DNA of 64,000 nt. Origin: Winogradskyella wandonensis. Its GTDB lineage: Bacteria; Bacteroidota; Bacteroidia; Flavobacteriales; Flavobacteriaceae. The DNA is taken from contig NZ_SMGI01000004.1 in NCBI RefSeq assembly GCF_004346845.1, positions 1 to 64,000 on the forward strand, given 5' to 3'. Shown piece by piece: positions 1 through 64,000 of this stretch. The number at the start of each line of letters is the position of its first letter. Position 1 is the first letter of the stretch. Both the position numbers and the translations under genes were made by a program. The notes beneath the pieces were generated by a model, which saw nothing but the letters and a program-made list of their open reading frames with translations, made no database searches and had not been told where the DNA came from.

Positions 1-1
1 A

Positions 2-883
2 GATTACTATCCATTTGGAATGCCAATGCCTAACCGTAATATAGAAGGCAACTACCGCTACGGCTATCAAGGCGAATACGCCGAAAAAGAAGAAGTTGGG
101 AGTACCAACTCGTTTGAACTAAGACTGTGGGATAGTAGAATTGGGAGGTGGATGACTATTGACCCTGCAGGGCAATATGCAAGTCCCTACCTTGGTATGG
201 GTAATAACCCAATAAGTAGAGTTGATCCAGACGGTGGTCAAGATTGTGGGTGTAAAGGAGGTGATGGTACTGATCCACCGTGGTGGGATTACGTTTCAGC
301 ATTTAAGAACTTTTTCACTATAAATCCTTCAAACAAATCCGCTTCTCAAATAAGAACGCTTGAGAGAGATAATAGAACGGTAAAAACGTTAGTTAGTGAA
401 ACGGAAAGAATCACCAGAACGGTTGCTGAGAATATTGACCCAAGTGGTATATCAAGTACTTTTGTAGGCTTGTCTGATGGAAGATTAGATATTGGAGATG
501 GAGTAAATATACTCACAACATTTCCCCTTCTTAGACCTTTAAGATATGGTTCTAAAGTATTTAGAACACTGAAAATTTCAAAAGTTGCACCTGACTGGGC
601 AGTAAAAGGAGCACATGTTCATATTGGAAATATTGAATTAGCATTAAAGCCAGGAAATAATGGAACAATTGTAATTAAAAGTGTTTTTAATAATATAAAG
701 GAAAAACATTTACAAGCTCCTATTAAAGCCGTAGAAGAGGCTTTAAAGAACCCTGCTTTTAGAAAAAAACTTATAGATTATACCGAAAAGGCTCGTGATC
801 TTTTGAAACAAGGTAATGAAATTGAAAGAGCAGCATCAGGAGAATTAAATTTTTTGATTAAAGCTTTAAAAAAATTAGATTAA
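2..883 (+). CDS. RHS-repeat protein C-terminal tip, copy 1 (5' end outside window)
   Basis: This is the 3' end of an RHS/YD-repeat polymorphic toxin gene. The frame is open from the first bases and reads DYYPFG before the first Met at 20, so that Met is inside the RHS core and is not a proven start. Core signatures, counted from Met-20, are YRYGYQGEY (residues 12-20), RLWDSRIGRWM (35-45), SPYLGMGNNP (55-64) and the boundary DPDGG (69-73). A C-x-C motif follows at 76-78, then about 200 residues of variable tip. The tip ends in a helical segment after a short basic, beta-rich stretch. I do not recognise the tip family. Four bases downstream lies a small gene in the immunity position. The first 46 residues are shared with the three minus-strand copies at 9.2-13.1 kb. 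Whether this is the expressed full-length gene or another orphan cannot be decided here. Confidence 0.85.
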   Translation, partial: DYYPFGMPMPNRNIEGNYRYGYQGEYAEKEEVGSTNSFELRLWDSRIGRWMTIDPAGQYASPYLGMGNNPISRVDPDGGQDCGCKGGDGTDPPWWDYVSAFKNFFTINPSNKSASQIRTLERDNRTVKTLVSETERITRTVAENIDPSGISSTFVGLSDGRLDIGDGVNILTTFPLLRPLRYGSKVFRTLKISKVAPDWAVKGAHVHIGNIELALKPGNNGTIVIKSVFNNIKEKHLQAPIKAVEEALKNPAFRKKLIDYTEKARDLLKQGNEIERAASGELNFLIKALKKLD

Positions 884-886
884 CAT

Positions 887-1288
887 ATGAACGAAAAAGA
901 ATTCATTGAGTTTACAAATCATCCTAATAAAATTTTTGGAAGAAAAATAGAAAAGTCCTTCTCTGTGTTTGTGGATAATTTTAGGGATTTAATTACTTCG
1001 ACAAGTAGTCATTCAAGGAAATTCAAAATCATAAGAATCAATCATACTTTCGATTTTATTTTTTATAAAGATTCTTTATATGATATTTATTTTTTCTTTT
1101 CTGAAAAGACCAAAATAAAATATGATGATTTTATTTATAAACATGAACACTTAATAATAAATAATGAAACTTTTTTAGACCAGAAGAAAATTAAATTATC
1201 AAATCATACAGAACTGATTTTTGATATTTCGACCAATAAATTAGAAAAAGCCATTTTAAATTTAAATAAAAGATTTATTCCTAATTAA
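887..1288 (+). CDS. Putative immunity protein for RHS tip 1
   Basis: A 133-residue predicted cytosolic protein without signal peptide or membrane segment, starting 4 bases after the RHS tip stop, so almost certainly co-transcribed. It is rich in Phe, Tyr, Ile and Lys, and local AT content is very high, as is common for immunity genes. I recognise no family. The immunity role is inferred from position only: every RHS tip in this window is followed at once by a small, unrelated gene. Confidence 0.6.
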   Translation: MNEKEFIEFTNHPNKIFGRKIEKSFSVFVDNFRDLITSTSSHSRKFKIIRINHTFDFIFYKDSLYDIYFFFSEKTKIKYDDFIYKHEHLIINNETFLDQKKIKLSNHTELIFDISTNKLEKAILNLNKRFIPN

Positions 1289-1343
1289 TCCTCGGTATAA
1301 AGTTGCAATTTATATCAGTAGTTATATCAGATTTTATTATTTT

Positions 1344-1365
1344 GTAATCTCGTTTAAAAGATTAC
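1344..1365 (+). promoter_or_regulatory. Start-proximal inverted repeat
   Basis: GTAATCT and AGATTAC form a perfect 7-bp inverted repeat with an 8-nt loop, ending 3 nt before the ATG at 1369. An upstream TTATTTTG is a near match to the Bacteroidota -7 box. It could be a small operator or a leader hairpin; function not known. Confidence 0.3.
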
Positions 1366-1368
1366 ATT

Positions 1369-2013
1369 ATGAGGTTTTTTAAAATCATTTCCGCGATTCT
1401 ATTTTTACTATTTGTCAATTTAGCAGTTGCGCAGTATAGCTACACACCTGCTAAAGTATTTCTTAAGGATGGTAGCACATTATCTGGAGAGGTAGATTTA
1501 ATAGCGTTTCCACTACGCCAGTGGTCTCCAAGCGAAGAGTTTTTTTCTTTTAAAGCCAATAAATCTAAAAAAGAGATAAGCGTAAAATCAATTGATAGTG
1601 TTGTTTTCAGCATTAAAGTAAAAACAAAAAAAAACAGAAAGATAGTTACATACAAAGAGTCTCAAAAGTTTATTCCAATTTATATTAAAGAGAACAAAGA
1701 GCATCTAAGAATGGTAAGACTAATCATTAACGACAAGTTAATTTTATACTCTCGTGCAGTTAATACAGGCACAGGAGTTAATGGAAACGGAGGTTTTACA
1801 GGATTTGGTGCTAACAATCAATATTTTGTAGCTAAGAATCCTAACCAAGTCCCTGTTGTATTATTACCTAATGGACCTAAACGTTTTAGAAAAGAGGCAA
1901 TGAATTATTTTAGTGATTGTACGGACTTAGTTGAAAAAATTGAATCTAAAGAACTTAAACGTGAAGATATTATAGAAATCGTTCAATTTTATAATACAAA
2001 ATGTACCAATTAG
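1369..2013 (+). CDS. Secreted protein of unknown function
   Basis: A 214-residue protein with a clear signal peptide (hydrophobic residues about 4-20, ending VAQ). The mature part begins with a FLKDGSTLSGEVDL-type beta segment, followed by a charged Lys-rich stretch and a Gly/Asn-rich loop near residues 140-155. The C-terminal third has two cysteines and an acidic helical region. The DGS-x-LSGEV start resembles the short beta-sheet module found at the N-terminus of many flavobacterial exported proteins, but I cannot assign a family. It sits ahead of an outer-membrane barrel gene on the same strand (gap 53 bp). Confidence 0.6.
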   Translation: MRFFKIISAILFLLFVNLAVAQYSYTPAKVFLKDGSTLSGEVDLIAFPLRQWSPSEEFFSFKANKSKKEISVKSIDSVVFSIKVKTKKNRKIVTYKESQKFIPIYIKENKEHLRMVRLIINDKLILYSRAVNTGTGVNGNGGFTGFGANNQYFVAKNPNQVPVVLLPNGPKRFRKEAMNYFSDCTDLVEKIESKELKREDIIEIVQFYNTKCTN

Positions 2014-2066
2014 ATTTAACTACTCTTCAGCAAAACCTTCTTTTAAACTATTAAAACTAACATATT

Positions 2067-2678
2067 ATGATTAAAAAAGTATTACTTTTTCTTACTGTTT
2101 TCTCATCCTTATCAGCATTGTCACAAATAAATTATGGCGTTACAACAGGGTTAAATATATCAAGACTTAATGAAGAATTTAAAGCCGTGAATGGTAGCTT
2201 TTTTAACACAAGTTCTATGGGTCTAAAACTTGGGATGTTTTCAGAAATCCCGATAAATGACAAGATTCTACTAAGTCCTAAACTTATATATTCTCAAATG
2301 GGAGATAGAGACAAAAATTATGATTCTTCAAGAAGCCTAGACGCTAGTAACATTGACTATAAGTTAGATTACCTTACTATCCCTCTAAATGTTAGATTTT
2401 TTGATAAGCTATATGTTGAGGTTGGCCCTCAAATTGGTATTCTAATAAACGATTCCAGAGAGAGTCTTGACTTAGGAGATTTAGACAGTTCAATTGATAT
2501 TGGTGCTAACTTAGAGTTTGGATACAAAATTAACGACTTTAGAGTAGGTCTAAATGTTTATCATGGATTTACTAATGTATTTGAAATAGAACAAACACCT
2601 CCATTGTCATTTAGAGATTTAAACATTAGAAATTTTGCTCTTAGTTTTAATCTAAACTATATTGTTTTTTCAAACTAG
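2067..2678 (+). CDS. PorT-family outer membrane beta-barrel protein
   Basis: A 203-residue protein with signal peptide (residues 1-20, ending ALSQ) followed by INYGVTTGLNISRL, the typical first strand of the PorT/outer-membrane-beta-barrel family (PF13568 type). Alternating hydrophobic strands follow, including YLTIPLNVRFF and YVEVGPQIGIL, and the last strand ends at the stop. Length matches an eight-stranded barrel. It is predicted to sit in the outer membrane; specific role unknown. It precedes a lipoprotein gene on the same strand. Confidence 0.75.
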   Translation: MIKKVLLFLTVFSSLSALSQINYGVTTGLNISRLNEEFKAVNGSFFNTSSMGLKLGMFSEIPINDKILLSPKLIYSQMGDRDKNYDSSRSLDASNIDYKLDYLTIPLNVRFFDKLYVEVGPQIGILINDSRESLDLGDLDSSIDIGANLEFGYKINDFRVGLNVYHGFTNVFEIEQTPPLSFRDLNIRNFALSFNLNYIVFSN

Positions 2679-2694
2679 ATTTTATTCGATATTC

Positions 2695-3432
2695 ATGAAT
2701 TTTTTTTTTAGACTTTACTTTATATTGTTTCTAGCTATTTCTCTTAATAGTTGCTCAAATAAAATCCTGATGCCATCGGCGTACAATACTACTGAACGTT
2801 TGCAGCTTGGTGAAGTTGGCGAAGACAAAAACTTTTTATTAGAAAAAGATTATAGTCATACGGCTATTCCAATCTATGAAGAACACATTAAAGTGAATGT
2901 CCAATCTCAGGAATTTAGTAGAGCGAGTTATAACCTCTTTCTGAAATCAAAAGAAAAACAGCATCATTCAGTAAAGGTAGACTATACAGATTCGTTAAAA
3001 GTGAAACCTAGATATTTAGAGTTGAGTATCGCTGATAGAGTTTCTGTTATTAATAGTATAATGAGTAATGAAAACACTGGTGTAGATAACTATTTACTTA
3101 ATAAACCAGACGCTCATTTAATTAGCAGTATTAGTATCGTATTTACTAACGAACAGCAGAATAGAATTCAGGAGGCAGATGAAGTATTCGTAAAATCCTT
3201 TGGTGTAAAATCATATGCTTTGTATTTGTACAGAAAAGGAGTTTTAATAGATACAATACCATTTTCTAACGGTGTAGTATTTAAATATTCAACTTCAAAT
3301 TTTTGCTGGAAACAGGAAGGATATTCGGCATGGTCAATTGTCGATATTGTCGAAAATGATGAGTCCTGTCCAAAAGGCACTTATAGGTCTCCTAAAAAAG
3401 AAAAGTCTCTAAACCAATATTTAAGATTTTAA
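2695..3432 (+). CDS. Lipoprotein of unknown function
   Basis: Starting at the ATG at 2695 gives MNFFFRLYF, a hydrophobic stretch and the lipobox LNSC, so this start is preferred over the upstream TTG at 2662, which lies inside the previous gene. The mature protein is about 225 residues, mixed alpha/beta, with a conserved-looking segment AHLISSISIVFTNEQQNRIQ and a C-terminal beta part with two cysteines. No family recognised. The gap of 3 nt to the next lipoprotein gene suggests an operon running into the secretion-like cluster. Confidence 0.65.
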   Translation: MNFFFRLYFILFLAISLNSCSNKILMPSAYNTTERLQLGEVGEDKNFLLEKDYSHTAIPIYEEHIKVNVQSQEFSRASYNLFLKSKEKQHHSVKVDYTDSLKVKPRYLELSIADRVSVINSIMSNENTGVDNYLLNKPDAHLISSISIVFTNEQQNRIQEADEVFVKSFGVKSYALYLYRKGVLIDTIPFSNGVVFKYSTSNFCWKQEGYSAWSIVDIVENDESCPKGTYRSPKKEKSLNQYLRF

Positions 3433-3435
3433 AAT

Positions 3436-3789
3436 ATGAAGAAGCTATCAATCTTAATTTTGCTTTTTTTGTCGGTATCTTGTGATGATATTATAGAAGT
3501 TCCAGATATTTCCAATGAGATTGTAACTATTTTAGCTCCGACAGATGGTGTAACGATATCTGCAACATCGATAACGTTCAATTGGAACGCTGTTGCGGAT
3601 GCTGAAAACTATAGATTACAGATTGCGACACCTACTTTTGCTGAAGCTCAACAAATCATAACAGATTCGTTAACAACTCAATTAAATCTTAATATCGATT
3701 TAGAAGCAGGAGCATATCAGTGGCGCATTAGAGCAGAAAATTCAGAGTATCAAACCGCATTTTCCACCCAAAGTTTCACTGTACAATGA
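3436..3789 (+). CDS. Small lipoprotein with fibronectin type III-like domain
   Basis: A 117-residue protein: lipoprotein signal peptide ending in VSC (Cys-16), then one FN3-like beta-sandwich. Typical strands are visible: ITFNWNAVADAENYRLQIA and AGAYQWRIRAENS. It overlaps the next gene by 4 bases (TGAG-type overlap, 3786-3789), so it belongs to the same operon as the GspC-like protein. It may be an outer-membrane accessory of the pilus/secretion apparatus; this is inference from context. Confidence 0.65.
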   Translation: MKKLSILILLFLSVSCDDIIEVPDISNEIVTILAPTDGVTISATSITFNWNAVADAENYRLQIATPTFAEAQQIITDSLTTQLNLNIDLEAGAYQWRIRAENSEYQTAFSTQSFTVQ

Positions 3790-4259
3790 GAGAGCTTTTC
3801 AGGAAAGTGCCAATTTGGATTTCACTTCCTCTCATGCTAATTACTTGGGGTTATTTGGGGTATGAAGTATCTAAGGGTATAAATCCTGATTTACCAGAAA
3901 TACCAAGCGCAACCAATATTGCAGATTTTAATCCCAAACCAATTGCTAAAACGGAAACATTTACTATTTCAGATATAGAGCGTGACCCATTTCTGGGAAC
4001 TCTGGAAAAGAAAGTAGAACACAATTCAGCTCCTAAAAAAAAGGCAATCACTCCTACAAAGCCAATTAATACACCCAAGGTTAACTTTTCTGGAATTGTT
4101 AAAAATGGAAAAGATCAGGTCTTTATTTTAACCATTAACGGAAAACAATATTTGATACGGAAAGGTGAAACCGTCAATGATGTAAAACTCGTTTCTGGCA
4201 GTTCCAAACAAGTGGTTATTCGATTCAATAATACCAATACCACCATTTTAGTTGATTGA
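3786..4259 (+). CDS. GspC/PilP-like inner membrane protein
   Basis: A 157-residue protein with a single N-terminal membrane anchor (about residues 10-28), a Pro/Lys-rich linker, and a C-terminal domain (about 90-157) reading VNFSGIVKNGKDQVFILTINGKQYLIRKGE. The RDPFLGTL segment near residue 65 followed by a small beta domain is the layout of GspC HR domains and PilP, which link the inner-membrane platform to the secretin. Assignment rests on layout and on the following pseudopilin and GspF genes, not on strong similarity. Confidence 0.55.
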   Translation: MRELFRKVPIWISLPLMLITWGYLGYEVSKGINPDLPEIPSATNIADFNPKPIAKTETFTISDIERDPFLGTLEKKVEHNSAPKKKAITPTKPINTPKVNFSGIVKNGKDQVFILTINGKQYLIRKGETVNDVKLVSGSSKQVVIRFNNTNTTILVD

Positions 4260-4260
4260 T

Positions 4261-5553
4261 ATGTCATGGCTCAGAAAAAATCTTGGTGGTTTCAATTCGC
4301 GAGTTAAAGCAGGGGCATTACAGTTAACTCTGCATATCGTCATCGTTATTGGTTTATTACTAACCGCCTTTATTCTATTGGTATATCTCCACAAACGTTT
4401 TAGATTACAAACCACATTCGTTAAAGAAACAGTTGAAAACTGCGATAGGGGTATTAATTATTCACTTAAAAACAGATTGGTTTCCAATACTTCTACACCA
4501 ATCCCTCTAAATGATGAAGATTATAAATCCCTTTCCGTAGAAAAGACCTTTTGGGGTGCTTTTGAAAAAATTACTGTAGAATCAAAAGTCAAAACCAATC
4601 AGTTTAAAAAAGTAGCTTTAATTGGTGCTAGTCAATTAGATATTAACAGGCCGTCGTTATATCTGGAAGAAACCAAAACGCCTTTGGTTTTGGTTGGGCA
4701 AACAAGATTAGAAGGTCTAAATTATTTACCTGCGCAAGGTGTAAAACCAGGTTATATCTCAGGAGAATCTTACAGCGGGAGTCAGCTAATTTATGGGGCA
4801 TCTAAAAAGATACAATCATTCCCTAAACCTTCATCTGAATGGTTGAACTATATTACAACGGTTTCCTCTTATAAAGACACTGGCAATTTTATTGAAATAG
4901 AAGCTGGACAGTCCTATACCAACTCTTTTAAAGAACCAATGCAGGTTATTTATCGAAGCGGAAAACTGAACTTAAATTTTGTTGAGCTGACTGGAAATAT
5001 TGTGGTGCAATCAGAAACTGAAATTGTAGTAAGCGCTTCTACAAGGTTGAAAGATGTATTGTTGATTGCTCCCAAAATTACAATTGTAGATAATGTCAAA
5101 GGGGCATTTCAAGCCATAGCCAACAAATCAATTGCGGTAGGAAAAAATGTGAATCTCTCTTATCCTTCAAGCTTGATAGTTGAAGAAACGAGAATATCTC
5201 ATATAGAGAATTCCGTTCAGAAAAAAAATATACCTATTGAGATTGGAAATAATACCACTATTTCTGGACAGATGATTTTCTTTGGTCAAACCAAGGCTAA
5301 TAATTACGATAGTCAAATCTATATTTCAGAAGATGTCACCATTAATGGCGAAGTCTATTGCAACCAGAATATAGAACTATTGGGAACTGTAAGAGGTACT
5401 GTCTTTGCTCATAATTTTATTGTCCATAAAGGTGGTTCTATTTATCAGAATCATTTATATGGTGCTAAAATTTCAGTTGATGCATTACCACAAAAGTATG
5501 TTGGTATGCTAATTAATGACTCAGAAAAAGCAGTAGCGAAATGGTTATATTAA
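4261..5553 (+). CDS. Membrane-anchored protein with bactofilin-like C-terminal domain
   Basis: The ATG at 4261 is chosen because the upstream TTG lies inside the previous gene. The protein (430 residues) has a short cytoplasmic start, one membrane segment near residues 20-42 (HIVIVIGLLLTAFILLVYL), and a large exported part. Residues about 270-410 show short beta-helical rungs like those of bactofilin/polymer-forming domains, for example DVTINGEVYCNQNIELLGTV and GTVFAHNFIVHKGGSI. The N-terminal membrane layout resembles a GspK/PilX-type minor component, but no prepilin cleavage motif is visible. It overlaps the next pseudopilin gene by 13 nt. Confidence 0.6.
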   Translation: MSWLRKNLGGFNSRVKAGALQLTLHIVIVIGLLLTAFILLVYLHKRFRLQTTFVKETVENCDRGINYSLKNRLVSNTSTPIPLNDEDYKSLSVEKTFWGAFEKITVESKVKTNQFKKVALIGASQLDINRPSLYLEETKTPLVLVGQTRLEGLNYLPAQGVKPGYISGESYSGSQLIYGASKKIQSFPKPSSEWLNYITTVSSYKDTGNFIEIEAGQSYTNSFKEPMQVIYRSGKLNLNFVELTGNIVVQSETEIVVSASTRLKDVLLIAPKITIVDNVKGAFQAIANKSIAVGKNVNLSYPSSLIVEETRISHIENSVQKKNIPIEIGNNTTISGQMIFFGQTKANNYDSQIYISEDVTINGEVYCNQNIELLGTVRGTVFAHNFIVHKGGSIYQNHLYGAKISVDALPQKYVGMLINDSEKAVAKWLY

Positions 5554-5897
5554 AACATTTAAAATTACATCGCAAAGTTAAAGGCTCCACGCTAATGGAA
5601 ACTTTAGTGGCTACCGTTTTGATTGTAGTTATATTTATGCTTGCCAGTATGATTTTGAATAATTTATTTTCTAATATCATTAAAAGTAACACAAGGGCTA
5701 TAGACACATATATTTCAGAATTAAAATATCTATACATCAACGATAAAATAAGTCTGCCGTATCAAACCGATTTTAACCCTTGGTCTATTGAAATTTTTGA
5801 TGATAATGATGATGAAGCCATAACTCAACCGATGATTGAGGCTTTTAATACAGAAACCAAACAAACCCTTACCCAACCTATATTTGAAACTAAGTAA
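5541..5897 (+). CDS. Type II secretion/type IV pilus-like pseudopilin
   Basis: A 118-residue protein with a classic prepilin leader: a basic start (residues 1-14) ending in KG, then STLMETLVATVLIVVIFML. Gly-14 precedes the cleavage point, Glu-19 is the conserved position-5 glutamate of the mature form, and the hydrophobic helix follows. The C-terminal part is short and acidic. It overlaps the neighbouring genes on both sides, showing tight operon organisation. A minor (GspI/GspJ-like) pseudopilin is likely. Confidence 0.75.
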   Translation: MVILKHLKLHRKVKGSTLMETLVATVLIVVIFMLASMILNNLFSNIIKSNTRAIDTYISELKYLYINDKISLPYQTDFNPWSIEIFDDNDDEAITQPMIEAFNTETKQTLTQPIFETK

Positions 5898-6357
5898 AAG
5901 AATACAGGCCTTTACCCTAAGTGAAATACTTGTGGTATTAATACTCACAGTTATTGTGGTTGGTTTAGCGTTTTCTGTATTGAGTTTAATTCAAAAACAG
6001 ATGTATAGCATCCAATCTAACTTTGAGCAATCTTCAGAAATTAATCGTTTAGAAATGGCTTTACAAATAGATTTTCACAGCTATTCTGAAATACGATTAG
6101 ACTCACAATTGGATGAACTAAAATTTAAAACTGAAACCGACTCCATATATTATAAATTTAGTACTGATAATATTATCAGAGAAAAGGACACGTTTAATAT
6201 TAGTATTTTTCAGAAATCGTTGTTTTTCAACGGTGAAACTATTAATGACAGTGGTTTAGTTGATGCTATAAAATTACAGACATCGAAAGACACTCAAGTG
6301 CAACCCATTTTTGTGTTTAAGCAGAATGATGCCTCTCAATTTATGAACGATTTTTAA
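5884..6357 (+). CDS. Type II secretion/type IV pilus-like pseudopilin
   Basis: The prepilin signature is KRIQA followed by FTLSEILVVLILTVIVVGL, with the conserved Glu five residues after the expected cleavage site. No ATG fits. The TTG at 5884 gives an 8-residue leader and a 14-nt overlap with the previous gene. A more distal TTG at 5836 would give an unusually long leader, so 5884 is preferred, with some doubt. The mature part (about 149 residues) is a soluble beta-rich domain of GspJ-like size. It is followed 2 nt later by the gspF-like gene. Confidence 0.7.
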   Translation: MKLSKRIQAFTLSEILVVLILTVIVVGLAFSVLSLIQKQMYSIQSNFEQSSEINRLEMALQIDFHSYSEIRLDSQLDELKFKTETDSIYYKFSTDNIIREKDTFNISIFQKSLFFNGETINDSGLVDAIKLQTSKDTQVQPIFVFKQNDASQFMNDF

Positions 6358-6359
6358 TA

Positions 6360-7493
6360 ATGGGATTTAAGCTAGAAAATACTAAAACAGCAACTCTAAA
6401 GAAAACTAAAATTTCTAATAAAGAGTCCTTTCTAAAAAAGGAGATAACGTTTCTTGGTTCTTCGTTTTCTAACAAAACCAAGGAAGACTTTTATACAGAG
6501 TTAGGTTTATTACTTAAAGCTGGGATTACACTTAAAGATGCTTTGGAACTCATCGAGAATGCTCAAAAAAAGCGTCAACAAAAAGTAATTCTTAAAGCTA
6601 TTTCTAACGATATAGTCACTGGCGCAAGTTTATCAGACAGTTTACAATCAAAAAAAGAGTTTACCGAATACGAATACTACTCTATAAAAATTGGTGAAGA
6701 AACGGGTACTCTACAACAAGTTACTGAACAGTTAGGAGCATTTTACAGTCGTAAGAATGAGCAACGTCGCAACATCATAAGCGCGCTAACGTATCCAATT
6801 ATTATACTTTCAACTGCTATATTAGTGGTTGCATTTATGCTGAGTTATGTCGTACCGATGTTTCAAGATATTTTTAAACAGCAAGGTGTAGATTTGCCAA
6901 AGATTACAGAATTTATTATTGCGGCATCCGAGTTCTTTAAAACTTACGGTTGGCTATTTTTAGTCATTATCATCATTTTTATAGCCTCTAAGAGCGTTTT
7001 AAAGAAAAAACTATGGTATCGACGTCTTACAGATAAATTGACTTTAAAACTGCCTTATATTGGTAGTTTTCTTAAAACTATTTATTTATCCCAATTTACG
7101 CAAGCAGTATCTCTATTAACAGCTTCAAAGGTGCCTTTGGTAAATAGCATTCAATTGGTAAAAAAGATGATTGGCTTTATGCCTTTACAAGATGCACTCG
7201 AAGTTGTAGAAGCTGACATCCTAAAAGGGAAATCACTGAGTCAAAGTTTAGATAAACACAAGTTATTTGATGCAAAAATGGTCGCTTTAGTCAAAGTCGC
7301 AGAAGAGACTAACCAAAACGAGTTTATCTTTCAGCGTCTTAATGCACGATACACTACGCAAGTACAACAGAAATCTAAACTACTTTCTACGGCTTTAGAA
7401 CCATTTATTATTATGATTGTCGGCGTTTTAGTCGGCGTTATTCTTATTGCTATGTATCTACCTATGTTTAGGTTGAGTAGTGTTTTAGGTTAG
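6360..7493 (+). CDS. Type II secretion system F family protein (GspF/PilC-like)
   Basis: A 377-residue inner-membrane platform protein. Two T2SSF repeats are visible: about residues 42-165 (FYTELGLLLKAGITLKDALELI, then IGEETGTLQQV) and about 235-365 (TQAVSLLTASKVPLVNSIQLV, then VAEETNQNEFIF). Membrane segments lie after the first repeat (two, about 140-210) and at the C-terminus. Length and order match PilC/GspF. It is the last gene of the plus-strand cluster and overlaps the convergent recombinase gene by 4 nt. No GspE ATPase or GspD secretin gene lies in this window. Confidence 0.88.
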   Translation: MGFKLENTKTATLKKTKISNKESFLKKEITFLGSSFSNKTKEDFYTELGLLLKAGITLKDALELIENAQKKRQQKVILKAISNDIVTGASLSDSLQSKKEFTEYEYYSIKIGEETGTLQQVTEQLGAFYSRKNEQRRNIISALTYPIIILSTAILVVAFMLSYVVPMFQDIFKQQGVDLPKITEFIIAASEFFKTYGWLFLVIIIIFIASKSVLKKKLWYRRLTDKLTLKLPYIGSFLKTIYLSQFTQAVSLLTASKVPLVNSIQLVKKMIGFMPLQDALEVVEADILKGKSLSQSLDKHKLFDAKMVALVKVAEETNQNEFIFQRLNARYTTQVQQKSKLLSTALEPFIIMIVGVLVGVILIAMYLPMFRLSSVLG

Positions 7494-8605
7494 TAGTTTT
7501 CTAATTTACTATGCACCTTATCAATCTCCCTATCCATATAAGCTTGGGCATAATGTACATAGCGGTTAAAGGAATTACTAGATTGACTATGCCCACTTAT
7601 TTTACGAACTAAATGCTCTGGCATGCCTAAAATAAGTAAGGTCGTAATAGCGGTACGTCGCATCATATGCGAACTCATTTTTTGATAAAATAAAGTCTGC
7701 TTATTCTTGTGCTTTTTTAAGGTCTTTCCTCTTATTTCTCTAGTGAATTCTATTGGAGTATCGAATCCTGCTTTCTCACCAATCTTTTTAATGTGTTTAT
7801 TAAAATTGAATAACGATATCGGTTGAAATAAGGGTTGCTTGTTACTTCTAGATTTGTGTTTTAAAAAAATAACAACAGCATAACTCGGTAGTTTAATAAA
7901 ACTAAATGTCTTAGTTTTTTGAGATTTAATTTTAAGATACCACTCATTGTTCTGTTGCTCAAAATTTTTGTTGGTTAATAAAAAGATATCTGAGAATCGT
8001 AAACCCGTTGTACAACCAAAAACAAAAATATCTTTTATACGCTTTAAGCCTTTACTTAAACTTTCTTCAAATTCTGTGTCGTGGATTAAAAATTTGAGTT
8101 GCTCAGGAGAGAGTACTAATACTTCTATATCCTCTGTGCGCACATAAAATAGGCGTTGAAAATCTCCTGTGAAAAAATCTCTATCGTTTTTTAAATAGTT
8201 AAAAAAGGTACGTATAACTTTAATGTTGGTGCCTACATAATTATCGTGGCAACCATTATTGTACAAGTATTCTGTAAATTTTTTATAAAACTTTTTCCAG
8301 TAATTCTTTTCACTAGTATACTCACGTTTAGTGAGTTTTGAAGCATCACAAATACGTAACTCAAAACCAGACTCAATACTAAAATTGTGCAGATTGTTTA
8401 ATACATACTTGTAGTTTTGTATGCTTTGTGGTTTTATCTTTTCTCCATTCTTTTTAAGACGTTTGCCAGTCTCTGTATCTCTTATAAAGCGTTGAAATAA
8501 AGGAAGTAGTTGTGTAGGTTTTTTCACATTTAAGGTTTGCTTAAATGTAAAAAAAAGTAATTTATTGAAAAAATCATATTGTTCGATGGATAGGAATATT
8601 ACCAA
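7490..8605 (-). CDS. Tyrosine recombinase/integrase
   Basis: A site-specific recombinase with an N-terminal SAM-like DNA-binding domain (about residues 35-165) and a C-terminal catalytic domain. Catalytic signatures are Arg in GCTTGLRFSD, the box SHMMRRTA (His-x-x-Arg), ISGHSQ (third His), and the nucleophile Tyr in FNRYVHYAQAY. The reading frame has no ATG at the front: the longest form starts at TTG 8605 just after an in-frame TAA, and an internal GTG just before KKPTQLLP is an alternative. It lies at the downstream end of the minus-strand RHS tip array, 61 nt from its last gene, so it may move or shuffle this region, but no flanking attachment repeats are obvious. Confidence 0.9.
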   Translation of the reverse strand: MVIFLSIEQYDFFNKLLFFTFKQTLNVKKPTQLLPLFQRFIRDTETGKRLKKNGEKIKPQSIQNYKYVLNNLHNFSIESGFELRICDASKLTKREYTSEKNYWKKFYKKFTEYLYNNGCHDNYVGTNIKVIRTFFNYLKNDRDFFTGDFQRLFYVRTEDIEVLVLSPEQLKFLIHDTEFEESLSKGLKRIKDIFVFGCTTGLRFSDIFLLTNKNFEQQNNEWYLKIKSQKTKTFSFIKLPSYAVVIFLKHKSRSNKQPLFQPISLFNFNKHIKKIGEKAGFDTPIEFTREIRGKTLKKHKNKQTLFYQKMSSHMMRRTAITTLLILGMPEHLVRKISGHSQSSNSFNRYVHYAQAYMDREIDKVHSKLENY

Positions 8606-8666
8606 GTTTTACAAAGTAATATTTTTAATATCTATTACCTACCAATTAATTTTGAATTAGCTAAGA

Positions 8667-9239
8667 TTAATCATCTTCCAAGACCCCAAACTCTTGAAAT
8701 AATAATATTTTATTTATATCGATTTTTTTATCTTTATCTATACTGAATTTTATTACATAAACATCTCCCGGATGACTTAATTGCCGATTATCATCTTTAT
8801 GCAAATTAATTAACTCTTTGTAAGCACCATTTTCAATCTTTCTAAAAATTAAATTATAATAATTTTTAATTAGATTGTCATCAAGATTAGTTACTTCTAT
8901 CACATTGGAAAGTAAATTTTCGTTTAATGTAAAGTCAGATTCAATAGTTTTAAAATAATTTATTTGATTTTCAACTATATTCTTAATAGCAATGAACGAA
9001 CCAATACTGCCTGATATTTCAGGTAAAATTACATCTTGAATTAATATATACTGTCCATCAGAATAGTTATAATTAAAGTACTTTTCAATCACTTTATTTC
9101 TCACTTTTGATGAATAAGAATTTTTATTAATTGAATATTTTTTAGAAAAAGACATATCAATTTCCTTTTGCAATTTCTTTGCTGGTACACATTTCAAAAA
9201 TGAGATACTTATTATCAAAATGAATACTATCTTTTTCAT
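8667..9239 (-). CDS. Putative lipoprotein immunity protein for RHS tip 2
   Basis: A 190-residue protein with signal sequence MKKIVFILIISISFLKC, a lipobox-like Cys at 17, and a Lys/Asn-rich mature part. It starts 8 nt after the stop of the RHS metallopeptidase tip and is therefore the candidate immunity protein. A membrane-anchored periplasmic protein would fit a toxin acting in the envelope or inhibited there. Family not recognised. The role is inferred from position. Confidence 0.6.
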   Translation of the reverse strand: MKKIVFILIISISFLKCVPAKKLQKEIDMSFSKKYSINKNSYSSKVRNKVIEKYFNYNYSDGQYILIQDVILPEISGSIGSFIAIKNIVENQINYFKTIESDFTLNENLLSNVIEVTNLDDNLIKNYYNLIFRKIENGAYKELINLHKDDNRQLSHPGDVYVIKFSIDKDKKIDINKILLFQEFGVLEDD

Positions 9240-9247
9240 AATTCTTT

Positions 9248-10132
9248 TTAGTTACCACATTTACATTTGTCTTTTACACCTCCCTTGAGTGTAAAAATAG
9301 TATTAAGCGTTTTATCCAGCAATAGGGATTGATTTAAAGGACTTCCTGAGGTGTCAACAGAGTAGTATTTTCTCAATGGTAATTGGTGCTCACCTCTAAA
9401 CATATTCTCAATTGCGGATGCAAATTGTTCACTCTTCTTAACACTTCTGTTTTTAACACCATCTCCATTAGTATCGACTTTGTACCAAACACTTTTATCA
9501 GAAATACCTTTTGCATTATCCCAAGCATGGGCTAACTCATGACCCAAAGTAATAAAGAAGGGAGAAAGCTTCAGACCTTTTCGTGTATAAGTCTTTACTT
9601 TTGTTTTTGGGTCGACTAGTACTTCTAATCCATTTGTCGAATTCCCTTGCTTAGGGTGCAATCTTATTCTATAAATATCTTTGGCAGTTACTAAAGAATT
9701 AATAAAACTATTAGTTCCAATATTTCCTCCTGAATCAATTACTAAGTTTTTAAATTTATATCCATAATCTAATTTTCGCAAAGCAGTTTTCACTTCTGTT
9801 AAAAAGGAATCTGTGCCTTTGTACTCTTTTCCACTTTGAGCGTAGTATAAGGTTCCATTTTTATATTCAAAAGTTGTTGATTTCCCCGAAATAGTTGCAT
9901 AAATATATATTTTCCCACCGTCAATGTCGATAAATTTTAAGGGGTTATTTCCCATCCCAAGATATGGTGAAGAGAACTCATTATACGGATCAGGACTCAT
10001 CCACCTACCAATTCTACTATCCCATAGTCTTAGCTCAAAAGAATTTGTACTTCCAATCTCTTCTTTTTCTGCATATTCACCTTGGTAACCGTAGCGGTAG
10101 TTGCCTTCTATATTACGATTAGGCATTGGCAT
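9248..10132 (-). CDS. Orphan RHS tip 2 with HExxH metallopeptidase domain (M91/NleD-like)
   Basis: Residues 1-73 are the conserved RHS core (MPMPNRN to IDGG, with Val-26 changed to Ile). The variable part carries a zinc-peptidase motif HELAHAWD (His-198, Glu-199, His-202) and, further on, SEQFASAIENMFRGEHQLPLRKYY (about 234-257). The spacing and the acidic ENxxR segment fit the M91/NleD-like effector peptidases. The protein ends CKCGN, with cysteines at 290 and 292. Upstream the frame reads back through YPFG to a TAA, which is the stop of the gene at 10151, so this cassette has no own N-terminal RHS part and only internal Met codons. It is a silent or weakly expressed tip unless recombined into a complete rhs gene. 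Confidence 0.85.
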   Translation of the reverse strand: MPMPNRNIEGNYRYGYQGEYAEKEEIGSTNSFELRLWDSRIGRWMSPDPYNEFSSPYLGMGNNPLKFIDIDGGKIYIYATISGKSTTFEYKNGTLYYAQSGKEYKGTDSFLTEVKTALRKLDYGYKFKNLVIDSGGNIGTNSFINSLVTAKDIYRIRLHPKQGNSTNGLEVLVDPKTKVKTYTRKGLKLSPFFITLGHELAHAWDNAKGISDKSVWYKVDTNGDGVKNRSVKKSEQFASAIENMFRGEHQLPLRKYYSVDTSGSPLNQSLLLDKTLNTIFTLKGGVKDKCKCGN

Positions 10133-10150
10133 TCCAAATGGATATCTGAT

Positions 10151-10732
10151 TTAGTTCTGAATGTCTTTTAATTTGGCCTTATAACTATAATTCATTAATT
10201 CATTCAATTCTCTGGCTATTTTTCTCTGCCATGCTAGCTGTCTTAAGCCAATTTGTCCATGCCTAGTCTCAGAGTCGTACAACTTTTGATATTCAGTACA
10301 CTGAAAATCTAATTCATTGGCAATTTTTATGTAGGTATAAATATTGTTCTCTCCACCTTTTTTCAATTCTTCAAAACATTTTCGAATTTTTCTAGCATAC
10401 AGTTCCGCAATATCAAAATGCAATTGCTCATGTAATAATAAACCTACTGACTCGTCAACAGACCAAGATGTATTTTTATACATTAGTGGAATTACATTTA
10501 TTTTTTCATAATCTTTTGGGTAAATTTTCTTAGGAAACAAATAGAGAGAATAATTAGTGACAGCACCATGCCTACTGTAGTTGGTTGTGTCTTTTACTCC
10601 TTTGAAATCAACCCATTTAAGCTTACGAGTCATGTCCCAAGATAGAACTGTGTCATTGTCTATGTAATTAGTCTCTTGCGAAAGAGAACTAATTGAAACT
10701 ACTAAAAACAACAATAAGATGATTTTATTCAT
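10151..10732 (-). CDS. Secreted DUF922-like HExxH protein in immunity position of RHS tip 3
   Basis: A 193-residue protein with signal peptide (residues 1-19, ending SLSQ), LTWxDFKG-like segment KLKWVDFKGV (37-46) and the motif HEQLHFDIAELYARK (His-101, Glu-102, His-105). These match the DUF922 family of putative zinc peptidases. It starts 4 nt after the stop of tip 3 and is followed 18 nt later by the next cassette. Its position is that of an immunity gene, but a secreted peptidase-like protein is an unexpected immunity protein. It could instead be an accessory effector or a processing factor. Confidence 0.65.
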   Translation of the reverse strand: MNKIILLLFLVVSISSLSQETNYIDNDTVLSWDMTRKLKWVDFKGVKDTTNYSRHGAVTNYSLYLFPKKIYPKDYEKINVIPLMYKNTSWSVDESVGLLLHEQLHFDIAELYARKIRKCFEELKKGGENNIYTYIKIANELDFQCTEYQKLYDSETRHGQIGLRQLAWQRKIARELNELMNYSYKAKLKDIQN

Positions 10733-10736
10733 TTGT

Positions 10737-11627
10737 TTAGATTATTGTAATTCTAAATCCCTGACATTTAGTGGAACGTAAAATACGTTTATTGGGATTA
10801 TTCACGCCATTGTTTTTTAAAATAGTTGTAATAATGTCAAACGACCTTTCAAACAACATGTCTAATTCCTTTTTTAATAGAGGATTTGTTCTACTAGTGT
10901 CAGGATAGCAGAAGTTAACCCTTCTATTAGGATTAACAATCAAAAAATTTGCCAAATTGGTTAATTCCCGTAATTGAGATGATGTAAGAGGGTTTAATTT
11001 TGAAGTTAGTTCTGGTCGTCTACGACCATCTGTAGTAACTGCACTTGCGCCACCATTAAAATAATTAGCTCCAGAGAAAGTCGCAGGCATACCAGGTGTA
11101 ATCGGTTTAGTAATCCCTCCAAGTGTAATAGGTGTTGGAGTGTCTTCATTACCTGATATCTCAAAACTTCTTTTTATCGAAGCCTGAATTTCAACTTCAT
11201 TAAACATCGAAATTGCTCTAGTCATTACAGGAGTAATACCTTCAACGGGCTCTCTTTTTGCCAATCTCTTTTTACCCGATCCTCTTGTAGGCGATTTAAT
11301 TCGAGGACTTCTCTTAGGCCTATATCTTCCAAAATTATTCTTAAAGAACCTTCCTATACCTTTAAAAAGCCTTTTAAAAAACCCACCTTTACAATTACAA
11401 TTGGTTTGACCCCCATCAGGGTCGGTCAAACTTATCGGATTGTTTCCCATCCCTAAGTAGGGACTAAAAAACTCACCATAAGGATCAGGGCTCATCCACC
11501 TTCCAATCCTACTATCCCAGAGTCTCAGTTCAAAAGAGTTGGTACTACCTACCTCTTCTTTTTCTGCATATTCACCTTGGTAGCCATAGCGGTAGTTGCC
11601 TTCTATATTACGGTTAGGCATTGGCAT
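10737..11627 (-). CDS. Orphan RHS tip 3 with OmpA-like C-terminal segment
   Basis: The RHS core is residues 1-73 (to DPDGGQ), followed by CNCKGG (a C-x-C motif) and a strongly basic linker (about 85-130, Arg/Lys/Pro-rich). The last 80 residues, SQLRELTNLANFLIVNPNRR to the end, have the pattern of an OmpA-like fold: helix, Asn-Pro-x-x-x-V strand, helix with LFERSFDIITTILKNNGV. Conserved OmpA ligand residues are not all present, so the match is tentative. No HExxH motif is seen. Upstream of the core the frame runs into a TAA within eight codons, so the cassette lacks a native start. The downstream partner is the DUF922-like gene. Confidence 0.75.
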   Translation of the reverse strand: MPMPNRNIEGNYRYGYQGEYAEKEEVGSTNSFELRLWDSRIGRWMSPDPYGEFFSPYLGMGNNPISLTDPDGGQTNCNCKGGFFKRLFKGIGRFFKNNFGRYRPKRSPRIKSPTRGSGKKRLAKREPVEGITPVMTRAISMFNEVEIQASIKRSFEISGNEDTPTPITLGGITKPITPGMPATFSGANYFNGGASAVTTDGRRRPELTSKLNPLTSSQLRELTNLANFLIVNPNRRVNFCYPDTSRTNPLLKKELDMLFERSFDIITTILKNNGVNNPNKRILRSTKCQGFRITII

Positions 11628-11708
11628 TCCAAATGGATAGCTAATAAATTATGTTAAAGAACGTATCTACAATAATAAAGATATAACTTTTATTGTGTCC
11701 AGAAAGGC

Positions 11709-11798
11709 ATTTCTGAGTTTAACGAGGAAGATAAAAAGCATATTCTCTATACCCTTGATACCCTTATCAAAAACGTTAAACTTAAATCTAATGCATAA
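11709..11798 (+). pseudogene. 3' remnant of an XRE-family regulator gene
   Basis: Thirty codons read ISEFNEEDKKHILYTLDT and continue to LKSNA and a stop. This matches the C-terminal tail typical of Bacteroidota XRE/HTH regulators (acidic, then HILYxLDxLI). No HTH part or start is present upstream; tip 3 begins 80 nt away on the other strand. The hairpin at 11797-11824 would be its own terminator. It appears to be a leftover captured between cassettes. Confidence 0.45.
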
Positions 11799-11824
11799 AA
11801 AGCTACTTTTCACAGTAGCTTTTT
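11797..11824. terminator. Bidirectional rho-independent terminator
   Basis: AAAAAGCTACT and AGTAGCTTTTT form a perfect 11-bp stem with a 6-nt loop. It has A/T tracts on both sides. It follows the XRE remnant on the plus strand and, on the minus strand, the membrane protein gene ending at 11860. Confidence 0.8.
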
Positions 11825-11859
11825 ATCATTTATTTTCATTTCTACAGCAAAGTTAAATT

Positions 11860-12318
11860 TCAAAAAACACCTGATGTTAAAAACTCTTTTTTTATAAAGA
11901 CTAAAATTACACAGCATAATAATATAATCAAGTGCAATTTTCTATTCATTGGAAAAAATATGTATGATATAATAACACCTCTCAATAAGATATTAACTGT
12001 ATCAAAAATTATAGCTGATTTATCATAGTTATGAAACTGAACTAATAAATCTGTATTAAAGTCAATATACTTTCTTAATAAAAAAAAGCTAATTAACCAC
12101 ATCATAGTTTCTAATGGAAAAAGAAATCTATAGTATTTTAAGTTAAAAAATAATGCCAGTAAAAGGGCAATATTAAATGCATATACTAATAAATGGATTT
12201 GATTTAATTCTATGTCAAAACCAAAAAATATTTCTAACAAATAGAAAATTATTAGGGTTATTATAAATAACCGTTTTATTGAATTATTATTTTTTACACC
12301 CACAGTTATCATTGCCAT
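11860..12318 (-). CDS. Putative membrane immunity protein for RHS tip 4
   Basis: About 152 residues with four or five predicted membrane helices (for example LFIITLIIFYLLEIFF, LLVYAFNIALLLALFF, LHLIILLCCVILVFI). The reading frame overlaps the end of tip 4. ATG codons at 12318 and 12312 are both possible and the longer frame begins with TTG at 12333; 12318 is chosen. The 32-nt overlap with the tip stop implies translational coupling. An integral-membrane immunity protein suggests a toxin acting at or across the inner membrane; role inferred from position. Confidence 0.6.
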   Translation of the reverse strand: MAMITVGVKNNNSIKRLFIITLIIFYLLEIFFGFDIELNQIHLLVYAFNIALLLALFFNLKYYRFLFPLETMMWLISFFLLRKYIDFNTDLLVQFHNYDKSAIIFDTVNILLRGVIISYIFFPMNRKLHLIILLCCVILVFIKKEFLTSGVF

Positions 12319-13135
12319 ATGTTTTCTTTTCAAAGACTCTTTGTATTTGAAAAAATGTTCTACTTGGAAAATTATCTAAACCTGATTTAATAGTATGTTT
12401 GATACCTTCATATTTAAGTCTTATTTTTTCTAATTTTGGGTTAAAATCTTTATCTGATGGAAAAAATGAAAATTGCCAAGGGCCATATCCTTTTCTAAAA
12501 TCACCGTCATCATTAAATACTGAATACAAATAGTTTTGGAATTTTACAGCAGATTTTTCTTGATTTCTTCTTGTCATGGATAAAAACTTATTCCCAAGTT
12601 TATAATGATCCCATGCGTGCTTTAATTCGTGTCCAGCTAAAATCCAATTTGGGTGGTTCCAGCTACCAACTTCTTTATTTTTATTTTCCACTTGATTAGC
12701 TGTCAAACCATCACTAATGTAAATAGTTTTACTATTTTCATCATACGCCCAACTATCATCATTATTTGCTAATTCTGAAATGTAAACAACCTTTACTTCA
12801 TATGATTTGTCATTTTGTATTGCGTCGTAGATAGCTTTACCTTTATCGGTTTTGATAATCATTGATTTATATTCGCTCCATAGTTTCTTTGCTTTTGAAC
12901 CGATAGGTCTAAAGATAGCACCATCAGGGTCAACACCATTTATTGGATTATTTCCCATTCCTAAATATGAGCTATAAAATTGCCCAGCCGGATCCGTCGA
13001 CATCCACCTACCAATCCTACTATCCCAGAGTCTTAGTTCAAAAGAATTTGTACTTCCAACCTCTTCTTTTTCGGCGTATTCCCCTTGATAGCCGTAGCGG
13101 TAGTTGCCTTCGATATTTCTATTGGGCATCGCCAT
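12287..13135 (-). CDS. Orphan RHS tip 4 with HExxH metallopeptidase-like domain
   Basis: The RHS core covers residues 1-72 (MAMPNRN to DPDG). The tip has HELKHAWD at 169-176 (His-169, Glu-170, His-173) with an acidic helix NQEKSAVKFQNYL at about 191-203 that may supply the third ligand. It is a relative of tip 2 but with a different surrounding sequence. The C-terminus is DNCGCKK, again a C-x-C motif (278, 280). The frame upstream reads DYYPFG and meets a TAG five codons earlier, so no native N-terminus exists. It is followed by an overlapping membrane protein gene. Confidence 0.82.
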   Translation of the reverse strand: MAMPNRNIEGNYRYGYQGEYAEKEEVGSTNSFELRLWDSRIGRWMSTDPAGQFYSSYLGMGNNPINGVDPDGAIFRPIGSKAKKLWSEYKSMIIKTDKGKAIYDAIQNDKSYEVKVVYISELANNDDSWAYDENSKTIYISDGLTANQVENKNKEVGSWNHPNWILAGHELKHAWDHYKLGNKFLSMTRRNQEKSAVKFQNYLYSVFNDDGDFRKGYGPWQFSFFPSDKDFNPKLEKIRLKYEGIKHTIKSGLDNFPSRTFFQIQRVFEKKTYGNDNCGCKK

Positions 13136-13359
13136 CCCAAATGGATAGTAATCTAATCCTCTCTAAAATCTTGCTATTACAAAGAACTTTTAACATCAAT
13201 AAAGACAAAAATTTGCCTCTAATTGTAAAATTTAGCTTAAAAATAACTAATTATTCTTTAATTAGTAAAACTTAGAATTCATTTTACTTATAAGAATGAG
13301 TTACTTAGAATTTCTAGAAATTTATAACATTGGTTCGAGAATAAGTCCATGTTCTGTAC

Positions 13360-13397
13360 AAAAAAGCCTGTTTAGTATTACTAAAACAGGCTTTTTT
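13360..13397. terminator. Bidirectional terminator hairpin
   Basis: AAAAAAGCCTGTTTAG pairs with CTAAAACAGGCTTTTTT (one bulge) around a 5-nt loop. It lies between the RHS array and the FG-GAP protein gene. The preceding 220 nt (13136-13359) contain nothing else I can identify. Confidence 0.75.
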
Positions 13398-13411
13398 GAT
13401 TTATATTAGCC

Positions 13412-15253
13412 ATGATGATTAGATTATTTTTAATATTAATTTTTGTTGTTTTTACTAATATATGTGTAAATGCTCAACAATTCTCCGATGTAACTTCAAC
13501 CTCGGGATTGCAATTTGTGGCCGTTATGCCAGATTTGTTTGGAAGCGGAGCTTCTATTGCAGATTATGATAATGATGGAGACCTAGATTTTTTTGCAGGA
13601 ACAGAATTTGGATTAACGAACTTACTTTACAATAACAACGGGAATGGAGTGTTTCAAGAAGTGGCAGTTGCTTCTGGAATTACATCTACCTTTAGGTGTA
13701 GGTCCTCATTATGGGTCGATTATAACGGCGACGAACTATTAGATTTAATTCTATTGGGCGATTGCTTAGGTATAGACAGCTCTTGTACAGATAGACTACA
13801 GTTATTTTTATATCAGCAAACGAGTTCTGGAAACTTTGTAGAAATTACAAATTCTGGATTAGATTTTGGAGACCGCTACAACATCGTAAATATAGATGAC
13901 CCAGTAGTTGGTGGTATTGCTGCTGGGGATGTAAACAACGATGGTTGGCTAGATATTATTATTACTTCTTGGGGACGAATGTTTGAGGGCGCTAAGATGT
14001 CAATGTTTTTAAACAATACCGATGGTACATTTACCGATATTACAGATGTTAGTTTTCCTTTACAACCAGAAAAATCAAGATATCAGCCTTTGTTTCACGA
14101 TTTTAACCATGACGGTTTTTTAGATATTTACATAAATGTAGATTTTACAGAGAACGAGTTTTGGTTAAATAATGGTAATAATACGTTTCAAGATATAAGT
14201 GCCACCATAAATGCAAATAGTGCCTTTAACGAAATGGGTATGGCCGTTGGCGATTATGATAACGATGGTGATTTCGATTTGTATTCTACCAATATATCAA
14301 GAGAAGAAAATGGAGTTCTTAGACACAACATTTTTTTAAAAAATAATTGGGTAGAAAATGGCTCGCTAGGTTTCGATGAGGTTTCAAACAGTCCAAACTT
14401 AAATGTAGGGAGTAGCGGATGGGACTGGGGGACTACATTTTTCGATGCAAATAATGATGGGTATGTTGATTTGGCTGCCACAAACGGTTGGGGTCAAGGA
14501 TGGAGCGCTGATCAATCAAAATTGTGGTTAAATGTCGATGGATTGGCGTTTAGTGATATCTCCTCATCGTCAGGTTTTAATGATACTTGGGACGCAACAT
14601 CACTGATGGCTTTTGATATGGACCGAGATGGAGATTTAGATTTATTACAATCAATGAAGCAAAATGGAAATAACAACAACTTAATTCGCATTTATGAGAA
14701 TAACTATTCCTCTACAACTAATGCCAATAATTATTTGGTTGTAAAGCCACGGATGAATGGCTCGAATCATTTTGCAATCGGAACAGTGGTAAAAATTAGT
14801 TATGATAATGGGAAAACAGGAATGCGATTAATTACCGCCGGAACGAGTTTTTATGGTCAAGAACCTGCTGAAGCATTTTTTGGGGTTGTTGATAATACAA
14901 TTATAGACGAAATTCGAATCGAATGGCCAGATAATACGGTGACTGTAGTAGAAGATGTGGCATCGAACCAAGTAATAACAATAACAAACGATAATGTTTT
15001 AGATGTAGCTACAAAGACAGCGTCCCAAGTTAAAGCCCATCCTAATCCTGTAAAAGATATTTTAAACTTAGAGAGCCTTTCTTTCATCGAGTCTATCGAA
15101 ATATACAATTTACTCGGGCAATCTGTTTTTCAAAAAACAATATCATCTACAAATATGAATTTAGACATGTCATCTTTTGAGTCTGGTAGTTATTTTGTTA
15201 AGATTATTGATGCCAATTCTAAGGTTAGGACAATTAGAGTTATAAAACAATAA
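13412..15253 (+). CDS. Secreted FG-GAP/VCBS repeat protein with ASPIC/UnbV domain and T9SS sorting tail
   Basis: A 613-residue exported protein. The signal peptide is residues 1-21 (ending NAQQ). Repeats with the calcium-binding pattern D-x-D-x-D-G-D (ADYDNDGDLDFF, GDVNNDGWLDII, GDYDNDGDFDLY, DMDRDGDLDLL) fill residues about 25-430 and form a beta-propeller. An ASPIC/UnbV domain lies at about 440-525 (NHFAIGTVVKISY to IRIEWPDN). The last 75 residues, HPNPVKDILNL to IRVIKQ, are a type A T9SS sorting domain. It is of the CRTAC1-like family and would be exported by T9SS and held on or released from the surface; ligand unknown. ATG 13415 is an equally good start. Confidence 0.92.
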   Translation: MMIRLFLILIFVVFTNICVNAQQFSDVTSTSGLQFVAVMPDLFGSGASIADYDNDGDLDFFAGTEFGLTNLLYNNNGNGVFQEVAVASGITSTFRCRSSLWVDYNGDELLDLILLGDCLGIDSSCTDRLQLFLYQQTSSGNFVEITNSGLDFGDRYNIVNIDDPVVGGIAAGDVNNDGWLDIIITSWGRMFEGAKMSMFLNNTDGTFTDITDVSFPLQPEKSRYQPLFHDFNHDGFLDIYINVDFTENEFWLNNGNNTFQDISATINANSAFNEMGMAVGDYDNDGDFDLYSTNISREENGVLRHNIFLKNNWVENGSLGFDEVSNSPNLNVGSSGWDWGTTFFDANNDGYVDLAATNGWGQGWSADQSKLWLNVDGLAFSDISSSSGFNDTWDATSLMAFDMDRDGDLDLLQSMKQNGNNNNLIRIYENNYSSTTNANNYLVVKPRMNGSNHFAIGTVVKISYDNGKTGMRLITAGTSFYGQEPAEAFFGVVDNTIIDEIRIEWPDNTVTVVEDVASNQVITITNDNVLDVATKTASQVKAHPNPVKDILNLESLSFIESIEIYNLLGQSVFQKTISSTNMNLDMSSFESGSYFVKIIDANSKVRTIRVIKQ

Positions 15254-15280
15254 TTAAAGTTAAAAATATATTCTTCCCCC

Positions 15281-15865
15281 ATGAGCGATTTTTTTTTCAA
15301 TGTTAAATATGGTCTCAATCATGTCTTAGATATTAATGGTTACGACCACGTCTTGTTTTTAATTGTACTTTCTGTACCGTATGTATTTAAAGATTGGAAA
15401 CGGGTGTTAGTGCTAGTATCTCTTTTTACTCTGGGTCACACACTTTCTCTGGTCCTAGCAGCATATAATATCGTTTCTGTGAGTGGTAAGTTGGTAGAGT
15501 TTCTGATACCAATAACAATTATAATTGGAGCAATCTATAATGTATACACAGGTGGCGAAAATGAAAAGCGCAAAAGTCTAAGTGTTTTATTTTTTACAGC
15601 CTTGTTCTTTGGGATAATTCATGGATTGGGATTTGCAAGAGAGTTTACGATGGTGTTCGGCGATGCAGAAAATAAGCCTTTAGCGCTTTTAGAATTTGCA
15701 CTTGGGATTGAGCTTGCGCAAGTAATTATCGTTTTTGTGGTAATGTTCCTAGGGTTTCTTCTTCAAACATTGTTTAGGTTTTCTAAACGGGATTGGGTTA
15801 TGGTACTTTCATCCATAGTCATAGGTTTAGTGATACCTATCCTCATAGAAAACAGCATCTTCTAA
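15281..15865 (+). CDS. HupE/UreJ family membrane protein
   Basis: A 194-residue integral membrane protein with five to six helices and the conserved histidines of the HupE/UreJ_2 family: GYDHVLFLIV (about 20-29), LFTLGHTLSL (47-56) and GIIHGLGFA (107-115). The family is linked to metal (nickel/cobalt) handling, but these short flavobacterial members, common next to FG-GAP/ASPIC proteins, have no proven substrate. It lies 27 nt downstream of the T9SS protein on the same strand, so co-expression is plausible. Confidence 0.85.
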   Translation: MSDFFFNVKYGLNHVLDINGYDHVLFLIVLSVPYVFKDWKRVLVLVSLFTLGHTLSLVLAAYNIVSVSGKLVEFLIPITIIIGAIYNVYTGGENEKRKSLSVLFFTALFFGIIHGLGFAREFTMVFGDAENKPLALLEFALGIELAQVIIVFVVMFLGFLLQTLFRFSKRDWVMVLSSIVIGLVIPILIENSIF

Positions 15866-15959
15866 TTAAGAATTAAAGTTTGGTAAAACTTTAACGACAC
15901 CACATTGTTTATAAAATACGAAGCAATTATATTCGTTATTTACAAAGAATTCAGCATTG

Positions 15960-16400
15960 ATGGCACAAAAAAGCAAACAACTTAGATACGATAAAGCCTA
16001 TTTACGTATGGCTAAAGAATGGGGAAAACTGTCTCATTGTAAGCGCAAACAAGTTGGTGCCATAATTGTAAAAGACCGAATGATAATATCAGACGGCTAT
16101 AACGGAACACCCACAGGATTTGAAAATTATTGTGAGGATGACGAAGGCTATACAAAATGGTATGTCTTACATGCTGAAGCTAACGCTATTTTAAAAGTCG
16201 CCTCTTCTACACAATCCTGTAACGGAGCGACGTTATACATTACGTTGTCGCCTTGTAAAGAATGCAGTAAGCTTATTCATCAGGCAGGATTTGTAAGGGT
16301 TGTTTATTCCCAAGCTTATAAAGATAATTCTGGGTTAGAATTTCTCGAAAAAGCAGGTGTACAAGTCGATTTAATAAAAGATGTAGAAGTAGATGTCTAA
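15960..16400 (+). CDS. dCMP deaminase family protein (ComEB-like)
   Basis: A zinc-dependent deoxycytidylate deaminase, which converts dCMP to dUMP for thymidylate synthesis. HAEANAI supplies the zinc His and the catalytic Glu; SPCKECSK supplies the two zinc cysteines. The ATG at 15960 (MAQKSKQ) is chosen over the TTG three bases upstream. Length (146 residues) fits the family. It overlaps the protease gene by 8 nt. Confidence 0.92.
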   Translation: MAQKSKQLRYDKAYLRMAKEWGKLSHCKRKQVGAIIVKDRMIISDGYNGTPTGFENYCEDDEGYTKWYVLHAEANAILKVASSTQSCNGATLYITLSPCKECSKLIHQAGFVRVVYSQAYKDNSGLEFLEKAGVQVDLIKDVEVDV

Positions 16401-18000
16401 TGCAAAAAAGTACATACCGTTAATTACAGGAATTGCAATTGCAGTGGGCGTTCTTATTGGTGGAAAGCTAAATTTTACAGATACATCAGACCGCCTGTTT
16501 ACAACAAATAGCAAAAAGGATAAGCTCAATAGGCTTATCGATTATATCGATTATGAATATGTCGAAGATGTGAATACAGATAGTATTGTAGATGTTACAG
16601 TAAACGGTATTTTAGATAATCTAGATCCACATTCGACTTATATTCCAAAAGAAGATTTAGAACGAGTTACGGAGAATATGAGAGGTGACTTTGTAGGCAT
16701 AGGAATTAATTATTATCCTTATAAAGACACTCTCGCAGTTATAAGACCTACGGAAGGTGGACCTAGTAAGCGCGCTGGAATTAAAGGAGGCGACAGGATA
16801 CTTATGGCAGACGGTGATTCGATTTTCGGAGAGAATTTTAATACCGAAATCATTGGAGAAAAGTTAAAAGGAAAAAAAGGCACCAAGGTTAAGCTTAAAG
16901 TGTATCGCCCACAGACTAAAGCGTATTTAGATATCGAGGTAAAACGAAATAGCATTCCAATAAAAAGTGTGGAGGCATACTACATGCTTACCGATAATCT
17001 GGGTTACATAAAAATGAATCGATTTGCCGAGTCTAGCTACAAAGAGTTTAAGGCAGCATTAGATAAACTTCAAGATCAAGGCGCAACTAAATTAGCATTA
17101 GATTTAAGAGATAATCCAGGCGGTTTTCTGGGTATTGCAGAACAAATTGCCGATGAATTTTTAGAAGACGATAAGCTTATCTTTTTTACAAAGAATAAAA
17201 AAGGACGTCGAGAGAATGCTTATGCTACAAGTAGAGGCGATTTTGAAGAAGGTGAAGTTTATATCTTAGTCAATGAGAGTTCAGCTTCGGCAAGCGAGGT
17301 TATCGCAGGCGCACTTCAGGATAACGATAAAGGTGTAATTGTAGGTAGACGTTCTTACGGAAAAGGATTAGTTCAACGAGAAATGGCACTTGGAGATGGA
17401 AGTGCAGTTAGACTAACAGTATCGAGATACTACACGCCAACAGGACGCTCTATACAAAAGCCATACAATAATGGTAAAAACAGAGCTTACTTTAACGATT
17501 ATTTTAAAAGACTTCGTAATGGTGAATTAATGGATTCCGATAATATCGAAATTGCTGATTCTTTAAAATTCATCACACCTAAAGGTAAAGTTGTTTATGG
17601 AGGCGGTGGAATTATTCCAGATGTTTTTGTGCCAATCGACCGCTCTTTTGAAAACGAAACGATTAATTACTTACGTCGTTCTGGACATTTTGGGTATTTT
17701 GTTTTTGAAGAGTTAGACAAAAATCGTGCGATTTACGATGGTGTGTCTAAGCGCGATTTTATAGATAATTTTGTGGTTAGTGACGATATTGTAGTACGAT
17801 TTCAAGATTATGTAAACCGACTAGAACGCACCAATATTAGCTTTGTAGCATTTAACGATGTTATTAAACGATTAATTAAAGCCACCTTGGCAAGACAGCT
17901 TTATGATGATAATGCTTTTGAAGAAATCATTAATGAAATAGACATTATGATAGAAGAAGTTATCCTTCTAAGTCAGGAATCTTCAGAAGGAACTAATTAA
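16393..18000 (+). CDS. S41 family C-terminal processing peptidase (CtpA/Prc type)
   Basis: A 535-residue periplasmic protease. N-terminal membrane anchor/signal at residues 7-24; PDZ domain about 95-185 (RAGIKGGDRILMADG); S41 catalytic core about 195-390. The Ser/Lys dyad is visible as Ser-299 in NESSASASEV and Lys-324 in SYGKGLVQ, at the family's usual spacing of 25. A C-terminal extension of about 130 residues is typical of Bacteroidota members. It is expected to trim or degrade envelope proteins from their C-terminus. Translationally coupled to the dCMP deaminase gene. Confidence 0.95.
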   Translation: MSNAKKYIPLITGIAIAVGVLIGGKLNFTDTSDRLFTTNSKKDKLNRLIDYIDYEYVEDVNTDSIVDVTVNGILDNLDPHSTYIPKEDLERVTENMRGDFVGIGINYYPYKDTLAVIRPTEGGPSKRAGIKGGDRILMADGDSIFGENFNTEIIGEKLKGKKGTKVKLKVYRPQTKAYLDIEVKRNSIPIKSVEAYYMLTDNLGYIKMNRFAESSYKEFKAALDKLQDQGATKLALDLRDNPGGFLGIAEQIADEFLEDDKLIFFTKNKKGRRENAYATSRGDFEEGEVYILVNESSASASEVIAGALQDNDKGVIVGRRSYGKGLVQREMALGDGSAVRLTVSRYYTPTGRSIQKPYNNGKNRAYFNDYFKRLRNGELMDSDNIEIADSLKFITPKGKVVYGGGGIIPDVFVPIDRSFENETINYLRRSGHFGYFVFEELDKNRAIYDGVSKRDFIDNFVVSDDIVVRFQDYVNRLERTNISFVAFNDVIKRLIKATLARQLYDDNAFEEIINEIDIMIEEVILLSQESSEGTN

Positions 18001-18608
18001 TTAGAAATTTTATCATGTACTTTGGTGTGCGTGCCGTTATTCCAAAGGGTTAAAATGTCTGTAGCAACAGCAGCACCACTTCCAGAGGCAATGGCAAATT
18101 GGCTCCTTCCGCCAGCTAAAGTTCCAGCAACAAATAAGCCGTCCTCTATAAGATGGTCTGTGTTTTTTAACCAAATACGTTCCTTTTCTATATTCGCTTT
18201 AGGATGCGGTTCAATATAGTTTTCCAAGCCTTTTATAGTTAATAGATTGGTATAACCAACCGCTATAACTGCAATTCTTGTTGTATAGGTATTTTTATTT
18301 GTTTCTATAACATAGCCTTCAGAAGATTTTGCTATCGACTTTACTTTTTCTTTTTCAATCTGTACAACGTGAGGATATAAATCTTTAAGCTGTTGTTTTC
18401 CACTTTCAAGGATATCTTTACCTAGTGTTCCTGGAATGAGACCTAAGACGTTGTTAAAAAGTGCTGTTTGTAAATGTGAGGTTTTTTGATGTGTAATAAT
18501 CCCTACGCGCTTATCGGCAGCAAATGGTTTTGGTTTTGCAGAGCCTAAAACTAGGGCACAAGACAATCCTGCGGCGCCACCGCCTATAATTAAAGCGTCA
18601 TAAATCAT
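17997..18608 (-). CDS. FAD-dependent oxidoreductase (thioredoxin reductase-like, short form)
   Basis: A 203-residue flavoprotein. The FAD-binding Rossmann motif GGGAAGLSCAL is at residues 8-18, and the second conserved FAD segment near the C-terminus reads EDGLFVAGTLAGGRSQFAIASGSG. It is about 100 residues shorter than thioredoxin reductase, the NAD(P)H domain is reduced, and no redox-active CxxC is present, so it is not a classical TrxB. It overlaps the upstream small membrane protein gene by 4 nt and converges on the protease gene with a 4-nt overlap. Confidence 0.8.
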   Translation of the reverse strand: MIYDALIIGGGAAGLSCALVLGSAKPKPFAADKRVGIITHQKTSHLQTALFNNVLGLIPGTLGKDILESGKQQLKDLYPHVVQIEKEKVKSIAKSSEGYVIETNKNTYTTRIAVIAVGYTNLLTIKGLENYIEPHPKANIEKERIWLKNTDHLIEDGLFVAGTLAGGRSQFAIASGSGAAVATDILTLWNNGTHTKVHDKISN

Positions 18609-18808
18609 GATTTGCCATTATCAAGTTTTTCTATTTTTTTAGAGACTCTAAAAATTTGAAGTAAGAGAATAGCACAAAGCGCAGCGACAATTGTCATGAC
18701 GGCTGTTGCACTTTCGCCTTTTAAAAGCGCATCGAAATTTAGTTTAGTTGCATTAAAAATAATTAATGCAATAGCAATTATTGTAGCAATGATGGTAAAT
18801 ACTTTCAT
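18605..18808 (-). CDS. Small membrane protein of unknown function
   Basis: A 67-residue protein with two predicted membrane helices (residues about 3-22 and 35-53) and a charged C-terminal tail. It overlaps the downstream flavoprotein gene by 4 nt, so the two are likely translated together. No family recognised. Confidence 0.6.
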   Translation of the reverse strand: MKVFTIIATIIAIALIIFNATKLNFDALLKGESATAVMTIVAALCAILLLQIFRVSKKIEKLDNGKS

Positions 18809-18897
18809 CTGGTTAAATTTTTTAATAACCTATTTTTTTCTATTGACCTTTAACTTTTCTTGTCAATCGCTTATTACGGCCTTCGTTAGAAAATAGG

Positions 18898-19479
18898 TTA
18901 TATAAATAAGACTTTAATGTTTGCTGCAAATAACTTTACAGATATGGCTAACAAAATTACACCAAAAACTTTTCTTATAATGTTAATGCCGTTTTTTCCG
19001 ATGGCGCGTTCAATCTTTGCTGAGGTTTTTAAAACGATATAGATAAATATAACGTTAATAATAACCGCTACAATAATATTTTCTGTCCTAAATTCTGCCC
19101 TTAGAGATAGTAAAGTGGTTAAGCTTCCTGGGCCAGCAATTAAAGGAAATGCCAACGGAAACACTGACGCAGTAATAGCATCGTCTCCATTGTCTTTATA
19201 AAGTGTAATACCAAGAATCATCTCTAAAGCAATAAAGAATAACACGAAAGAACCTGCAACTGCAAAGGAGTTAACATCAATACCTATTAAGGACAGCATG
19301 CTTTTTCCTAAAAACAAAAAAGCAATCATAATTACTCCGGCAATTATCGAAGCCTTTTCACTCTGTATGTGACCAACTTTTTTTCTTAAATCAATAATTA
19401 TAGGAATATTTCCAATAATATCAATTACGGCAAATAATACCATAAAAGCTGTGAAAATCTGCTTAAAATTAAGTTCCAT
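18898..19479 (-). CDS. MarC family integral membrane protein
   Basis: A 193-residue protein with six predicted membrane helices. Family signatures are visible: VIDIIGNIPIIIDL near the N-terminus, ALEMILGITLY in the middle, and FPLAFPLIAGPGSLTTLL at about 110-127. MarC proteins were once tied to multiple antibiotic resistance, but that role is not supported; transport function unknown. It has its own start with a 157-nt divergent region to the next plus-strand gene. Confidence 0.9.
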   Translation of the reverse strand: MELNFKQIFTAFMVLFAVIDIIGNIPIIIDLRKKVGHIQSEKASIIAGVIMIAFLFLGKSMLSLIGIDVNSFAVAGSFVLFFIALEMILGITLYKDNGDDAITASVFPLAFPLIAGPGSLTTLLSLRAEFRTENIIVAVIINVIFIYIVLKTSAKIERAIGKNGINIIRKVFGVILLAISVKLFAANIKVLFI

Positions 19480-19636
19480 TTCTAGTCTTTTTTAAAATCG
19501 CCGCAAAGGTGCGATTAATATGAGGAATTGCAATATTAAATTAGTGTAAATTTTATCTTTACAAAGTATTGCCGCATTAATACGTTATATTGACTTTAGT
19601 CGCTGTTTTAGGTTAAAGTTTATTTATTTTTGCCAA

Positions 19637-20209
19637 ATGTTTCAGCTAGGAAAAACCATAGTTTCAGAAGATATTATCGAAAAAGATTTTGTCTGCAATC
19701 TTTCGGCATGCAAAGGCGCCTGCTGTATCGATGGTGATGCGGGAGCACCTTTGGATAAAGAAGAAGTTAAGATTCTTAATACCATCTACCCTAAAGTAAA
19801 ACCATTTTTACGCAAAGAAGGCATCGAGGCAATCGAAGCACAAGGCACATCTATAACCACTGCTTTCGGAGATTTTGAAACACCACTAATTAACGGCGCT
19901 GACTGCGCCTATGTTATTTTCGATGAAAAGAAAACTGCACTCTGCGGCATAGAAGAAGCATATAATCAAGGTGAGATTGATTGGAAAAAACCTGTGTCTT
20001 GTCATTTATACCCTATTAGAGTAAAGGACTATTCCGAATTTTCTGCGGTAAATTACGACAAATGGGAAATTTGTGATGATGCATGCACGTTTGGTAAAGA
20101 ACTACAAGTACCGATTTACAAATTTGTAAAAGAAGCCCTTATTAGAAAATTTGGTGAAGATTGGTATGCTGAGTTAGAAAAAGTTGCTGCCGAAAAATTT
20201 GGAAAATAA
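19637..20209 (+). CDS. DUF3109 family cysteine-rich protein
   Basis: A 190-residue protein with the invariant cysteines of DUF3109: CNLSACKGACC (about 21-31), and further single cysteines in DCAYV, ALCGI, SCHLYP and ICDDACTF. The pattern suggests a metal or iron-sulfur site, but no reaction is known. A TATTTTTG box at 19625-19632 matches the -7 consensus and ends only 4 nt before the ATG, so the transcript may have almost no leader. Confidence 0.88.
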   Translation: MFQLGKTIVSEDIIEKDFVCNLSACKGACCIDGDAGAPLDKEEVKILNTIYPKVKPFLRKEGIEAIEAQGTSITTAFGDFETPLINGADCAYVIFDEKKTALCGIEEAYNQGEIDWKKPVSCHLYPIRVKDYSEFSAVNYDKWEICDDACTFGKELQVPIYKFVKEALIRKFGEDWYAELEKVAAEKFGK

Positions 20210-20589
20210 GCACATATCTAAAAATCACTTACAACAAATATTTTCAAAAACTAAAGAATTCTAAGACGATTTTTAAACAAAAATTTTGTTTATGTCAACA
20301 TCGTGTTTTCAATCTCCCGAAAGGCTTATTTTTACACTTGCTACCAAATTTTTAATATTCTTTTTCTTACAAAAACAACATAAACACTTTAAATTTAAAT
20401 AATTGATAATCAACTGTTTGAGTGTTATTTTTTTAATCGTGTTTAATTTTGAAAGAATTTTCTCGTTGTTAAAAACTTGTTGAAAAGGTTTCAGGTTTTT
20501 TTCAAAAATAAGTAAATGATTTTATCATATTTGTTAGTCCCAAGTCACTCGAAAAATTAATTCAACACAATCCAAAAAATTAAAGAACC
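20210..20589 (+). other. Long non-coding region upstream of nrdB
   Basis: About 380 nt, very AT-rich, with no open frame worth reporting and no strong terminator hairpin. CATATTTG at 20526-20533 is a near match (7 of 8) to a -7 box and could drive nrdB with a leader of about 50 nt. I did not find a palindrome that I could call an NrdR box. The length suggests regulated transcription of the ribonucleotide reductase genes. Confidence 0.4.
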
Positions 20590-21570
20590 ATGTCGCAAGC
20601 AGTAGAGCCAATTTTACAAGAGAATAAGGATAGATTTGTAATATTTCCAATTCAACACCATGATTTATGGGAATGGTATAAAAAATCCGAAGCAAGTATT
20701 TGGACAGCAGAAGAAATTGATTTACACCAAGATATCACAGATTGGTCAGATAAATTAAACGACGATGAGCGTTACTTTATAAAGCACATTCTAGCATTTT
20801 TTGCTGCTAGTGACGGTATTGTGAATGAAAATTTAGCAGAGAATTTTGTAAACGAGGTACAATATACAGAAGCAAAATTCTTCTATGGTTTCCAAATTAT
20901 GATGGAAAATATCCATAGCGAAACTTACTCGTTATTAATCGATACTTACGTTAAAGACGAAACTGAAAAGGACAAACTTTTTAAGGCTATCGAGAATTTC
21001 CCTGCCATTAAGAAAAAAGCAGAGTGGGCATTAAAATGGATTGAGTCGCCGAGCTTTGCAGAGCGTTTAATCGCTTTTGCAGCGGTAGAAGGTATCTTCT
21101 TTTCTGGGTCGTTCTGTTCTATTTTCTGGTTAAAAAAGCGTGGATTAATGCCTGGATTAACATTCTCTAACGAGCTAATTTCAAGAGACGAAGGTATGCA
21201 CTGTGATTTTGCGGTTCACTTACACGAGCACCACTTGGTTAATAAAGTGCCAAAAGAACGTATTAAAGAAATCCTAGTTGATGCCCTTGATATCGAAAGA
21301 GAGTTTATTACAGAGTCGCTTCCTGTGAGTTTAATAGGTATGAATGCTAATCTAATGTCGCAGTACTTAGAGTTTGTAACAGACGGTCTTCTTGCAGATT
21401 TAGGCTGCGAAAAAGTATATAATACACCAAATCCATTCGACTTTATGGACATGATATCGCTTCAAGGGAAAACTAACTTTTTCGAAAAACGCGTTGGAGA
21501 TTACCAAAAAGCAGGAGTACTTAATAAAGAAGTCGAAGAGGATAAGTACAATATGGATTTCGATTTTTAG
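20590..21570 (+). CDS. nrdB: Class Ia ribonucleoside-diphosphate reductase, beta subunit
   Basis: A 326-residue radical-generating subunit of ribonucleotide reductase. Di-iron ligands are recognisable in the helices [23 protein letters not shown] and [14 protein letters not shown]; the radical Tyr is expected in the helix near ENIHSETY. The C-terminal tail ([13 protein letters not shown]) is the peptide that docks on NrdA. No ATP-cone is fused, so activity control must lie in NrdA. Gene order is nrdB then nrdA, with 196 nt between them containing two inverted repeats. Confidence 0.96.
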
Positions 21571-21665
21571 TATCGAGTCTTTCAATAAGAAACAACCTTT
21601 TTTAGATAATTCGTAATCCCTCACAGGATTTGTATTACCTAATTTTAAATTAAATATTAAACTAT

Positions 21666-21698
21666 CATAATTAAATGACTGTTAATCATTTAATTATG
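21666..21698. repeat. 13-bp perfect inverted repeat between nrdB and nrdA
   Basis: CATAATTAAATGA and TCATTTAATTATG are exact reverse complements separated by 7 nt. The AT-only stem is weak as RNA, so a protein-binding site is as likely as a hairpin. It has no T-tract that would make it a terminator. Confidence 0.6.
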
Positions 21699-21722
21699 AA
21701 AATAGAATAACCAACTAACCCC

Positions 21723-21748
21723 TTTTCTGAACGGGCGATTTCAGAAAA
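21723..21748. repeat. 9-bp inverted repeat just upstream of nrdA
   Basis: TTTTCTGAA and TTCAGAAAA flank an 8-nt loop (CGGGCGAT) and end 18 nt before the nrdA start. It could be an mRNA hairpin that limits decay or tunes the nrdA to nrdB ratio, or an operator. Confidence 0.5.
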
Positions 21749-21766
21749 ATTAAAAACGTGTAACGT

Positions 21767-24259
21767 ATGTATGTAATCAAAAGAGACGGAAGAAAAGAAC
21801 AAATCATGTTCGACAAAATTACGGCGAGAGTTCGTAAATTATGCTATGGACTAAACGAGCTTGTGGATCCATTAAAGGTAGCGATGCGTGTTATCGAAGG
21901 ACTTTACGATGGTGTAACTACAAGTGAGCTAGATAATTTGGCGGCTGAGATTGCAGCAACCATGACCACAGCTCATCCAGATTACGCACGTTTAGCAGCG
22001 CGAATTTCTGTTTCTAACCTTCACAAAAACACCAAGAAAACGTTTAGTGAGGTTATGCACGATTTGTATACATACGTAAATCCACGCACAGGTAAAGACG
22101 CACCTTTATTATCGGATGAAGTGTATAACGTTATCATGGAAAATAAAGACCGTTTAGATTCTACCATTATCTATAACCGCGATTTTGGTTACGATTATTT
22201 TGGTTTCAAAACATTAGAGCGTTCTTACTTATTAAAATTAAACGGAAAAATTGCTGAACGCCCTCAGCATATGCTTATGCGTGTTTCAATTGGGATTCAT
22301 CTAAACGACTTAGATGCCGCAATTGAGACGTACGAGTTAATGTCTAAAAAATATTTTACACACGCTACACCAACATTATTTAATTCAGGTACACCAAAAC
22401 CACAGATGTCTTCTTGTTTCTTATTAACAATGAAGGATGACAGTATTGATGGTATTTACGATACTTTAAAGCAAACCGCTAAGATTTCTCAATCTGCTGG
22501 TGGAATAGGACTATCTATCCATAACATTAGAGCTACAGGAAGTTACATTGCTGGAACAAACGGTACATCTAACGGCATTGTACCAATGCTAAAAGTATTT
22601 AACGATACAGCACGTTACGTAGACCAAGGCGGTGGAAAGCGTAAAGGAAGTTTTGCCATGTACATAGAACCGTGGCATGCAGATATCATGAGCTTCTTAG
22701 ATTTAAAGAAAAATCATGGTGCTGAAGAATTACGTGCTCGTGATTTATTCTACGCTATGTGGATGCCAGACCTATTTATGAAGCGTGTACAAGAAAATGC
22801 AGAGTGGACCTTAATGTGTCCTAACGAGTGCCCAGGTTTATCCGATGTACATTCTGAAGAATTTGAAGCGCTTTACACGAAATACGAAGCAGAAGGTAGA
22901 GGTCGCAAAGCGATTAAAGCGCGTGAACTTTGGGAGAAAATCCTAGAATCACAGATTGAAACTGGTACACCCTATATGTTATACAAAGATGCCGCTAACC
23001 GTAAATCTAACCAGAAAAATTTAGGGACAATTAAGTCGTCTAACTTGTGTACGGAGATTATGGAATACACGTCTCCAGATGAGGTTGCGGTGTGTAACCT
23101 AGCATCTATTGCCTTACCAATGTTTGTTAAGAATGGTGAGTTTGACCATAAAGAACTTTTCCGTATTACAAAACGTGTCACAAAAAACTTAAACCGTGTT
23201 ATCGATAGAAATTACTATCCGGTTAAGGAAGCTGAGAATTCTAACTTCCGCCACAGACCAGTAGGTTTAGGCGTACAAGGCTTAGCAGATGCATTTATTA
23301 AATTGCGTATGCCTTTTACGAGTGACGAAGCAAAAGCCTTAAACCAAGATATTTTTGAAACCTTATACTACGCTGCTGTTACAGCATCTATGGAAGAGGC
23401 AAAAGCAGATGGTCCATACGAGACTTACGAAGGTTCACCAATTAGCCAAGGACTTTTTCAGCATAACTTATGGAATATTAAAGATGAAGAATTAAGCGGT
23501 CGTTGGGATTGGGAAAAACTACGTAAGCAAGTAAAAAAGCACGGTGTACGTAACTCTTTGTTAGTAGCACCAATGCCAACAGCGTCTACATCTCAAATCT
23601 TAGGAAATAACGAGTGTTTTGAGCCATACACCTCTAACATTTATACACGTCGTGTATTATCTGGTGAGTTTATCGTAGTAAACAAACACCTGTTAGAAGA
23701 CCTTGTAGAATTAGGTCTTTGGAATGATGGCTTAAAGAACGAAATCATGAGAGCTAATGGTTCTATCCAAAATATAGATGGTATACCAGAAGACATTAAG
23801 GAATTGTACAAGACGGTTTACGAAATGAGTATGAAAGACATTATAGATATGTCTCGTCAGCGTGGTTACTTCATTGACCAATCGCAATCTTTAAACTTAT
23901 TTATGGAAGGAGCGACCATGGCAAAGCTGACATCTATGCACTTCTACGCATGGAAAAGCGGCCTAAAAACAGGAATGTACTACCTGCGTACAAAGGCTGC
24001 TGTAGATGCTAAGAAATTTACAGTGACAAGAGAAGTGAAGAAAGAGCCTGTTGCACAAAATGTAGCATCAGAATCTATAAAAGTTGCTGACGCTGCAGTT
24101 ATAGAACAACAAAAGCAAAAAGCCGCAAAAACTGCGGCAAAATTTGCTGGAAAAACCGAGACTCCAGAAGCAGAACCAATGACGGCAGAGGAGATGAAAG
24201 CATTAATTGCTCAAGCTAAAGAAGCAGAAGGTGATGATTGCTTAATGTGTGGGTCTTAA
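21767..24259 (+). CDS. nrdA: Class Ia ribonucleoside-diphosphate reductase, alpha subunit
   Basis: An 830-residue catalytic subunit. The N-terminal ATP-cone (about residues 1-90, starting [17 protein letters not shown]) is the allosteric activity site. Catalytic-site segments are [15 protein letters not shown] (first redox Cys), [10 protein letters not shown] (thiyl-radical region) and CNLASIALP. The C-terminal tail ends DDCLMCGS, whose CxxC shuttles electrons from thioredoxin. A Lys/Ala-rich linker of about 60 residues precedes that tail. Length is usual for Bacteroidota. Confidence 0.97.
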
Positions 24260-24322
24260 TATTTTAAGTGTTTATAAGCTGTCAAAATAATGGTGGCTGA
24301 GGCTCTCGAAGCCAAGTGTTAT

Positions 24323-24352
24323 AAAAACCAACGTGAAAGCGTTGGTTTTTTT
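24323..24352. terminator. Bidirectional terminator between nrdA and the convergent gene
   Basis: AAAAACCAACG and CGTTGGTTTTT form a perfect 11-bp stem with a 6-nt loop and T-tracts on both strands. Confidence 0.85.
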
Positions 24353-24370
24353 GGTTTATATTGATTTTAA

Positions 24371-24390
24371 ATCAAGTTCAGAATGACAAA
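24371..24390 (-). repeat. Partial copy of a dispersed intergenic repeat
   Basis: Read on the minus strand this gives TTTGTCATTCTGAACTTGAT, which shares the TTTGTCATxCTG start with the two fuller repeats at 41423 and 43911. It probably represents a degraded or variant member. Confidence 0.4.
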
Positions 24391-24399
24391 TATGAAGAA

Positions 24400-25119
24400 T
24401 TAATTCCCCAAAGTATCGGTTCCTAAATACTTATCATCTTTATTGTAATACCAAGCGCGTACTTTAGGCATTTTAATGCCATTTACGGTTTCTTCTTCGG
24501 TAAGTAATATGTATTCTCCAGAGTCAGGTTTTACTTTGCCATTGTCGTCCGTTTTATAGAACTGGTAGACTTCCATAGCATAAGTTTTTGGATTAAAATA
24601 GAAGTACCAAATATCAGAACCTACTTCGTCATCATAAGTGGCTTTTAAAACTAAGTAGTCTTTACCTTTAAAGGTTTGGCGCTTAACTTTTTGGTCAATG
24701 TTTGTACCGTTATCTTTTAACTTCATTGGTAAACCATACAAATAGGTATAATAGTTTTTGTACATATTGGCTCGCTCACACGTCATGTTTCTTTCTTTAG
24801 CTTGCTCTTTGCTTAGTTGTTTTTCATTATAAAACAAAAAGCAGTCGTCTTTGCCAACAGAATAGGTTTGTACAATAGTATCTCTAGTAGCAGTAACACT
24901 AAAGAATTCAGCAGGCAGGTTTATTGTAATATCGCTTACACGAGGACTTTGATTTGGCGTTGTCATGGTCACTTTAAAATTGCCAGAAAATGTCTCCCAA
25001 TTGCTGTTTGGGTCGTGATAAGAAATGGCTTTGTCAAGAAGTTGTTGTCCCGTTAAGTTTTGGCAAATCAGTTTAGTTGTAGTCGTGGCAATTATTAAAA
25101 ATAGTATAAGTATTCTCAT
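24400..25119 (-). CDS. Exported DUF6503-like protein
   Basis: A 239-residue protein with signal peptide (about residues 1-19, ending LICQN). The mature part is a beta-rich fold with segments LLDKAISYHDPNSNWETFSG near the start and DIWYFYFNPKTYAMEVYQFY near 165-185. This resembles the outer-membrane-lipoprotein-sorting-like (LolA-like) proteins listed as DUF6503 in flavobacteria. Predicted periplasmic; ligand unknown. Two cysteines may form a disulfide. Confidence 0.7.
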   Translation of the reverse strand: MRILILFLIIATTTTKLICQNLTGQQLLDKAISYHDPNSNWETFSGNFKVTMTTPNQSPRVSDITINLPAEFFSVTATRDTIVQTYSVGKDDCFLFYNEKQLSKEQAKERNMTCERANMYKNYYTYLYGLPMKLKDNGTNIDQKVKRQTFKGKDYLVLKATYDDEVGSDIWYFYFNPKTYAMEVYQFYKTDDNGKVKPDSGEYILLTEEETVNGIKMPKVRAWYYNKDDKYLGTDTLGN

Positions 25120-25237
25120 GATTAGAATTTTTTATTGACTCTAAAGTTACATATTTGATTCTATCTCTAGGATGCGCATGAAATAGTAATTACATTTAAA
25201 AAAAATATAGTAACTTCAAGTGTATTACCATTAAGAT

Positions 25238-26986
25238 ATGCAATACGGATTTACCGATATACTACAGTTAATAGGAGCACTAGGTGTGTTTCTTTTTGGT
25301 ATGAAGGTAATGAGTGATGCATTACTACTATTAGCTGGTAGTAAAATGAGGTCTATACTGGCACGAATGACTTCAAATCGTGTCTTAGGAATTGGTACTG
25401 GGTTTTTAATTACATCGGTTATACAATCATCTTCAGCAACGACATTAATGGTTGTGAGTTTTGCAAACGCAGGACTATTAACTCTGGTAGAATCTATTGG
25501 TGTTATTATGGGAGCGAATATAGGCACCACTATAACGGCATGGCTAATTACAATTTTAGGATTTAAGGTAAGTATGAGCACCATTGCACTGCCGCTTGTG
25601 GGTTTTGGTTTTGCTTTTACATTTTTAAAAAAGGAAAAGCTTAAGAATATTGGGAGTTTTGTTATTGGTTTTGCGCTATTATTTATTGGCCTGCAATTCT
25701 TAAAAGAGGCCATGCCAGATATAAAAAATAACCCTGAACTTCTGGCGTTTTTATCAAGCTACACAGACTTAGGCTATTTGTCTATTGTCCTCTTTTTACT
25801 TATAGGAACAATTTTAACGGTTGTAATACAATCGTCTAGTGCCACTATGGCTTTAACTTTAATAATGACTGCGCAAGGATGGATACCTTTTGAGTTAGCG
25901 GCGGCAATGGTTTTGGGAGAAAATATTGGGACTACGATTACTGCAAATCTAGCCGCGATAATTGGAAATTACAAAGCCAAACAAACCGCAAGAGCACATT
26001 TAATATTTAATCTAATTGGCGTCCTTTGGATGCTAATCTTGTTCTATCCATTTTTAAGAATTGTAGCCGATGTAGCTATGTCTTTAGGGTCAGAATCACC
26101 ATACTTAAGCGCTGCAGCGATACCAGTTGCTATTTCTCTTTTTCATACCATTTTTAACGTAGCAAATACCTTTTTATTGGTGTGGTTTGTAAAGCCTATT
26201 GCCAAAATAGTAGAGCGCTTTGTACCAGAGAAAATAGAACCAGAACAGCAGGTGGACGCGCCAAAATATTTAAAGCATGAAGTCTTAAAATATCCTGAAA
26301 CAGCGATTTTGGCATTGTCAAGAGAGTCGCAACGTCTTTTTAAGAATTCCGTTTTCGAAATAGTATCTCATGCGCTTCACATTCACCGAACAGATATAAA
26401 ATCTGAAGAAAAGTTGAAGACCGTCATTAAAAAATCGAATATATTATTTGATGCAAACGTAAGAGATTTATACACCAGACGCGTTAAAACTATTTATGGT
26501 GAAATAATTAGATATGCATCGCTTACCCAAAATAAGTTTACACTCACAGAAGCTCAGAATAGAGAGATTACCGAGCTTAAAGCTGCCAATAGAAAAATGG
26601 TCGAAATTCTTAAGGCCGTTTTAGAATTAAGTAAAAATGTGTCTATGTATCTAAATTCTGAAAATAAATACATTAAAAAGGAGTACGATAAGTTAAGAAA
26701 ACGCACTGCAAAAGTTCTCAGAGTTATCCATTTGTTTAGAACAGAAACGGACAACTTAGCCTATCACAGAAAATTAATGGCAATGAAAGCGGCGTTGAAA
26801 ACTAATAAGCAATCCAATGATATAGCAATCGATAATTTAATAAGAAAGGACAGGATAACCACCGATATGGCATCCTCACTTTTTAATGATTACGATAACG
26901 TAAATGACATTGTCTATAAACTTATTGATGTCGCAGATTTACTTTATAGTAAAAAGGATACCCTGTTAAACAATGAGAATTTTTAA
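25238..26986 (+). CDS. Na/Pi cotransporter family protein with PhoU-like tail
   Basis: A 582-residue protein. Residues about 5-340 hold the two inverted Na/Pi-cotransporter repeats, each with the QSSSA signature: SVIQSSSATTLMVVSF (about 66) and TVVIQSSSATMALTL (about 198). GANIGTTITA and GENIGTTITANL are the paired motifs. Residues about 360-575 are a helical PhoU-like domain in the cytoplasm. It imports phosphate with sodium, or serves phosphate homeostasis. It is the first gene of the phosphate locus; I did not find the 11-bp operator in clean register upstream of it. Confidence 0.93.
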   Translation: MQYGFTDILQLIGALGVFLFGMKVMSDALLLLAGSKMRSILARMTSNRVLGIGTGFLITSVIQSSSATTLMVVSFANAGLLTLVESIGVIMGANIGTTITAWLITILGFKVSMSTIALPLVGFGFAFTFLKKEKLKNIGSFVIGFALLFIGLQFLKEAMPDIKNNPELLAFLSSYTDLGYLSIVLFLLIGTILTVVIQSSSATMALTLIMTAQGWIPFELAAAMVLGENIGTTITANLAAIIGNYKAKQTARAHLIFNLIGVLWMLILFYPFLRIVADVAMSLGSESPYLSAAAIPVAISLFHTIFNVANTFLLVWFVKPIAKIVERFVPEKIEPEQQVDAPKYLKHEVLKYPETAILALSRESQRLFKNSVFEIVSHALHIHRTDIKSEEKLKTVIKKSNILFDANVRDLYTRRVKTIYGEIIRYASLTQNKFTLTEAQNREITELKAANRKMVEILKAVLELSKNVSMYLNSENKYIKKEYDKLRKRTAKVLRVIHLFRTETDNLAYHRKLMAMKAALKTNKQSNDIAIDNLIRKDRITTDMASSLFNDYDNVNDIVYKLIDVADLLYSKKDTLLNNENF

Positions 26987-27003
26987 TCAGAAATTTTTGA
27001 TTT

Positions 27004-28131
27004 ATGAATGCTAAATTACTTGAAGTTGCACGAGTGTTTTTTAAACTGGGTTGTTTTGCCTTCGGAGGTCCTGCAGCTCATATTGCAATGATGGAAGACG
27101 AAATCATCGAAAAGCGTAAATGGATGACTCGTGATTACTTCTTAGATTTGATTGGTGCCACAAATTTAATACCAGGCCCCAATTCTACCGAAATGACCAT
27201 GCACTGCGGTTATGAACGAGCAGGTAAAGCAGGTCTTTTTGTAGCTGGCATAGCATTTATATTTCCTGCTACTGTTATCACTGCTTTTTTAGCTTATCTC
27301 TACGTTAAGTATGGTCAATTACCAGAAGTAGAACCTTTTATTTATGGAATTAAACCTGCAGTCTTAGCTATTATTGCCTCTGCAATTCTCAAATTAGGTA
27401 AAAAAGCGATAAAGAGTGCAGAGCTAATTATTTTGGGATTGTTGGTTTTAATAGCAAGTTTACTTGGGGTAAACGAAGTTGTAGGGTTGTTAACAGCTGG
27501 AGTTTTGGGGATGTTATATTTTTATATAAAAAGTAAATCAATAAGCGATTTTAAAAGTGTAACTCCTTTCATTTTTTTATTCGGAATTCAAGCAACAGCA
27601 ACAAAAGTATCTGCTATAAAACTTTTCTTTATTTTTCTTAAAGTTGGAGCTATACTCTACGGCAGTGGCTATGTGCTCTTTGCTTACTTAGATGCAGAAT
27701 TAGTCACTAGAGGTTTATTAACCAGGTCCGAACTTATAGATGCTATAGCAATTGGACAATTTACACCTGGGCCAGTATTATCTACATCTACGTTTATTGG
27801 ATATCAACTATCTGGTTTTAGTGGAGCTTTGCTGGCAACGACAGGTATCTTTTTACCATCTTTCTTATTTGTGTTAATATTAAATCCATTTATTCCAAAA
27901 ATGAGAAACTCTAAAATTCTTAGAGGTTTTTTGGACTCAGTTAATGTTGCAGCAGTGGCTGTGATGTTAGCCGTATTAATCGTCATGGGTAAAGAAACGT
28001 TGATAGAATGGCAAAGTATAGTTATTGCCTTAATCGCTGTCCTTTTAACGTTTAAAACAAAAGTTAGCACGATTTGGACAATCCTTATTGGAGCTATTTT
28101 AGGGTTTTTCTTATTGACTTTTACAAAGTAA
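27004..28131 (+). CDS. chrA: Chromate transporter (CHR family)
   Basis: A 375-residue membrane protein made of two homologous CHR halves. Half one begins VFFKLGCFAFGGPAAHIAMM with ATNLIPGPNSTEM; half two has FLKVGAILYGSGYVLFAYL and IAIGQFTPGPVLSTSTFIG. These FGGPAAHI and PGPxSTxM/FTPGP motifs are the family signatures. It exports chromate, though in many marine bacteria the true substrate may be another oxyanion. It follows the Na/Pi cotransporter gene by 17 nt, so the two are likely co-transcribed. Confidence 0.9.
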   Translation: MNAKLLEVARVFFKLGCFAFGGPAAHIAMMEDEIIEKRKWMTRDYFLDLIGATNLIPGPNSTEMTMHCGYERAGKAGLFVAGIAFIFPATVITAFLAYLYVKYGQLPEVEPFIYGIKPAVLAIIASAILKLGKKAIKSAELIILGLLVLIASLLGVNEVVGLLTAGVLGMLYFYIKSKSISDFKSVTPFIFLFGIQATATKVSAIKLFFIFLKVGAILYGSGYVLFAYLDAELVTRGLLTRSELIDAIAIGQFTPGPVLSTSTFIGYQLSGFSGALLATTGIFLPSFLFVLILNPFIPKMRNSKILRGFLDSVNVAAVAVMLAVLIVMGKETLIEWQSIVIALIAVLLTFKTKVSTIWTILIGAILGFFLLTFTK

Positions 28132-28157
28132 AAAAGCCACCGATTAGGGTGGCTTTT
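28132..28157. terminator. Bidirectional terminator between convergent genes
   Basis: AAAAGCCACC and GGTGGCTTTT form a 10-bp perfect stem with a 6-nt loop, directly after the chromate transporter stop. It serves that gene and the convergent PiT gene. Confidence 0.85.
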
Positions 28158-28189
28158 AACAATAATTAAGGTTATTTATACTTTGCGTT

Positions 28190-30490
28190 TTATAACTTTT
28201 TGTCCGTATCAACATTTGTTCCGTCTACAATCTCTATGGTAGCAGGCTCTACAGAAGCGTCATGGGCACTGTGGTATTCCTCTAGAAGATTCATAGTCGC
28301 ATTAATTAAATCTTTTGTCTCAAGTAAAACACTGAAGTATAAGGTGGTATTTTTAGGACTAGACTCTTCAGTACGTGTACGCTTGACTTGTTGCTTTATC
28401 TTATCCTTAACAAGGTCATAAACTTCTTTTTTCTCGTTTATGATAGCTCCAATGTCCTCAAAAGATTCAGATTTAAATGCCTTTTCTGTGTCGGCAAATA
28501 AAACCTCAAGCTTATCATCTATTTCCTTTAACTCTTTAATTTGGCTAAACTTAAGTTTTTTGTGGTTGTTATTAATATGCTTATGACTCACTTTAGAAAT
28601 ATACTCTAGTGATTGTGCCATATCTTGAAGGTGCCCTAGAATGTTAATATAAAAGTTGCTGGCTTCGACACTAGATTCATCTAGATTTTTGATGAAATAG
28701 AATATATTATCACGTAATGTATCAATTTCATTAGATAATTTAACCACTTGTCCTTTACTCTTCTTTAGTAGTGGTAATTCTTGTTTCGCTAAACCAACAA
28801 TAGAATTAGAGTATATTCTGTTGGTGCGTTTCACAACCTTAGCAATATTTCTGGCACTCTCGTGAATAACACCCTGTACAGAACTAATTTCTGCCGTTGT
28901 TAAACTGTCTTCATCAATTTTGCTAGTAGATTTATCTTTATGTGATTTATAGTTTCTATATAATAAGATAGCGGTTAGTAATAGAAGAATTGGTATCATG
29001 ACACTTGGATTCCAATTAATTAAGAATACCACAAAACCAGCAGCAATAAATGCACCTATAGCGGTTCCAAACCATCCTCCAATGACGTTTAATACACCAG
29101 CTACACGATATACTGCACTTTCTCTTCCCCAAGCTCTGTCGGCTAAAGACGTACCCATAGCCACCATAAACGTTACGTAGGTTGTTGATAGCGGTAACTT
29201 CATGGAAGTAGCTATAGCAATTAATATACCTGCAACCATTAAATTAACTGAGGCACGAATCATATCGAATGCAGGAGCATCGATACTTTGGTCTTTCGTC
29301 AAAACGAAATTTGGTTTTTCAAAGCTTTTACCAATCTTTTCTCGAACTGACTGAGGTACTATGGCTCCGAAATATGTTGACAATTGAGTAGTTCCTTTTA
29401 CTACTGCTCTAGAAAGTCTATTTGGTTCAAATTTCTCGTGCGTTTCACCTTGTCTAGATAAACTTATTTCTGTTTCAGCAACCGTTTTAGCCTTTTTAGA
29501 AAGCCACAAGGTTAATACCATAATTGCTCCAGCAATAAATAACAAATAAGGTTCTGCAGGCACTTTTTTCTCTAACACGGCCATTGACATAGCTACATCC
29601 ATACCTCCAGCTGCCCAAGCTTCGTAAGAGTGGTAAGCTGCCATTGGTACACCAATAAAGTTTACTAAATCATTACCAGAAAAGGCTAAAGCTAATCCAA
29701 AGGTTCCCACCGCTATTACAACTAGTAAAACCGTTTTTTTGGCTAGCATTTCAAAAACATACGAGAATATGGTCCAAAAGACAAAACTTCCTAATATAAT
29801 AAAGATTTCATTACCTTCAAGTAAGCCTTTTAAATCTGAATAATAAGGTGTCCCTTTTAAACCTTTTAAGAAAATGAAGTAGGTAATAGATGCCAATGCA
29901 ATACCACCAAAAATAGCTCCAAAATTCTTTACCTTTTTTTCATGATTGAAGGTAAAAATAAGCCTGGATACCCATTGAACAAATGCTCCGACGGAAAATG
30001 CTATAACCACAGACAGTAAGATTCCACCAATAATTTCAGTGGCTTTTTTAGTATTTATATAACTTCCTAAATCTGCGAGAGATTGAGTGTCTGAATGGCT
30101 AATTTTAATCAATGACATAACTACCGCTGCGCCTAAAAGGTTAAATACGATAGAAACTGTAGTAGAAGTTGGTAAGCCCAACGTATTGAAAAAATCTAAT
30201 AACAAGATGTCCGTAATCATTACGGCCATGAAGATGAGCATGATTTCACCAAACTCAAACTGCGCGGGCACAAAGATTCCTTTTCTAGCTACCTCCATCA
30301 TACCACTTGAGAAAACAGCTCCGATAAAAATTCCTAAACTCGCAACAATCATTATTGTTCTTAAAGAAATAGCTTTAGAACCAATTGCTGAATTTAGAAA
30401 GTTGATAGCATCGTTACTAACACCAACGATAATATCGAACACAGCTAATACTGTGATTGCAATCAACATAAATAAATAAATATTATCCAT
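28190..30490 (-). CDS. PiT-family inorganic phosphate transporter with PhoU-like C-terminal domain
   Basis: A 766-residue protein. The N-terminal part (about 1-510) is a PiT permease with the paired signatures GVSNDAINFLNSAIGSKAIS (about 23-42) and FSGNDLVNFIGVPMAAYHSY (about 270-290), and a second half with MKLPLSTTYVTFMVAMGTSL. It is larger than plain PiT (about 400-500) because residues about 540-740 form a cytoplasmic PhoU-like helical domain. It imports phosphate driven by a cation gradient. Its promoter carries two GTTA 11-mers 22 bp upstream of the -7 box, as do the porin and TonB receptor genes. Confidence 0.93.
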   Translation of the reverse strand: MDNIYLFMLIAITVLAVFDIIVGVSNDAINFLNSAIGSKAISLRTIMIVASLGIFIGAVFSSGMMEVARKGIFVPAQFEFGEIMLIFMAVMITDILLLDFFNTLGLPTSTTVSIVFNLLGAAVVMSLIKISHSDTQSLADLGSYINTKKATEIIGGILLSVVIAFSVGAFVQWVSRLIFTFNHEKKVKNFGAIFGGIALASITYFIFLKGLKGTPYYSDLKGLLEGNEIFIILGSFVFWTIFSYVFEMLAKKTVLLVVIAVGTFGLALAFSGNDLVNFIGVPMAAYHSYEAWAAGGMDVAMSMAVLEKKVPAEPYLLFIAGAIMVLTLWLSKKAKTVAETEISLSRQGETHEKFEPNRLSRAVVKGTTQLSTYFGAIVPQSVREKIGKSFEKPNFVLTKDQSIDAPAFDMIRASVNLMVAGILIAIATSMKLPLSTTYVTFMVAMGTSLADRAWGRESAVYRVAGVLNVIGGWFGTAIGAFIAAGFVVFLINWNPSVMIPILLLLTAILLYRNYKSHKDKSTSKIDEDSLTTAEISSVQGVIHESARNIAKVVKRTNRIYSNSIVGLAKQELPLLKKSKGQVVKLSNEIDTLRDNIFYFIKNLDESSVEASNFYINILGHLQDMAQSLEYISKVSHKHINNNHKKLKFSQIKELKEIDDKLEVLFADTEKAFKSESFEDIGAIINEKKEVYDLVKDKIKQQVKRTRTEESSPKNTTLYFSVLLETKDLINATMNLLEEYHSAHDASVEPATIEIVDGTNVDTDKKL

Positions 30491-30513
30491 AATTTTTTGT
30501 TTAAAAAAGCATG

Positions 30514-30564
30514 CAAATATCGTTAGATTTTGCAGCCGGTAGGTTACCTAAATGTTATATTTTA
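30514..30564 (-). promoter_or_regulatory. PiT promoter with Pho-box-like 11-bp repeats
   Basis: Minus-strand -7 box GATATTTG (30514-30521, 7 of 8 to TAnnTTTG) and a weak -33 CTA (30540-30542). Immediately upstream lie two 11-mers read on the plus strand, GTTACCTAAAT (30543-30553) and GTTATATTTTA (30554-30564). The first repeat begins 22 bp from the -7 box. A further GTTA at 30522 is 21 bp away on the other side. Confidence 0.55.
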
Positions 30565-30569
30565 AGATT

Positions 30570-31775
30570 TTAAAAATGAATATCAAAACCTAGTCTAAAG
30601 GTAATATTATCTTCATTACCATCGACAGTAGTATAACTGATATCAGATTGTACTTTTAATTTATGGCCAACAACAAATTTGTTAACACCCAAGGTATATT
30701 GCCTTTCAGGAGCACGATTAGTAATGGATTCGAAATTTGTTTGCGTATAACGCCCAGCAATTTCATAATTACTTTTAAACAAATAACCAGCTTGTAAGTT
30801 TAATGCATTACCTGTTAACACAACATCTCCTGTCGGAGTAACACCATCTGCTTCAGTAGCTATTTCATCATCGGCAGTTCGTTTAGCGTATTCACCCATG
30901 AATGAGAATCCGTTGTACTTAAACATTGCATCAGCAAAAACAGTGGTTTGGTCAGTTTCGTATAGTGTACCATCTGTACGTAGCATATAATCACCTGCAA
31001 ACCCTCTTTCTCTTACTGCATTTTGATTATAGTTGTATGTAAGGCCAACCATTAGTTTAGGCTTTTCTTCTCGTTTCAAGTCTGATTGAGAATAATCGCC
31101 TTTTGATTTAAAAGTACCAAACGGTAAAAACTCTACACGAGCAGTATATTGCAAACCACCTTCGTTTCCTTCAGTCACGTTCCGGCCTTCACCTTGAGAA
31201 AGGGAAAGTTTTTCACGCATTAAAAAATCTTTACCGAGTTTAGTTTTATGACGTAATTGAATACCTAGGTCACGGTCAATATTGAAGCGACTATTTAATA
31301 AAGACCGATCTACAAGTTGCATATTTGCCGAGGATACAACACGCTCCACATTTCCAGGCAATTTAGTTTGACCTGCCCAAAGTTCCCAATTTCCAGCAAA
31401 ATTCCACATAATTACCGCATCTAAGATGTAACGAGGTGTATTTCTGTTGAATTGATTTGCTCCGGAAATATCTCTATTAGACAAACCCAGCTCTATCTTA
31501 TATTTTAATTTTGAACTGTAGGCAAAGCCATCGAACTTTAATCGTGCTCGTCGAACGATAAAGTTGTGCTCAGGGCTAACATATTGATTACCATCGTGGT
31601 CCCAAGAGGATATAGAACGTACTTGGAAGCGAGGGGCGAATTTTACACTAAAAGAACTGTCCTTTGCGGTGAAGTTAATTAATCCTTTTCCGAACTTTGT
31701 ATCGCTAATTTCTTGAGCGTCAACAAAGGTCAATGTAAAAATAGCAATAGCTATTAGGCTAAATTTCAGTTTCAT
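30570..31775 (-). CDS. Phosphate-selective porin (OprO/OprP family)
   Basis: A 401-residue outer-membrane protein with signal peptide (about 1-20, ending VDAQ). The mature part is a 16-strand-type barrel. The family signature is FSVKFAPRFQVRSISSWD followed by FIVRRARLKFDGFA, and DIHF at the C-terminus gives the terminal aromatic residue. It is expected to let phosphate or polyphosphate cross the outer membrane. It sits 79 nt upstream of the PiT gene on the same strand and has a promoter of the same architecture. Confidence 0.88.
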   Translation of the reverse strand: MKLKFSLIAIAIFTLTFVDAQEISDTKFGKGLINFTAKDSSFSVKFAPRFQVRSISSWDHDGNQYVSPEHNFIVRRARLKFDGFAYSSKLKYKIELGLSNRDISGANQFNRNTPRYILDAVIMWNFAGNWELWAGQTKLPGNVERVVSSANMQLVDRSLLNSRFNIDRDLGIQLRHKTKLGKDFLMREKLSLSQGEGRNVTEGNEGGLQYTARVEFLPFGTFKSKGDYSQSDLKREEKPKLMVGLTYNYNQNAVRERGFAGDYMLRTDGTLYETDQTTVFADAMFKYNGFSFMGEYAKRTADDEIATEADGVTPTGDVVLTGNALNLQAGYLFKSNYEIAGRYTQTNFESITNRAPERQYTLGVNKFVVGHKLKVQSDISYTTVDGNEDNITFRLGFDIHF

Positions 31776-31801
31776 TTTGAAAGTATTAGTTTTTGTCGCT
31801 G

Positions 31802-31863
31802 CAAAGAACTTATATATTCAATAAACCAATGTTTCTTAAAAGTTAAGTTTAAGTAAAAAAAAA
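31802..31863 (-). promoter_or_regulatory. Porin promoter with Pho-box-like 11-bp repeats
   Basis: Minus-strand -7 box GTTCTTTG (31802-31809) and -33 TTG (31827-31829), spacer 17. Directly upstream, on the plus strand: GTTTCTTAAAA (31831), GTTAAGTTTAA (31842), GTAAAAAAAAA (31853), in exact 11-bp register. The first repeat is 22 bp from the -7 box, as in the PiT and TonB promoters. Confidence 0.5.
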
Positions 31864-31884
31864 CTGCCTTTTATAAGGCAGTTT
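31861..31884 (-). terminator. Orphan terminator-like hairpin upstream of the porin gene
   Basis: AAACTGCCTT and AAGGCAGTTT form a perfect 10-bp stem with a 4-nt loop. On the minus strand the stem is followed by nine T, so it should terminate minus-strand transcription, yet no minus-strand gene lies upstream. It may end an unannotated small RNA from 31885-32147, or attenuate the porin leader from a more distal promoter. Confidence 0.6.
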
Positions 31885-32071
31885 GGTAGGAAATCATATA
31901 ATGAAGTCGACAAAAACTAATACATATATGAAAACCTAAATGTGTATTGTATATGACAAAGAACTTAGTTATTGTTAAACTAAACGTCATGCTAATATTA
32001 ATTTATTATTAAAAAAATAAGGGTTTGGAAATAGTTTAAAGTTTTGAAAAACAGTATACTACAATTGCAAT

Positions 32072-32125
32072 GTTAACTTAATGTTACTCAAAAGTTGCTT
32101 TATTGTTAATTGTTGTATATATTTG
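32072..32125 (+). promoter_or_regulatory. Promoter with four 11-bp-spaced GTT repeats
   Basis: The -7 box TATATTTG (32118-32125) is a perfect TAnnTTTG and TTG at 32095-32097 fits as -33 (spacer 20). Overlapping it are four consecutive 11-mers: GTTAACTTAAT (32072), GTTACTCAAAA (32083), GTTGCTTTATT (32094), GTTAATTGTTG (32105). The repeats point the opposite way relative to the gene compared with the porin, PiT and TonB promoters, and overlap the -33. Confidence 0.6.
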
Positions 32126-32147
32126 ATACAAGTACAAATTATATTTC

Positions 32148-32507
32148 ATGAAAAAGATAGTATTGCTCCTTATTGCTTTCACAATGACAACGGCCTTTTA
32201 CGCTCAACAAAAGCGCGATTTAAAACTAAATAAAGACTCTGAATTAATAGAGGTGGTTTATTATCATGATAATGGAGAAATAAGCCAAACAGGATTTTAT
32301 ACTCTTGAGGGTAAATTACAAGGTGATTGGTTTAGTTATAATTCGGAAGGACAAAAGTTAACCTCTGCAAAATATGATAACGGTCAGAAAGTTGGAAAGT
32401 GGTTTTTTTGGAGTGGAGACAAATTAAAAGAGGTAGATTATTCGAAAAATAGAATTGCTAAAGTGAGTGAATGGACCAATAAAACCACCATAGCATCTAA
32501 CAAATAA
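32148..32507 (+). CDS. Secreted MORN-repeat protein
   Basis: A 119-residue protein with signal peptide (1-20, ending YAQQ). Three MORN-type beta hairpins follow: YYHDNGEISQTGFYTLEGKLQGDWFSYNSEGQKLTSAKYDNGQKVGKW in broken form across residues 38-88 (YHDNG, GDWFSYNSEG, GKWFFWSGDKL). Similar short proteins are often mislabelled as antitoxins or adenylyltransferases. Role unknown. Controlled by its own promoter with an 11-bp-periodic repeat array, and closed by a terminator shared with the convergent gene. Confidence 0.7.
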   Translation: MKKIVLLLIAFTMTTAFYAQQKRDLKLNKDSELIEVVYYHDNGEISQTGFYTLEGKLQGDWFSYNSEGQKLTSAKYDNGQKVGKWFFWSGDKLKEVDYSKNRIAKVSEWTNKTTIASNK

Positions 32508-32531
32508 TAATTAACTAACTATAAAACGAAA

Positions 32532-32554
32532 AAGGCATCCAATTTGGATGCCTT
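32532..32554. terminator. Bidirectional terminator between convergent genes
   Basis: AAGGCATCCAA and TTGGATGCCTT form a perfect 11-bp stem with a very short loop, between the MORN protein and beta-helix lipoprotein genes. Confidence 0.75.
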
Positions 32555-32579
32555 CTTCGTTTTTATGAAATAAAGAGGA

Positions 32580-33890
32580 TTAAAATCTAACCCAACCTAA
32601 CGTCCAATCGTTTGCTGCATCAACTGCACCTACGTAGTTAACAGAAGTAAACCATGAGTTAATAGTAGATGGGTCTATAGCATTAGCTTCGTACGTTCCT
32701 CTAATACCATCCAATTCAAAATCAGAAGGAATTGCTGTACCAGCATTATTAAATGGAGCGCCTGACCCGTCTAAAGTATAGTTTGAATACAGAGAAAAAT
32801 CAGCAAAATCTACAGTAGCATTTCCGCCGTGATCTAAATCAAAAGAATTGACATTATCTATAATAGAATTTCTAACTTCAACTTCGCCATTGTTTAAATT
32901 AATTAGAGTTTGATCATCGTCAACCTCAATCCCTTTTCCTGGAAATCCTTTAATAATCATGTTGTAAGCTGCCACTTTTGTACCTGCTCTAAACTCTATT
33001 CCTTTATTCTCGCCATCGCCATCTTCTGCTCCTAATAAAGTAATATTAGAAATTGTAGGGTAAGAAAACGGAACGGCATCTGGTGTCGAAGATAAATTAT
33101 CGGCTTCGATACCTTTGTCTCCTTCTAAAGATGTTTGTTGCACAACCCAGAATTGACCTCTACCAACCCAGCCGTCAGTCCAATCAAAACTATCGTCTTG
33201 TGCACCTGTAGAAACAGCATATTTTAAATCTACTGTGCCACCATAAAATTCAATACCATCATCGTTTCCTAAATACGTTTGGATGTACTCTAAAGTTGTA
33301 CCGCTACCAACGCCGTATAACGACAAACCATTATATTCCGAGTCTGCATTAATACGGCCACCGCTATATTCTAAACGGACATAGCGTAATATACCTGAGT
33401 TGTCGGTTGCATCTGTTCCGCCATAAGAGATGTTTGCTACTTCTGCAGTCGCTGTTGTGCCTCTGTTTATTGGAGCTTTACCAGCTATAATTAGTCCGCC
33501 CCAGTCACCTGGATTAGGAGTGTTTTGGTTAGATGTAAAAACAATAGGCTCAGAAGCAGTACCTTCTGCCATTATTTTAGCACCTTGATTAATCAATAAG
33601 TAAGAAAAAATACCATCAGTAGACTGTCCAGCAACAATTCTTGTTCCTGCTTCAATTGTAATGGTAACACCGTCTACTACAGATACACCACCTACCAACT
33701 GATAGCAATTATTAGATGTTAACGTAATATCTGATGTAATTTCTCCGGATAATTCAATGCAATCAGAGCCGTTTGAGCCTCCGCCTGGATTAATAGTGAC
33801 ATCTCCAATAGTTTCTTCGTTAATTGTACATGCTTGAAACACTATAACAAAAGCTATAAATACACTTTTAATTAAATTCTTTGTTTTCAT
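32580..33890 (-). CDS. Surface lipoprotein with right-handed beta-helix fold
   Basis: A 436-residue protein with lipoprotein signal (residues 1-21, Cys in FQACTI) and a Gly/Ser-rich linker. The rest shows repeated rungs of a right-handed beta-helix: TITIEAGTRIVAG, EPIVFTSNQ, ADSEYNGLSLYGVGSG, NDDGIEFYGGTVDLKYAV and NKGIEFRAGTKVAAYNMII. It ends LGWVRF. It lies 28 nt downstream of the TonB receptor gene, so the two form a receptor and surface-lipoprotein pair. The presence of the Pho-like operator ahead of the receptor suggests a part in phosphorus uptake; substrate not known. Confidence 0.75.
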   Translation of the reverse strand: MKTKNLIKSVFIAFVIVFQACTINEETIGDVTINPGGGSNGSDCIELSGEITSDITLTSNNCYQLVGGVSVVDGVTITIEAGTRIVAGQSTDGIFSYLLINQGAKIMAEGTASEPIVFTSNQNTPNPGDWGGLIIAGKAPINRGTTATAEVANISYGGTDATDNSGILRYVRLEYSGGRINADSEYNGLSLYGVGSGTTLEYIQTYLGNDDGIEFYGGTVDLKYAVSTGAQDDSFDWTDGWVGRGQFWVVQQTSLEGDKGIEADNLSSTPDAVPFSYPTISNITLLGAEDGDGENKGIEFRAGTKVAAYNMIIKGFPGKGIEVDDDQTLINLNNGEVEVRNSIIDNVNSFDLDHGGNATVDFADFSLYSNYTLDGSGAPFNNAGTAIPSDFELDGIRGTYEANAIDPSTINSWFTSVNYVGAVDAANDWTLGWVRF

Positions 33891-33918
33891 TGTTTTTAAT
33901 TTTTGATTGTGTTGTTCT

Positions 33919-36705
33919 TTAAAATTTGTAAGTAAAACCTAAACTAAAGTTTGCACCTATTTGGTAAGAACTTACAGTGAGTTCTTGATTAATATCTTCT
34001 TGATCTTGGTATCTGTCTATGGTTGGATTTAGGATGTTCTTTGCAGAAAAACCAATCTCCCAATGCTTATTTATAACATCTTTAAAGTTGAAGTTTAATG
34101 TAGCAAAACCTTTTTCGAAAATGTCACCCACACCATTTCCGCCAGCTGAATATATTCTATCACCGAAGTAATTAAAATCAAAAGTGGCCGATACATCATG
34201 GTTACCAAATTCTTTAGAAAAATTGATATCAGTATTAAAAATGTATGGTGACGCACCTTGTAATTTACGTTCTAAATTAGTTGGAGCGATTGATGCATTT
34301 AATACGGTTACGGTAGGATCTATAACAACTTTAGTATACATTACTGTTGCATTAAGACCAAAAGAGAAGTTGCTTAATAAGCTTTCGTCATCTTCGTTGG
34401 TAAAAATATTGTTTAGTTGTTGTCTATACTCAACCTCACCACCAAAAATTTTGGCATTATCAGAGTTTACAAACGAGTTATTGTTATTAGCGGATGCTAT
34501 TCTAATTTTCTCGATAGGTTGATCTAGGTATTTACCAAAAGCACCTACAGAGAATACTTCGCCATTTCTAGGAAAGTACTCGTACTTAATATCTACGTTA
34601 TAGTTGTCCGAGTTTGTTAGGTTAGGATTACCAATGGTAAACTCGTTAACATCTTCATCTAAGAAAGGCGCAGTTTCGGTAAAAAGCGGAAGTGTAACCG
34701 ATTTACTCGCTGCAAAACGTAGGTTGGTTTTTTCATTTAAAACATACTTTACGTCCAAGCTCGGCAAGATAAAAGTTTCGTCGATTGTACCAACAGAGTC
34801 TTCGATTGTAACGGGGTCTTTAAAGAATACATTCTGTTCGAAATCTTCAACTCTTAAACCTGCATTTATGACTGTTTTTTCTGAAGCTTGCCATTTCAGC
34901 AAAGCGAAACTTGCAAAATTGCTAAAGTCTGCTGTGTATGAGTTTTGTGGACGTGTTACCTCTAAAACACTATAGACATCGTTTAGCAGATTTGTTTCAT
35001 TTAAAAATGCATCTGGATTGTTAAATTCTACAACGCTGTTGTTTGCATCAAATATGTAATTGATTTGCTGTGCTTCAAAATCACGGTCCTTGGTTCTTGT
35101 ATTGATACCAAAGGTTAACTTGTTCTTGTAAACGTCGTCTTCGTCTTTTGAGAAGTTAATATCAAAAGCCACGTTTGTCGAAAAATCGTCTTCGTTTAAT
35201 TCTTGATAAAAACGCTGGTTGTCACTATCGTTTGTGTTTCTAAAGTTACCAAGAACTACAGAGCCATCTTGTCTTTCCGAAAAGAATAGTTGTCTTCTGT
35301 CTGGAATATACCCCAATGCTTTATTATAAGCAGCACCATAGTTAAGTTGGTATTTGCCTTCATTAAATTTATGTTCACCAGTAATCTGCTGAGTAAATAA
35401 ATTGTTCTGCTGAAATGTACCACGTCTTACAAATGTATTTAGCTCTGTATTTTCACCAGATACACCCGTAAATTCTCTTAGTTCGTCTTCGGTGTCGTTA
35501 ACAAAAAGCGTAGTAGATGTAATGGTATTATTAGAATTCCACTTAAATGAAGCACTACCTAAAACAGTAGAATTAGTAGTGTATTTATAACGGTTATAGT
35601 CAAACAAGAAGGAGCCTAAGTCTAATTCGCCTTGAGAGTTGTAAACAGTCTCAAAACCATCAATCGTAGCTTCATGTCCGTTGCTAAATGACCCTAAAAC
35701 TAAAATATCTAATTTGCTTGATTCTCCTGTTTCAAAACTGTGACCTGCCAATATATTTGCGTTTACATTTGGACCATCTAAGCGTTGTTCTGGGTTAAAG
35801 CCTGTTTTAAATGGATACAGCTCTATATCGTTACTGTTGTATGTGTAACCAGGGATATTTAATAGAGGCGTTGGGCTTCTTGAGCCATCGTCTAACCCGA
35901 AGAAATCGTATTTTCCACCGCCTAAAAGAAAGAAATCATTAGATATTGCTGTAGTGTTTACGCCAGAACCAAACCCTATCTCTAATAGCTCTTTTCCCGG
36001 TCTATCTTTGGTGTTTATATCTACACTAGCGCCAGCAAAATCTCCATACAAGCTAGAAGAATACGCTTTGTAAATTCCTAGATTTTCAACAATCTTAGTA
36101 GGGAAAATGCCTAGGTCCAACAACTTAAGTTTTGGGTTTAAGGAAGGAATAGGTAAACCATTTAGGTAAGCAGTATTGTAACGGTCACCTAAACCTCTAA
36201 CATAAAGCTTATCACTTTCTTTAGAAATACCTGCGGCTTTAGTTAATCCTGTTGCTACATCGCCTACACCTTTTTTAGACAATTCGGTAGCACCAATTTT
36301 GGTTTGTATTGTTGTTGCCTTTTTTTGCTCTAAAAGGATGGCGCTCTCTGTTTCTCTTTTAGCTGTAGTTTTAATAACAACTTGATCAAGAGTGGCAGCA
36401 CTAGCACCCATAATTACATCAACTGTTTTTGTTTGTCCTGCGATAACCTCAACTTGTCTTTCGATAGTTTCGTATCCAACAAAACTAAAAATTACTGTGT
36501 ATGTGCCAGGACTTAAATTTTCAATAATATACTTACCATCAATATCCGAAGTTGTACCGGTTGTAGTGCCTTTAATAAGAATATTTGCAAAAGGTAACGG
36601 TTCGTTATTAAAATCTTTGTCAGTTAATTTACCTGCTATAGCACCTGTTTGTGCAATGGTAATTACCGAAAAAAATAATGTAAAAATGACTAAAATATGT
36701 TTCAT
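33919..36705 (-). CDS. TonB-dependent receptor with CarboxypepD_reg-like domain
   Basis: A 928-residue outer-membrane receptor when started at the ATG at 36705 (MKHILVIF), which gives a good signal peptide ending IAQTG; the TTG at 36732 is less likely. Domains: carboxypeptidase-regulatory-like beta-sandwich about 20-110 (GKLTDKDFNNEPLPFANILI, YTVIFSFVGYETIE), plug about 115-250 (YVRGLGDRYNTAYLNGLPIP), and a barrel to the C-terminal Phe (SLGFTYKF). The FxPYVRGLGDRY type plug is found in receptors paired with beta-helix lipoproteins, as here. Energised by TonB; substrate inferred to be a phosphorus compound only from the operator and location. Confidence 0.9.
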   Translation of the reverse strand: MKHILVIFTLFFSVITIAQTGAIAGKLTDKDFNNEPLPFANILIKGTTTGTTSDIDGKYIIENLSPGTYTVIFSFVGYETIERQVEVIAGQTKTVDVIMGASAATLDQVVIKTTAKRETESAILLEQKKATTIQTKIGATELSKKGVGDVATGLTKAAGISKESDKLYVRGLGDRYNTAYLNGLPIPSLNPKLKLLDLGIFPTKIVENLGIYKAYSSSLYGDFAGASVDINTKDRPGKELLEIGFGSGVNTTAISNDFFLLGGGKYDFFGLDDGSRSPTPLLNIPGYTYNSNDIELYPFKTGFNPEQRLDGPNVNANILAGHSFETGESSKLDILVLGSFSNGHEATIDGFETVYNSQGELDLGSFLFDYNRYKYTTNSTVLGSASFKWNSNNTITSTTLFVNDTEDELREFTGVSGENTELNTFVRRGTFQQNNLFTQQITGEHKFNEGKYQLNYGAAYNKALGYIPDRRQLFFSERQDGSVVLGNFRNTNDSDNQRFYQELNEDDFSTNVAFDINFSKDEDDVYKNKLTFGINTRTKDRDFEAQQINYIFDANNSVVEFNNPDAFLNETNLLNDVYSVLEVTRPQNSYTADFSNFASFALLKWQASEKTVINAGLRVEDFEQNVFFKDPVTIEDSVGTIDETFILPSLDVKYVLNEKTNLRFAASKSVTLPLFTETAPFLDEDVNEFTIGNPNLTNSDNYNVDIKYEYFPRNGEVFSVGAFGKYLDQPIEKIRIASANNNNSFVNSDNAKIFGGEVEYRQQLNNIFTNEDDESLLSNFSFGLNATVMYTKVVIDPTVTVLNASIAPTNLERKLQGASPYIFNTDINFSKEFGNHDVSATFDFNYFGDRIYSAGGNGVGDIFEKGFATLNFNFKDVINKHWEIGFSAKNILNPTIDRYQDQEDINQELTVSSYQIGANFSLGFTYKF

Positions 36706-36729
36706 CAGTTTTTTTGTAATTTGATGCTG

Positions 36730-36824
36730 CAAAGAAAGGACAGCTTTTGTAGTTTCAGGTTAATCAAAAATTATCCCTTGGTAATTAAAAGGTTATACAA
36801 AAGTTACCCAATCATTAACAGAAA
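36730..36824 (-). promoter_or_regulatory. TonB receptor promoter with seven-unit 11-bp repeat array
   Basis: Minus-strand -7 box TTTCTTTG (36730-36737) and -33 CTG (36756-36758). Plus-strand 11-mers in unbroken register: TGTAGTTTCAG (36748), GTTAATCAAAA (36759), ATTATCCCTTG (36770), GTAATTAAAAG (36781), GTTATACAAAA (36792), GTTACCCAATC (36803), ATTAACAGAAA (36814). The 36759 unit is 22 bp from the -7 box, identical to the porin and PiT layouts. The array also lies upstream of the divergent dGTPase gene. Confidence 0.65.
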
Positions 36825-36934
36825 GCGCAATTACGAAACGATTTGTTAACATAAAAAGGTTGCTTTATTTTCAAGCAAAAGCCTATACTGTCTTTCTCAA
36901 TTTATTTATCTTGCTTTCCTAATTTAATCCAACC

Positions 36935-38275
36935 ATGAACTGGGAACAACTACTTTCTTTAAAACGATTTGGAGATACTAATAAACGCTTACGAAAAGAA
37001 CAAGACGAGACACGCCTAGGCTTTGAGGTAGATTATGATCGCGTTATTTTTTCATCAGAATTTAGAAGTCTTCAAGACAAAACGCAAGTTGTTCCTTTGT
37101 CTAAGACCGATTTTGTGCATACACGCTTAACACATAGTTTAGAGGTTAGTGTTGTTGGGCGTTCACTAGGCAGACAAGTAGGTAGGCTTATTCTAGAAAA
37201 GCATCCGCATTTGCAAAATATTCATGGATATCAAATTAATGATTTCGGTGCTATTGTCGCCGCAGCAGCACTGGCACACGATATCGGGAATCCACCTTTT
37301 GGACACTCAGGAGAAAAGGCCATAGGCGCCTATTTTTCTGAAGGTAAGGGTGTTAAGTTTAAAAGCGAATTAACACCGAAACAATATCAAGATTTATGTG
37401 ATTTTGAAGGCAATGCCAATGGGTTTAAAATCTTAACCGAAAGCCGAGAAGGTCGTAAAGGAGGATTACGTCTTAGTTATGCAACATTGGGTGCTTTTAT
37501 GAAATATCCTAAAGCTTCACTGCCAAAGAAGCCAACGTCGCACATAGCAGATAAAAAATATGGTTTTTTTCAAAGTGAAGAAGAGACGTTTATAGAAGTA
37601 GCAGAAGAGTTGGGTTTAAAAATACGAGATGCAAAGAATAAAGCGTTTGCTAGACATCCATTAGCGTATTTAGTTGAAGCTGCTGATGATATTTGTTATA
37701 CTATTATAGATTTTGAAGATGGTATAAATCTTGGTCTTATAGAAGAAGATTATGCATTAGAATATCTTATTAAACTTGTAAAAGACACAATTAATACGGA
37801 CAAGTACGCGGCTCTAAAAACAACCGAAGACCGTGTGAGTTATTTAAGAGCTTTGGCTATTGGCACTTTAATTAACGAAGCCGTTTCAATATTTATGAAT
37901 AATGAAGACAAAATACTTTCAGGTGATTTTGATACCGGACTTTTAGATGTAAGTCGTTATAAAGCCCAGATAAAGGACATCATAGATATTAGTATAAAAA
38001 ACGTATATCAATCTACAGAGGTCGTTGATAAAGAAATTGCTGGTTATAAAGTGTTAGAAGGTCTATTATCTGTATTTGTAAATACCGCTAGTAATGTTTT
38101 TAATAATACTTTATCTAGCTACGACTCATTAGTTTTAAAGATGCTTCCAGAAACCGTTAAACTCTCAAACACATCATTATACGATAATTTAATGGCAATC
38201 TGCTTGTACATATCCAAGCTCTCGGACTCCAACGCAATGCTTTTATATCATAAAATTAGAGGAAACACTATTTAA
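36935..38275 (+). CDS. dgt: Deoxyguanosinetriphosphate triphosphohydrolase
   Basis: A 446-residue HD-domain dNTPase, which hydrolyses dGTP to deoxyguanosine and triphosphate. The HD superfamily metal ligands are visible in HTRLTHSLEVSVVGR (His), LAHDIGNPPFGHSGEKA (His-Asp with the invariant GNPPFGHxGE), and EAADDICYTIIDFEDG (Asp). Length agrees with type II dGTPases. It balances dNTP pools, complementing the ribonucleotide reductase and dCMP deaminase elsewhere in the window. Confidence 0.95.
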   Translation: MNWEQLLSLKRFGDTNKRLRKEQDETRLGFEVDYDRVIFSSEFRSLQDKTQVVPLSKTDFVHTRLTHSLEVSVVGRSLGRQVGRLILEKHPHLQNIHGYQINDFGAIVAAAALAHDIGNPPFGHSGEKAIGAYFSEGKGVKFKSELTPKQYQDLCDFEGNANGFKILTESREGRKGGLRLSYATLGAFMKYPKASLPKKPTSHIADKKYGFFQSEEETFIEVAEELGLKIRDAKNKAFARHPLAYLVEAADDICYTIIDFEDGINLGLIEEDYALEYLIKLVKDTINTDKYAALKTTEDRVSYLRALAIGTLINEAVSIFMNNEDKILSGDFDTGLLDVSRYKAQIKDIIDISIKNVYQSTEVVDKEIAGYKVLEGLLSVFVNTASNVFNNTLSSYDSLVLKMLPETVKLSNTSLYDNLMAICLYISKLSDSNAMLLYHKIRGNTI

Positions 38276-38392
38276 TTTAGTACTGTAAATCAATTAGTTA
38301 TAAAATATTTGTGCATTTCGTCGATTAAATTTGTTTTTTAACGAGATAAAATGTTCTTTTGAAGTGTTAGAATCCCAAATCTACCATGACTT

Positions 38393-38575
38393 ATGAAAAA
38401 TAATGTTCTTAGTGCTTTTGTAGTGTTTTTTGCAGTAGTAGCCTGTCTATTAATTATAGACGACATTTCGCATGGTGTAACTAAAAATGACTCTGATTCG
38501 GCAGATGTAAAGGCTGAAATACCTCAGAAAAAGTCTGAAAATCTAGCAACACTAGATTTAACTGCGGACAATTAA
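38393..38575 (+). CDS. Small membrane-anchored protein of unknown function
   Basis: A 60-residue protein with one N-terminal hydrophobic segment (residues 5-23) and a polar tail rich in Asp, Ser and Lys. Its 3' end overlaps the convergent dxs gene by 18 nt. No family recognised; the hydrophobic start and ATG support a real gene. Confidence 0.45.
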   Translation: MKNNVLSAFVVFFAVVACLLIIDDISHGVTKNDSDSADVKAEIPQKKSENLATLDLTADN

Positions 38576-40336
38576 TTTTTGAAGTTTTTTTCTAAGACTA
38601 GCCTCGTCAATACCGTTTACAGATTTTAGTTGATTAATAGTGCCGTGTTCTGTAAACGTATCTCTCACACCCATTATTTCAATCTTAGATTTGTAGTCAT
38701 TGGCATTAGCAAATTCTAGAATTGCAGTTCCAAATCCACCAACAATAGTTCCATCTTCTATGCTAATTATCACCTTATATCTTTTAAATAAAGTATGGAG
38801 TAAATCTTCATCTAAGGGTTTTACAAAACGCATATCGTAATGGCCCACACCTTCAAAATCTATATTGTTTTCTAAAACACTAGTTACCGTATTTGACGTT
38901 GTTCCAACTGATAGAATCGCAATATCTTTTCCTTCTTTTAAACATTCGCCTTTCCCAATTTCAATTGTTTCAAAAGGCTTTTTCCAATCTAATAGTGTAC
39001 ATCTACCACGAGGATAACGAATGGCGATTGGAAAATTAATGCCTTGTTGTACGGTGTACATTATGTTTCGAAGTTCAATAGCATGTCTGGGTGCAAAAAT
39101 CACTAAGTTTGGAATACACCTTAAATACGCCAAATCAAAAACCCCATGATGTGTAGCGCCATCTTCGCCAACTAAACCAGCGCGATCTAAACAAAAAATA
39201 ACAGGTAGTTTTTGTAAGGCAACATCCTGAATGACCTGATCGTATGCGCGTTGTAAAAATGTAGAATAAATGTTGCAAAACGGAATTAGTCCTTGTGTGG
39301 CCATTCCGGCAGCAAGCGTTACAGCATGTTGCTCCGCAATTCCAACATCAAAAGCACGGTCTGGAATTGCTTCCATCATGTATTTTAAAGAACTTCCTGT
39401 CGGCATAGCAGGTGTAATTCCAACGATTTTTTCATTCTCTTTTGCTAATTCTACTATAGTTTCACCAAAAACGTCCTGAAATTTTGGAGGTTGGCTTAAG
39501 CCAGATGTAGCAATCAATTCCCCAGTTTTTGCATTAAACTTTCCTGGAGCGTGGTATTTAACCTGGTTTTCCTCAGCTTGTTTTAAGCCTTTTCCTTTTG
39601 TGGTAATCACATGCAGAAATTTTGGACCAGACATCGATTTTAAACGCTCTAATTCTGCGATTAGTTTTGGTAAATCATGGCCATCAATAGGTCCGGAGTA
39701 ATCAAAATTTAAGGCTTCAAAAATATTGTCTTGCTTTTCGGTTCCCTTTTTAACATTGGTAAGATACTGTTTTAAAGCACCAACACTTGGGTCAATTCCA
39801 ATAGCATTATCATTAAGTATAACAAGTAAATTGGCGTCCGTTACTCCAGCGTGGTTTAAGCCTTCAAAGGCCATACCGCTAGCTATTGAAGCGTCACCAA
39901 TGACGGCGATATGTTGTTTTTGCAAGTTGCCCGTTACTTTAGAAGCAATGGCCATACCTAGCGCTGCAGATATTGATGTGGAAGAGTGACCAACACCAAA
40001 GGTATCGTATTCACTCTCGTCACGTTTTGGAAAACCACTAATACCACCGAATTGTCTATTTGTATCGAAAATTTCTTTCCGCCCCGTCAAGATTTTATGT
40101 CCGTAGGCTTGGTGACCAACGTCCCAAATGAGTAAATCTTCAGGTGTGTTAAACACATAATGCAGTGCAATAGTTAACTCCACAACACCTAAACTAGCGC
40201 CCAAGTGACCTTCTTTAGTCGCAACAATATCAATAATAAATTCACGTAACTCTTGGGCAAGTGCAGATAAATTATCTTGAGATAATTGTCTTAAATCTTC
40301 TGGGAAGTTGATATGGTCTAAGAGTTGTTTTTGCAC
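38558..40336 (-). CDS. dxs: 1-deoxy-D-xylulose-5-phosphate synthase
   Basis: A 592-residue thiamine-diphosphate enzyme that condenses pyruvate and glyceraldehyde 3-phosphate, the first step of the MEP isoprenoid pathway. Features: EGHLGASLGVVELTIALHYVF (about 42-62), DVGHQAYGHKILTGR (about 72-86), the ThDP-binding motif GDASIASGMAFEGLNHAG to LNDN (about 146-175), and the transketolase pyrimidine domain with RAFDVGIAEQHAVTLAAGMA (about 330-350). The C-terminal domain follows. It would feed the polyprenyl synthase encoded at 52.7 kb. Confidence 0.96.
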   Translation of the reverse strand: MQKQLLDHINFPEDLRQLSQDNLSALAQELREFIIDIVATKEGHLGASLGVVELTIALHYVFNTPEDLLIWDVGHQAYGHKILTGRKEIFDTNRQFGGISGFPKRDESEYDTFGVGHSSTSISAALGMAIASKVTGNLQKQHIAVIGDASIASGMAFEGLNHAGVTDANLLVILNDNAIGIDPSVGALKQYLTNVKKGTEKQDNIFEALNFDYSGPIDGHDLPKLIAELERLKSMSGPKFLHVITTKGKGLKQAEENQVKYHAPGKFNAKTGELIATSGLSQPPKFQDVFGETIVELAKENEKIVGITPAMPTGSSLKYMMEAIPDRAFDVGIAEQHAVTLAAGMATQGLIPFCNIYSTFLQRAYDQVIQDVALQKLPVIFCLDRAGLVGEDGATHHGVFDLAYLRCIPNLVIFAPRHAIELRNIMYTVQQGINFPIAIRYPRGRCTLLDWKKPFETIEIGKGECLKEGKDIAILSVGTTSNTVTSVLENNIDFEGVGHYDMRFVKPLDEDLLHTLFKRYKVIISIEDGTIVGGFGTAILEFANANDYKSKIEIMGVRDTFTEHGTINQLKSVNGIDEASLRKKLQKLIVRS

Positions 40337-40357
40337 AAAGCAAAAATACTCATTTTA

Positions 40358-40882
40358 TCAGTCTTCTACTTTGAAAGTTATAGGTAAGTTGTATAATGTA
40401 GAAACTGTTTTTCCATTGTGTTTTGCGGGAATAAACTTTGGCAATAATTCTATGACTCTTTTAGTTTCTTTTTCAAAAGCTGTATGAGGTGCTCGTATTT
40501 GTATATTGACTATATTTCCTAAACTGTCAATTTCAAATTGAGTAAGGATTTTTTGAATTCCTGATAAGCCTAGATGTCCTTGACTAGTTACAAAATTATC
40601 AAGTATTATGTTTCTAATTTTTTCTTGAAAGAATTTCCGCTCTTCGGAAATTGAAATATTCTTAGGAGTACTTTTGAACTTTGGTGGCGAATCAACTTCC
40701 ATAAAATAATATGGGTCATTAGGCTTTCTTTCAGGTCCTAGGCAATGAATGACATCAACAATACTGTCTTTTATTACTACTATTGTATCAATTGTTGTTT
40801 TGTTTATCGAATCTTCTTTGATTTTTTTTTCATTACAATTAAAGAAGATAAAAGAAATCAACAAAAAGCTAAAATATTTCAT
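40358..40882 (-). CDS. Lipoprotein with TonB C-terminal-like domain
   Basis: The ATG at 40882 is chosen; the longer frame begins with TTG. The protein (174 residues) has a lipoprotein signal (MKYFSFLLISFIFFNC). Its last 90 residues, LTQFEIDSLGNIVNIQIRAP to NLPITFKVED, match the TonB_C fold seen in many Bacteroidota energy-transducer-like proteins. It lacks the membrane-spanning Pro-rich TonB arm, so a periplasmic accessory role is more likely than true TonB. It lies 21 nt upstream of dxs. Confidence 0.75.
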   Translation of the reverse strand: MKYFSFLLISFIFFNCNEKKIKEDSINKTTIDTIVVIKDSIVDVIHCLGPERKPNDPYYFMEVDSPPKFKSTPKNISISEERKFFQEKIRNIILDNFVTSQGHLGLSGIQKILTQFEIDSLGNIVNIQIRAPHTAFEKETKRVIELLPKFIPAKHNGKTVSTLYNLPITFKVED

Positions 40883-40959
40883 ATCCAAAGAATTTCTTAT
40901 TGAGCATCAATTTTCTTGCCGTATTTGTTTTACTAATTTGAAACTGTATTTTTATAACC

Positions 40960-41409
40960 ATGATAAACCCTTTCGACGATACATACTTTATGAAAAAAGC
41001 ACTTCAGGAAGCTGAAGCGGCTTTTGGAAAAGGTGAAATTCCTGTTGGTGCCGTTGTTGTTATTAATGACAAAATTATTGCCCGTTCTCATAATCTCACA
41101 GAGTTACTTAATGATGTGACAGCACATGCCGAAATGCAAGCTATTACGGCTGCTGCCAATTTTTTAGGTGGTAAATATCTTAATAATTGTACGTTATACG
41201 TCACGCTAGAGCCTTGCCAGATGTGTGCTGGCGCTTTGTATTGGAGCCAGATTTCTAAGATTGTTTATGGAGCGTCTGATGAGCAACGTGGTTTTAAAAC
41301 TATGGGAACACAATTGCACCCAAAGACAAAAGTAATAGGTGGTATTCTAGAGCAAGAAGCATCAGAACTCATGAAACGCTTCTTTATTGAGAAACGTAAT
41401 CTAAATTGA
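40960..41409 (+). CDS. tadA: tRNA adenosine(34) deaminase
   Basis: A 149-residue zinc deaminase that changes A34 of tRNA-Arg(ACG) to inosine. The zinc site is HAEMQAI (His and catalytic Glu) and LEPCQMCAGAL (two Cys). The FGKGEIPVGAVVV start and the RGFKTMGTQLHP segment are typical for TadA and distinguish it from the dCMP deaminase at 15.9 kb. Confidence 0.93.
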   Translation: MINPFDDTYFMKKALQEAEAAFGKGEIPVGAVVVINDKIIARSHNLTELLNDVTAHAEMQAITAAANFLGGKYLNNCTLYVTLEPCQMCAGALYWSQISKIVYGASDEQRGFKTMGTQLHPKTKVIGGILEQEASELMKRFFIEKRNLN

Positions 41410-41422
41410 CAAAACATCATCA

Positions 41423-41464
41423 TTTGTCATGCTGTCCCGAAGCTTTGGGAGTTTCAGCATCTCA
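41423..41464 (+). repeat. 42-bp dispersed palindromic intergenic repeat, copy A
   Basis: TTTGTCATGCTGTCCCGAAG and following bases to ATCTCA. It matches the reverse complement of 43911-43952 at 39 of 42 positions. Inner arms ATGCTG/CAGCAT and TCCCGAAG/CTTTGGGA can fold into a hairpin, so it is REP-like. Confidence 0.7.
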
Positions 41465-41491
41465 TCAAACTCCTAAATTATAACCAAAAAA

Positions 41492-41516
41492 AACGCCCAA
41501 CCATCGGTTGAGCGTT
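41492..41516 (-). terminator. Terminator of the cold-shock gene
   Basis: AACGCCCAACC pairs with GGTTGAGCGTT (one mismatch) with a T-tract on the minus strand, 26 nt past the cold-shock gene stop. Confidence 0.75.
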
Positions 41517-41541
41517 GAAACTAATAAAGTATATCTTATTC

Positions 41542-41733
41542 TTAAAGAATGCTTACGTTTGCAGCAACCATTCCTTTGCGTCCTTCTTCTTCTGTGTACT
41601 CTACGTTATCGCCTTCGCGAAGTTCTAATCCATTAAGGTTTGATACGTGTACGAAGATGTCTTTTCCTGTTTCTTCGTTGGTAATGAATCCAAATCCTTT
41701 TGAATCATTAAAAAATTTAACTGTTCCAGTCAT
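41542..41733 (-). CDS. Cold-shock protein (CspA family)
   Basis: A 63-residue single-domain OB-fold RNA/DNA-binding protein. RNP1 is [10 protein letters not shown] (12-21) and RNP2 is DIFVHVSNL (25-33). Start [17 protein letters not shown] is canonical. Acts as an RNA chaperone; single gene with its own terminator. Confidence 0.96.
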
Positions 41734-41825
41734 TATAAATAAAAATAAAAATTAAAGTGCAAAGGTACAGTTTAAAACATTACATAGACGAAATAACGCG
41801 TTTTATTTCAAAAAGTTACAATTTC

Positions 41826-42071
41826 TTAATATTTACCTTGTTTTTGATTTTCTCTCATTTTCTTAATACTATCTTTTGTAATCATGTAATCTTTAGGGTC
41901 TTTGTCTTTCCAGCGATAGTAAGAGAATAGTGGAAAAACTATAAAGAAAATACCCATTACACCAAAGCCTATAAGTTTTTGGGAATACGTCACATCCATT
42001 GTAAAGCCACACACTAAACTAGTCATTGAGGCTATAAATGCGATAAAGGTTATTATTTTAATGAATTTCAT
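41826..42071 (-). CDS. Small two-helix membrane protein
   Basis: An 81-residue protein with two hydrophobic segments (about 5-22 and 33-50) and a basic tail with RWKDKDPKDYMITKDSIKKM. It starts one nucleotide after the stop of the CLC gene and is likely co-transcribed with it. Family not recognised; similar small proteins are frequent in flavobacteria. Confidence 0.6.
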   Translation of the reverse strand: MKFIKIITFIAFIASMTSLVCGFTMDVTYSQKLIGFGVMGIFFIVFPLFSYYRWKDKDPKDYMITKDSIKKMRENQKQGKY

Positions 42072-42072
42072 A

Positions 42073-43854
42073 TTAGGATGTAAAATTAATTAATTCCTTT
42101 CGGTATGCCGTTAGTAATTTAGATTTTGAAACAAAGCCAAAATACTTTTCGTCCTTAATTACAGGAAGATTCCACGCACCGGATTCCTGAAATTTTTTCA
42201 TTACATCTTGCATCGAATCTTTTTCATAGATAATAAATTCAGGCGGGCGATGCATAAAAGTTTCCACAGTTGTAGAGTCGTAAAGCGATTGGTCAAACAT
42301 GACTGTTCTAATATCGTCTAGTAGAATTATACCCATAAAATTATTCTCATTATCCGTTACTGGAAATAAATTGCGACTAGATTTAGCCACACCATTTTTA
42401 AGCATATCGCCAAGCGTCATTTCAGGATTTAGAACTATAAAGTTCTTTTCTATAACAGCATCTAAGTTCATTAACGTCAATACACTTTTGTCCTTGTCTT
42501 GGGTCAATAACGCGCCTTTCTCTAATAATTCTTTTGTGTAGATGGTATGGTCTAAAGCATTTTTGTTAATAATAAAAGACATAGAAGCCGTAATCATCAA
42601 AGGCACAAAGAGCTGATAACCACCAGTAATTTCAGCAATTAAAAAGATTGCTGTCAACGGCGCATGTAATACACCAGCTATCAGTCCTGCCATACCAATA
42701 AGAGTAAAGTTTGCTTCGGAAACCGAAAAGCCTAAGCCGCAATTATTAATTATTTTGGCGACTAAGTTTCCTAAAGAGCTTCCCATGACTAAGGTTGGGA
42801 TAATAATTCCGCCAGTTCCGCCAGCGGCAAAAGTTGTGGTCATGGCAATAGCTTTAAAAACGGTAATGCCAAAAAGCAGTCCAATCACAACCCATATATT
42901 GTCTAAATAATTGTCAAAAAGAGAAGCGCCAATCGCTTGCTTATCGTTACCTAACATTAAATCGTTTATAAAACCAAAACCTTCACCGTAAAGCGGTGGA
43001 ATAAAATAAAGCATCACACCAATAGCTAAACCACCAACAATAAGTTTTTGTCTGGCAGACTTAAAACGATTAAAGATGGAAGTCACTCCAAAATAAATTT
43101 TTGTAAAATAAATAGAGGCAATGCCTGTTCCTATTCCTAAAAGGATATAAAAAAGGGTGTCTTTAATTTGAAATTTTTCTGAAACTGTAAAGTCAAAAAG
43201 TACACTATCGCCCAAGAAAAAGTAGGAGGTAATTACTGATGATACTGAAGCAATTAAAAGCGGTAAAAGTGATGCGAATGTTAGGTCTAGACTAAAGACT
43301 TCTATAGCAAAAATTATGGCGGCAATAGGAGATTTAAAGATGGAGGCTATTGCACCAGCCGAAGCACAGCCAATTAGTAAACTTCTTGTTTTCCTGTCTA
43401 TATGGAGCAACTGACCTAAACTAGAACTAATTGCCGATGCTGAAGCTATTGCAGGACCAAGTAACCCAACCGAACCTCCAAAACCTACCGTTAAAGGTGC
43501 TGTAATTAGTGGTAAATAAATTTTACGCCTACTAATTAATCCGTTTCGTTTAGACAACGAAAAAAGTATGGATGGTATGGCATGTTCACTTGGTTTTTTG
43601 GACACATATTTTACAAACAAATAGACTAAAAACAATCCAATTACGGGCAGTATAAAATAGATACTATTTTCTGATAGGATTATGCCTTTTTCAAAAACCG
43701 CCTCGATAGCAAAGGTGATGTTTTTTATAGTCACCGCGACTAAACCAGAAAGTAATCCAATGACTAAGGCTAGTAAAAACACGAAGTTTTTTTCGGAGAT
43801 GTGTTTGTACCTCCAAATAAGTAGGCGTCTAAAAAAAGTGGACTTCGTTGGCAT
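42073..43854 (-). CDS. CLC-family chloride channel/transporter with C-terminal CBS pair
   Basis: A 593-residue membrane protein. The CLC core (about 20-440) has the anion-pathway motifs GGSVGLLGPAI (127-136), AGGTGGIIIPTLVMG (about 345) and a Phe/Ile-rich central region. The CBS pair occupies about 450-590. At the place of the gating glutamate (GREGP in E. coli ClcA; GLEAP in related Bacteroidota proteins) this protein has Leu-132 (GLLGP). Loss of that Glu turns exchangers into passive conductors in studied CLCs. Ion choice not predictable from here. Confidence 0.9.
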   Translation of the reverse strand: MPTKSTFFRRLLIWRYKHISEKNFVFLLALVIGLLSGLVAVTIKNITFAIEAVFEKGIILSENSIYFILPVIGLFLVYLFVKYVSKKPSEHAIPSILFSLSKRNGLISRRKIYLPLITAPLTVGFGGSVGLLGPAIASASAISSSLGQLLHIDRKTRSLLIGCASAGAIASIFKSPIAAIIFAIEVFSLDLTFASLLPLLIASVSSVITSYFFLGDSVLFDFTVSEKFQIKDTLFYILLGIGTGIASIYFTKIYFGVTSIFNRFKSARQKLIVGGLAIGVMLYFIPPLYGEGFGFINDLMLGNDKQAIGASLFDNYLDNIWVVIGLLFGITVFKAIAMTTTFAAGGTGGIIIPTLVMGSSLGNLVAKIINNCGLGFSVSEANFTLIGMAGLIAGVLHAPLTAIFLIAEITGGYQLFVPLMITASMSFIINKNALDHTIYTKELLEKGALLTQDKDKSVLTLMNLDAVIEKNFIVLNPEMTLGDMLKNGVAKSSRNLFPVTDNENNFMGIILLDDIRTVMFDQSLYDSTTVETFMHRPPEFIIYEKDSMQDVMKKFQESGAWNLPVIKDEKYFGFVSKSKLLTAYRKELINFTS

Positions 43855-43870
43855 AGTTTAAATCTAACAA

Positions 43871-43895
43871 AAAATCCTGCAATGAACAGGATTTT
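43871..43895 (-). terminator. Terminator downstream of aspS
   Basis: AAAATCCTG and CAGGATTTT form a 9-bp stem with a 7-nt loop and a T-tract on the minus strand. It lies between the aspS stop and the CLC gene. Confidence 0.7.
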
Positions 43896-43910
43896 AAATA
43901 TTCTATTTTA

Positions 43911-43952
43911 TGAGATTCTGAAACTCCCGAAGCTTCGGAACAGCATGACAAA
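43911..43952 (-). repeat. 42-bp dispersed palindromic intergenic repeat, copy B
   Basis: Inverted copy of the repeat at 41423-41464 (3 mismatches in 42). Contains the palindrome TTCCGAAGCTTCGGGA. It lies just after the aspS stop. Confidence 0.7.
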
Positions 43953-43961
43953 AGAGTAAAT

Positions 43962-45716
43962 TTATGATTTCAGGTTAAGTTTTAAACTTAATTCTGTGAG
44001 TTGCTCATCGTCAATCGGCGCAGGTGCATCAATCATAACGTCTCGCCCTGAATTATTTTTTGGGAACGCAATAAAATCTCTAATGGTTTCCTGTCCGCCC
44101 AAAATGGCAACCAATCTATCTAGTCCAAAAGCAATACCACCATGCGGTGGCGCACCATATTCAAAAGCATCCATTAAAAAGCCAAATTGCGCTCGCGCTT
44201 CTTCTTCGGAGAATCCGAGGTGCTTGAGCATAATAGCTTGTGTGGCTTTATCATGAATTCTGATAGAACCACCACCGATTTCGTTTCCGTTTAAAACCAA
44301 ATCATAAGCATTGGCTTTTACTTCGCCTGGCTTTGCGTCTAATAATTCAAGTTGACCTGGCTTTGGTGAAGTAAATGGATGGTGCATGGCATGGTAACGC
44401 TCTGTATCTTCGTCCCATTCTAAAAGTGGGAAATCCATAACCCAAAGTGGTGCAAATTCGTCTGGTTTACGTAAGCCTAAACGCTCAGCTAATTCCATTC
44501 GTAATGCGCTTAATTGTGCACGGACTTTATTGGTTTCTCCAGAAAGCACACATATTAAATCACCAGCTTTTGCGCCAGTCACTTCTGCCCATTTTGCTAA
44601 GTCGTCTTGGTTGTAAAATTTATCCACTGAAGATTTGTAAGTACCATCGTCATTGCAACGGCAATATACCATACCGAGTGCGCCAACTTGTGGACGTTTT
44701 ACCCAATCAATCAGTTTATCTATTTCCTTTCTTGTGTATGTATTTCCACCAGGAACAGCAATACCAACTACTAATTCTGCTGAATTAAATACGTTAAAAT
44801 CTTTATGTTGGGCTACAGCGTTTAACTCACCAAACTCCATCCCAAAACGAATGTCTGGTTTGTCATTTCCGTATAAACGCATCGCATCATCATAAAGCAT
44901 TCTTGGAAATTTATCGACTTCGACTCCGTTAATTTCTTTCAGCAGGTGACGTGTTAAACCTTCAAACGTATTTAAAATATCTTCTTGCTCAACAAATGCC
45001 ATTTCACAATCTATCTGTGTAAATTCTGGCTGTCTGTCTGCACGTAAATCTTCGTCTCTAAAACATTTTACAATCTGAAAATATTTATCCATGCCACCAA
45101 CCATCAACAATTGTTTGAAGGTTTGAGGCGATTGTGGAAGTGCATAAAACTGACCTTCATTCATACGAGAAGGCACTACGAAATCTCTTGCTCCTTCTGG
45201 TGTCGATTTTATGAGGTATGGCGTTTCTACTTCAATAAAACCTTCATTAGATAAATAGTTCCGTACAGCTTGCGCTACTTTGTGTCTAAAGATTAAACTC
45301 TCTTTTACTGGATTACGACGAATATCGAGGTAACGGTATTTCATACGTAAATCGTCACCACCATCGGTTTTATCCTCAATTGTAAAAGGAGGTGTTTTAG
45401 AGCCATTCAGAATCACTAATTCAGAAACTAAAACCTCGATTTCACCTGTTGGAATATTCGGATTTTTAGACGCACGTTCTTGTACTTTTCCTTTAACTTG
45501 AATAACAAACTCACGACCTAATTTTTGAGACTTTTCTAAAATGTCTTTCGCTGTTTGCTCTTCGTCAAAGTACAACTGCGTAATGCCATAACGGTCACGC
45601 AAATCCACGTAAACCATAAATCCTTTATCTCTAACACCTTGAACCCAACCGCTGAGGGTGACTTCTGTATTTGTATGCGTGGCTCTTAACTCGCCACAAG
45701 TATGACTTCTGTACAT
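43962..45716 (-). CDS. aspS: Aspartyl-tRNA synthetase
   Basis: A 584-residue class II synthetase that charges tRNA-Asp. Anticodon-binding OB domain about 1-105 ([24 protein letters not shown] in parts). Class II motif 2 is [20 protein letters not shown] (about 216-235) and motif 3 is [15 protein letters not shown] (about 530-545). The GAD insert domain lies between about 290 and 415. Length is that of the bacterial type. Confidence 0.97.
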
Positions 45717-45795
45717 ATTTTAAATATTTTCATCTTCGCCAAAGCTATGATGAATGAAGGTGCAAATTTAAGCCATTTCTAAGATTATCAAATAA

Positions 45796-45822
45796 AAAAG
45801 CCTCAACATTATTGAGGCTTTT
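45796..45822 (-). terminator. Terminator of the RND efflux operon
   Basis: AAAAGCCTCAA and TTGAGGCTTTT form a perfect 11-bp stem with a 5-nt loop, 24 nt after the pump gene stop. Confidence 0.85.
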
Positions 45823-45845
45823 GAAAGACTATTTAAATCTGTAAT

Positions 45846-48800
45846 CTACGCAGCTACCGTTTCACCTTCGCGCTCTAAAACATCTTGAGTTGTGCTCGGT
45901 TTAGTATTTAATCGCATTTTCAGTCGTGTTGCTAAATAAAATAATACCGGTACAACAATCAACGTTAAAAATGTAGCTATAAATAACCCATAAATAACTG
46001 TCCAAGCTAATGGACCCCAGAAAATTACGTTATCTCCACCAAAATATATATTTGGGTCAAAATCGCTAAATAAGCTAAAGAAGTTAATATTTAGACCTAT
46101 TGCTAGTGGGATTAATCCCAAAATCGTAGTAATAGCGGTTAATAATACAGGTCTTAAACGTGCTTTACCAGCTTTAATGATTTGTTTCAATAGTTCTTCT
46201 TTTGGCAAATATTCAGTAATATCTAAATCGAGTTCGTTCTTTTTTCTATCAATAAGTAATTGTGCGTAGTCAAGCAGAACAACACCGTTATTTACCACAA
46301 TTCCCGCTAAGGATATAATACCCATCATGGTCATTAGGATTACGAAAGATGCGCCTGTAATCACAATACCGCCAAATACGCCAATTAGACTCAAGAAAAT
46401 AGCAATCATGATAATCGCTGGTTTTGAAACTGAATTAAATTGGAATATGAGAATAAGGAAAATTAAAAATAAACCTGAGAAAAAAGCACCCATTAAAAAG
46501 GCCTGTTCTTTGTTTTGTTCTTCAATTTGCCCTGTGTAATCAATTTTTATATTATCTGGTAAATCATCGAAACTTTTCATTTCATCTTGAATACGTGTCA
46601 CCACAGCTTGTGCATCTACATAGCCAGGCGCTAAGGCCGAATATACCGTAACCACACGTTTGGTATCTCTGTGTTTTATGGCGCTAAATCCTGAATTGTT
46701 CTTTTGATTTGCAACTGCAGAAACCGGTATTTCACGAACTTGACCAGAAGCCATGTCTCTAAATATAATTTTCTGATTAAATAGTGCACTTGTATTGTAT
46801 CTTAAATCTTCATTGAAGCGTACGTAAATGTCATAATCGTCACCATCTTCTTTGTAAATACCTGCTTTTGCTCCAAATAAAGAGTTTCGTAATTGTTGCC
46901 CAACTTGTCCTGTGCTAACGCCTAATTCACCTGCCTTTTCACGGTCAACAAGTACTTGCATTGCAGGCTTATCTTTGTTAACGTCTATTTTAAGCTCGTC
47001 GATTGCCGCAATATTTTTTGAATTTATAAAACGACGCATGCGTTCTGCAATAGAAATTAATTCGTCGTAATCATCGCCTTCGATTTCGATGTTTATCGGT
47101 GGTCCTACTGGTGGTCCATTTGCATCTTTTTCTACAGAGATTAAAACGCCTGGGTACACATCGGTTAATGCTTCTTGTACTTTTTGACGAAGCACTTCAC
47201 TATCCTTGCCATTACGGTATTTGTACTCGCGCATGGATGCCGTGATTTTTCCTTTGTGCGGCATTTCTGCGGCAGAACCACCATCGGTTTGCGGATTTCC
47301 TGCACCTTCACCTACTTGTGCTACCGAGCTTTCTACCAAGAAATTTTCACCATCTTTTATATATTCATCGGCATATAAAATGCTATAAACTTTGGCTTCA
47401 ACTTCTTTAGTGATTTTATTGGTTTTTTCGATATCTGTACCTTCAGGGTATTCGATATAAACTATAATTTGGTTTGGCTTGTTATCTGGAAAAAATTCAA
47501 TTTTTGTACGTTGAGTAGCTACTGAAGCACCAAATCCTCCGAAAGCTATGAATAGCAAGATTAGACTTCCAAAAGCGATGAGTTGAGGTTTCCATCCTTT
47601 TAACGAAGTAGAAAGGGTTTTTTCGTAGAAATTCTCTAATCGTACTAATGCCTTAGTCTGAAACCAATTGGCTGCATCGCGTAATACTAAACGATAAAAC
47701 CAGAGTAATATGGCTGTGAAAATCATTACTGAACCTAAACCTCTGTATGCGCCTCCAAAAATAAGTATAAGCGCACCAAAACCTACTAGAATTCCAGAGA
47801 TACGAATAATTTGCTTCAAGGGCATCTCTTTGTCTTCCGTAGTCATAAACTGAGATACGAGCACTGAGTTGAAGAAAATTGCTACGACTAAAGACGACCC
47901 TAGAACAACGGATAAGGTTATAGGAAAATAAATCATAAACTGTCCCATTAGTCCTGGCCATAAACCCAGAGGAATAAAGGCGGCGATTGTTGTCGCAGTA
48001 GAAATAATGATTGGGAATGCAATTTCGCTAATCCCTTTTTTTGCGGCTTCAACACGTGTTAAGCCTTCTTCATCCATTAAGCGATAGACATTTTCTACAA
48101 CCACAATACCATTATCTACAAGCATCCCGAGACCCATGATTAATCCAAATAAAATCATGGTATTCATCGTGTAGCCCAATGCACTTAAAATCATAAGAGA
48201 CATAAACATAGACATTGGGATGGCGAAGCCTACAAACAAGGCATTTTTAAATCCTAAAAAGAACATTAATACGGTAACTACGAGAAAAATACCAAAGATG
48301 ATATTATTTACTAAATCATCTACTTGTCCTATAGTTTTAGAAGATTGGTCATTGGTTGTTGTAACCCTTAAATCTGGAGGAAAAACATCTGATTTTGCTT
48401 TTTTAACTATTTCTGAAATTTTCTCTGCGGCTGCGACCATGTTTTTTCCAGAACGTTTTTTAACGTCTAACATTACCACTTCTTCGCCTTTACCAGTTTC
48501 AGGATTATACTCACGAGCGTAAGTCGTTTTATCCTTTGGTTTAAAACTTATCGTTGCAATATCTTTTAAGTAAATAGGATTATTATTTTCGGACTTTACA
48601 ACAAAGTTTTTTAAGTCTGATGGCTCATCGATTTCGCCTATTATACGAATTGTTCTTCGCTGTCCGCTTGTGATAAAATTACCTGCTGACATCGTCATAT
48701 TGCCATTGGCAATGGCGCCTGTAACATCGTTGAAGTTTACTTTAGAAGCCATCATTTTGTAAATGTCTACAGCAACTTCAACCTCTTTGGTTTGCGCGCC

Positions 48801-49385
48801 TCGGATGTCTACTTTTTTTATTTCTGCTAAATCTTCAATTTCATCTTCAAGGTATTCCCCAAATTCTTTAAGCCGTTCTACAGGATAATTCCCTGAAATA
48901 TTAATATTTAGAATTGGGATTTCCTCAGACATACTTAATTCAAAAACATTAGGCTCTACTTTGGCGCCATTAAAGGTAGGCCAGTCTTCACTAGAAGTTT
49001 CTGTATCTATTTCGTCTTTTACTTTTTGTTTGGCGGATTCTACATCGACATCATCATCAAACTCAACAACAATCATAGAGTAATCTTCTTGTGATGTCGA
49101 TGTTATTTCAACGACATTACTTACGTTTTTTAGTTTGTCTTCTAGTGGGTCTGTAATGAGTTTCTCGATATCCTCGGCAGTATTTCCAGGGAAAAGCGAG
49201 CTCACATAAATTTTAGTTTCTTGAATTTCTGGGAAATTCTCTCGCGGCATATCAAAATAAGCTTTTCCACCTAAGAAGAGAATAAGAATAATAGCCACAT
49301 ACATGGTGGTTTTATTGTTAATAGCCCAAGTAGACAATCCAAATTCTTTATCTACTATTTTTTTTATTTTCTTTTTGTTGGTCAT
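45846..49385 (-). CDS. RND-family efflux transporter permease
   Basis: An 1179-residue inner-membrane proton-driven pump (AcrB/CusA superfamily). Twelve membrane helices in the standard 1 + 5 + 1 + 5 order with two large periplasmic loops (about 55-340 and 650-950). The N-terminal loop shows FPEIQETKIYVSSLFPGNTAEDIEKLITDPLE. Helix 4-type segment LGMLVDNGIVVVENVYR contains the proton-relay acidic residue, with the second-half counterpart GIVVNNGVVLLDYAQ. It is about 130 residues longer than AcrB, as is usual for this Bacteroidota group. Last gene of the TetR-TolC-adaptor-pump operon. Confidence 0.95.
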   Translation of the reverse strand: MTNKKKIKKIVDKEFGLSTWAINNKTTMYVAIILILFLGGKAYFDMPRENFPEIQETKIYVSSLFPGNTAEDIEKLITDPLEDKLKNVSNVVEITSTSQEDYSMIVVEFDDDVDVESAKQKVKDEIDTETSSEDWPTFNGAKVEPNVFELSMSEEIPILNINISGNYPVERLKEFGEYLEDEIEDLAEIKKVDIRGAQTKEVEVAVDIYKMMASKVNFNDVTGAIANGNMTMSAGNFITSGQRRTIRIIGEIDEPSDLKNFVVKSENNNPIYLKDIATISFKPKDKTTYAREYNPETGKGEEVVMLDVKKRSGKNMVAAAEKISEIVKKAKSDVFPPDLRVTTTNDQSSKTIGQVDDLVNNIIFGIFLVVTVLMFFLGFKNALFVGFAIPMSMFMSLMILSALGYTMNTMILFGLIMGLGMLVDNGIVVVENVYRLMDEEGLTRVEAAKKGISEIAFPIIISTATTIAAFIPLGLWPGLMGQFMIYFPITLSVVLGSSLVVAIFFNSVLVSQFMTTEDKEMPLKQIIRISGILVGFGALILIFGGAYRGLGSVMIFTAILLWFYRLVLRDAANWFQTKALVRLENFYEKTLSTSLKGWKPQLIAFGSLILLFIAFGGFGASVATQRTKIEFFPDNKPNQIIVYIEYPEGTDIEKTNKITKEVEAKVYSILYADEYIKDGENFLVESSVAQVGEGAGNPQTDGGSAAEMPHKGKITASMREYKYRNGKDSEVLRQKVQEALTDVYPGVLISVEKDANGPPVGPPINIEIEGDDYDELISIAERMRRFINSKNIAAIDELKIDVNKDKPAMQVLVDREKAGELGVSTGQVGQQLRNSLFGAKAGIYKEDGDDYDIYVRFNEDLRYNTSALFNQKIIFRDMASGQVREIPVSAVANQKNNSGFSAIKHRDTKRVVTVYSALAPGYVDAQAVVTRIQDEMKSFDDLPDNIKIDYTGQIEEQNKEQAFLMGAFFSGLFLIFLILIFQFNSVSKPAIIMIAIFLSLIGVFGGIVITGASFVILMTMMGIISLAGIVVNNGVVLLDYAQLLIDRKKNELDLDITEYLPKEELLKQIIKAGKARLRPVLLTAITTILGLIPLAIGLNINFFSLFSDFDPNIYFGGDNVIFWGPLAWTVIYGLFIATFLTLIVVPVLFYLATRLKMRLNTKPSTTQDVLEREGETVAA

Positions 49386-49424
49386 GAGACTGTTTTTTTA
49401 GTATTAAGGACGAGATACGCTTTA

Positions 49425-50594
49425 TTATACTTTAGGTTCTACCTCTCTTACTGCTTGTCCATTTTTTACACTACGAGCACCTTCATCAATAATTTTATCT
49501 CCAGCACTTAAACCATTTAAAACTTCAATAACGTCACCCTGCGTTTTTCCTGTTTCGATAATTACCTGTTTAGCGGAAGATATATCATCCCTTTTTTCTA
49601 AAACATAGATGTATTGCTCACCATTTGCATTCTCTGAAATAATTCCTTGTGGAATTAAAATGGCGTCTTCACTTGTGTAATCATTTATTTTTAGACGTGC
49701 AGTAAGATTCGGTTTGATGTTTTTGTCTTTGTTTGGTACAGCAATTTCTACCTTAAACGTTCTGTTTGCAGGGTTAATAAAGTTACCTGTTTGTCTCACT
49801 TCTGTATCTAGGGTTTTCCCTAAAATTGGAAACGTAACTTCGACCTTTTTTCCTTCTGTAATTGTCGTGATGTAAGATTCGGGTATGTCTGTAGTAATAT
49901 ACATATCAGAAAGATTTACAAGTCGCATTAAAGGCGTTTGTCCAGGAGCAACAACACTACCTTGTTCTGTGATTACATCATCGATAACGCCAGAAAACGG
50001 TGCTCTTACAGCAGTTTTTGCTAATTGTTGATTAATCTGGTTTACAGATTCTTCTAAGGCTTCATAACTCGACTTAGCACTTAGATATTGAATTTCACTA
50101 CCAATTTTTTGTTCCCAAAGACGTTTTTGTCTTTCGAAAGTTGTTTTAGCTAAATCTGACTGAATTTGTAATTGTGCTTTTTGCTGTGCTAAACCACCAT
50201 CATCAATTCTGGCAAGAATCTGACCTTTAGAAACATTGTCACCTTCTTTTACAAAAACTTGTTTAAGAATGCCACCCATTTCTGGAGTCAACACCAAATT
50301 TTGTTTAGTCTCTACACTTCCTTGTAATTCGAGATAGTGATTAAATTTTTCAGTTTTAGCAGTAATTGTTGTAACTAACGGTACGTTGCGTTCTGGATTA
50401 AGTACTTTTAAACTGTCATCCAGTTGTTTTATTTTTTTTGCTAATTCCTGTTGTTGTGCAATTAAATTGTCTTTTCTGGTTTGTATAGTTTTAACGTCTC
50501 CTGTTGCTAAAATATCTTCTATGCTTTGTTTTTTATCACCACCACAAGATGCAAATAACAGTGACAAAATGATTAGTTTAATTATGTTTTTCAT
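49425..50594 (-). CDS. RND efflux periplasmic adaptor (membrane fusion protein)
   Basis: A 389-residue lipoprotein adaptor. Lipobox LFASCGG (Cys-17); N-terminal coiled coil about 30-65; lipoyl/biotinyl half motifs GGILKQVFVKEGDNVSKGQIL (about 105-126) and TAVRAPFSGVIDDVITEQGS (about 192-212) flank a helical hairpin; beta-barrel about 220-300; membrane-proximal domain to the end. It bridges the pump and the TolC channel. The extra N-terminal coiled coil before the first half-motif is notable but common in this group. Confidence 0.93.
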   Translation of the reverse strand: MKNIIKLIILSLLFASCGGDKKQSIEDILATGDVKTIQTRKDNLIAQQQELAKKIKQLDDSLKVLNPERNVPLVTTITAKTEKFNHYLELQGSVETKQNLVLTPEMGGILKQVFVKEGDNVSKGQILARIDDGGLAQQKAQLQIQSDLAKTTFERQKRLWEQKIGSEIQYLSAKSSYEALEESVNQINQQLAKTAVRAPFSGVIDDVITEQGSVVAPGQTPLMRLVNLSDMYITTDIPESYITTITEGKKVEVTFPILGKTLDTEVRQTGNFINPANRTFKVEIAVPNKDKNIKPNLTARLKINDYTSEDAILIPQGIISENANGEQYIYVLEKRDDISSAKQVIIETGKTQGDVIEVLNGLSAGDKIIDEGARSVKNGQAVREVEPKV

Positions 50595-50605
50595 TTTAAA
50601 GGAAT

Positions 50606-51949
50606 TTAAAATTTAGAGGTTTGATTAGTAATAGTTTCTAGCTCTGCTTTAGAATTAATAACGTCCAGCATAGTTTGTAAAAACTCTTGTTGCGCTGAGT
50701 ATAATTGTGTTTGTGCTTGTCTTAGCTCAAAACTAGAGCCAACACCTTCAAAGAATTTGGTCTGATTTTTTTGTTCTATCCGTTCTGCTAAAGCCAGATT
50801 TTGTTTTTTGTTAGCATAATCTTCTACGGCAAACCTATAATTACTTTTGGCTGTTTCTATCTGAAGATTTAATCGCTGTTCCGTTTCTGTAAGTAAATCT
50901 GTAGATTTTTCTAGATTAATTTTTGCGCGCTGAGTTGCTGCACTACGTTTACCAGAACTAAAGATGGGAAGATTAAGATTAACACCAACAGCAGAGAATC
51001 CAAACCAACGGTTATTGCTGTCTAGGAAAACAAAATCGTCTGAAAAGCTATTGTATCCTCCATTTAAAAATGCGCTAAGTGTTGGTAATGCTTTGCTTTT
51101 TTCTAGCTTAAGAAGTAATTCTTTAGAGCGCTTATCGTTAGCTGCAATTTTATAGTCAATAGTAGCTTCAACATTACTATCGTTTTCTAATGCTTCTAAA
51201 GAGATGTTTTGCACAGTGAGCGTTTCAAGAGTATCGGTTAGTTGAATTGTTGAATTAAACTCAATACCCAGAGTAATGTTTAGCATTTGGTATGCTATAT
51301 CTTTTAATCGTTCAGTATTTTTTAAATTACTCTCTACGTTAGAAAGTGTAATTTGTAGTTGCTCTACACTTTCTTCTTCACCGAGACCGTTTTCGTAAAT
51401 TTTAGTGGTTTCGTATAAATTCTTTTTAAGTACTTCGATATTTCGTTTTAATATAGCAATACTTTCTTCTGCCAGTAACACATTACCATAAGCGTTAATT
51501 ACAGCTTTTCGGACTTCTAAATCTGTTTTTACTTTGGCGTTTTCAGAAATTTCTAAGAATACTTTGGCAGATTGTAAGCCTACCAAGTAAGAGCCATCAA
51601 ATAACAACTGATTTAAAGTTGCGGTAGCCACGGCATTTTGTTTAGTTCCAAAAATAACCTCAGCAAATTCTCCAGGATTCCCACCAAAAAATTCTGCTGG
51701 CACCACCGAAACCTGTTGTTTTAAGAAGTTTTGGTAGTTTATAGAAGCGTCTAATTGCGGGAGCCCAGTTGCTGTAGTTTCCCATTTTTGTTTCTTCGCC
51801 GCAGTAATATCACGCTCTGCATTTTTTGCAGTTCTATTATTTTCTAAGGCATAATCAATGGCTTCTTGTAAGCTAAAACTACTAGGAATATCCTGAGAAA
51901 AGCCAAGAAAACTTGATAAGATTAGAAAACAGATAATTATATGTTTCAT
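50606..51949 (-). CDS. TolC-family outer membrane efflux protein
   Basis: A 447-residue protein with signal peptide (1-18, ending GFSQD) and two outer-membrane-efflux repeats made of long helices: FSLQEAIDYALENNRTAKNA at the start and QAQTQLYSAQQEFLQTMLDV near the end. It is the exit duct of the RND system. Its ATG overlaps the TetR stop codon by one base (TAATG), which couples translation of the two genes. Confidence 0.92.
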   Translation of the reverse strand: MKHIIICFLILSSFLGFSQDIPSSFSLQEAIDYALENNRTAKNAERDITAAKKQKWETTATGLPQLDASINYQNFLKQQVSVVPAEFFGGNPGEFAEVIFGTKQNAVATATLNQLLFDGSYLVGLQSAKVFLEISENAKVKTDLEVRKAVINAYGNVLLAEESIAILKRNIEVLKKNLYETTKIYENGLGEEESVEQLQITLSNVESNLKNTERLKDIAYQMLNITLGIEFNSTIQLTDTLETLTVQNISLEALENDSNVEATIDYKIAANDKRSKELLLKLEKSKALPTLSAFLNGGYNSFSDDFVFLDSNNRWFGFSAVGVNLNLPIFSSGKRSAATQRAKINLEKSTDLLTETEQRLNLQIETAKSNYRFAVEDYANKKQNLALAERIEQKNQTKFFEGVGSSFELRQAQTQLYSAQQEFLQTMLDVINSKAELETITNQTSKF

Positions 51950-52560
51950 TAGTGTTTTGATTGTGTTTTGTTGATAAATTGATTTAAAATTTCGAACCCT
52001 TTTTCGGTTACAATAGCTCTGAGATGGTATTCTAGAAAGTTTTCCATAAGATATTCCATATTAAATTTACTCTTTGGGAAAATCGATTCGTCTTTTATTC
52101 CTGTCATTCCGTTAAAATAAAGTCGTGAGATAAACTCTACATCTATATTTGGTCTAAACATGCCAGAGTCAATGCCTTTTTGCAAACTTTCTGAGACGGA
52201 GTCGTGCATTTTATCGAATTGTTTGCCTTTTAGATTCTCGTAAATTTGAGGGTAATATTTTTTGAGTTGAAATTGAGGTGATGCTTGTTCGTTTTTTAAG
52301 TGCTGCATAACAAACATTTTAATATCGTACAACTCATTAATAGGATTGGATGACGCATCACAAATACAATCGATACCATCGCAGATATTTTCAAACAACG
52401 TAAAAGTTACAGCCTCAACAAGTTTGGTTTTATTATTAAAATGAACGTATATGGTCTTTTTAGAAATGCCCATTTCATTGGCAATATCGTCCATGGTAAC
52501 ACTTTTAAAACCAAGAGTTAAGAAGAGTTCTGATGCTTTATGTATAATTTTTTCTCTCAT
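51949..52560 (-). CDS. TetR/AcrR-family transcriptional regulator
   Basis: A 203-residue repressor. The N-terminal HTH domain (about 1-48) reads KIIHKASELFLTLGFKSVTM and DDIANEMGISKKTIYVHF, a textbook TetR start. The C-terminal part is the ligand and dimer domain; a CDGIDCICDASS cluster gives three cysteines. It is the first gene of the efflux operon, so it probably represses its own operon through the palindrome at 52584-52611, 24 nt upstream of its ATG. Confidence 0.93.
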   Translation of the reverse strand: MREKIIHKASELFLTLGFKSVTMDDIANEMGISKKTIYVHFNNKTKLVEAVTFTLFENICDGIDCICDASSNPINELYDIKMFVMQHLKNEQASPQFQLKKYYPQIYENLKGKQFDKMHDSVSESLQKGIDSGMFRPNIDVEFISRLYFNGMTGIKDESIFPKSKFNMEYLMENFLEYHLRAIVTEKGFEILNQFINKTQSKH

Positions 52561-52583
52561 AATTAGACGGCAAAAATAAGCCA

Positions 52584-52611
52584 GGAAACTTTAAGAACAA
52601 AAAAAGTTTCC
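52584..52611. promoter_or_regulatory. Probable TetR operator palindrome
   Basis: GGAAACTTT, 10 nt spacer, AAAGTTTCC: a perfect 9-bp inverted repeat of 28 bp total, in the divergent region between the TetR gene and the polyprenyl synthase gene. Size and symmetry fit a TetR dimer pair. Confidence 0.75.
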
Positions 52612-52643
52612 AAAGTTTTAATGATTTTTTAACATTCGTGATG

Positions 52644-52676
52644 TTGAGTTTAAATATGCCGAAAGCTGTATTTTTG
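52644..52676 (+). promoter_or_regulatory. Promoter of polyprenyl synthase gene
   Basis: -33 TTG at 52644-52646 and -7 TATTTTTG at 52669-52676 (perfect TAnnTTTG), spacer 22. The -7 box ends 4 nt before the ATG at 52681, so the mRNA may be leaderless or nearly so. Confidence 0.55.
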
Positions 52677-52680
52677 TATT

Positions 52681-53655
52681 ATGAATAACATTAAGACTTA
52701 CCAATCTGCCTTTGTAGACTATTTAGAAACATACATAGTCGACCGAGAGCCTAAAAACCTTTACGACCCCGTTAATTACATACTTAATCTTGGCGGAAAG
52801 CGATTACGTCCTGTCTTAACTTTAATGGCGTGTGATTGTTTTGGTGAAGATTACCACAAGGCTTTGGATGCCGCACTAAGTGTCGAGGTTTTTCATAACT
52901 TTTCTCTCGTCCATGACGATATTATGGATGATGCGCCAATTCGAAGAGGGCAACAAACCGTTCACGAAAAGTGGGATGTTAATACAGGAATTCTCTCTGG
53001 TGATGTTATGTTAATAATGGCGTATCAGTTATTTGAAAACTATAAGCCAGAAACCTTCCAAGCACTAGCAAAGTTATTTAGCAAAACGGCCACTGAGGTT
53101 TGTGAAGGGCAGCAATACGATGTCGATTTTGAAACTAGAAATGATGTTACCATTGACGAGTATTTAAAAATGATAGAGTATAAAACGGCCGTTTTAGTAG
53201 GTGGCGCTATGAAAATGGGAGCTATTGTTGCAGAAACCTCCGAAGAAAATCAAAATGCGATTTACGACTTTGGGCGATATTTAGGGATTGCTTTTCAATT
53301 ACAAGACGATTATTTAGATGCCTTTGGAAATCCAGAAACTTTTGGTAAACAAGTTGGCGGCGATATTATAGAAAATAAAAAAACCTTCTTATACCTAAAA
53401 GCTTTGGAGTTTGCCTCGGAAGAACAGAAAGTAAAACTTTTAGAATGGTTTTCTAAGCAGCCTGACGATTCTTCTGAAAAAGTAGAACAAGTCAAACAAA
53501 TTTTTATAAGCACAGGAGCAAAAGCAGCCACTAAAGAGGCTGTAGAGCAGTATACTGAAAAAGCGTTTTCTCTATTGAAGATGATGAACGTAGACGAAGA
53601 GAAAAAGCAAATCCTTAAGCAGTTTGGTCTAGGTTTAATGACACGCAACGTTTAA
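52681..53655 (+). CDS. Polyprenyl diphosphate synthase
   Basis: A 324-residue trans-prenyltransferase that chains isopentenyl diphosphate units, for quinone side chains or carrier lipids. GGKRLRPVLTLMACD (about 39-53), the first Asp-rich motif LVHDDIMDDAPIRRGQ (about 77-92), and the second, FQLQDDYLDAFGNPETFGK (about 205-223). The product length cannot be fixed by sight, but the small residues ahead of the first Asp motif fit a longer-chain enzyme. Its 3' end overlaps the next gene by one base (TAATG type). Confidence 0.94.
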   Translation: MNNIKTYQSAFVDYLETYIVDREPKNLYDPVNYILNLGGKRLRPVLTLMACDCFGEDYHKALDAALSVEVFHNFSLVHDDIMDDAPIRRGQQTVHEKWDVNTGILSGDVMLIMAYQLFENYKPETFQALAKLFSKTATEVCEGQQYDVDFETRNDVTIDEYLKMIEYKTAVLVGGAMKMGAIVAETSEENQNAIYDFGRYLGIAFQLQDDYLDAFGNPETFGKQVGGDIIENKKTFLYLKALEFASEEQKVKLLEWFSKQPDDSSEKVEQVKQIFISTGAKAATKEAVEQYTEKAFSLLKMMNVDEEKKQILKQFGLGLMTRNV

Positions 53656-54005
53656 TGCAACTACCAACGACTTTCGAAGCTTTAGTTGAAGAAGCAAATG
53701 GACTAAAACTCTATAAAAAACTAATAACTCAGTTAAATAAAGATTTGCATTATGCCAATGTGGACTTGCAGTTTAGTGATGAGGTTTTACCAACAAGCTT
53801 AAAATTTCTGTTGCAAGACACCGTATTTTATTTGCTTCAAAACAAATTTACAGAGTATCTTAATCTACTTTATATTGTTGATGTGTCCGAAGTAAAGGTT
53901 AGAGCATTAGATAATGAAGATATTACAACACTTTCTGAACAAATTACGTTTCTTATTCTACAACGCGAATGGCAGAAAGTCTGGTACAAAGCTAAGTTTA
54001 GTTAA
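53655..54005 (+). CDS. Protein of unknown function coupled to polyprenyl synthase
   Basis: A 116-residue cytosolic protein, mostly helical, with no signal or membrane segment. Its ATG shares a base with the polyprenyl synthase stop, so it is translated from the same mRNA. A pattern of alternating leucines (LPTSLKFLLQDTVFYLLQ) suggests a helical bundle. Family not recognised. Overlaps the convergent gene by 8 nt. Confidence 0.65.
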   Translation: MQLPTTFEALVEEANGLKLYKKLITQLNKDLHYANVDLQFSDEVLPTSLKFLLQDTVFYLLQNKFTEYLNLLYIVDVSEVKVRALDNEDITTLSEQITFLILQREWQKVWYKAKFS

Positions 54006-54441
54006 GTGTAGATAATTTACTATCAAGTAGGTACTCTAATTTCTCGTGCTTTTTTGCCTTCTTTATAATTTCAAAAAGTTGCTTTTTTAAGCGCTTAAAG
54101 GTTGCTATATATTTATTAACCTTATCCTGTAAAAGAAGATGCTTAGCCGTAAATTCATTTTTGGTTTGTGCTGTGCTATCTAAAATGCAATTATCTAGGG
54201 CTTCCAAATGGTTTTCCACAGTATTAATTAGCATACAATTACGTTTTTCGGACCTATTTATAGCATCGATAATTTCTTCTCGTTCTATTTGCGTATCATC
54301 GTTAGTAATCTCTAATGTGGTTTCGTTAGTAGCATCTAACAAAAATTTGTGTTCGTCTTTAATAAACAACAAATCACTTAGCCAAGATTTAGTCTTTTCG
54401 TTTAGTAGAGTTGCATTAAATGATATTACTGTCGTTTCCAT
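53998..54441 (-). CDS. Coiled-coil protein of unknown function
   Basis: A 147-residue protein rich in Glu, Lys, Asn and Leu, with heptad-like spacing of Leu/Ile from about residue 55 to the end (HLEALDNCILDSTAQTKNEF, KYIATFKRLKKQLFEIIKKA). No signal peptide or membrane segment. Converges on and overlaps the upstream gene by 8 nt. Function unknown. Confidence 0.55.
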   Translation of the reverse strand: METTVISFNATLLNEKTKSWLSDLLFIKDEHKFLLDATNETTLEITNDDTQIEREEIIDAINRSEKRNCMLINTVENHLEALDNCILDSTAQTKNEFTAKHLLLQDKVNKYIATFKRLKKQLFEIIKKAKKHEKLEYLLDSKLSTLN

Positions 54442-54602
54442 AATCTTTCCTTTAATTGCGTATCAAGTTACTTTAATACTTAGAAAGAAAACATGATATC
54501 TATCAGCTCAGTACCACCTTTTAATTCTGTATACTGACGTTTGTCATAATTTATCATTAGAGATTAGTCTAACTTTAGTAAACTATTTAAAAACCAAAAG
54601 TC

Positions 54603-55022
54603 ATGGAAAGAGGTGTACCTATATTTACGATAATGACAAGAGATGTTATTACTTTAAATCATAACGATGATTTAGAGACTGCCGAATTTTTATTTAAAAA
54701 ACATAAAATCAGACATATTCCTGTTGTAAAAGGGAAAAAGATTATTGGTATGCTAAGTTATACTGACCTATTACGAATTAGCTTTGCTGATGCTGTTGAT
54801 GAATATGAGGATGAGGTAGATACAGTAGTGTATAACATGTTTACAATAGAGCAAGTTATGGCCAAAAATGTGGTGATTATATCACCGTTCGAAACGATTA
54901 AGGAAGCCGCTAGAGTTCTTGGCAAACATGAATTTCATGCATTGCCCGTTGTTAATAGTGGAGAGCTTGTTGGCATTTTAACTACAACAGATTTAATTAA
55001 ATACTTAGTAAAAAAACTTTAG
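54603..55022 (+). CDS. CBS-pair domain protein
   Basis: A 139-residue protein consisting only of two CBS motifs: MTRDVITLNHNDDLETAEFL to IGMLSYTDLLRI (about 12-58) and MAKNVVIISPFETIKEAARV to VGILTTTDLIKYLV (about 82-136). A CBS pair binds adenosyl ligands (AMP, ATP, SAM) and works as an energy or ligand sensor, often with a partner protein. No partner gene is adjacent on the same strand. Confidence 0.9.
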   Translation: MERGVPIFTIMTRDVITLNHNDDLETAEFLFKKHKIRHIPVVKGKKIIGMLSYTDLLRISFADAVDEYEDEVDTVVYNMFTIEQVMAKNVVIISPFETIKEAARVLGKHEFHALPVVNSGELVGILTTTDLIKYLVKKL

Positions 55023-55031
55023 GTTATTTTT

Positions 55032-55544
55032 TTAAAAAAAGAACCTGACAAAAGGCAGCCATGGGTCTGCATAGATACTCTCGTCTTCGTCATAGAGCAC
55101 GTCATATCTTACGCCGAAAACAACATTCCCGGCACGATAACCAACGCCAAGAAATAAGGCATTGGCCCAAAAATTATCTCTATTTTGTCCTGAGAATTGA
55201 GAGTCAAAATCGGTATTAACATTAACCTGCTCAAATTCTGCAGAAATCTGTACCTCTGGGTATGGATTTGTCAAAGCAATAATGCTTCCGCCTAAAATAG
55301 TAGAACTAAAAACATCTTTTTGGCTACTATAACTACCAGTTAGGCCTAGGCCTGCAGAAAAATAGGGGTTAAAATCGTAGATGGCACTAGGCGCTAATGT
55401 GCCACTAAAAAACCCGTTACCAAAATTTAAACCTACACCACCACCAAATCTAACATTTTGCCAAAAATTAGAAGTATCTTCTACTTGACCAAAACACATT
55501 AGACAAGAAAAAACCAAGACTATTGATAGAAAAAATGATTTCAT
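55032..55544 (-). CDS. Outer membrane beta-barrel protein
   Basis: A 170-residue protein with signal peptide (about 1-20, ending CFGQ) followed by FGGGVGLNFGNGFFSGTLAP and further amphipathic strands, ending in an aromatic cluster VRFFF. It fits a small eight-stranded barrel. Relatives next to sucA are sometimes mislabelled as alpha-ketoglutarate decarboxylase because of their neighbour; nothing in the sequence supports an enzyme. Confidence 0.75.
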   Translation of the reverse strand: MKSFFLSIVLVFSCLMCFGQVEDTSNFWQNVRFGGGVGLNFGNGFFSGTLAPSAIYDFNPYFSAGLGLTGSYSSQKDVFSSTILGGSIIALTNPYPEVQISAEFEQVNVNTDFDSQFSGQNRDNFWANALFLGVGYRAGNVVFGVRYDVLYDEDESIYADPWLPFVRFFF

Positions 55545-55609
55545 ACTAACATTTTTTAAACTAATGGTTATAAATATACTAAATGTGTGACTGAAAACGG
55601 TAAAAGTTG

Positions 55610-55617
55610 TACTTTTG
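55610..55617 (+). promoter_or_regulatory. -7 box of the sucA promoter
   Basis: TACTTTTG is a perfect TAnnTTTG, 38 nt before the sucA ATG. No good TTG is seen at the -33 position, which may mean an activator is needed. Confidence 0.45.
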
Positions 55618-55655
55618 CTTAAATTTTATTGAAACGAAAACGTCTCAAAAAAACA

Positions 55656-58415
55656 ATGGATAAATATTCCTTTCTTAACGCAGCTCATACAGCTTATTTC
55701 GCTGACTTATACGACCAATATCTTAAAAATCCAGATTCTGTAGAACCAAGCTGGCGTGCCTTTTTTCAAGGTTACGATTTTGGCTCTGAAACCTATGGTT
55801 TAGAAGGTGAGATTGTAGAGGGTGTTTCAACGCAAATACCGGAGCATGTACAAAAAGAATTTCAGGTTGTAAAACTTATCGATGGCTACAGAAGTAGAGG
55901 TCATTTATTTACAAAGACAAACCCTGTAAGAGCTAGACGTAAATATGCCCCAACATTAGAAATAGAGAATTTTGGGCTATCGCAGGACGACTTACATACA
56001 CAATTTTCTGCTGGAGAAATAATAGGATTAGGCTCGGCAACTTTGCAACATATTATAGACCATTTAGAACGTATTTATTGCGATTCAATTGGTATTGAAT
56101 ACATGTATATCCGTCAACCAGAAGAAATAGATTGGATACAAAAAAAGCTGAACATTAACGATAATCATCCTCAATTTTCAGCAGTCGAAAAGAAAAACAT
56201 TCTCAGAAAATTAAATGAAGCTGTTTCTTTCGAAACATTCTTACATACCAAATATGTTGGGCAAAAACGTTTCTCTCTTGAAGGAAACGAATCTTTAATA
56301 CCAGCATTAGATGCCATGATAGAAAAGGCAGCAAACTATGGTGTTAAAGAGTTTGTTATGGGTATGGCACACCGAGGTAGATTAAGCACACTTACCAATA
56401 TTTTTGGTAAATCGGCTAAAGATATATTTAGTGAGTTTGACGGAAAAGATTACGAAGAAAAAATATTCGATGGCGATGTAAAATACCATCTGGGCTGGAC
56501 AAGCGACCGGGAAACAGATACAGGTAAGAGAATTAATCTTAGTATAGCACCAAACCCATCGCATTTAGAGACTGTAGGTGCAGTAGTAGAAGGAATTTCT
56601 AGAGCAAAACAAGACAGAAAAGAGATAGAAGACCCATCTCAAGTACTACCAATTGTGGTTCATGGAGATGCTGCGATTGCAGGTCAAGGCTTGGTTTACG
56701 AGGTCGTACAGATGGCTCAGTTAGACGGCTACAAAACTAACGGCACCGTTCATATTGTAGTTAATAATCAAATTGGATTTACTACTAATTATTTAGATGG
56801 TCGTTCGAGTACGTATTGTACAGATGTCGGGAAGGTTACCTTGTCTCCTGTACTTCATATTAACGCAGACGATGCTGAAGCCGTTGTACACGCTACGCTA
56901 TTCGCATTAGATTTCAGAATGCAATTTAAACGTGATGTCTTCATAGATTTATTAGGTTACAGAAAGTATGGGCATAACGAAGGAGACGAACCAAAGTTTA
57001 CACAGCCATTGCTATACAAAGCAATTTCAAAACATAAGAATCCACGAGATATTTATGCCGCTAGGCTGATTGCCGAAGGCGTAATTGACGAAAATCACGT
57101 TAAGAAAATTGAAAAAGATTATAAAGACCAACTCGAAGAAAAACTAGTTGACTCTCGCAAAATCGAAAAGACAAAGATTTCCCCTTTTATGCAGGAACAA
57201 TGGAAAGATTTTGTTCGTGTCGATGAAAAGGAGATGATGAAGTCTGTTGATACTACGGTTTCAAAAGATGTCTTGAAGGATATTACAGAAAAAATTTCAA
57301 ATCTACCTGAAGACAAAAAATTTATAAGAAAAATCCAAAGATTAGTAGAGTCTCGTCAGACGATGTTCGACGAAGATAGATTAGATTGGGCAATGGCAGA
57401 ACATCTAGCTTACGGTTCGTTATTATCAGAAGGCTATAATGTTCGTATCTCAGGACAAGACGTAGAGCGTGGTACATTTTCTCACAGACACGCTGTGGTT
57501 AAGGTAGAAGACAGTGAAGAAGAAATTATTTTATTAAAAAATATTTCTGAAGACCAAGGTCAGTTTAATATTTACAACTCTTTACTGTCCGAATATGGTG
57601 TCGTTGGTTTCGATTATGGGTATGCCATGGCGAGTCCTAATACCCTAACCATTTGGGAAGCGCAATTCGGGGATTTTAGTAATGGTGCCCAGATAATGAT
57701 AGACCAATACATATCTTCTGGAGAAGATAAGTGGAAAACACAGAACGGATTGGTTATGTTATTGCCACATGGCTACGAAGGTCAGGGTGCAGAGCACTCT
57801 TCTGGTCGTATGGAGCGATACCTACAAGTTTGTGCCAAAGACAATATGTTCGTTGCAGATTGTACAACACCAGCTAATATGTTTCATTTGTTACGCCGAC
57901 AAATGAAAGCTAATTACAGAAAGCCATTAGTAATTTTTACGCCTAAAAGTTTATTACGTCATCCAAAAGTAATCTCTACTGTAGATGAGTTTGCAACAGG
58001 AAGTTTTCAAATGTTGATAGACGATGCTAATGCGAAAGCAGATAACATAAAAACGCTTGTGTTTGTAACAGGTAAATTCTATTACGATTTATTAGAAGAG
58101 CAAGAAAAACTTGAAAGGGACGATGTAGCATTAGTAAGAATCGAACAGTTATTCCCATTACCAATAGAAGATATAAAAGCAGTTTTAAAGAAGTATAAGA
58201 ATGCTGATGATATTGTTTGGGCGCAAGAAGAGCCTCGTAATATGGGAGCATATGGTCATATACTTATGCATTTAGACGAAGCTAAAAGCTGGCGAGCGGC
58301 AAGTAGAAGACCTTATGGAGCACCAGCAGCTGGAAGTTCTGTTCGCTCGAAAATTCGTCATCAAGAAGTTATAGATTTTGTTTTTGATAAAAGCAAAGAC
58401 AACCAAAGAAAATAA
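55656..58415 (+). CDS. sucA: 2-oxoglutarate dehydrogenase, E1 component
   Basis: A 919-residue thiamine-diphosphate decarboxylase of the TCA-cycle 2-oxoglutarate dehydrogenase complex. Start at ATG 55656 (MDKYSFLNAAHTAYFADLYD) rather than the TTG at 55629, which adds a basic tail unlike the family. The N-terminal segment YDQYLKNPDSVEPSWRAFFQ binds E2. ThDP motif: GDAAIAGQGLVYEVVQMAQL to NNQIGFTT (about 340-380). C-terminal transketolase-type domain: QDVERGTFSHRHAVV and EAQFGDFSNGAQIMIDQYI. It is followed by the E2 gene 46 nt later. Confidence 0.96.
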   Translation: MDKYSFLNAAHTAYFADLYDQYLKNPDSVEPSWRAFFQGYDFGSETYGLEGEIVEGVSTQIPEHVQKEFQVVKLIDGYRSRGHLFTKTNPVRARRKYAPTLEIENFGLSQDDLHTQFSAGEIIGLGSATLQHIIDHLERIYCDSIGIEYMYIRQPEEIDWIQKKLNINDNHPQFSAVEKKNILRKLNEAVSFETFLHTKYVGQKRFSLEGNESLIPALDAMIEKAANYGVKEFVMGMAHRGRLSTLTNIFGKSAKDIFSEFDGKDYEEKIFDGDVKYHLGWTSDRETDTGKRINLSIAPNPSHLETVGAVVEGISRAKQDRKEIEDPSQVLPIVVHGDAAIAGQGLVYEVVQMAQLDGYKTNGTVHIVVNNQIGFTTNYLDGRSSTYCTDVGKVTLSPVLHINADDAEAVVHATLFALDFRMQFKRDVFIDLLGYRKYGHNEGDEPKFTQPLLYKAISKHKNPRDIYAARLIAEGVIDENHVKKIEKDYKDQLEEKLVDSRKIEKTKISPFMQEQWKDFVRVDEKEMMKSVDTTVSKDVLKDITEKISNLPEDKKFIRKIQRLVESRQTMFDEDRLDWAMAEHLAYGSLLSEGYNVRISGQDVERGTFSHRHAVVKVEDSEEEIILLKNISEDQGQFNIYNSLLSEYGVVGFDYGYAMASPNTLTIWEAQFGDFSNGAQIMIDQYISSGEDKWKTQNGLVMLLPHGYEGQGAEHSSGRMERYLQVCAKDNMFVADCTTPANMFHLLRRQMKANYRKPLVIFTPKSLLRHPKVISTVDEFATGSFQMLIDDANAKADNIKTLVFVTGKFYYDLLEEQEKLERDDVALVRIEQLFPLPIEDIKAVLKKYKNADDIVWAQEEPRNMGAYGHILMHLDEAKSWRAASRRPYGAPAAGSSVRSKIRHQEVIDFVFDKSKDNQRK

Positions 58416-58461
58416 GAAACACACTAATACTCAAATCAGAGCTTAATAAATTAAAAGAACG

Positions 58462-59703
58462 ATGATTTTAGAAATGAAAGTGCCTTCACCAGGCGAATCA
58501 ATCACAGAAGTCGAAATTGCAGAATGGTTAGTGCAAGACGGAGACTATGTAGAAAAAGACCAAGCAATTGCAGAAGTAGATAGCGATAAAGCAACGTTAG
58601 AGCTACCAGCAGAAGCAAGTGGTATTATTACCCTTGCAGATGCCGATGGAAAAAGATACGAAGAGGGCGACGCTGTTGTTGTTGGTGCTGTTGTTTGTTT
58701 AATAGATACAAGTGCATCTAAGCCTGATGCTTCGACTAGCTCGGCAACCGAAACGAATAAAGAGGAGAAAACGGTTGAGCCTAAAAAAGAAGCCGCCAAG
58801 CCAACGGAGAACGAGACCAAAACATATGCTACAGGAACAGCAAGCCCAGCAGCTAAAAAAATATTATCCGAGAAAAACATTAGTGCTTCTGACATAAAAG
58901 GTACTGGGAAAGACGGACGAATTACAAAAGAAGATGCTATAAATGCAGTACCTTCTATGGGAACACCAACAGGAGGAAACAGAGGTACTTCTCGTAACAA
59001 AATGTCTATGCTACGACGTAAAGTAGCAGAGCGTTTAGTCGAAGCCAAAAACACAACAGCGATGTTAACAACGTTTAACGAAGTGGACATGTCGCCTATA
59101 TTCGATTTACGTAAGCAGTACAAAGAAGACTTTAAAGCTAAGCACGGCGTAAGTCTTGGGTTTATGAGTTTCTTTACTTTAGCTGTAGTGCGTGCTTTAA
59201 AATTATATCCTGCAGTTAATTCTATGATTGATGGTAAAGAGATGATTTCTTATGATTTTGTTGATGTAAGTATTGCTGTTTCTGGACCAAAAGGATTAAT
59301 GGTGCCTGTGATAAGAAATGCTGAAAATTTATCGTTCCGTGGTGTGGAGTCAGAGGTTAAGCGTTTGGCTTTAAGAGCAAGAGATGGTAAAATTACAGTT
59401 GATGAAATGACGGGAGGAACCTTCACCATTTCTAACGGAGGTGTTTTTGGTAGTATGTTATCTACGCCAATAATTAATCCACCACAAAGTGGAATTTTAG
59501 GCATGCACAACATTGTAGAACGTCCAGTAGCGGTAAATGGAGAGGTTGTAATAAGGCCAATTATGTATGTAGCATTGTCTTACGACCATAGAATAATCGA
59601 CGGGAAAGAATCTGTAGGGTTTTTAGTGGCTGTAAAAGAGGCTTTAGAAAATCCTGTAGAGTTATTAATGGACAATGATATAAAGAAAGCTTTGGAGCTG
59701 TAA
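58462..59703 (+). CDS. sucB: Dihydrolipoyllysine-residue succinyltransferase (E2 of 2-oxoglutarate dehydrogenase)
   Basis: A 413-residue protein. Lipoyl domain 1-78 with the lipoylated Lys in [11 protein letters not shown]; flexible Thr/Glu/Lys/Ala-rich linker about 80-120; E3-binding peripheral domain about 122-158 ([20 protein letters not shown], then [11 protein letters not shown]); catalytic domain about 180-413 with the active-site motif [17 protein letters not shown]. It transfers the succinyl group to CoA. Operon with sucA; the E3 (lipoamide dehydrogenase) gene is not adjacent. Confidence 0.96.
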
Positions 59704-59727
59704 ATACTTAAACTTCAATATGTAATT

Positions 59728-59756
59728 AAAAAATCCTCAAACTTTGAGGATTTTTT
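59728..59756 (+). terminator. Terminator of sucA-sucB
   Basis: AAAAAATCCTCAA and TTGAGGATTTTTT form a perfect 13-bp stem with a 3-nt loop, 25 nt after the sucB stop. Confidence 0.88.
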
Positions 59757-59774
59757 GTTTTTACGATAGAATAA

Positions 59775-59805
59775 AAAAAGCGCAATTCCCCCAAATTGCG
59801 CTTTT
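59775..59805 (-). terminator. Second hairpin, oriented to stop minus-strand transcription
   Basis: AAAAGCGCAATT and AATTGCGCTTTT enclose a C-rich loop; on the minus strand it is followed by seven T. It would end a transcript from the small open frame at 59850-59951 or from the retropepsin gene further upstream. The rest of 59704-60112 outside the two hairpins and that frame shows nothing I can identify. Confidence 0.75.
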
Positions 59806-59849
59806 AAAATTTTTAGATACCCTTTATATCTAAAAGCTAACTAAACTAA

Positions 59850-59951
59850 TTAACTAAAAAAGATTACAGAGATGTTTGCTGTTACAATAGCAACAGTACT
59901 TACAATAAGTAGTAACACAAATATTTTACTGTTGTTATTTTTCAAACTCAA
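59850..59951 (-). CDS. Possible small single-helix membrane protein
   Basis: A 33-codon frame starting with TTG reads (M)SLKNNNSKIF, then a 20-residue hydrophobic helix (VLLLIVSTVAIVTANISVIF) and a stop. The polar-basic start with one helix is the usual form of bacterial small membrane proteins. It lies 45 nt ahead of a strong minus-strand terminator. No ATG and no clear promoter are seen, so it could be chance. Confidence 0.25.
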   Translation of the reverse strand: MSLKNNNSKIFVLLLIVSTVAIVTANISVIFFS

Positions 59952-60112
59952 ATAATTACTCTGTAAATGCTGATTGTTAGCATATGTAAATTTCGAAATA
60001 AAATTTGAGATGTATATACGTAAAACTACGTAATTTCAAATTTTTTTTATTTTCAAATTTTTTCACTTAAAAAACTGAAAATCAATTAAATAAGTTTAAA
60101 TCTATAGAAAAT

Positions 60113-60565
60113 CTATTTTTTAGTCTTTTGTAAATAGAGGAATTTTTTGTCGTAATCTATTATGCTTTTTCCCTTTTTTAAAATATCCGCGCCTATGATA
60201 CCATCAACTGCTTTTGCATCATGAAGTATGAGGCCTTCGTTTACGTGGTTTAGGTCAAAAATTACAATAGACACTTTCTCTTTTTGCCATCTACCAATCT
60301 TAATTGTATTAGATTTTGAAATTTTTGTAAGCATGTCAGAAGCGCCAGCGCCAATGGCTTTTATGTCAGAATCTTTTACCTTTAATTTAAATTTTTCAGC
60401 ACTATTAAAATCAACACATGTGCTAGAGGCTCCAGTATCTAAAATAAATGTTCCTGCAATGCCATTGATTTTTGCTTTAATTTCAAAGTGATTGGTTTTT
60501 GTAAGTTTTAATTTAGTTTTAAAATAGCCTTTTGCTATTAGAAATTCGCTAAGTGTGTCTTGCAT
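60113..60565 (-). CDS. Retropepsin-like aspartic protease
   Basis: A 150-residue single-domain aspartyl protease of clan AA. The catalytic motif is FILDTGASSTCVD (Asp-43, Thr-44, Gly-45, Ala-46), and the flap-to-core segment AVDGIIGADILKKGKSIIDY near residues 117-136 matches the second family motif. No signal peptide or membrane segment in the chosen frame. As a half-size pepsin fold it must work as a dimer. It overlaps the CHAT gene by 17 nt, so it is translated from the same mRNA. Confidence 0.85.
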   Translation of the reverse strand: MQDTLSEFLIAKGYFKTKLKLTKTNHFEIKAKINGIAGTFILDTGASSTCVDFNSAEKFKLKVKDSDIKAIGAGASDMLTKISKSNTIKIGRWQKEKVSIVIFDLNHVNEGLILHDAKAVDGIIGADILKKGKSIIDYDKKFLYLQKTKK

Positions 60566-63137
60566 TGCTACGGTAGAGTTTAAAGGCTAAAAATAAAATT
60601 ATTAATACTGCTACGATGCCAAAACTTAATAAATAAAAATCGTCTTTAGCCAAATGCAATTCCTGTAAGTCTCCATAAAAGATAAAAGCACCCCAATAAT
60701 ATGGTGATTTTTTGGCGTTGCTAACACTTTTATCATTTAGATAATCTAATTTGGATTGTCTATTGGAAAAAATTGCAGATTTTCCTTCGCTATAATGAGC
60801 ATAGAATTGAGATATTATTTTCGAAGTGCTTAAATCGTTAATCTGCCATAAAGAAAACAATATATTTTCAGCTCCGGCATATTGAAAACCCCTAGCTAAA
60901 CTCATAGCGCCTTCGCCTTTTAGGAGCTTTCCAACACCAGTTTCGCAAGCACTTAGCACCACCAAGTTAGGCTTTAGATTTAGAGCGTAAAGTTCATTTA
61001 AAGATAAGTCGCCATCTGAAAACGACAATGTCGCGGGCTTAAAAAAATCACCAGAAGACGCATGTGTAGATAAATGTAATATTGAATAATCTTTTGCCTG
61101 CTCCATAAAACGGTCTTTCGTTGCCGACTCATGCATCAAAAGTCTTGCGGACATATGTTTTTCTATGGCTTTAGCCTCGTCAATGGTGTGTATTAACTCC
61201 CGATTTGTACTCTTAAATACAGGAAAAACTCCAAGTAAATCCTCTTGTCTTCTTTCGGTTTTGTTCTTTAAATAAAATAGTAAACTAGAATTATAAGCCA
61301 AAGCCTGAATATTGATTACAAAAGGCATTTTAGAAAATACAGTAGTTGCTGTTTTTTCAGTTAATAACGTTTCAAACGGGATAAAATTGATAAATCCGTC
61401 GGGGATTACCACTACTTTATCAATAGTATTTACCGCTTCAAGATTTAGTAGGTTATACATAGAATACGCATCTTCTGTAAAGGCTTTTATATCATTAGTT
61501 ATTTTTGAAGCGTCATTAAAATATCTAATAAAATCAACTATTTTATGAGTCGTTGATGTGTCGATAGGTATTTTATTAAAAGCATAATCTTTTTCTGTAA
61601 ATACAAATTGGTAAATGGCTTTTTTACCATAGAAGTATTCTACTATTCCAGTCTGAGTTTTTTGCAATTTCGACATTATGGACTCAAGTGTAATGGTTTC
61701 GGTAGTACCAATAGCGTACTTTTTATCGATGGTTTCTTTCAGTGACTTTAATGTAGTACTTATCTCTATCAGTCTAGACCTAATACTATCTTGTTTTTTG
61801 AGGTAACTCTGGTTTGAAGAAAAATTTAGTAATCGATTTGTTAAGAGTTTTTGCTCTTTTAAGAGTTGATGTTCTTTTACAAGTAAAGTGTCATTATCAC
61901 TATATTTTTCTAGAAGCTCCTTTCTAATAGAGTTATTTTTTAAATAGGAAACTTTGTTGCGTTCGGCAAAGTTTATAGCTTGTTCTATAAACGCATTAGA
62001 TTTTTCTGTTTCGTAAAGCTGATGTAAAATATCGATACATTTTTCGCTTCTAGTTTTGTTAGCGCTCGCTTCTATAAAATAGCTTTCTTCGTTGGTTGTT
62101 TCCTTGTCTAAAAGAGAAGCGACATAGAAACTAAGATTATAATTCAATAGTTTTTTAGTAGGGTTTTGCTCAATAGCAGCTAATAAATCAAACACATCTA
62201 TAAACGTATTTTCTGGATACAAGTCTGTTTGGTTTAGTGATTGGTTAGCTTTAAAACCAGGAATAAGAAAAGCAAGGGTGTTTTTTAATTCATTTAGAGC
62301 TTTATTGGGTTCGTTTAAAAGATATAGTAGTTGCGCCTCTTCAAAACTAAGTTTAGCAAGTTCTCTTTTAGACGTTAATTTATTTTTTAGATGCTTGTTT
62401 TTTATTTGGTTGAAATAACTATAAGCCTTTTCATAGTCCTTTTTTTCTTTTGCAAGTTGATAGTTTTGCTCTAAAGATTCAAGATTATCTCCGGTATAAA
62501 AAATAATATCATTATCTAACAAAAGAGTATCTTGGTTAGCTTTCATCAAAAGAATACTTCTTTTTTTTATAGAGTGAAGACGTTGCAACTGTGATTTAGA
62601 AATACTATCGAATTCTAGAGTTTTGTCAATGATAGATATAACACTTCTATGCTTGTTTAAAGATTGATATAGTCTGGCAAGATTGATGCTCCCAGAAATT
62701 TGTTGCGTCTTGTTACCTTGCTGTTTTGCAAGGGAAATGTAATGCTTGGTAATGTTTTCTGCTTTGATATAAGCATTGGTTTTGTGGTATAGAATGCCAA
62801 GTGGAATCAAACAATACTCAACAATATCGTAACTATATACTTTGTTTTTTTTGTAGAGTTGGTTTGCCTTTTCATAAGCTGAAATAGCTGGTTTTAGATA
62901 ATTATTCTCGCTTAAGTAAAAGGCTTTATTTACAATAAGATTGATGAAGGCAAAATACTCATCTTCTGTCTTCAATTGAGGTTCATATATTTTAATTTCA
63001 GTATTTAAAATTTGTAAGTTTTTGAGATTTGGCTCACTATAAAACTGTTCTGTAGATGCGTAAATACGCTCCTCTAAAGTCTGAGAAAAGCAAAGCGATA
63101 TGCTTAAAACAAATAAAAAGAAGACGTACGTTTTCAT
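60549..63137 (-). CDS. TPR-CHAT caspase-like protease with C-terminal membrane anchor
   Basis: An 862-residue protein. Signal peptide (1-18, ending CFSQ); TPR-like helical repeats about 20-420; coiled region about 400-480; CHAT (caspase HetF-associated TPR) peptidase domain about 490-830. Catalytic His-692 lies in HLSTHASSGDFF and Cys-731 in VVLSACETGVGK, the standard CHAT dyad. A single membrane helix follows near the C-terminus (about 834-854, LLSFGIVAVLIILFLAFKLY). The TPR and protease therefore face the periplasm or outside. Cleaved substrate unknown; the partner retropepsin gene overlaps its end. Confidence 0.9.
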   Translation of the reverse strand: MKTYVFFLFVLSISLCFSQTLEERIYASTEQFYSEPNLKNLQILNTEIKIYEPQLKTEDEYFAFINLIVNKAFYLSENNYLKPAISAYEKANQLYKKNKVYSYDIVEYCLIPLGILYHKTNAYIKAENITKHYISLAKQQGNKTQQISGSINLARLYQSLNKHRSVISIIDKTLEFDSISKSQLQRLHSIKKRSILLMKANQDTLLLDNDIIFYTGDNLESLEQNYQLAKEKKDYEKAYSYFNQIKNKHLKNKLTSKRELAKLSFEEAQLLYLLNEPNKALNELKNTLAFLIPGFKANQSLNQTDLYPENTFIDVFDLLAAIEQNPTKKLLNYNLSFYVASLLDKETTNEESYFIEASANKTRSEKCIDILHQLYETEKSNAFIEQAINFAERNKVSYLKNNSIRKELLEKYSDNDTLLVKEHQLLKEQKLLTNRLLNFSSNQSYLKKQDSIRSRLIEISTTLKSLKETIDKKYAIGTTETITLESIMSKLQKTQTGIVEYFYGKKAIYQFVFTEKDYAFNKIPIDTSTTHKIVDFIRYFNDASKITNDIKAFTEDAYSMYNLLNLEAVNTIDKVVVIPDGFINFIPFETLLTEKTATTVFSKMPFVINIQALAYNSSLLFYLKNKTERRQEDLLGVFPVFKSTNRELIHTIDEAKAIEKHMSARLLMHESATKDRFMEQAKDYSILHLSTHASSGDFFKPATLSFSDGDLSLNELYALNLKPNLVVLSACETGVGKLLKGEGAMSLARGFQYAGAENILFSLWQINDLSTSKIISQFYAHYSEGKSAIFSNRQSKLDYLNDKSVSNAKKSPYYWGAFIFYGDLQELHLAKDDFYLLSFGIVAVLIILFLAFKLYRSNARHT

Positions 63138-64000
63138 CTAAAACTTCCAAATACCGTATAACTGAAGGTAATTAAAATTATCCTTGAAGTTTAAGACATA
63201 ACGCGCACCAAAACTTGGGCCAATTCTAGCAAATCCGCCAGTGATTTCCACTAAAAAACCAGTCCTGAGATTAGTAAAGGAATCTGAAAACTCAGAAGAT
63301 GTATTTAAAGTTTCTACAATGGGTGCTTGCGGATTTATACCTTCAAAACGTTCTATAAACAAAGATTCATCTTGTTTTTCACTTAGAGATATCATAGTGT
63401 TAAGACCAGCGCCTAAGCCTATGTAGTTATTAATATTATATCTCACCAAAATAGGAATTTCCCAATCGATATTCTGAAAACTAGACGAAGCCGTTGTACG
63501 CTGTAACTGCTCAAAACCTTGGGCGCCTCCTATAATCTCTTCAGTAACTGTAGTCTCAGAATCATAATTATGAAAGCTATTTAAAAGCTCTACTTGCCAA
63601 TACCATCTGTAGGATTTGTAAGGAGAAACTGTGGCGCCGATAAAATAGCTCTTAGAGTCTTTTAAATCTGGGAAATAATTGTACCCTGCCTTTGCACCAA
63701 TTGATATACCAGGTAAAAACCGTGTTGTAGAATAATTGGTGATTATAGGTTCGTTTTTATCGAAAATTATGGCAGTTCTACTCTTAGTCTTTTTTTTATG
63801 GAAGTCTTTAGAGAATTTAATTTTATACTTTACAAACCCTTTTGTAGAGTCGTATTCTTTTACATTTTTTTGCTCACTGCCAGGTAAGTAAATATTCTTG
63901 AAAGTGAAAATCGCTTGCTTGTCTGTAAACGTAGTGTCTAGACAACTATACTGAACCTCTTGTTTAGGGCAAATTTTAACCTTAGGGTACATGTCAATGA
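63138..64000 (-). CDS. Outer membrane protein gene, 5' end outside window
   Basis: The frame is still open at the window edge (codons Ile-Asp precede the Met at 63992), so that Met may be internal. Residues about 85-284 form a PorT-like beta-barrel: FLPGISIGAKAGYNYFPD, WEIPILVRYNINNYIGLGAG, and the last strand LQLYGIWKF. The preceding 80 residues are a charged, beta-rich domain with two cysteines. It ends directly before the CHAT gene and likely heads the same operon. Confidence 0.7.
   Translation of the reverse strand, partial: IDMYPKVKICPKQEVQYSCLDTTFTDKQAIFTFKNIYLPGSEQKNVKEYDSTKGFVKYKIKFSKDFHKKKTKSRTAIIFDKNEPIITNYSTTRFLPGISIGAKAGYNYFPDLKDSKSYFIGATVSPYKSYRWYWQVELLNSFHNYDSETTVTEEIIGGAQGFEQLQRTTASSSFQNIDWEIPILVRYNINNYIGLGAGLNTMISLSEKQDESLFIERFEGINPQAPIVETLNTSSEFSDSFTNLRTGFLVEITGGFARIGPSFGARYVLNFKDNFNYLQLYGIWKF

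Follow-up and report, generated by a model that had tools for sequence, protein, structure and literature searches.

Phased 11-bp repeats at phosphate-related promoters of Flavobacteriaceae: a putative Pho-box-type operator and a candidate small RNA complementary to the porin message

What regulatory signal lies in front of the phosphate-related genes of Winogradskyella wandonensis, and does the same signal govern anything else in the locus? An earlier note on this DNA proposed that 11-bp repeats upstream of three genes, placed at a fixed 22 bp from the -7 box and beside a weak -33 element, form the flavobacterial counterpart of the Pho box. We followed this proposal in the window, i.e., the whole stretch of 64,000 nucleotides that was analysed, and in related genomes. 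The genes concerned are the following:

28190..30490, minus strand: PiT-type phosphate transporter gene (Pfam PF01384, 104 bits)
30570..31775, minus strand: gene of the phosphate-selective porin O/P family (Pfam PF07396, 51.9 bits)
32148..32507, plus strand: gene of a small MORN-repeat-like protein of 119 aa
32580..33890, minus strand: FII gene, named by analogy with the F. johnsoniae lipoprotein gene adjoining a phoBR-linked TBDT
33919..36705, minus strand: TonB-dependent receptor (TBDR) gene (PF13715, PF00593, PF07715)

The Pfam search returned no match for the FII protein, nor for the 119-aa protein at 32148..32507, which we take to be a MORN protein. By analogy of position with the accessible text of PMC8115612, FII may be the counterpart of the F. 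johnsoniae FII lipoprotein. Divergent from the TBDR lies an HD-domain (dGTPase-like) gene, assigned by Pfam (PF01966). A single scan with the PiT protein supplied the relatives: the 80 loci compared here are the best 80 of 579 confirmed stretches, and their titles are nearly all of Flavobacteriaceae or its genera. PiT, porin, MORN-repeat gene, TBDR and FII-like gene cluster together in many of them.

Direct reading confirmed the 11-bp repeats upstream of PiT, porin and TBDR; two further arrays, at 31969-32013 and 32067-32110, had been missed. The arrays and their -7 boxes are:

30543..30564, minus strand: PiT array, two units (TATAAC and GGTAAC), those at 30543/30554 being GTTACCTAAAT-GTTATATTTTA
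30514-30521, minus strand: PiT -7 box
31826..31858, minus strand: porin array, units at 31831/31842/31853 being GTTTCTTAAAA-GTTAAGTTTAA-GTAAAAAAAAA
31802..31809, minus strand: porin -7 box, GTTCTTTG
36759..36824, minus strand: TBDR array, six units (three GTTA, two ATTA, one GTAA)
36730..36737, minus strand: TBDR -7 box, TTTCTTTG
31969..32013, minus strand: array of three to four units in front of a candidate sRNA (see below)
31957..31964, minus strand: sRNA -7 box, GTTCTTTG
32067..32110, minus strand: MORN array, four units reading TAACATT on this strand, against the direction of MORN transcription
32118..32125, plus strand: MORN-gene -7 box, TATATTTG
36834..36855, plus strand: possible two-unit site between TBDR and the divergent HD-domain gene, pointing to the latter

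Since PiT, porin and TBDR are on the minus strand, the repeat unit is of the TAAC type in the direction of transcription. In the porin array GTTA occurs in the middle unit only, the third unit is nearly poly-A, and the proximal TTAACATT unit found in many relatives' porin arrays is degenerate. The MORN array carries the common unit in reversed orientation and extends close to the MORN -7 box. When the unit model was re-estimated without the window and both strands of the 64 kb were ranked, the top three-unit sites were MORN, TBDR, sRNA and porin, in this order; the PiT site ranked 7th when three units were scored, and shared 2nd place with porin when two were scored. The possible site at 36834-36855, with 13.4 bits, was 4th among the two-unit sites of the window.

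A tied 11-bp model of 290 regions gave the unit NWTAACATTNA. It replaced a free-width EM motif search, which was confused for PiT, the upstream regions of which contain porin coding sequence. Identical 5-mers in the relatives' upstream regions were counted against dinucleotide shuffles, and a distance of 11 was by far the strongest upstream of porin (117 pairs, z 18, n=56) and of PiT (148 pairs, z 19, n=81; next best 16, z 4). Distances 33 (z 8) and 11 (z 6) led upstream of TBDR (n=52), FII reached z 5 at 11 and z 6 at 33 (n=34), and MORN, initially meant as a control, gave z 31 at 11 bp (n=52).

The register relative to the promoter was counted only in sequences with a TTTG box (porin 51/56, PiT 72/81, TBDR 40/52, sRNA 39/49, MORN 40/52). 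In the window, the 22 bp from the first repeat base to the upstream end of the -7 box is exact for all three promoters of the earlier note (box ends at 30521, 31809 and 36737) and equals 26 nt from the conserved C of the unit to the first T of TTTG. Among relatives this distance takes the values 15/26/37/48/59/70/81 nt, and 412 of the 599 units counted in four promoter classes are at a phase of 4 mod 11: porin 116/166, PiT 120/170, TBDR 99/123 and sRNA 77/140. The 26/37 register of the PiT array is retained in relatives. MORN units, in turn, stand at 6 mod 11 in 120 of 170 cases. The "fixed 22 bp" is thus one of several allowed positions within an 11-bp phase to the -7 box. The -33 element, expected at a spacing of 25-26 nt, is indeed weak; this property does not discriminate, as TTG stood at the expected place in only 5 of 63 control TAnnTTTG matches.

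Which genes carry such arrays was judged against a 99% line of 11.0 bits for three units, set with 256 control regions taken upstream of non-target genes in these loci; the unit model had been trained on the target regions that it then scored, NptA and the controls being excluded from training. Above this line were 53/56 porin, 52/52 MORN, 40/49 sRNA and 34/52 TBDR regions, and 33/81 PiT regions (70/81 for two units). Of the 18 TBDR regions below the line, 16 belong to loci in which FII, in the same orientation, precedes the TBDR gene. NptA upstream regions passed in 3 of 9 cases. The three best controls were an FII-facing intergenic region (L063), situated between FII and a gene like the HD-domain gene of the window, a region before an unidentified gene (L066), and one upstream of pstS (L040), assigned by its sequence and the pstS search. 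Upstream of phoB, 24 of 30 regions (the best 30 of 77 matches) passed, all with reversed arrays; the count for pstS was 4/9, and that for coding stretches of 230 bp was 1/270. The pstS count includes L181, which has no array (5.7 bits). The porin gene lies directly upstream of pstS in six of the nine genomes (L174, L175, L177, L179-L181), and four of the five pstS misses are genomes with the porin gene just upstream.

Searches of 80 family genomes found PhoB in 77 and, with one query at E<=1e-20, pstS in nine; the own genome gave no pstS. Phosphate sensing apparently proceeds without Pst in most of the 80.

In the own genome the phoB array is at C4:151557-151585 (L089), between phoB and a divergent gene for which DUF5689 is the sole Pfam match in the part examined. 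A sequence-only profile, with three window sites in its training, gave 21 matches at E<=10, nine of them overlapping reading frames: five are in this locus (TBDR, MORN, sRNA, PiT and a site at 36828; porin is not listed) and one is at phoB. The earlier note held that equal occurrence at unrelated genes would speak against an operator. For strong sites the occurrence was not equal; at a loose level the own genome showed no excess, TAACATT-N4-TAACATT with 2 of 14 mismatches matching 79 times versus 151 for the reversed pattern. The exact pattern GTTA-N7-GTTA-N7-GTTA, too strict, had no match there. A perfect two-unit site was observed at G000 C3:81216 (L084), upstream of a DUF4870 gene and a divergent gene.

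With arrays at porin, PiT, TBDR, phoB and some pstS genes, and next to none in coding stretches, a flavobacterial Pho-box-type operator, as first proposed, is the best reading of the repeats and a well-supported one. By their sequence and distribution, the arrays are very probably where the phosphate-starvation regulator of marine flavobacteria binds, and we infer that this regulator is PhoB and that the genes respond to phosphate. The PHO box of PhoB and PhoP replaces the -35 element. In E. coli, B. subtilis and Streptomyces it likewise consists of direct 11-nt repeats at Pi transporter and regulator genes. The features that mark a PHO box recur here: two or more direct 11-nt repeats; overlap with the -35/-33 position at a set distance from the -10/-7 box, with the core 26 nt from TTTG and in 11-bp phase; and location at phosphate genes and the regulator's own gene, not generally, with pstS reached in under half of its cases and no excess in the loose scan. 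The E. coli sequence CTGTCAT is absent, the flavobacterial core being TAACATT. The flavobacterial unit resembles the TTAACA unit of B. subtilis, a likeness for which our literature search found no confirming paper. As the accessible text of PMC4415409 describes the PHO box, its unit is of 11 nt and its consensus is species-specific, so CTGTCAT is no defining feature of the family as a whole. Unlike known PHO boxes, the flavobacterial arrays comprise 2-6 units phase-locked to a Bacteroidota-type -7 box, and are reversed at phoB and MORN.

Two systems of the phylum may be set beside this locus. In F. johnsoniae, the TBDT Fjoh_0545 and the lipoprotein FII Fjoh_0546, beside phoBR, changed by +8.0 and +9.9 log2 on phosphate depletion, whereas OprP (Fjoh_0542) of the phoBR cluster was not induced (-1.3, p 0.25) (PMC8115612). 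These are the same kinds of genes (TBDT, FII) as in the window, a likeness of kind drawn by analogy; that study reports expression, and the words Pho box, motif and promoter are absent from its main text. For the PhoRB system of B. fragilis, also a member of this phylum, EMSA with a 512-bp fragment as probe showed binding of PhoB to the pstC promoter; neither "consensus" nor "binding site" appears in the accessible text (PMC3547664). Here pstS was found, with the one query, in only 9/80 family genomes. Our literature search, with most subscription papers outside its reach, yielded neither an operator consensus nor a phosphate sRNA for Bacteroidota.

The array at 31969..32013 lies between the MORN array and the porin operator; on the porin strand it is followed by what we strongly predict to be a small RNA, unannotated and apparently undescribed so far. 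Its elements and the matching porin stretch are:

31951-31855, minus strand: candidate sRNA of ~97 nt, with the 5' end deduced from the position of the -7 box
31906..31923, minus strand: sRNA loop/seed, GTATTAGTTTTTGTCGAC
31855..31884, minus strand: sRNA intrinsic terminator, an 8-pair helix
31783..31798, minus strand: porin 5'UTR stretch CGACAAAAACTAATAC, a perfect 16-nt complement of the sRNA loop region

The candidate has its own array, its own -7 box and a Rho-independent terminator, all recognised from sequence only. An anchor search located it in 49 of the 81 sequences compared (the 80 loci plus the window), four false anchor matches (L055, L060, L064, L069) having been excluded by hand. 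In the 47 aligned sequences, from which L021 and L066 were left out, the terminator helix shows both-side changes in 7 of 8 pairs, and GTTTTTGTCG is invariant; four sequences outside the alignment (L021, L066, L215, L216) have A for the last G of GTTTTTGTCG. Inspection of the alignment led us to set aside the idea that the region encodes a leader peptide. Against Rfam, positions 28000-38000 gave six sub-threshold matches, none above its gathering score.

A covariance model with only the terminator helix as structure, E<=2.3e-6 being taken as strong, matched the own genome at E 7e-15, the window being among the training sequences. Strong matches were found in 55 of 120 family genomes; some of these genomes are apparently identical with training loci, so the figure maps the distribution and is no independent test. 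In a class sample of 247 genomes the own genome was the only strong match, and six other genomes of the same family gave none. A second copy in G088 was rejected, both matches lying at contig ends; the single match outside the family (E 2.9e-5) was without the seed.

The longest Watson-Crick run between each sRNA and its own porin 5'UTR averaged 12.8 nt over 47 loci versus 6.7 nt for shuffled UTRs, and measured 16 nt in the window. With relatedness uncorrected in both tests, only 7 of 10000 UTR permutations reached the own-pair run length, and none of 20000 was as good as the own-pair duplex energy (-27.7 over 46 loci, versus -23.9 for swapped pairs; L029, with a mis-set start, was left out). 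None of 143 other gene starts equalled the porin in duplex energy, and the other two own-genome 12-mers that match the seed complement are located within reading frames. Enterobacterial sRNAs of the MicF and MicC type bear a terminator and pair at the 5'UTR and start codon of an outer-membrane porin. The present candidate is like them by description; it differs in being encoded next to its target, apparently under phosphate control, and in another phylum. The candidate RNA is most likely a PhoB-driven brake on porin translation. As its promoter is array-driven and of the same type as that of the porin, the two would be made together, which would also suit an RNA that activates the porin, e.g. 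by protecting the 5' end of its message; we consider this unlikely, since 41 of 44 predicted duplexes pair two or more bases of the start codon (L029, L031 and L036 not counted), which speaks against activation.

Does the RNA travel with its presumed target? An orthologous porin (E<=1e-120) was present in 64 of the 120 family genomes, a cut-off set after viewing the list (72/120 at 1e-40). RNA and porin occurred together in 50 genomes, RNA only in 5 and porin only in 14 (Fisher 3.5e-15, relatedness uncorrected), the weak sRNA matches just upstream of porin in G031 and G074 being counted as porin only. Among 66 porin genes, GACAAAAA was present in 48/49 with the RNA versus 2/17 without it (Fisher 8e-12), and with GACAAAAAC the counts were 44/49 versus 2/17. 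This comparison left out L054 and L072 (no porin match) and the weak L050 and L266; also dropped were L265 and L270 (duplicates of L074 and L019), and L001 and L033, in which the contig ends within the porin. On the best porin tree, which has many weak branches, 11 or more changes of the RNA state are needed. The seed, as in antisense sRNAs, is conserved, complementary to the target message and co-varying with it; on supported branches the independent sRNA/UTR-target pairs are 3:0, too few for significance. In G107 the porin is gone and the sRNA remains, with no other exact 12-nt sRNA target in that genome. In G071 (L192) and G110 (L187) a different porin-like gene (PF07396 tested for G071) stands behind the same array, promoter and 5'UTR.

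The complementary stretches might instead be a feature of the DNA, i.e., the palindromic GTCGAC or a relic of an inverted duplication of the porin start, with no RNA pairing. The seed contains GTCGAC in most sRNA sequences, short inverted copies arise easily, and three loci (L030, L027, L079) break the rule that RNA and UTR target go together. We nevertheless hold this explanation to be improbable: own RNA/UTR pairs fit better than swapped ones by run length and by energy, a second pairing block with a 2-nt bulge changes jointly on both sides, and the UTR block is usually missing where the RNA is missing.

It is still less probable that the "sRNA" belongs to the porin mRNA as its 5' leader and nothing more, namely an attenuator with a bypassed terminator and with pairing in cis. 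Such a leader would agree with the position of the sRNA within 260 bp upstream of the porin, on the same strand, in 47 of 49 same-contig genomes. Against it, a separate porin array and -7 box follow the sRNA terminator. Moreover, in L021, G101 and G078 an opposite-strand SulP-type transporter and a carbonic anhydrase (PF00916, PF00484) separate RNA and porin by ~3 kb, and a similar block does so in L071; the two-block pairing with its 2-nt bulge is kept in all these separated loci, with matching changes in G078. On balance we favour a phosphate-controlled, trans-acting sRNA whose sole target evident so far is the phosphate porin, which would have co-evolved with it across Flavobacteriaceae and would cap porin synthesis in starvation. 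On the same footing, the sRNA/porin pair would have survived the 3-kb insertion, been jointly absent in several lineages, and kept its UTR even in front of replacement porins.

As to the protein that binds the arrays, the own genome has three OmpR-type regulators, and we know of no phosphate role for the MORN gene or the HD-domain gene with its possible site, points that count for another OmpR-type or a general envelope-stress regulator in place of PhoB. This is very unlikely, given the arrays at phoB itself, at some pstS genes, at PiT and at porin, and an 11-nt tandem geometry that is the one of PhoB-type sites elsewhere, as described in the accessible text of PMC4415409.

We return to PhoB, for which the following course of events can be proposed. 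When phosphate is scarce, PhoR would phosphorylate PhoB, whose molecules would bind side by side along one face of the DNA, one to each 11-bp unit. The TAAC cores would stand at about -22, -33, -44 and further, so that, as we propose, one unit replaces the -33 element, and the PhoB chain would recruit RNA polymerase to the TTTG -7 box. This would switch on the PiT transporter, the phosphate porin, the TonB receptor with its lipoprotein, and the ~97-nt RNA. By its loop the latter would base-pair with the 5' end of the porin message, the predicted duplex reaching across the start codon, and would most likely limit porin translation, i.e., act as an incoherent feed-forward brake. The reversed arrays before phoB and the MORN gene may confer autoregulation of uncertain sign. 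Taken whole, with PhoB-bound arrays activating PiT, porin, TBDR and sRNA, and the sRNA braking the porin, we judge this explanation to be probable.

Bacteroidota abound in seas poor in phosphate and on the roots of plants. Their life on roots is also mentioned in the abstract of PMC8115612. A unit with a defined register makes the regulon predictable from sequence. The presence of PhoB in 77/80 but of pstS in only 9/80 family genomes bears on phosphate sensing without Pst. Few sRNAs are, to our knowledge, characterised in Bacteroidota; if the present reading is true, this one would be a phosphate-regulated antisense RNA with a natural test set, the genomes that have kept it, split it from its porin or lack it.
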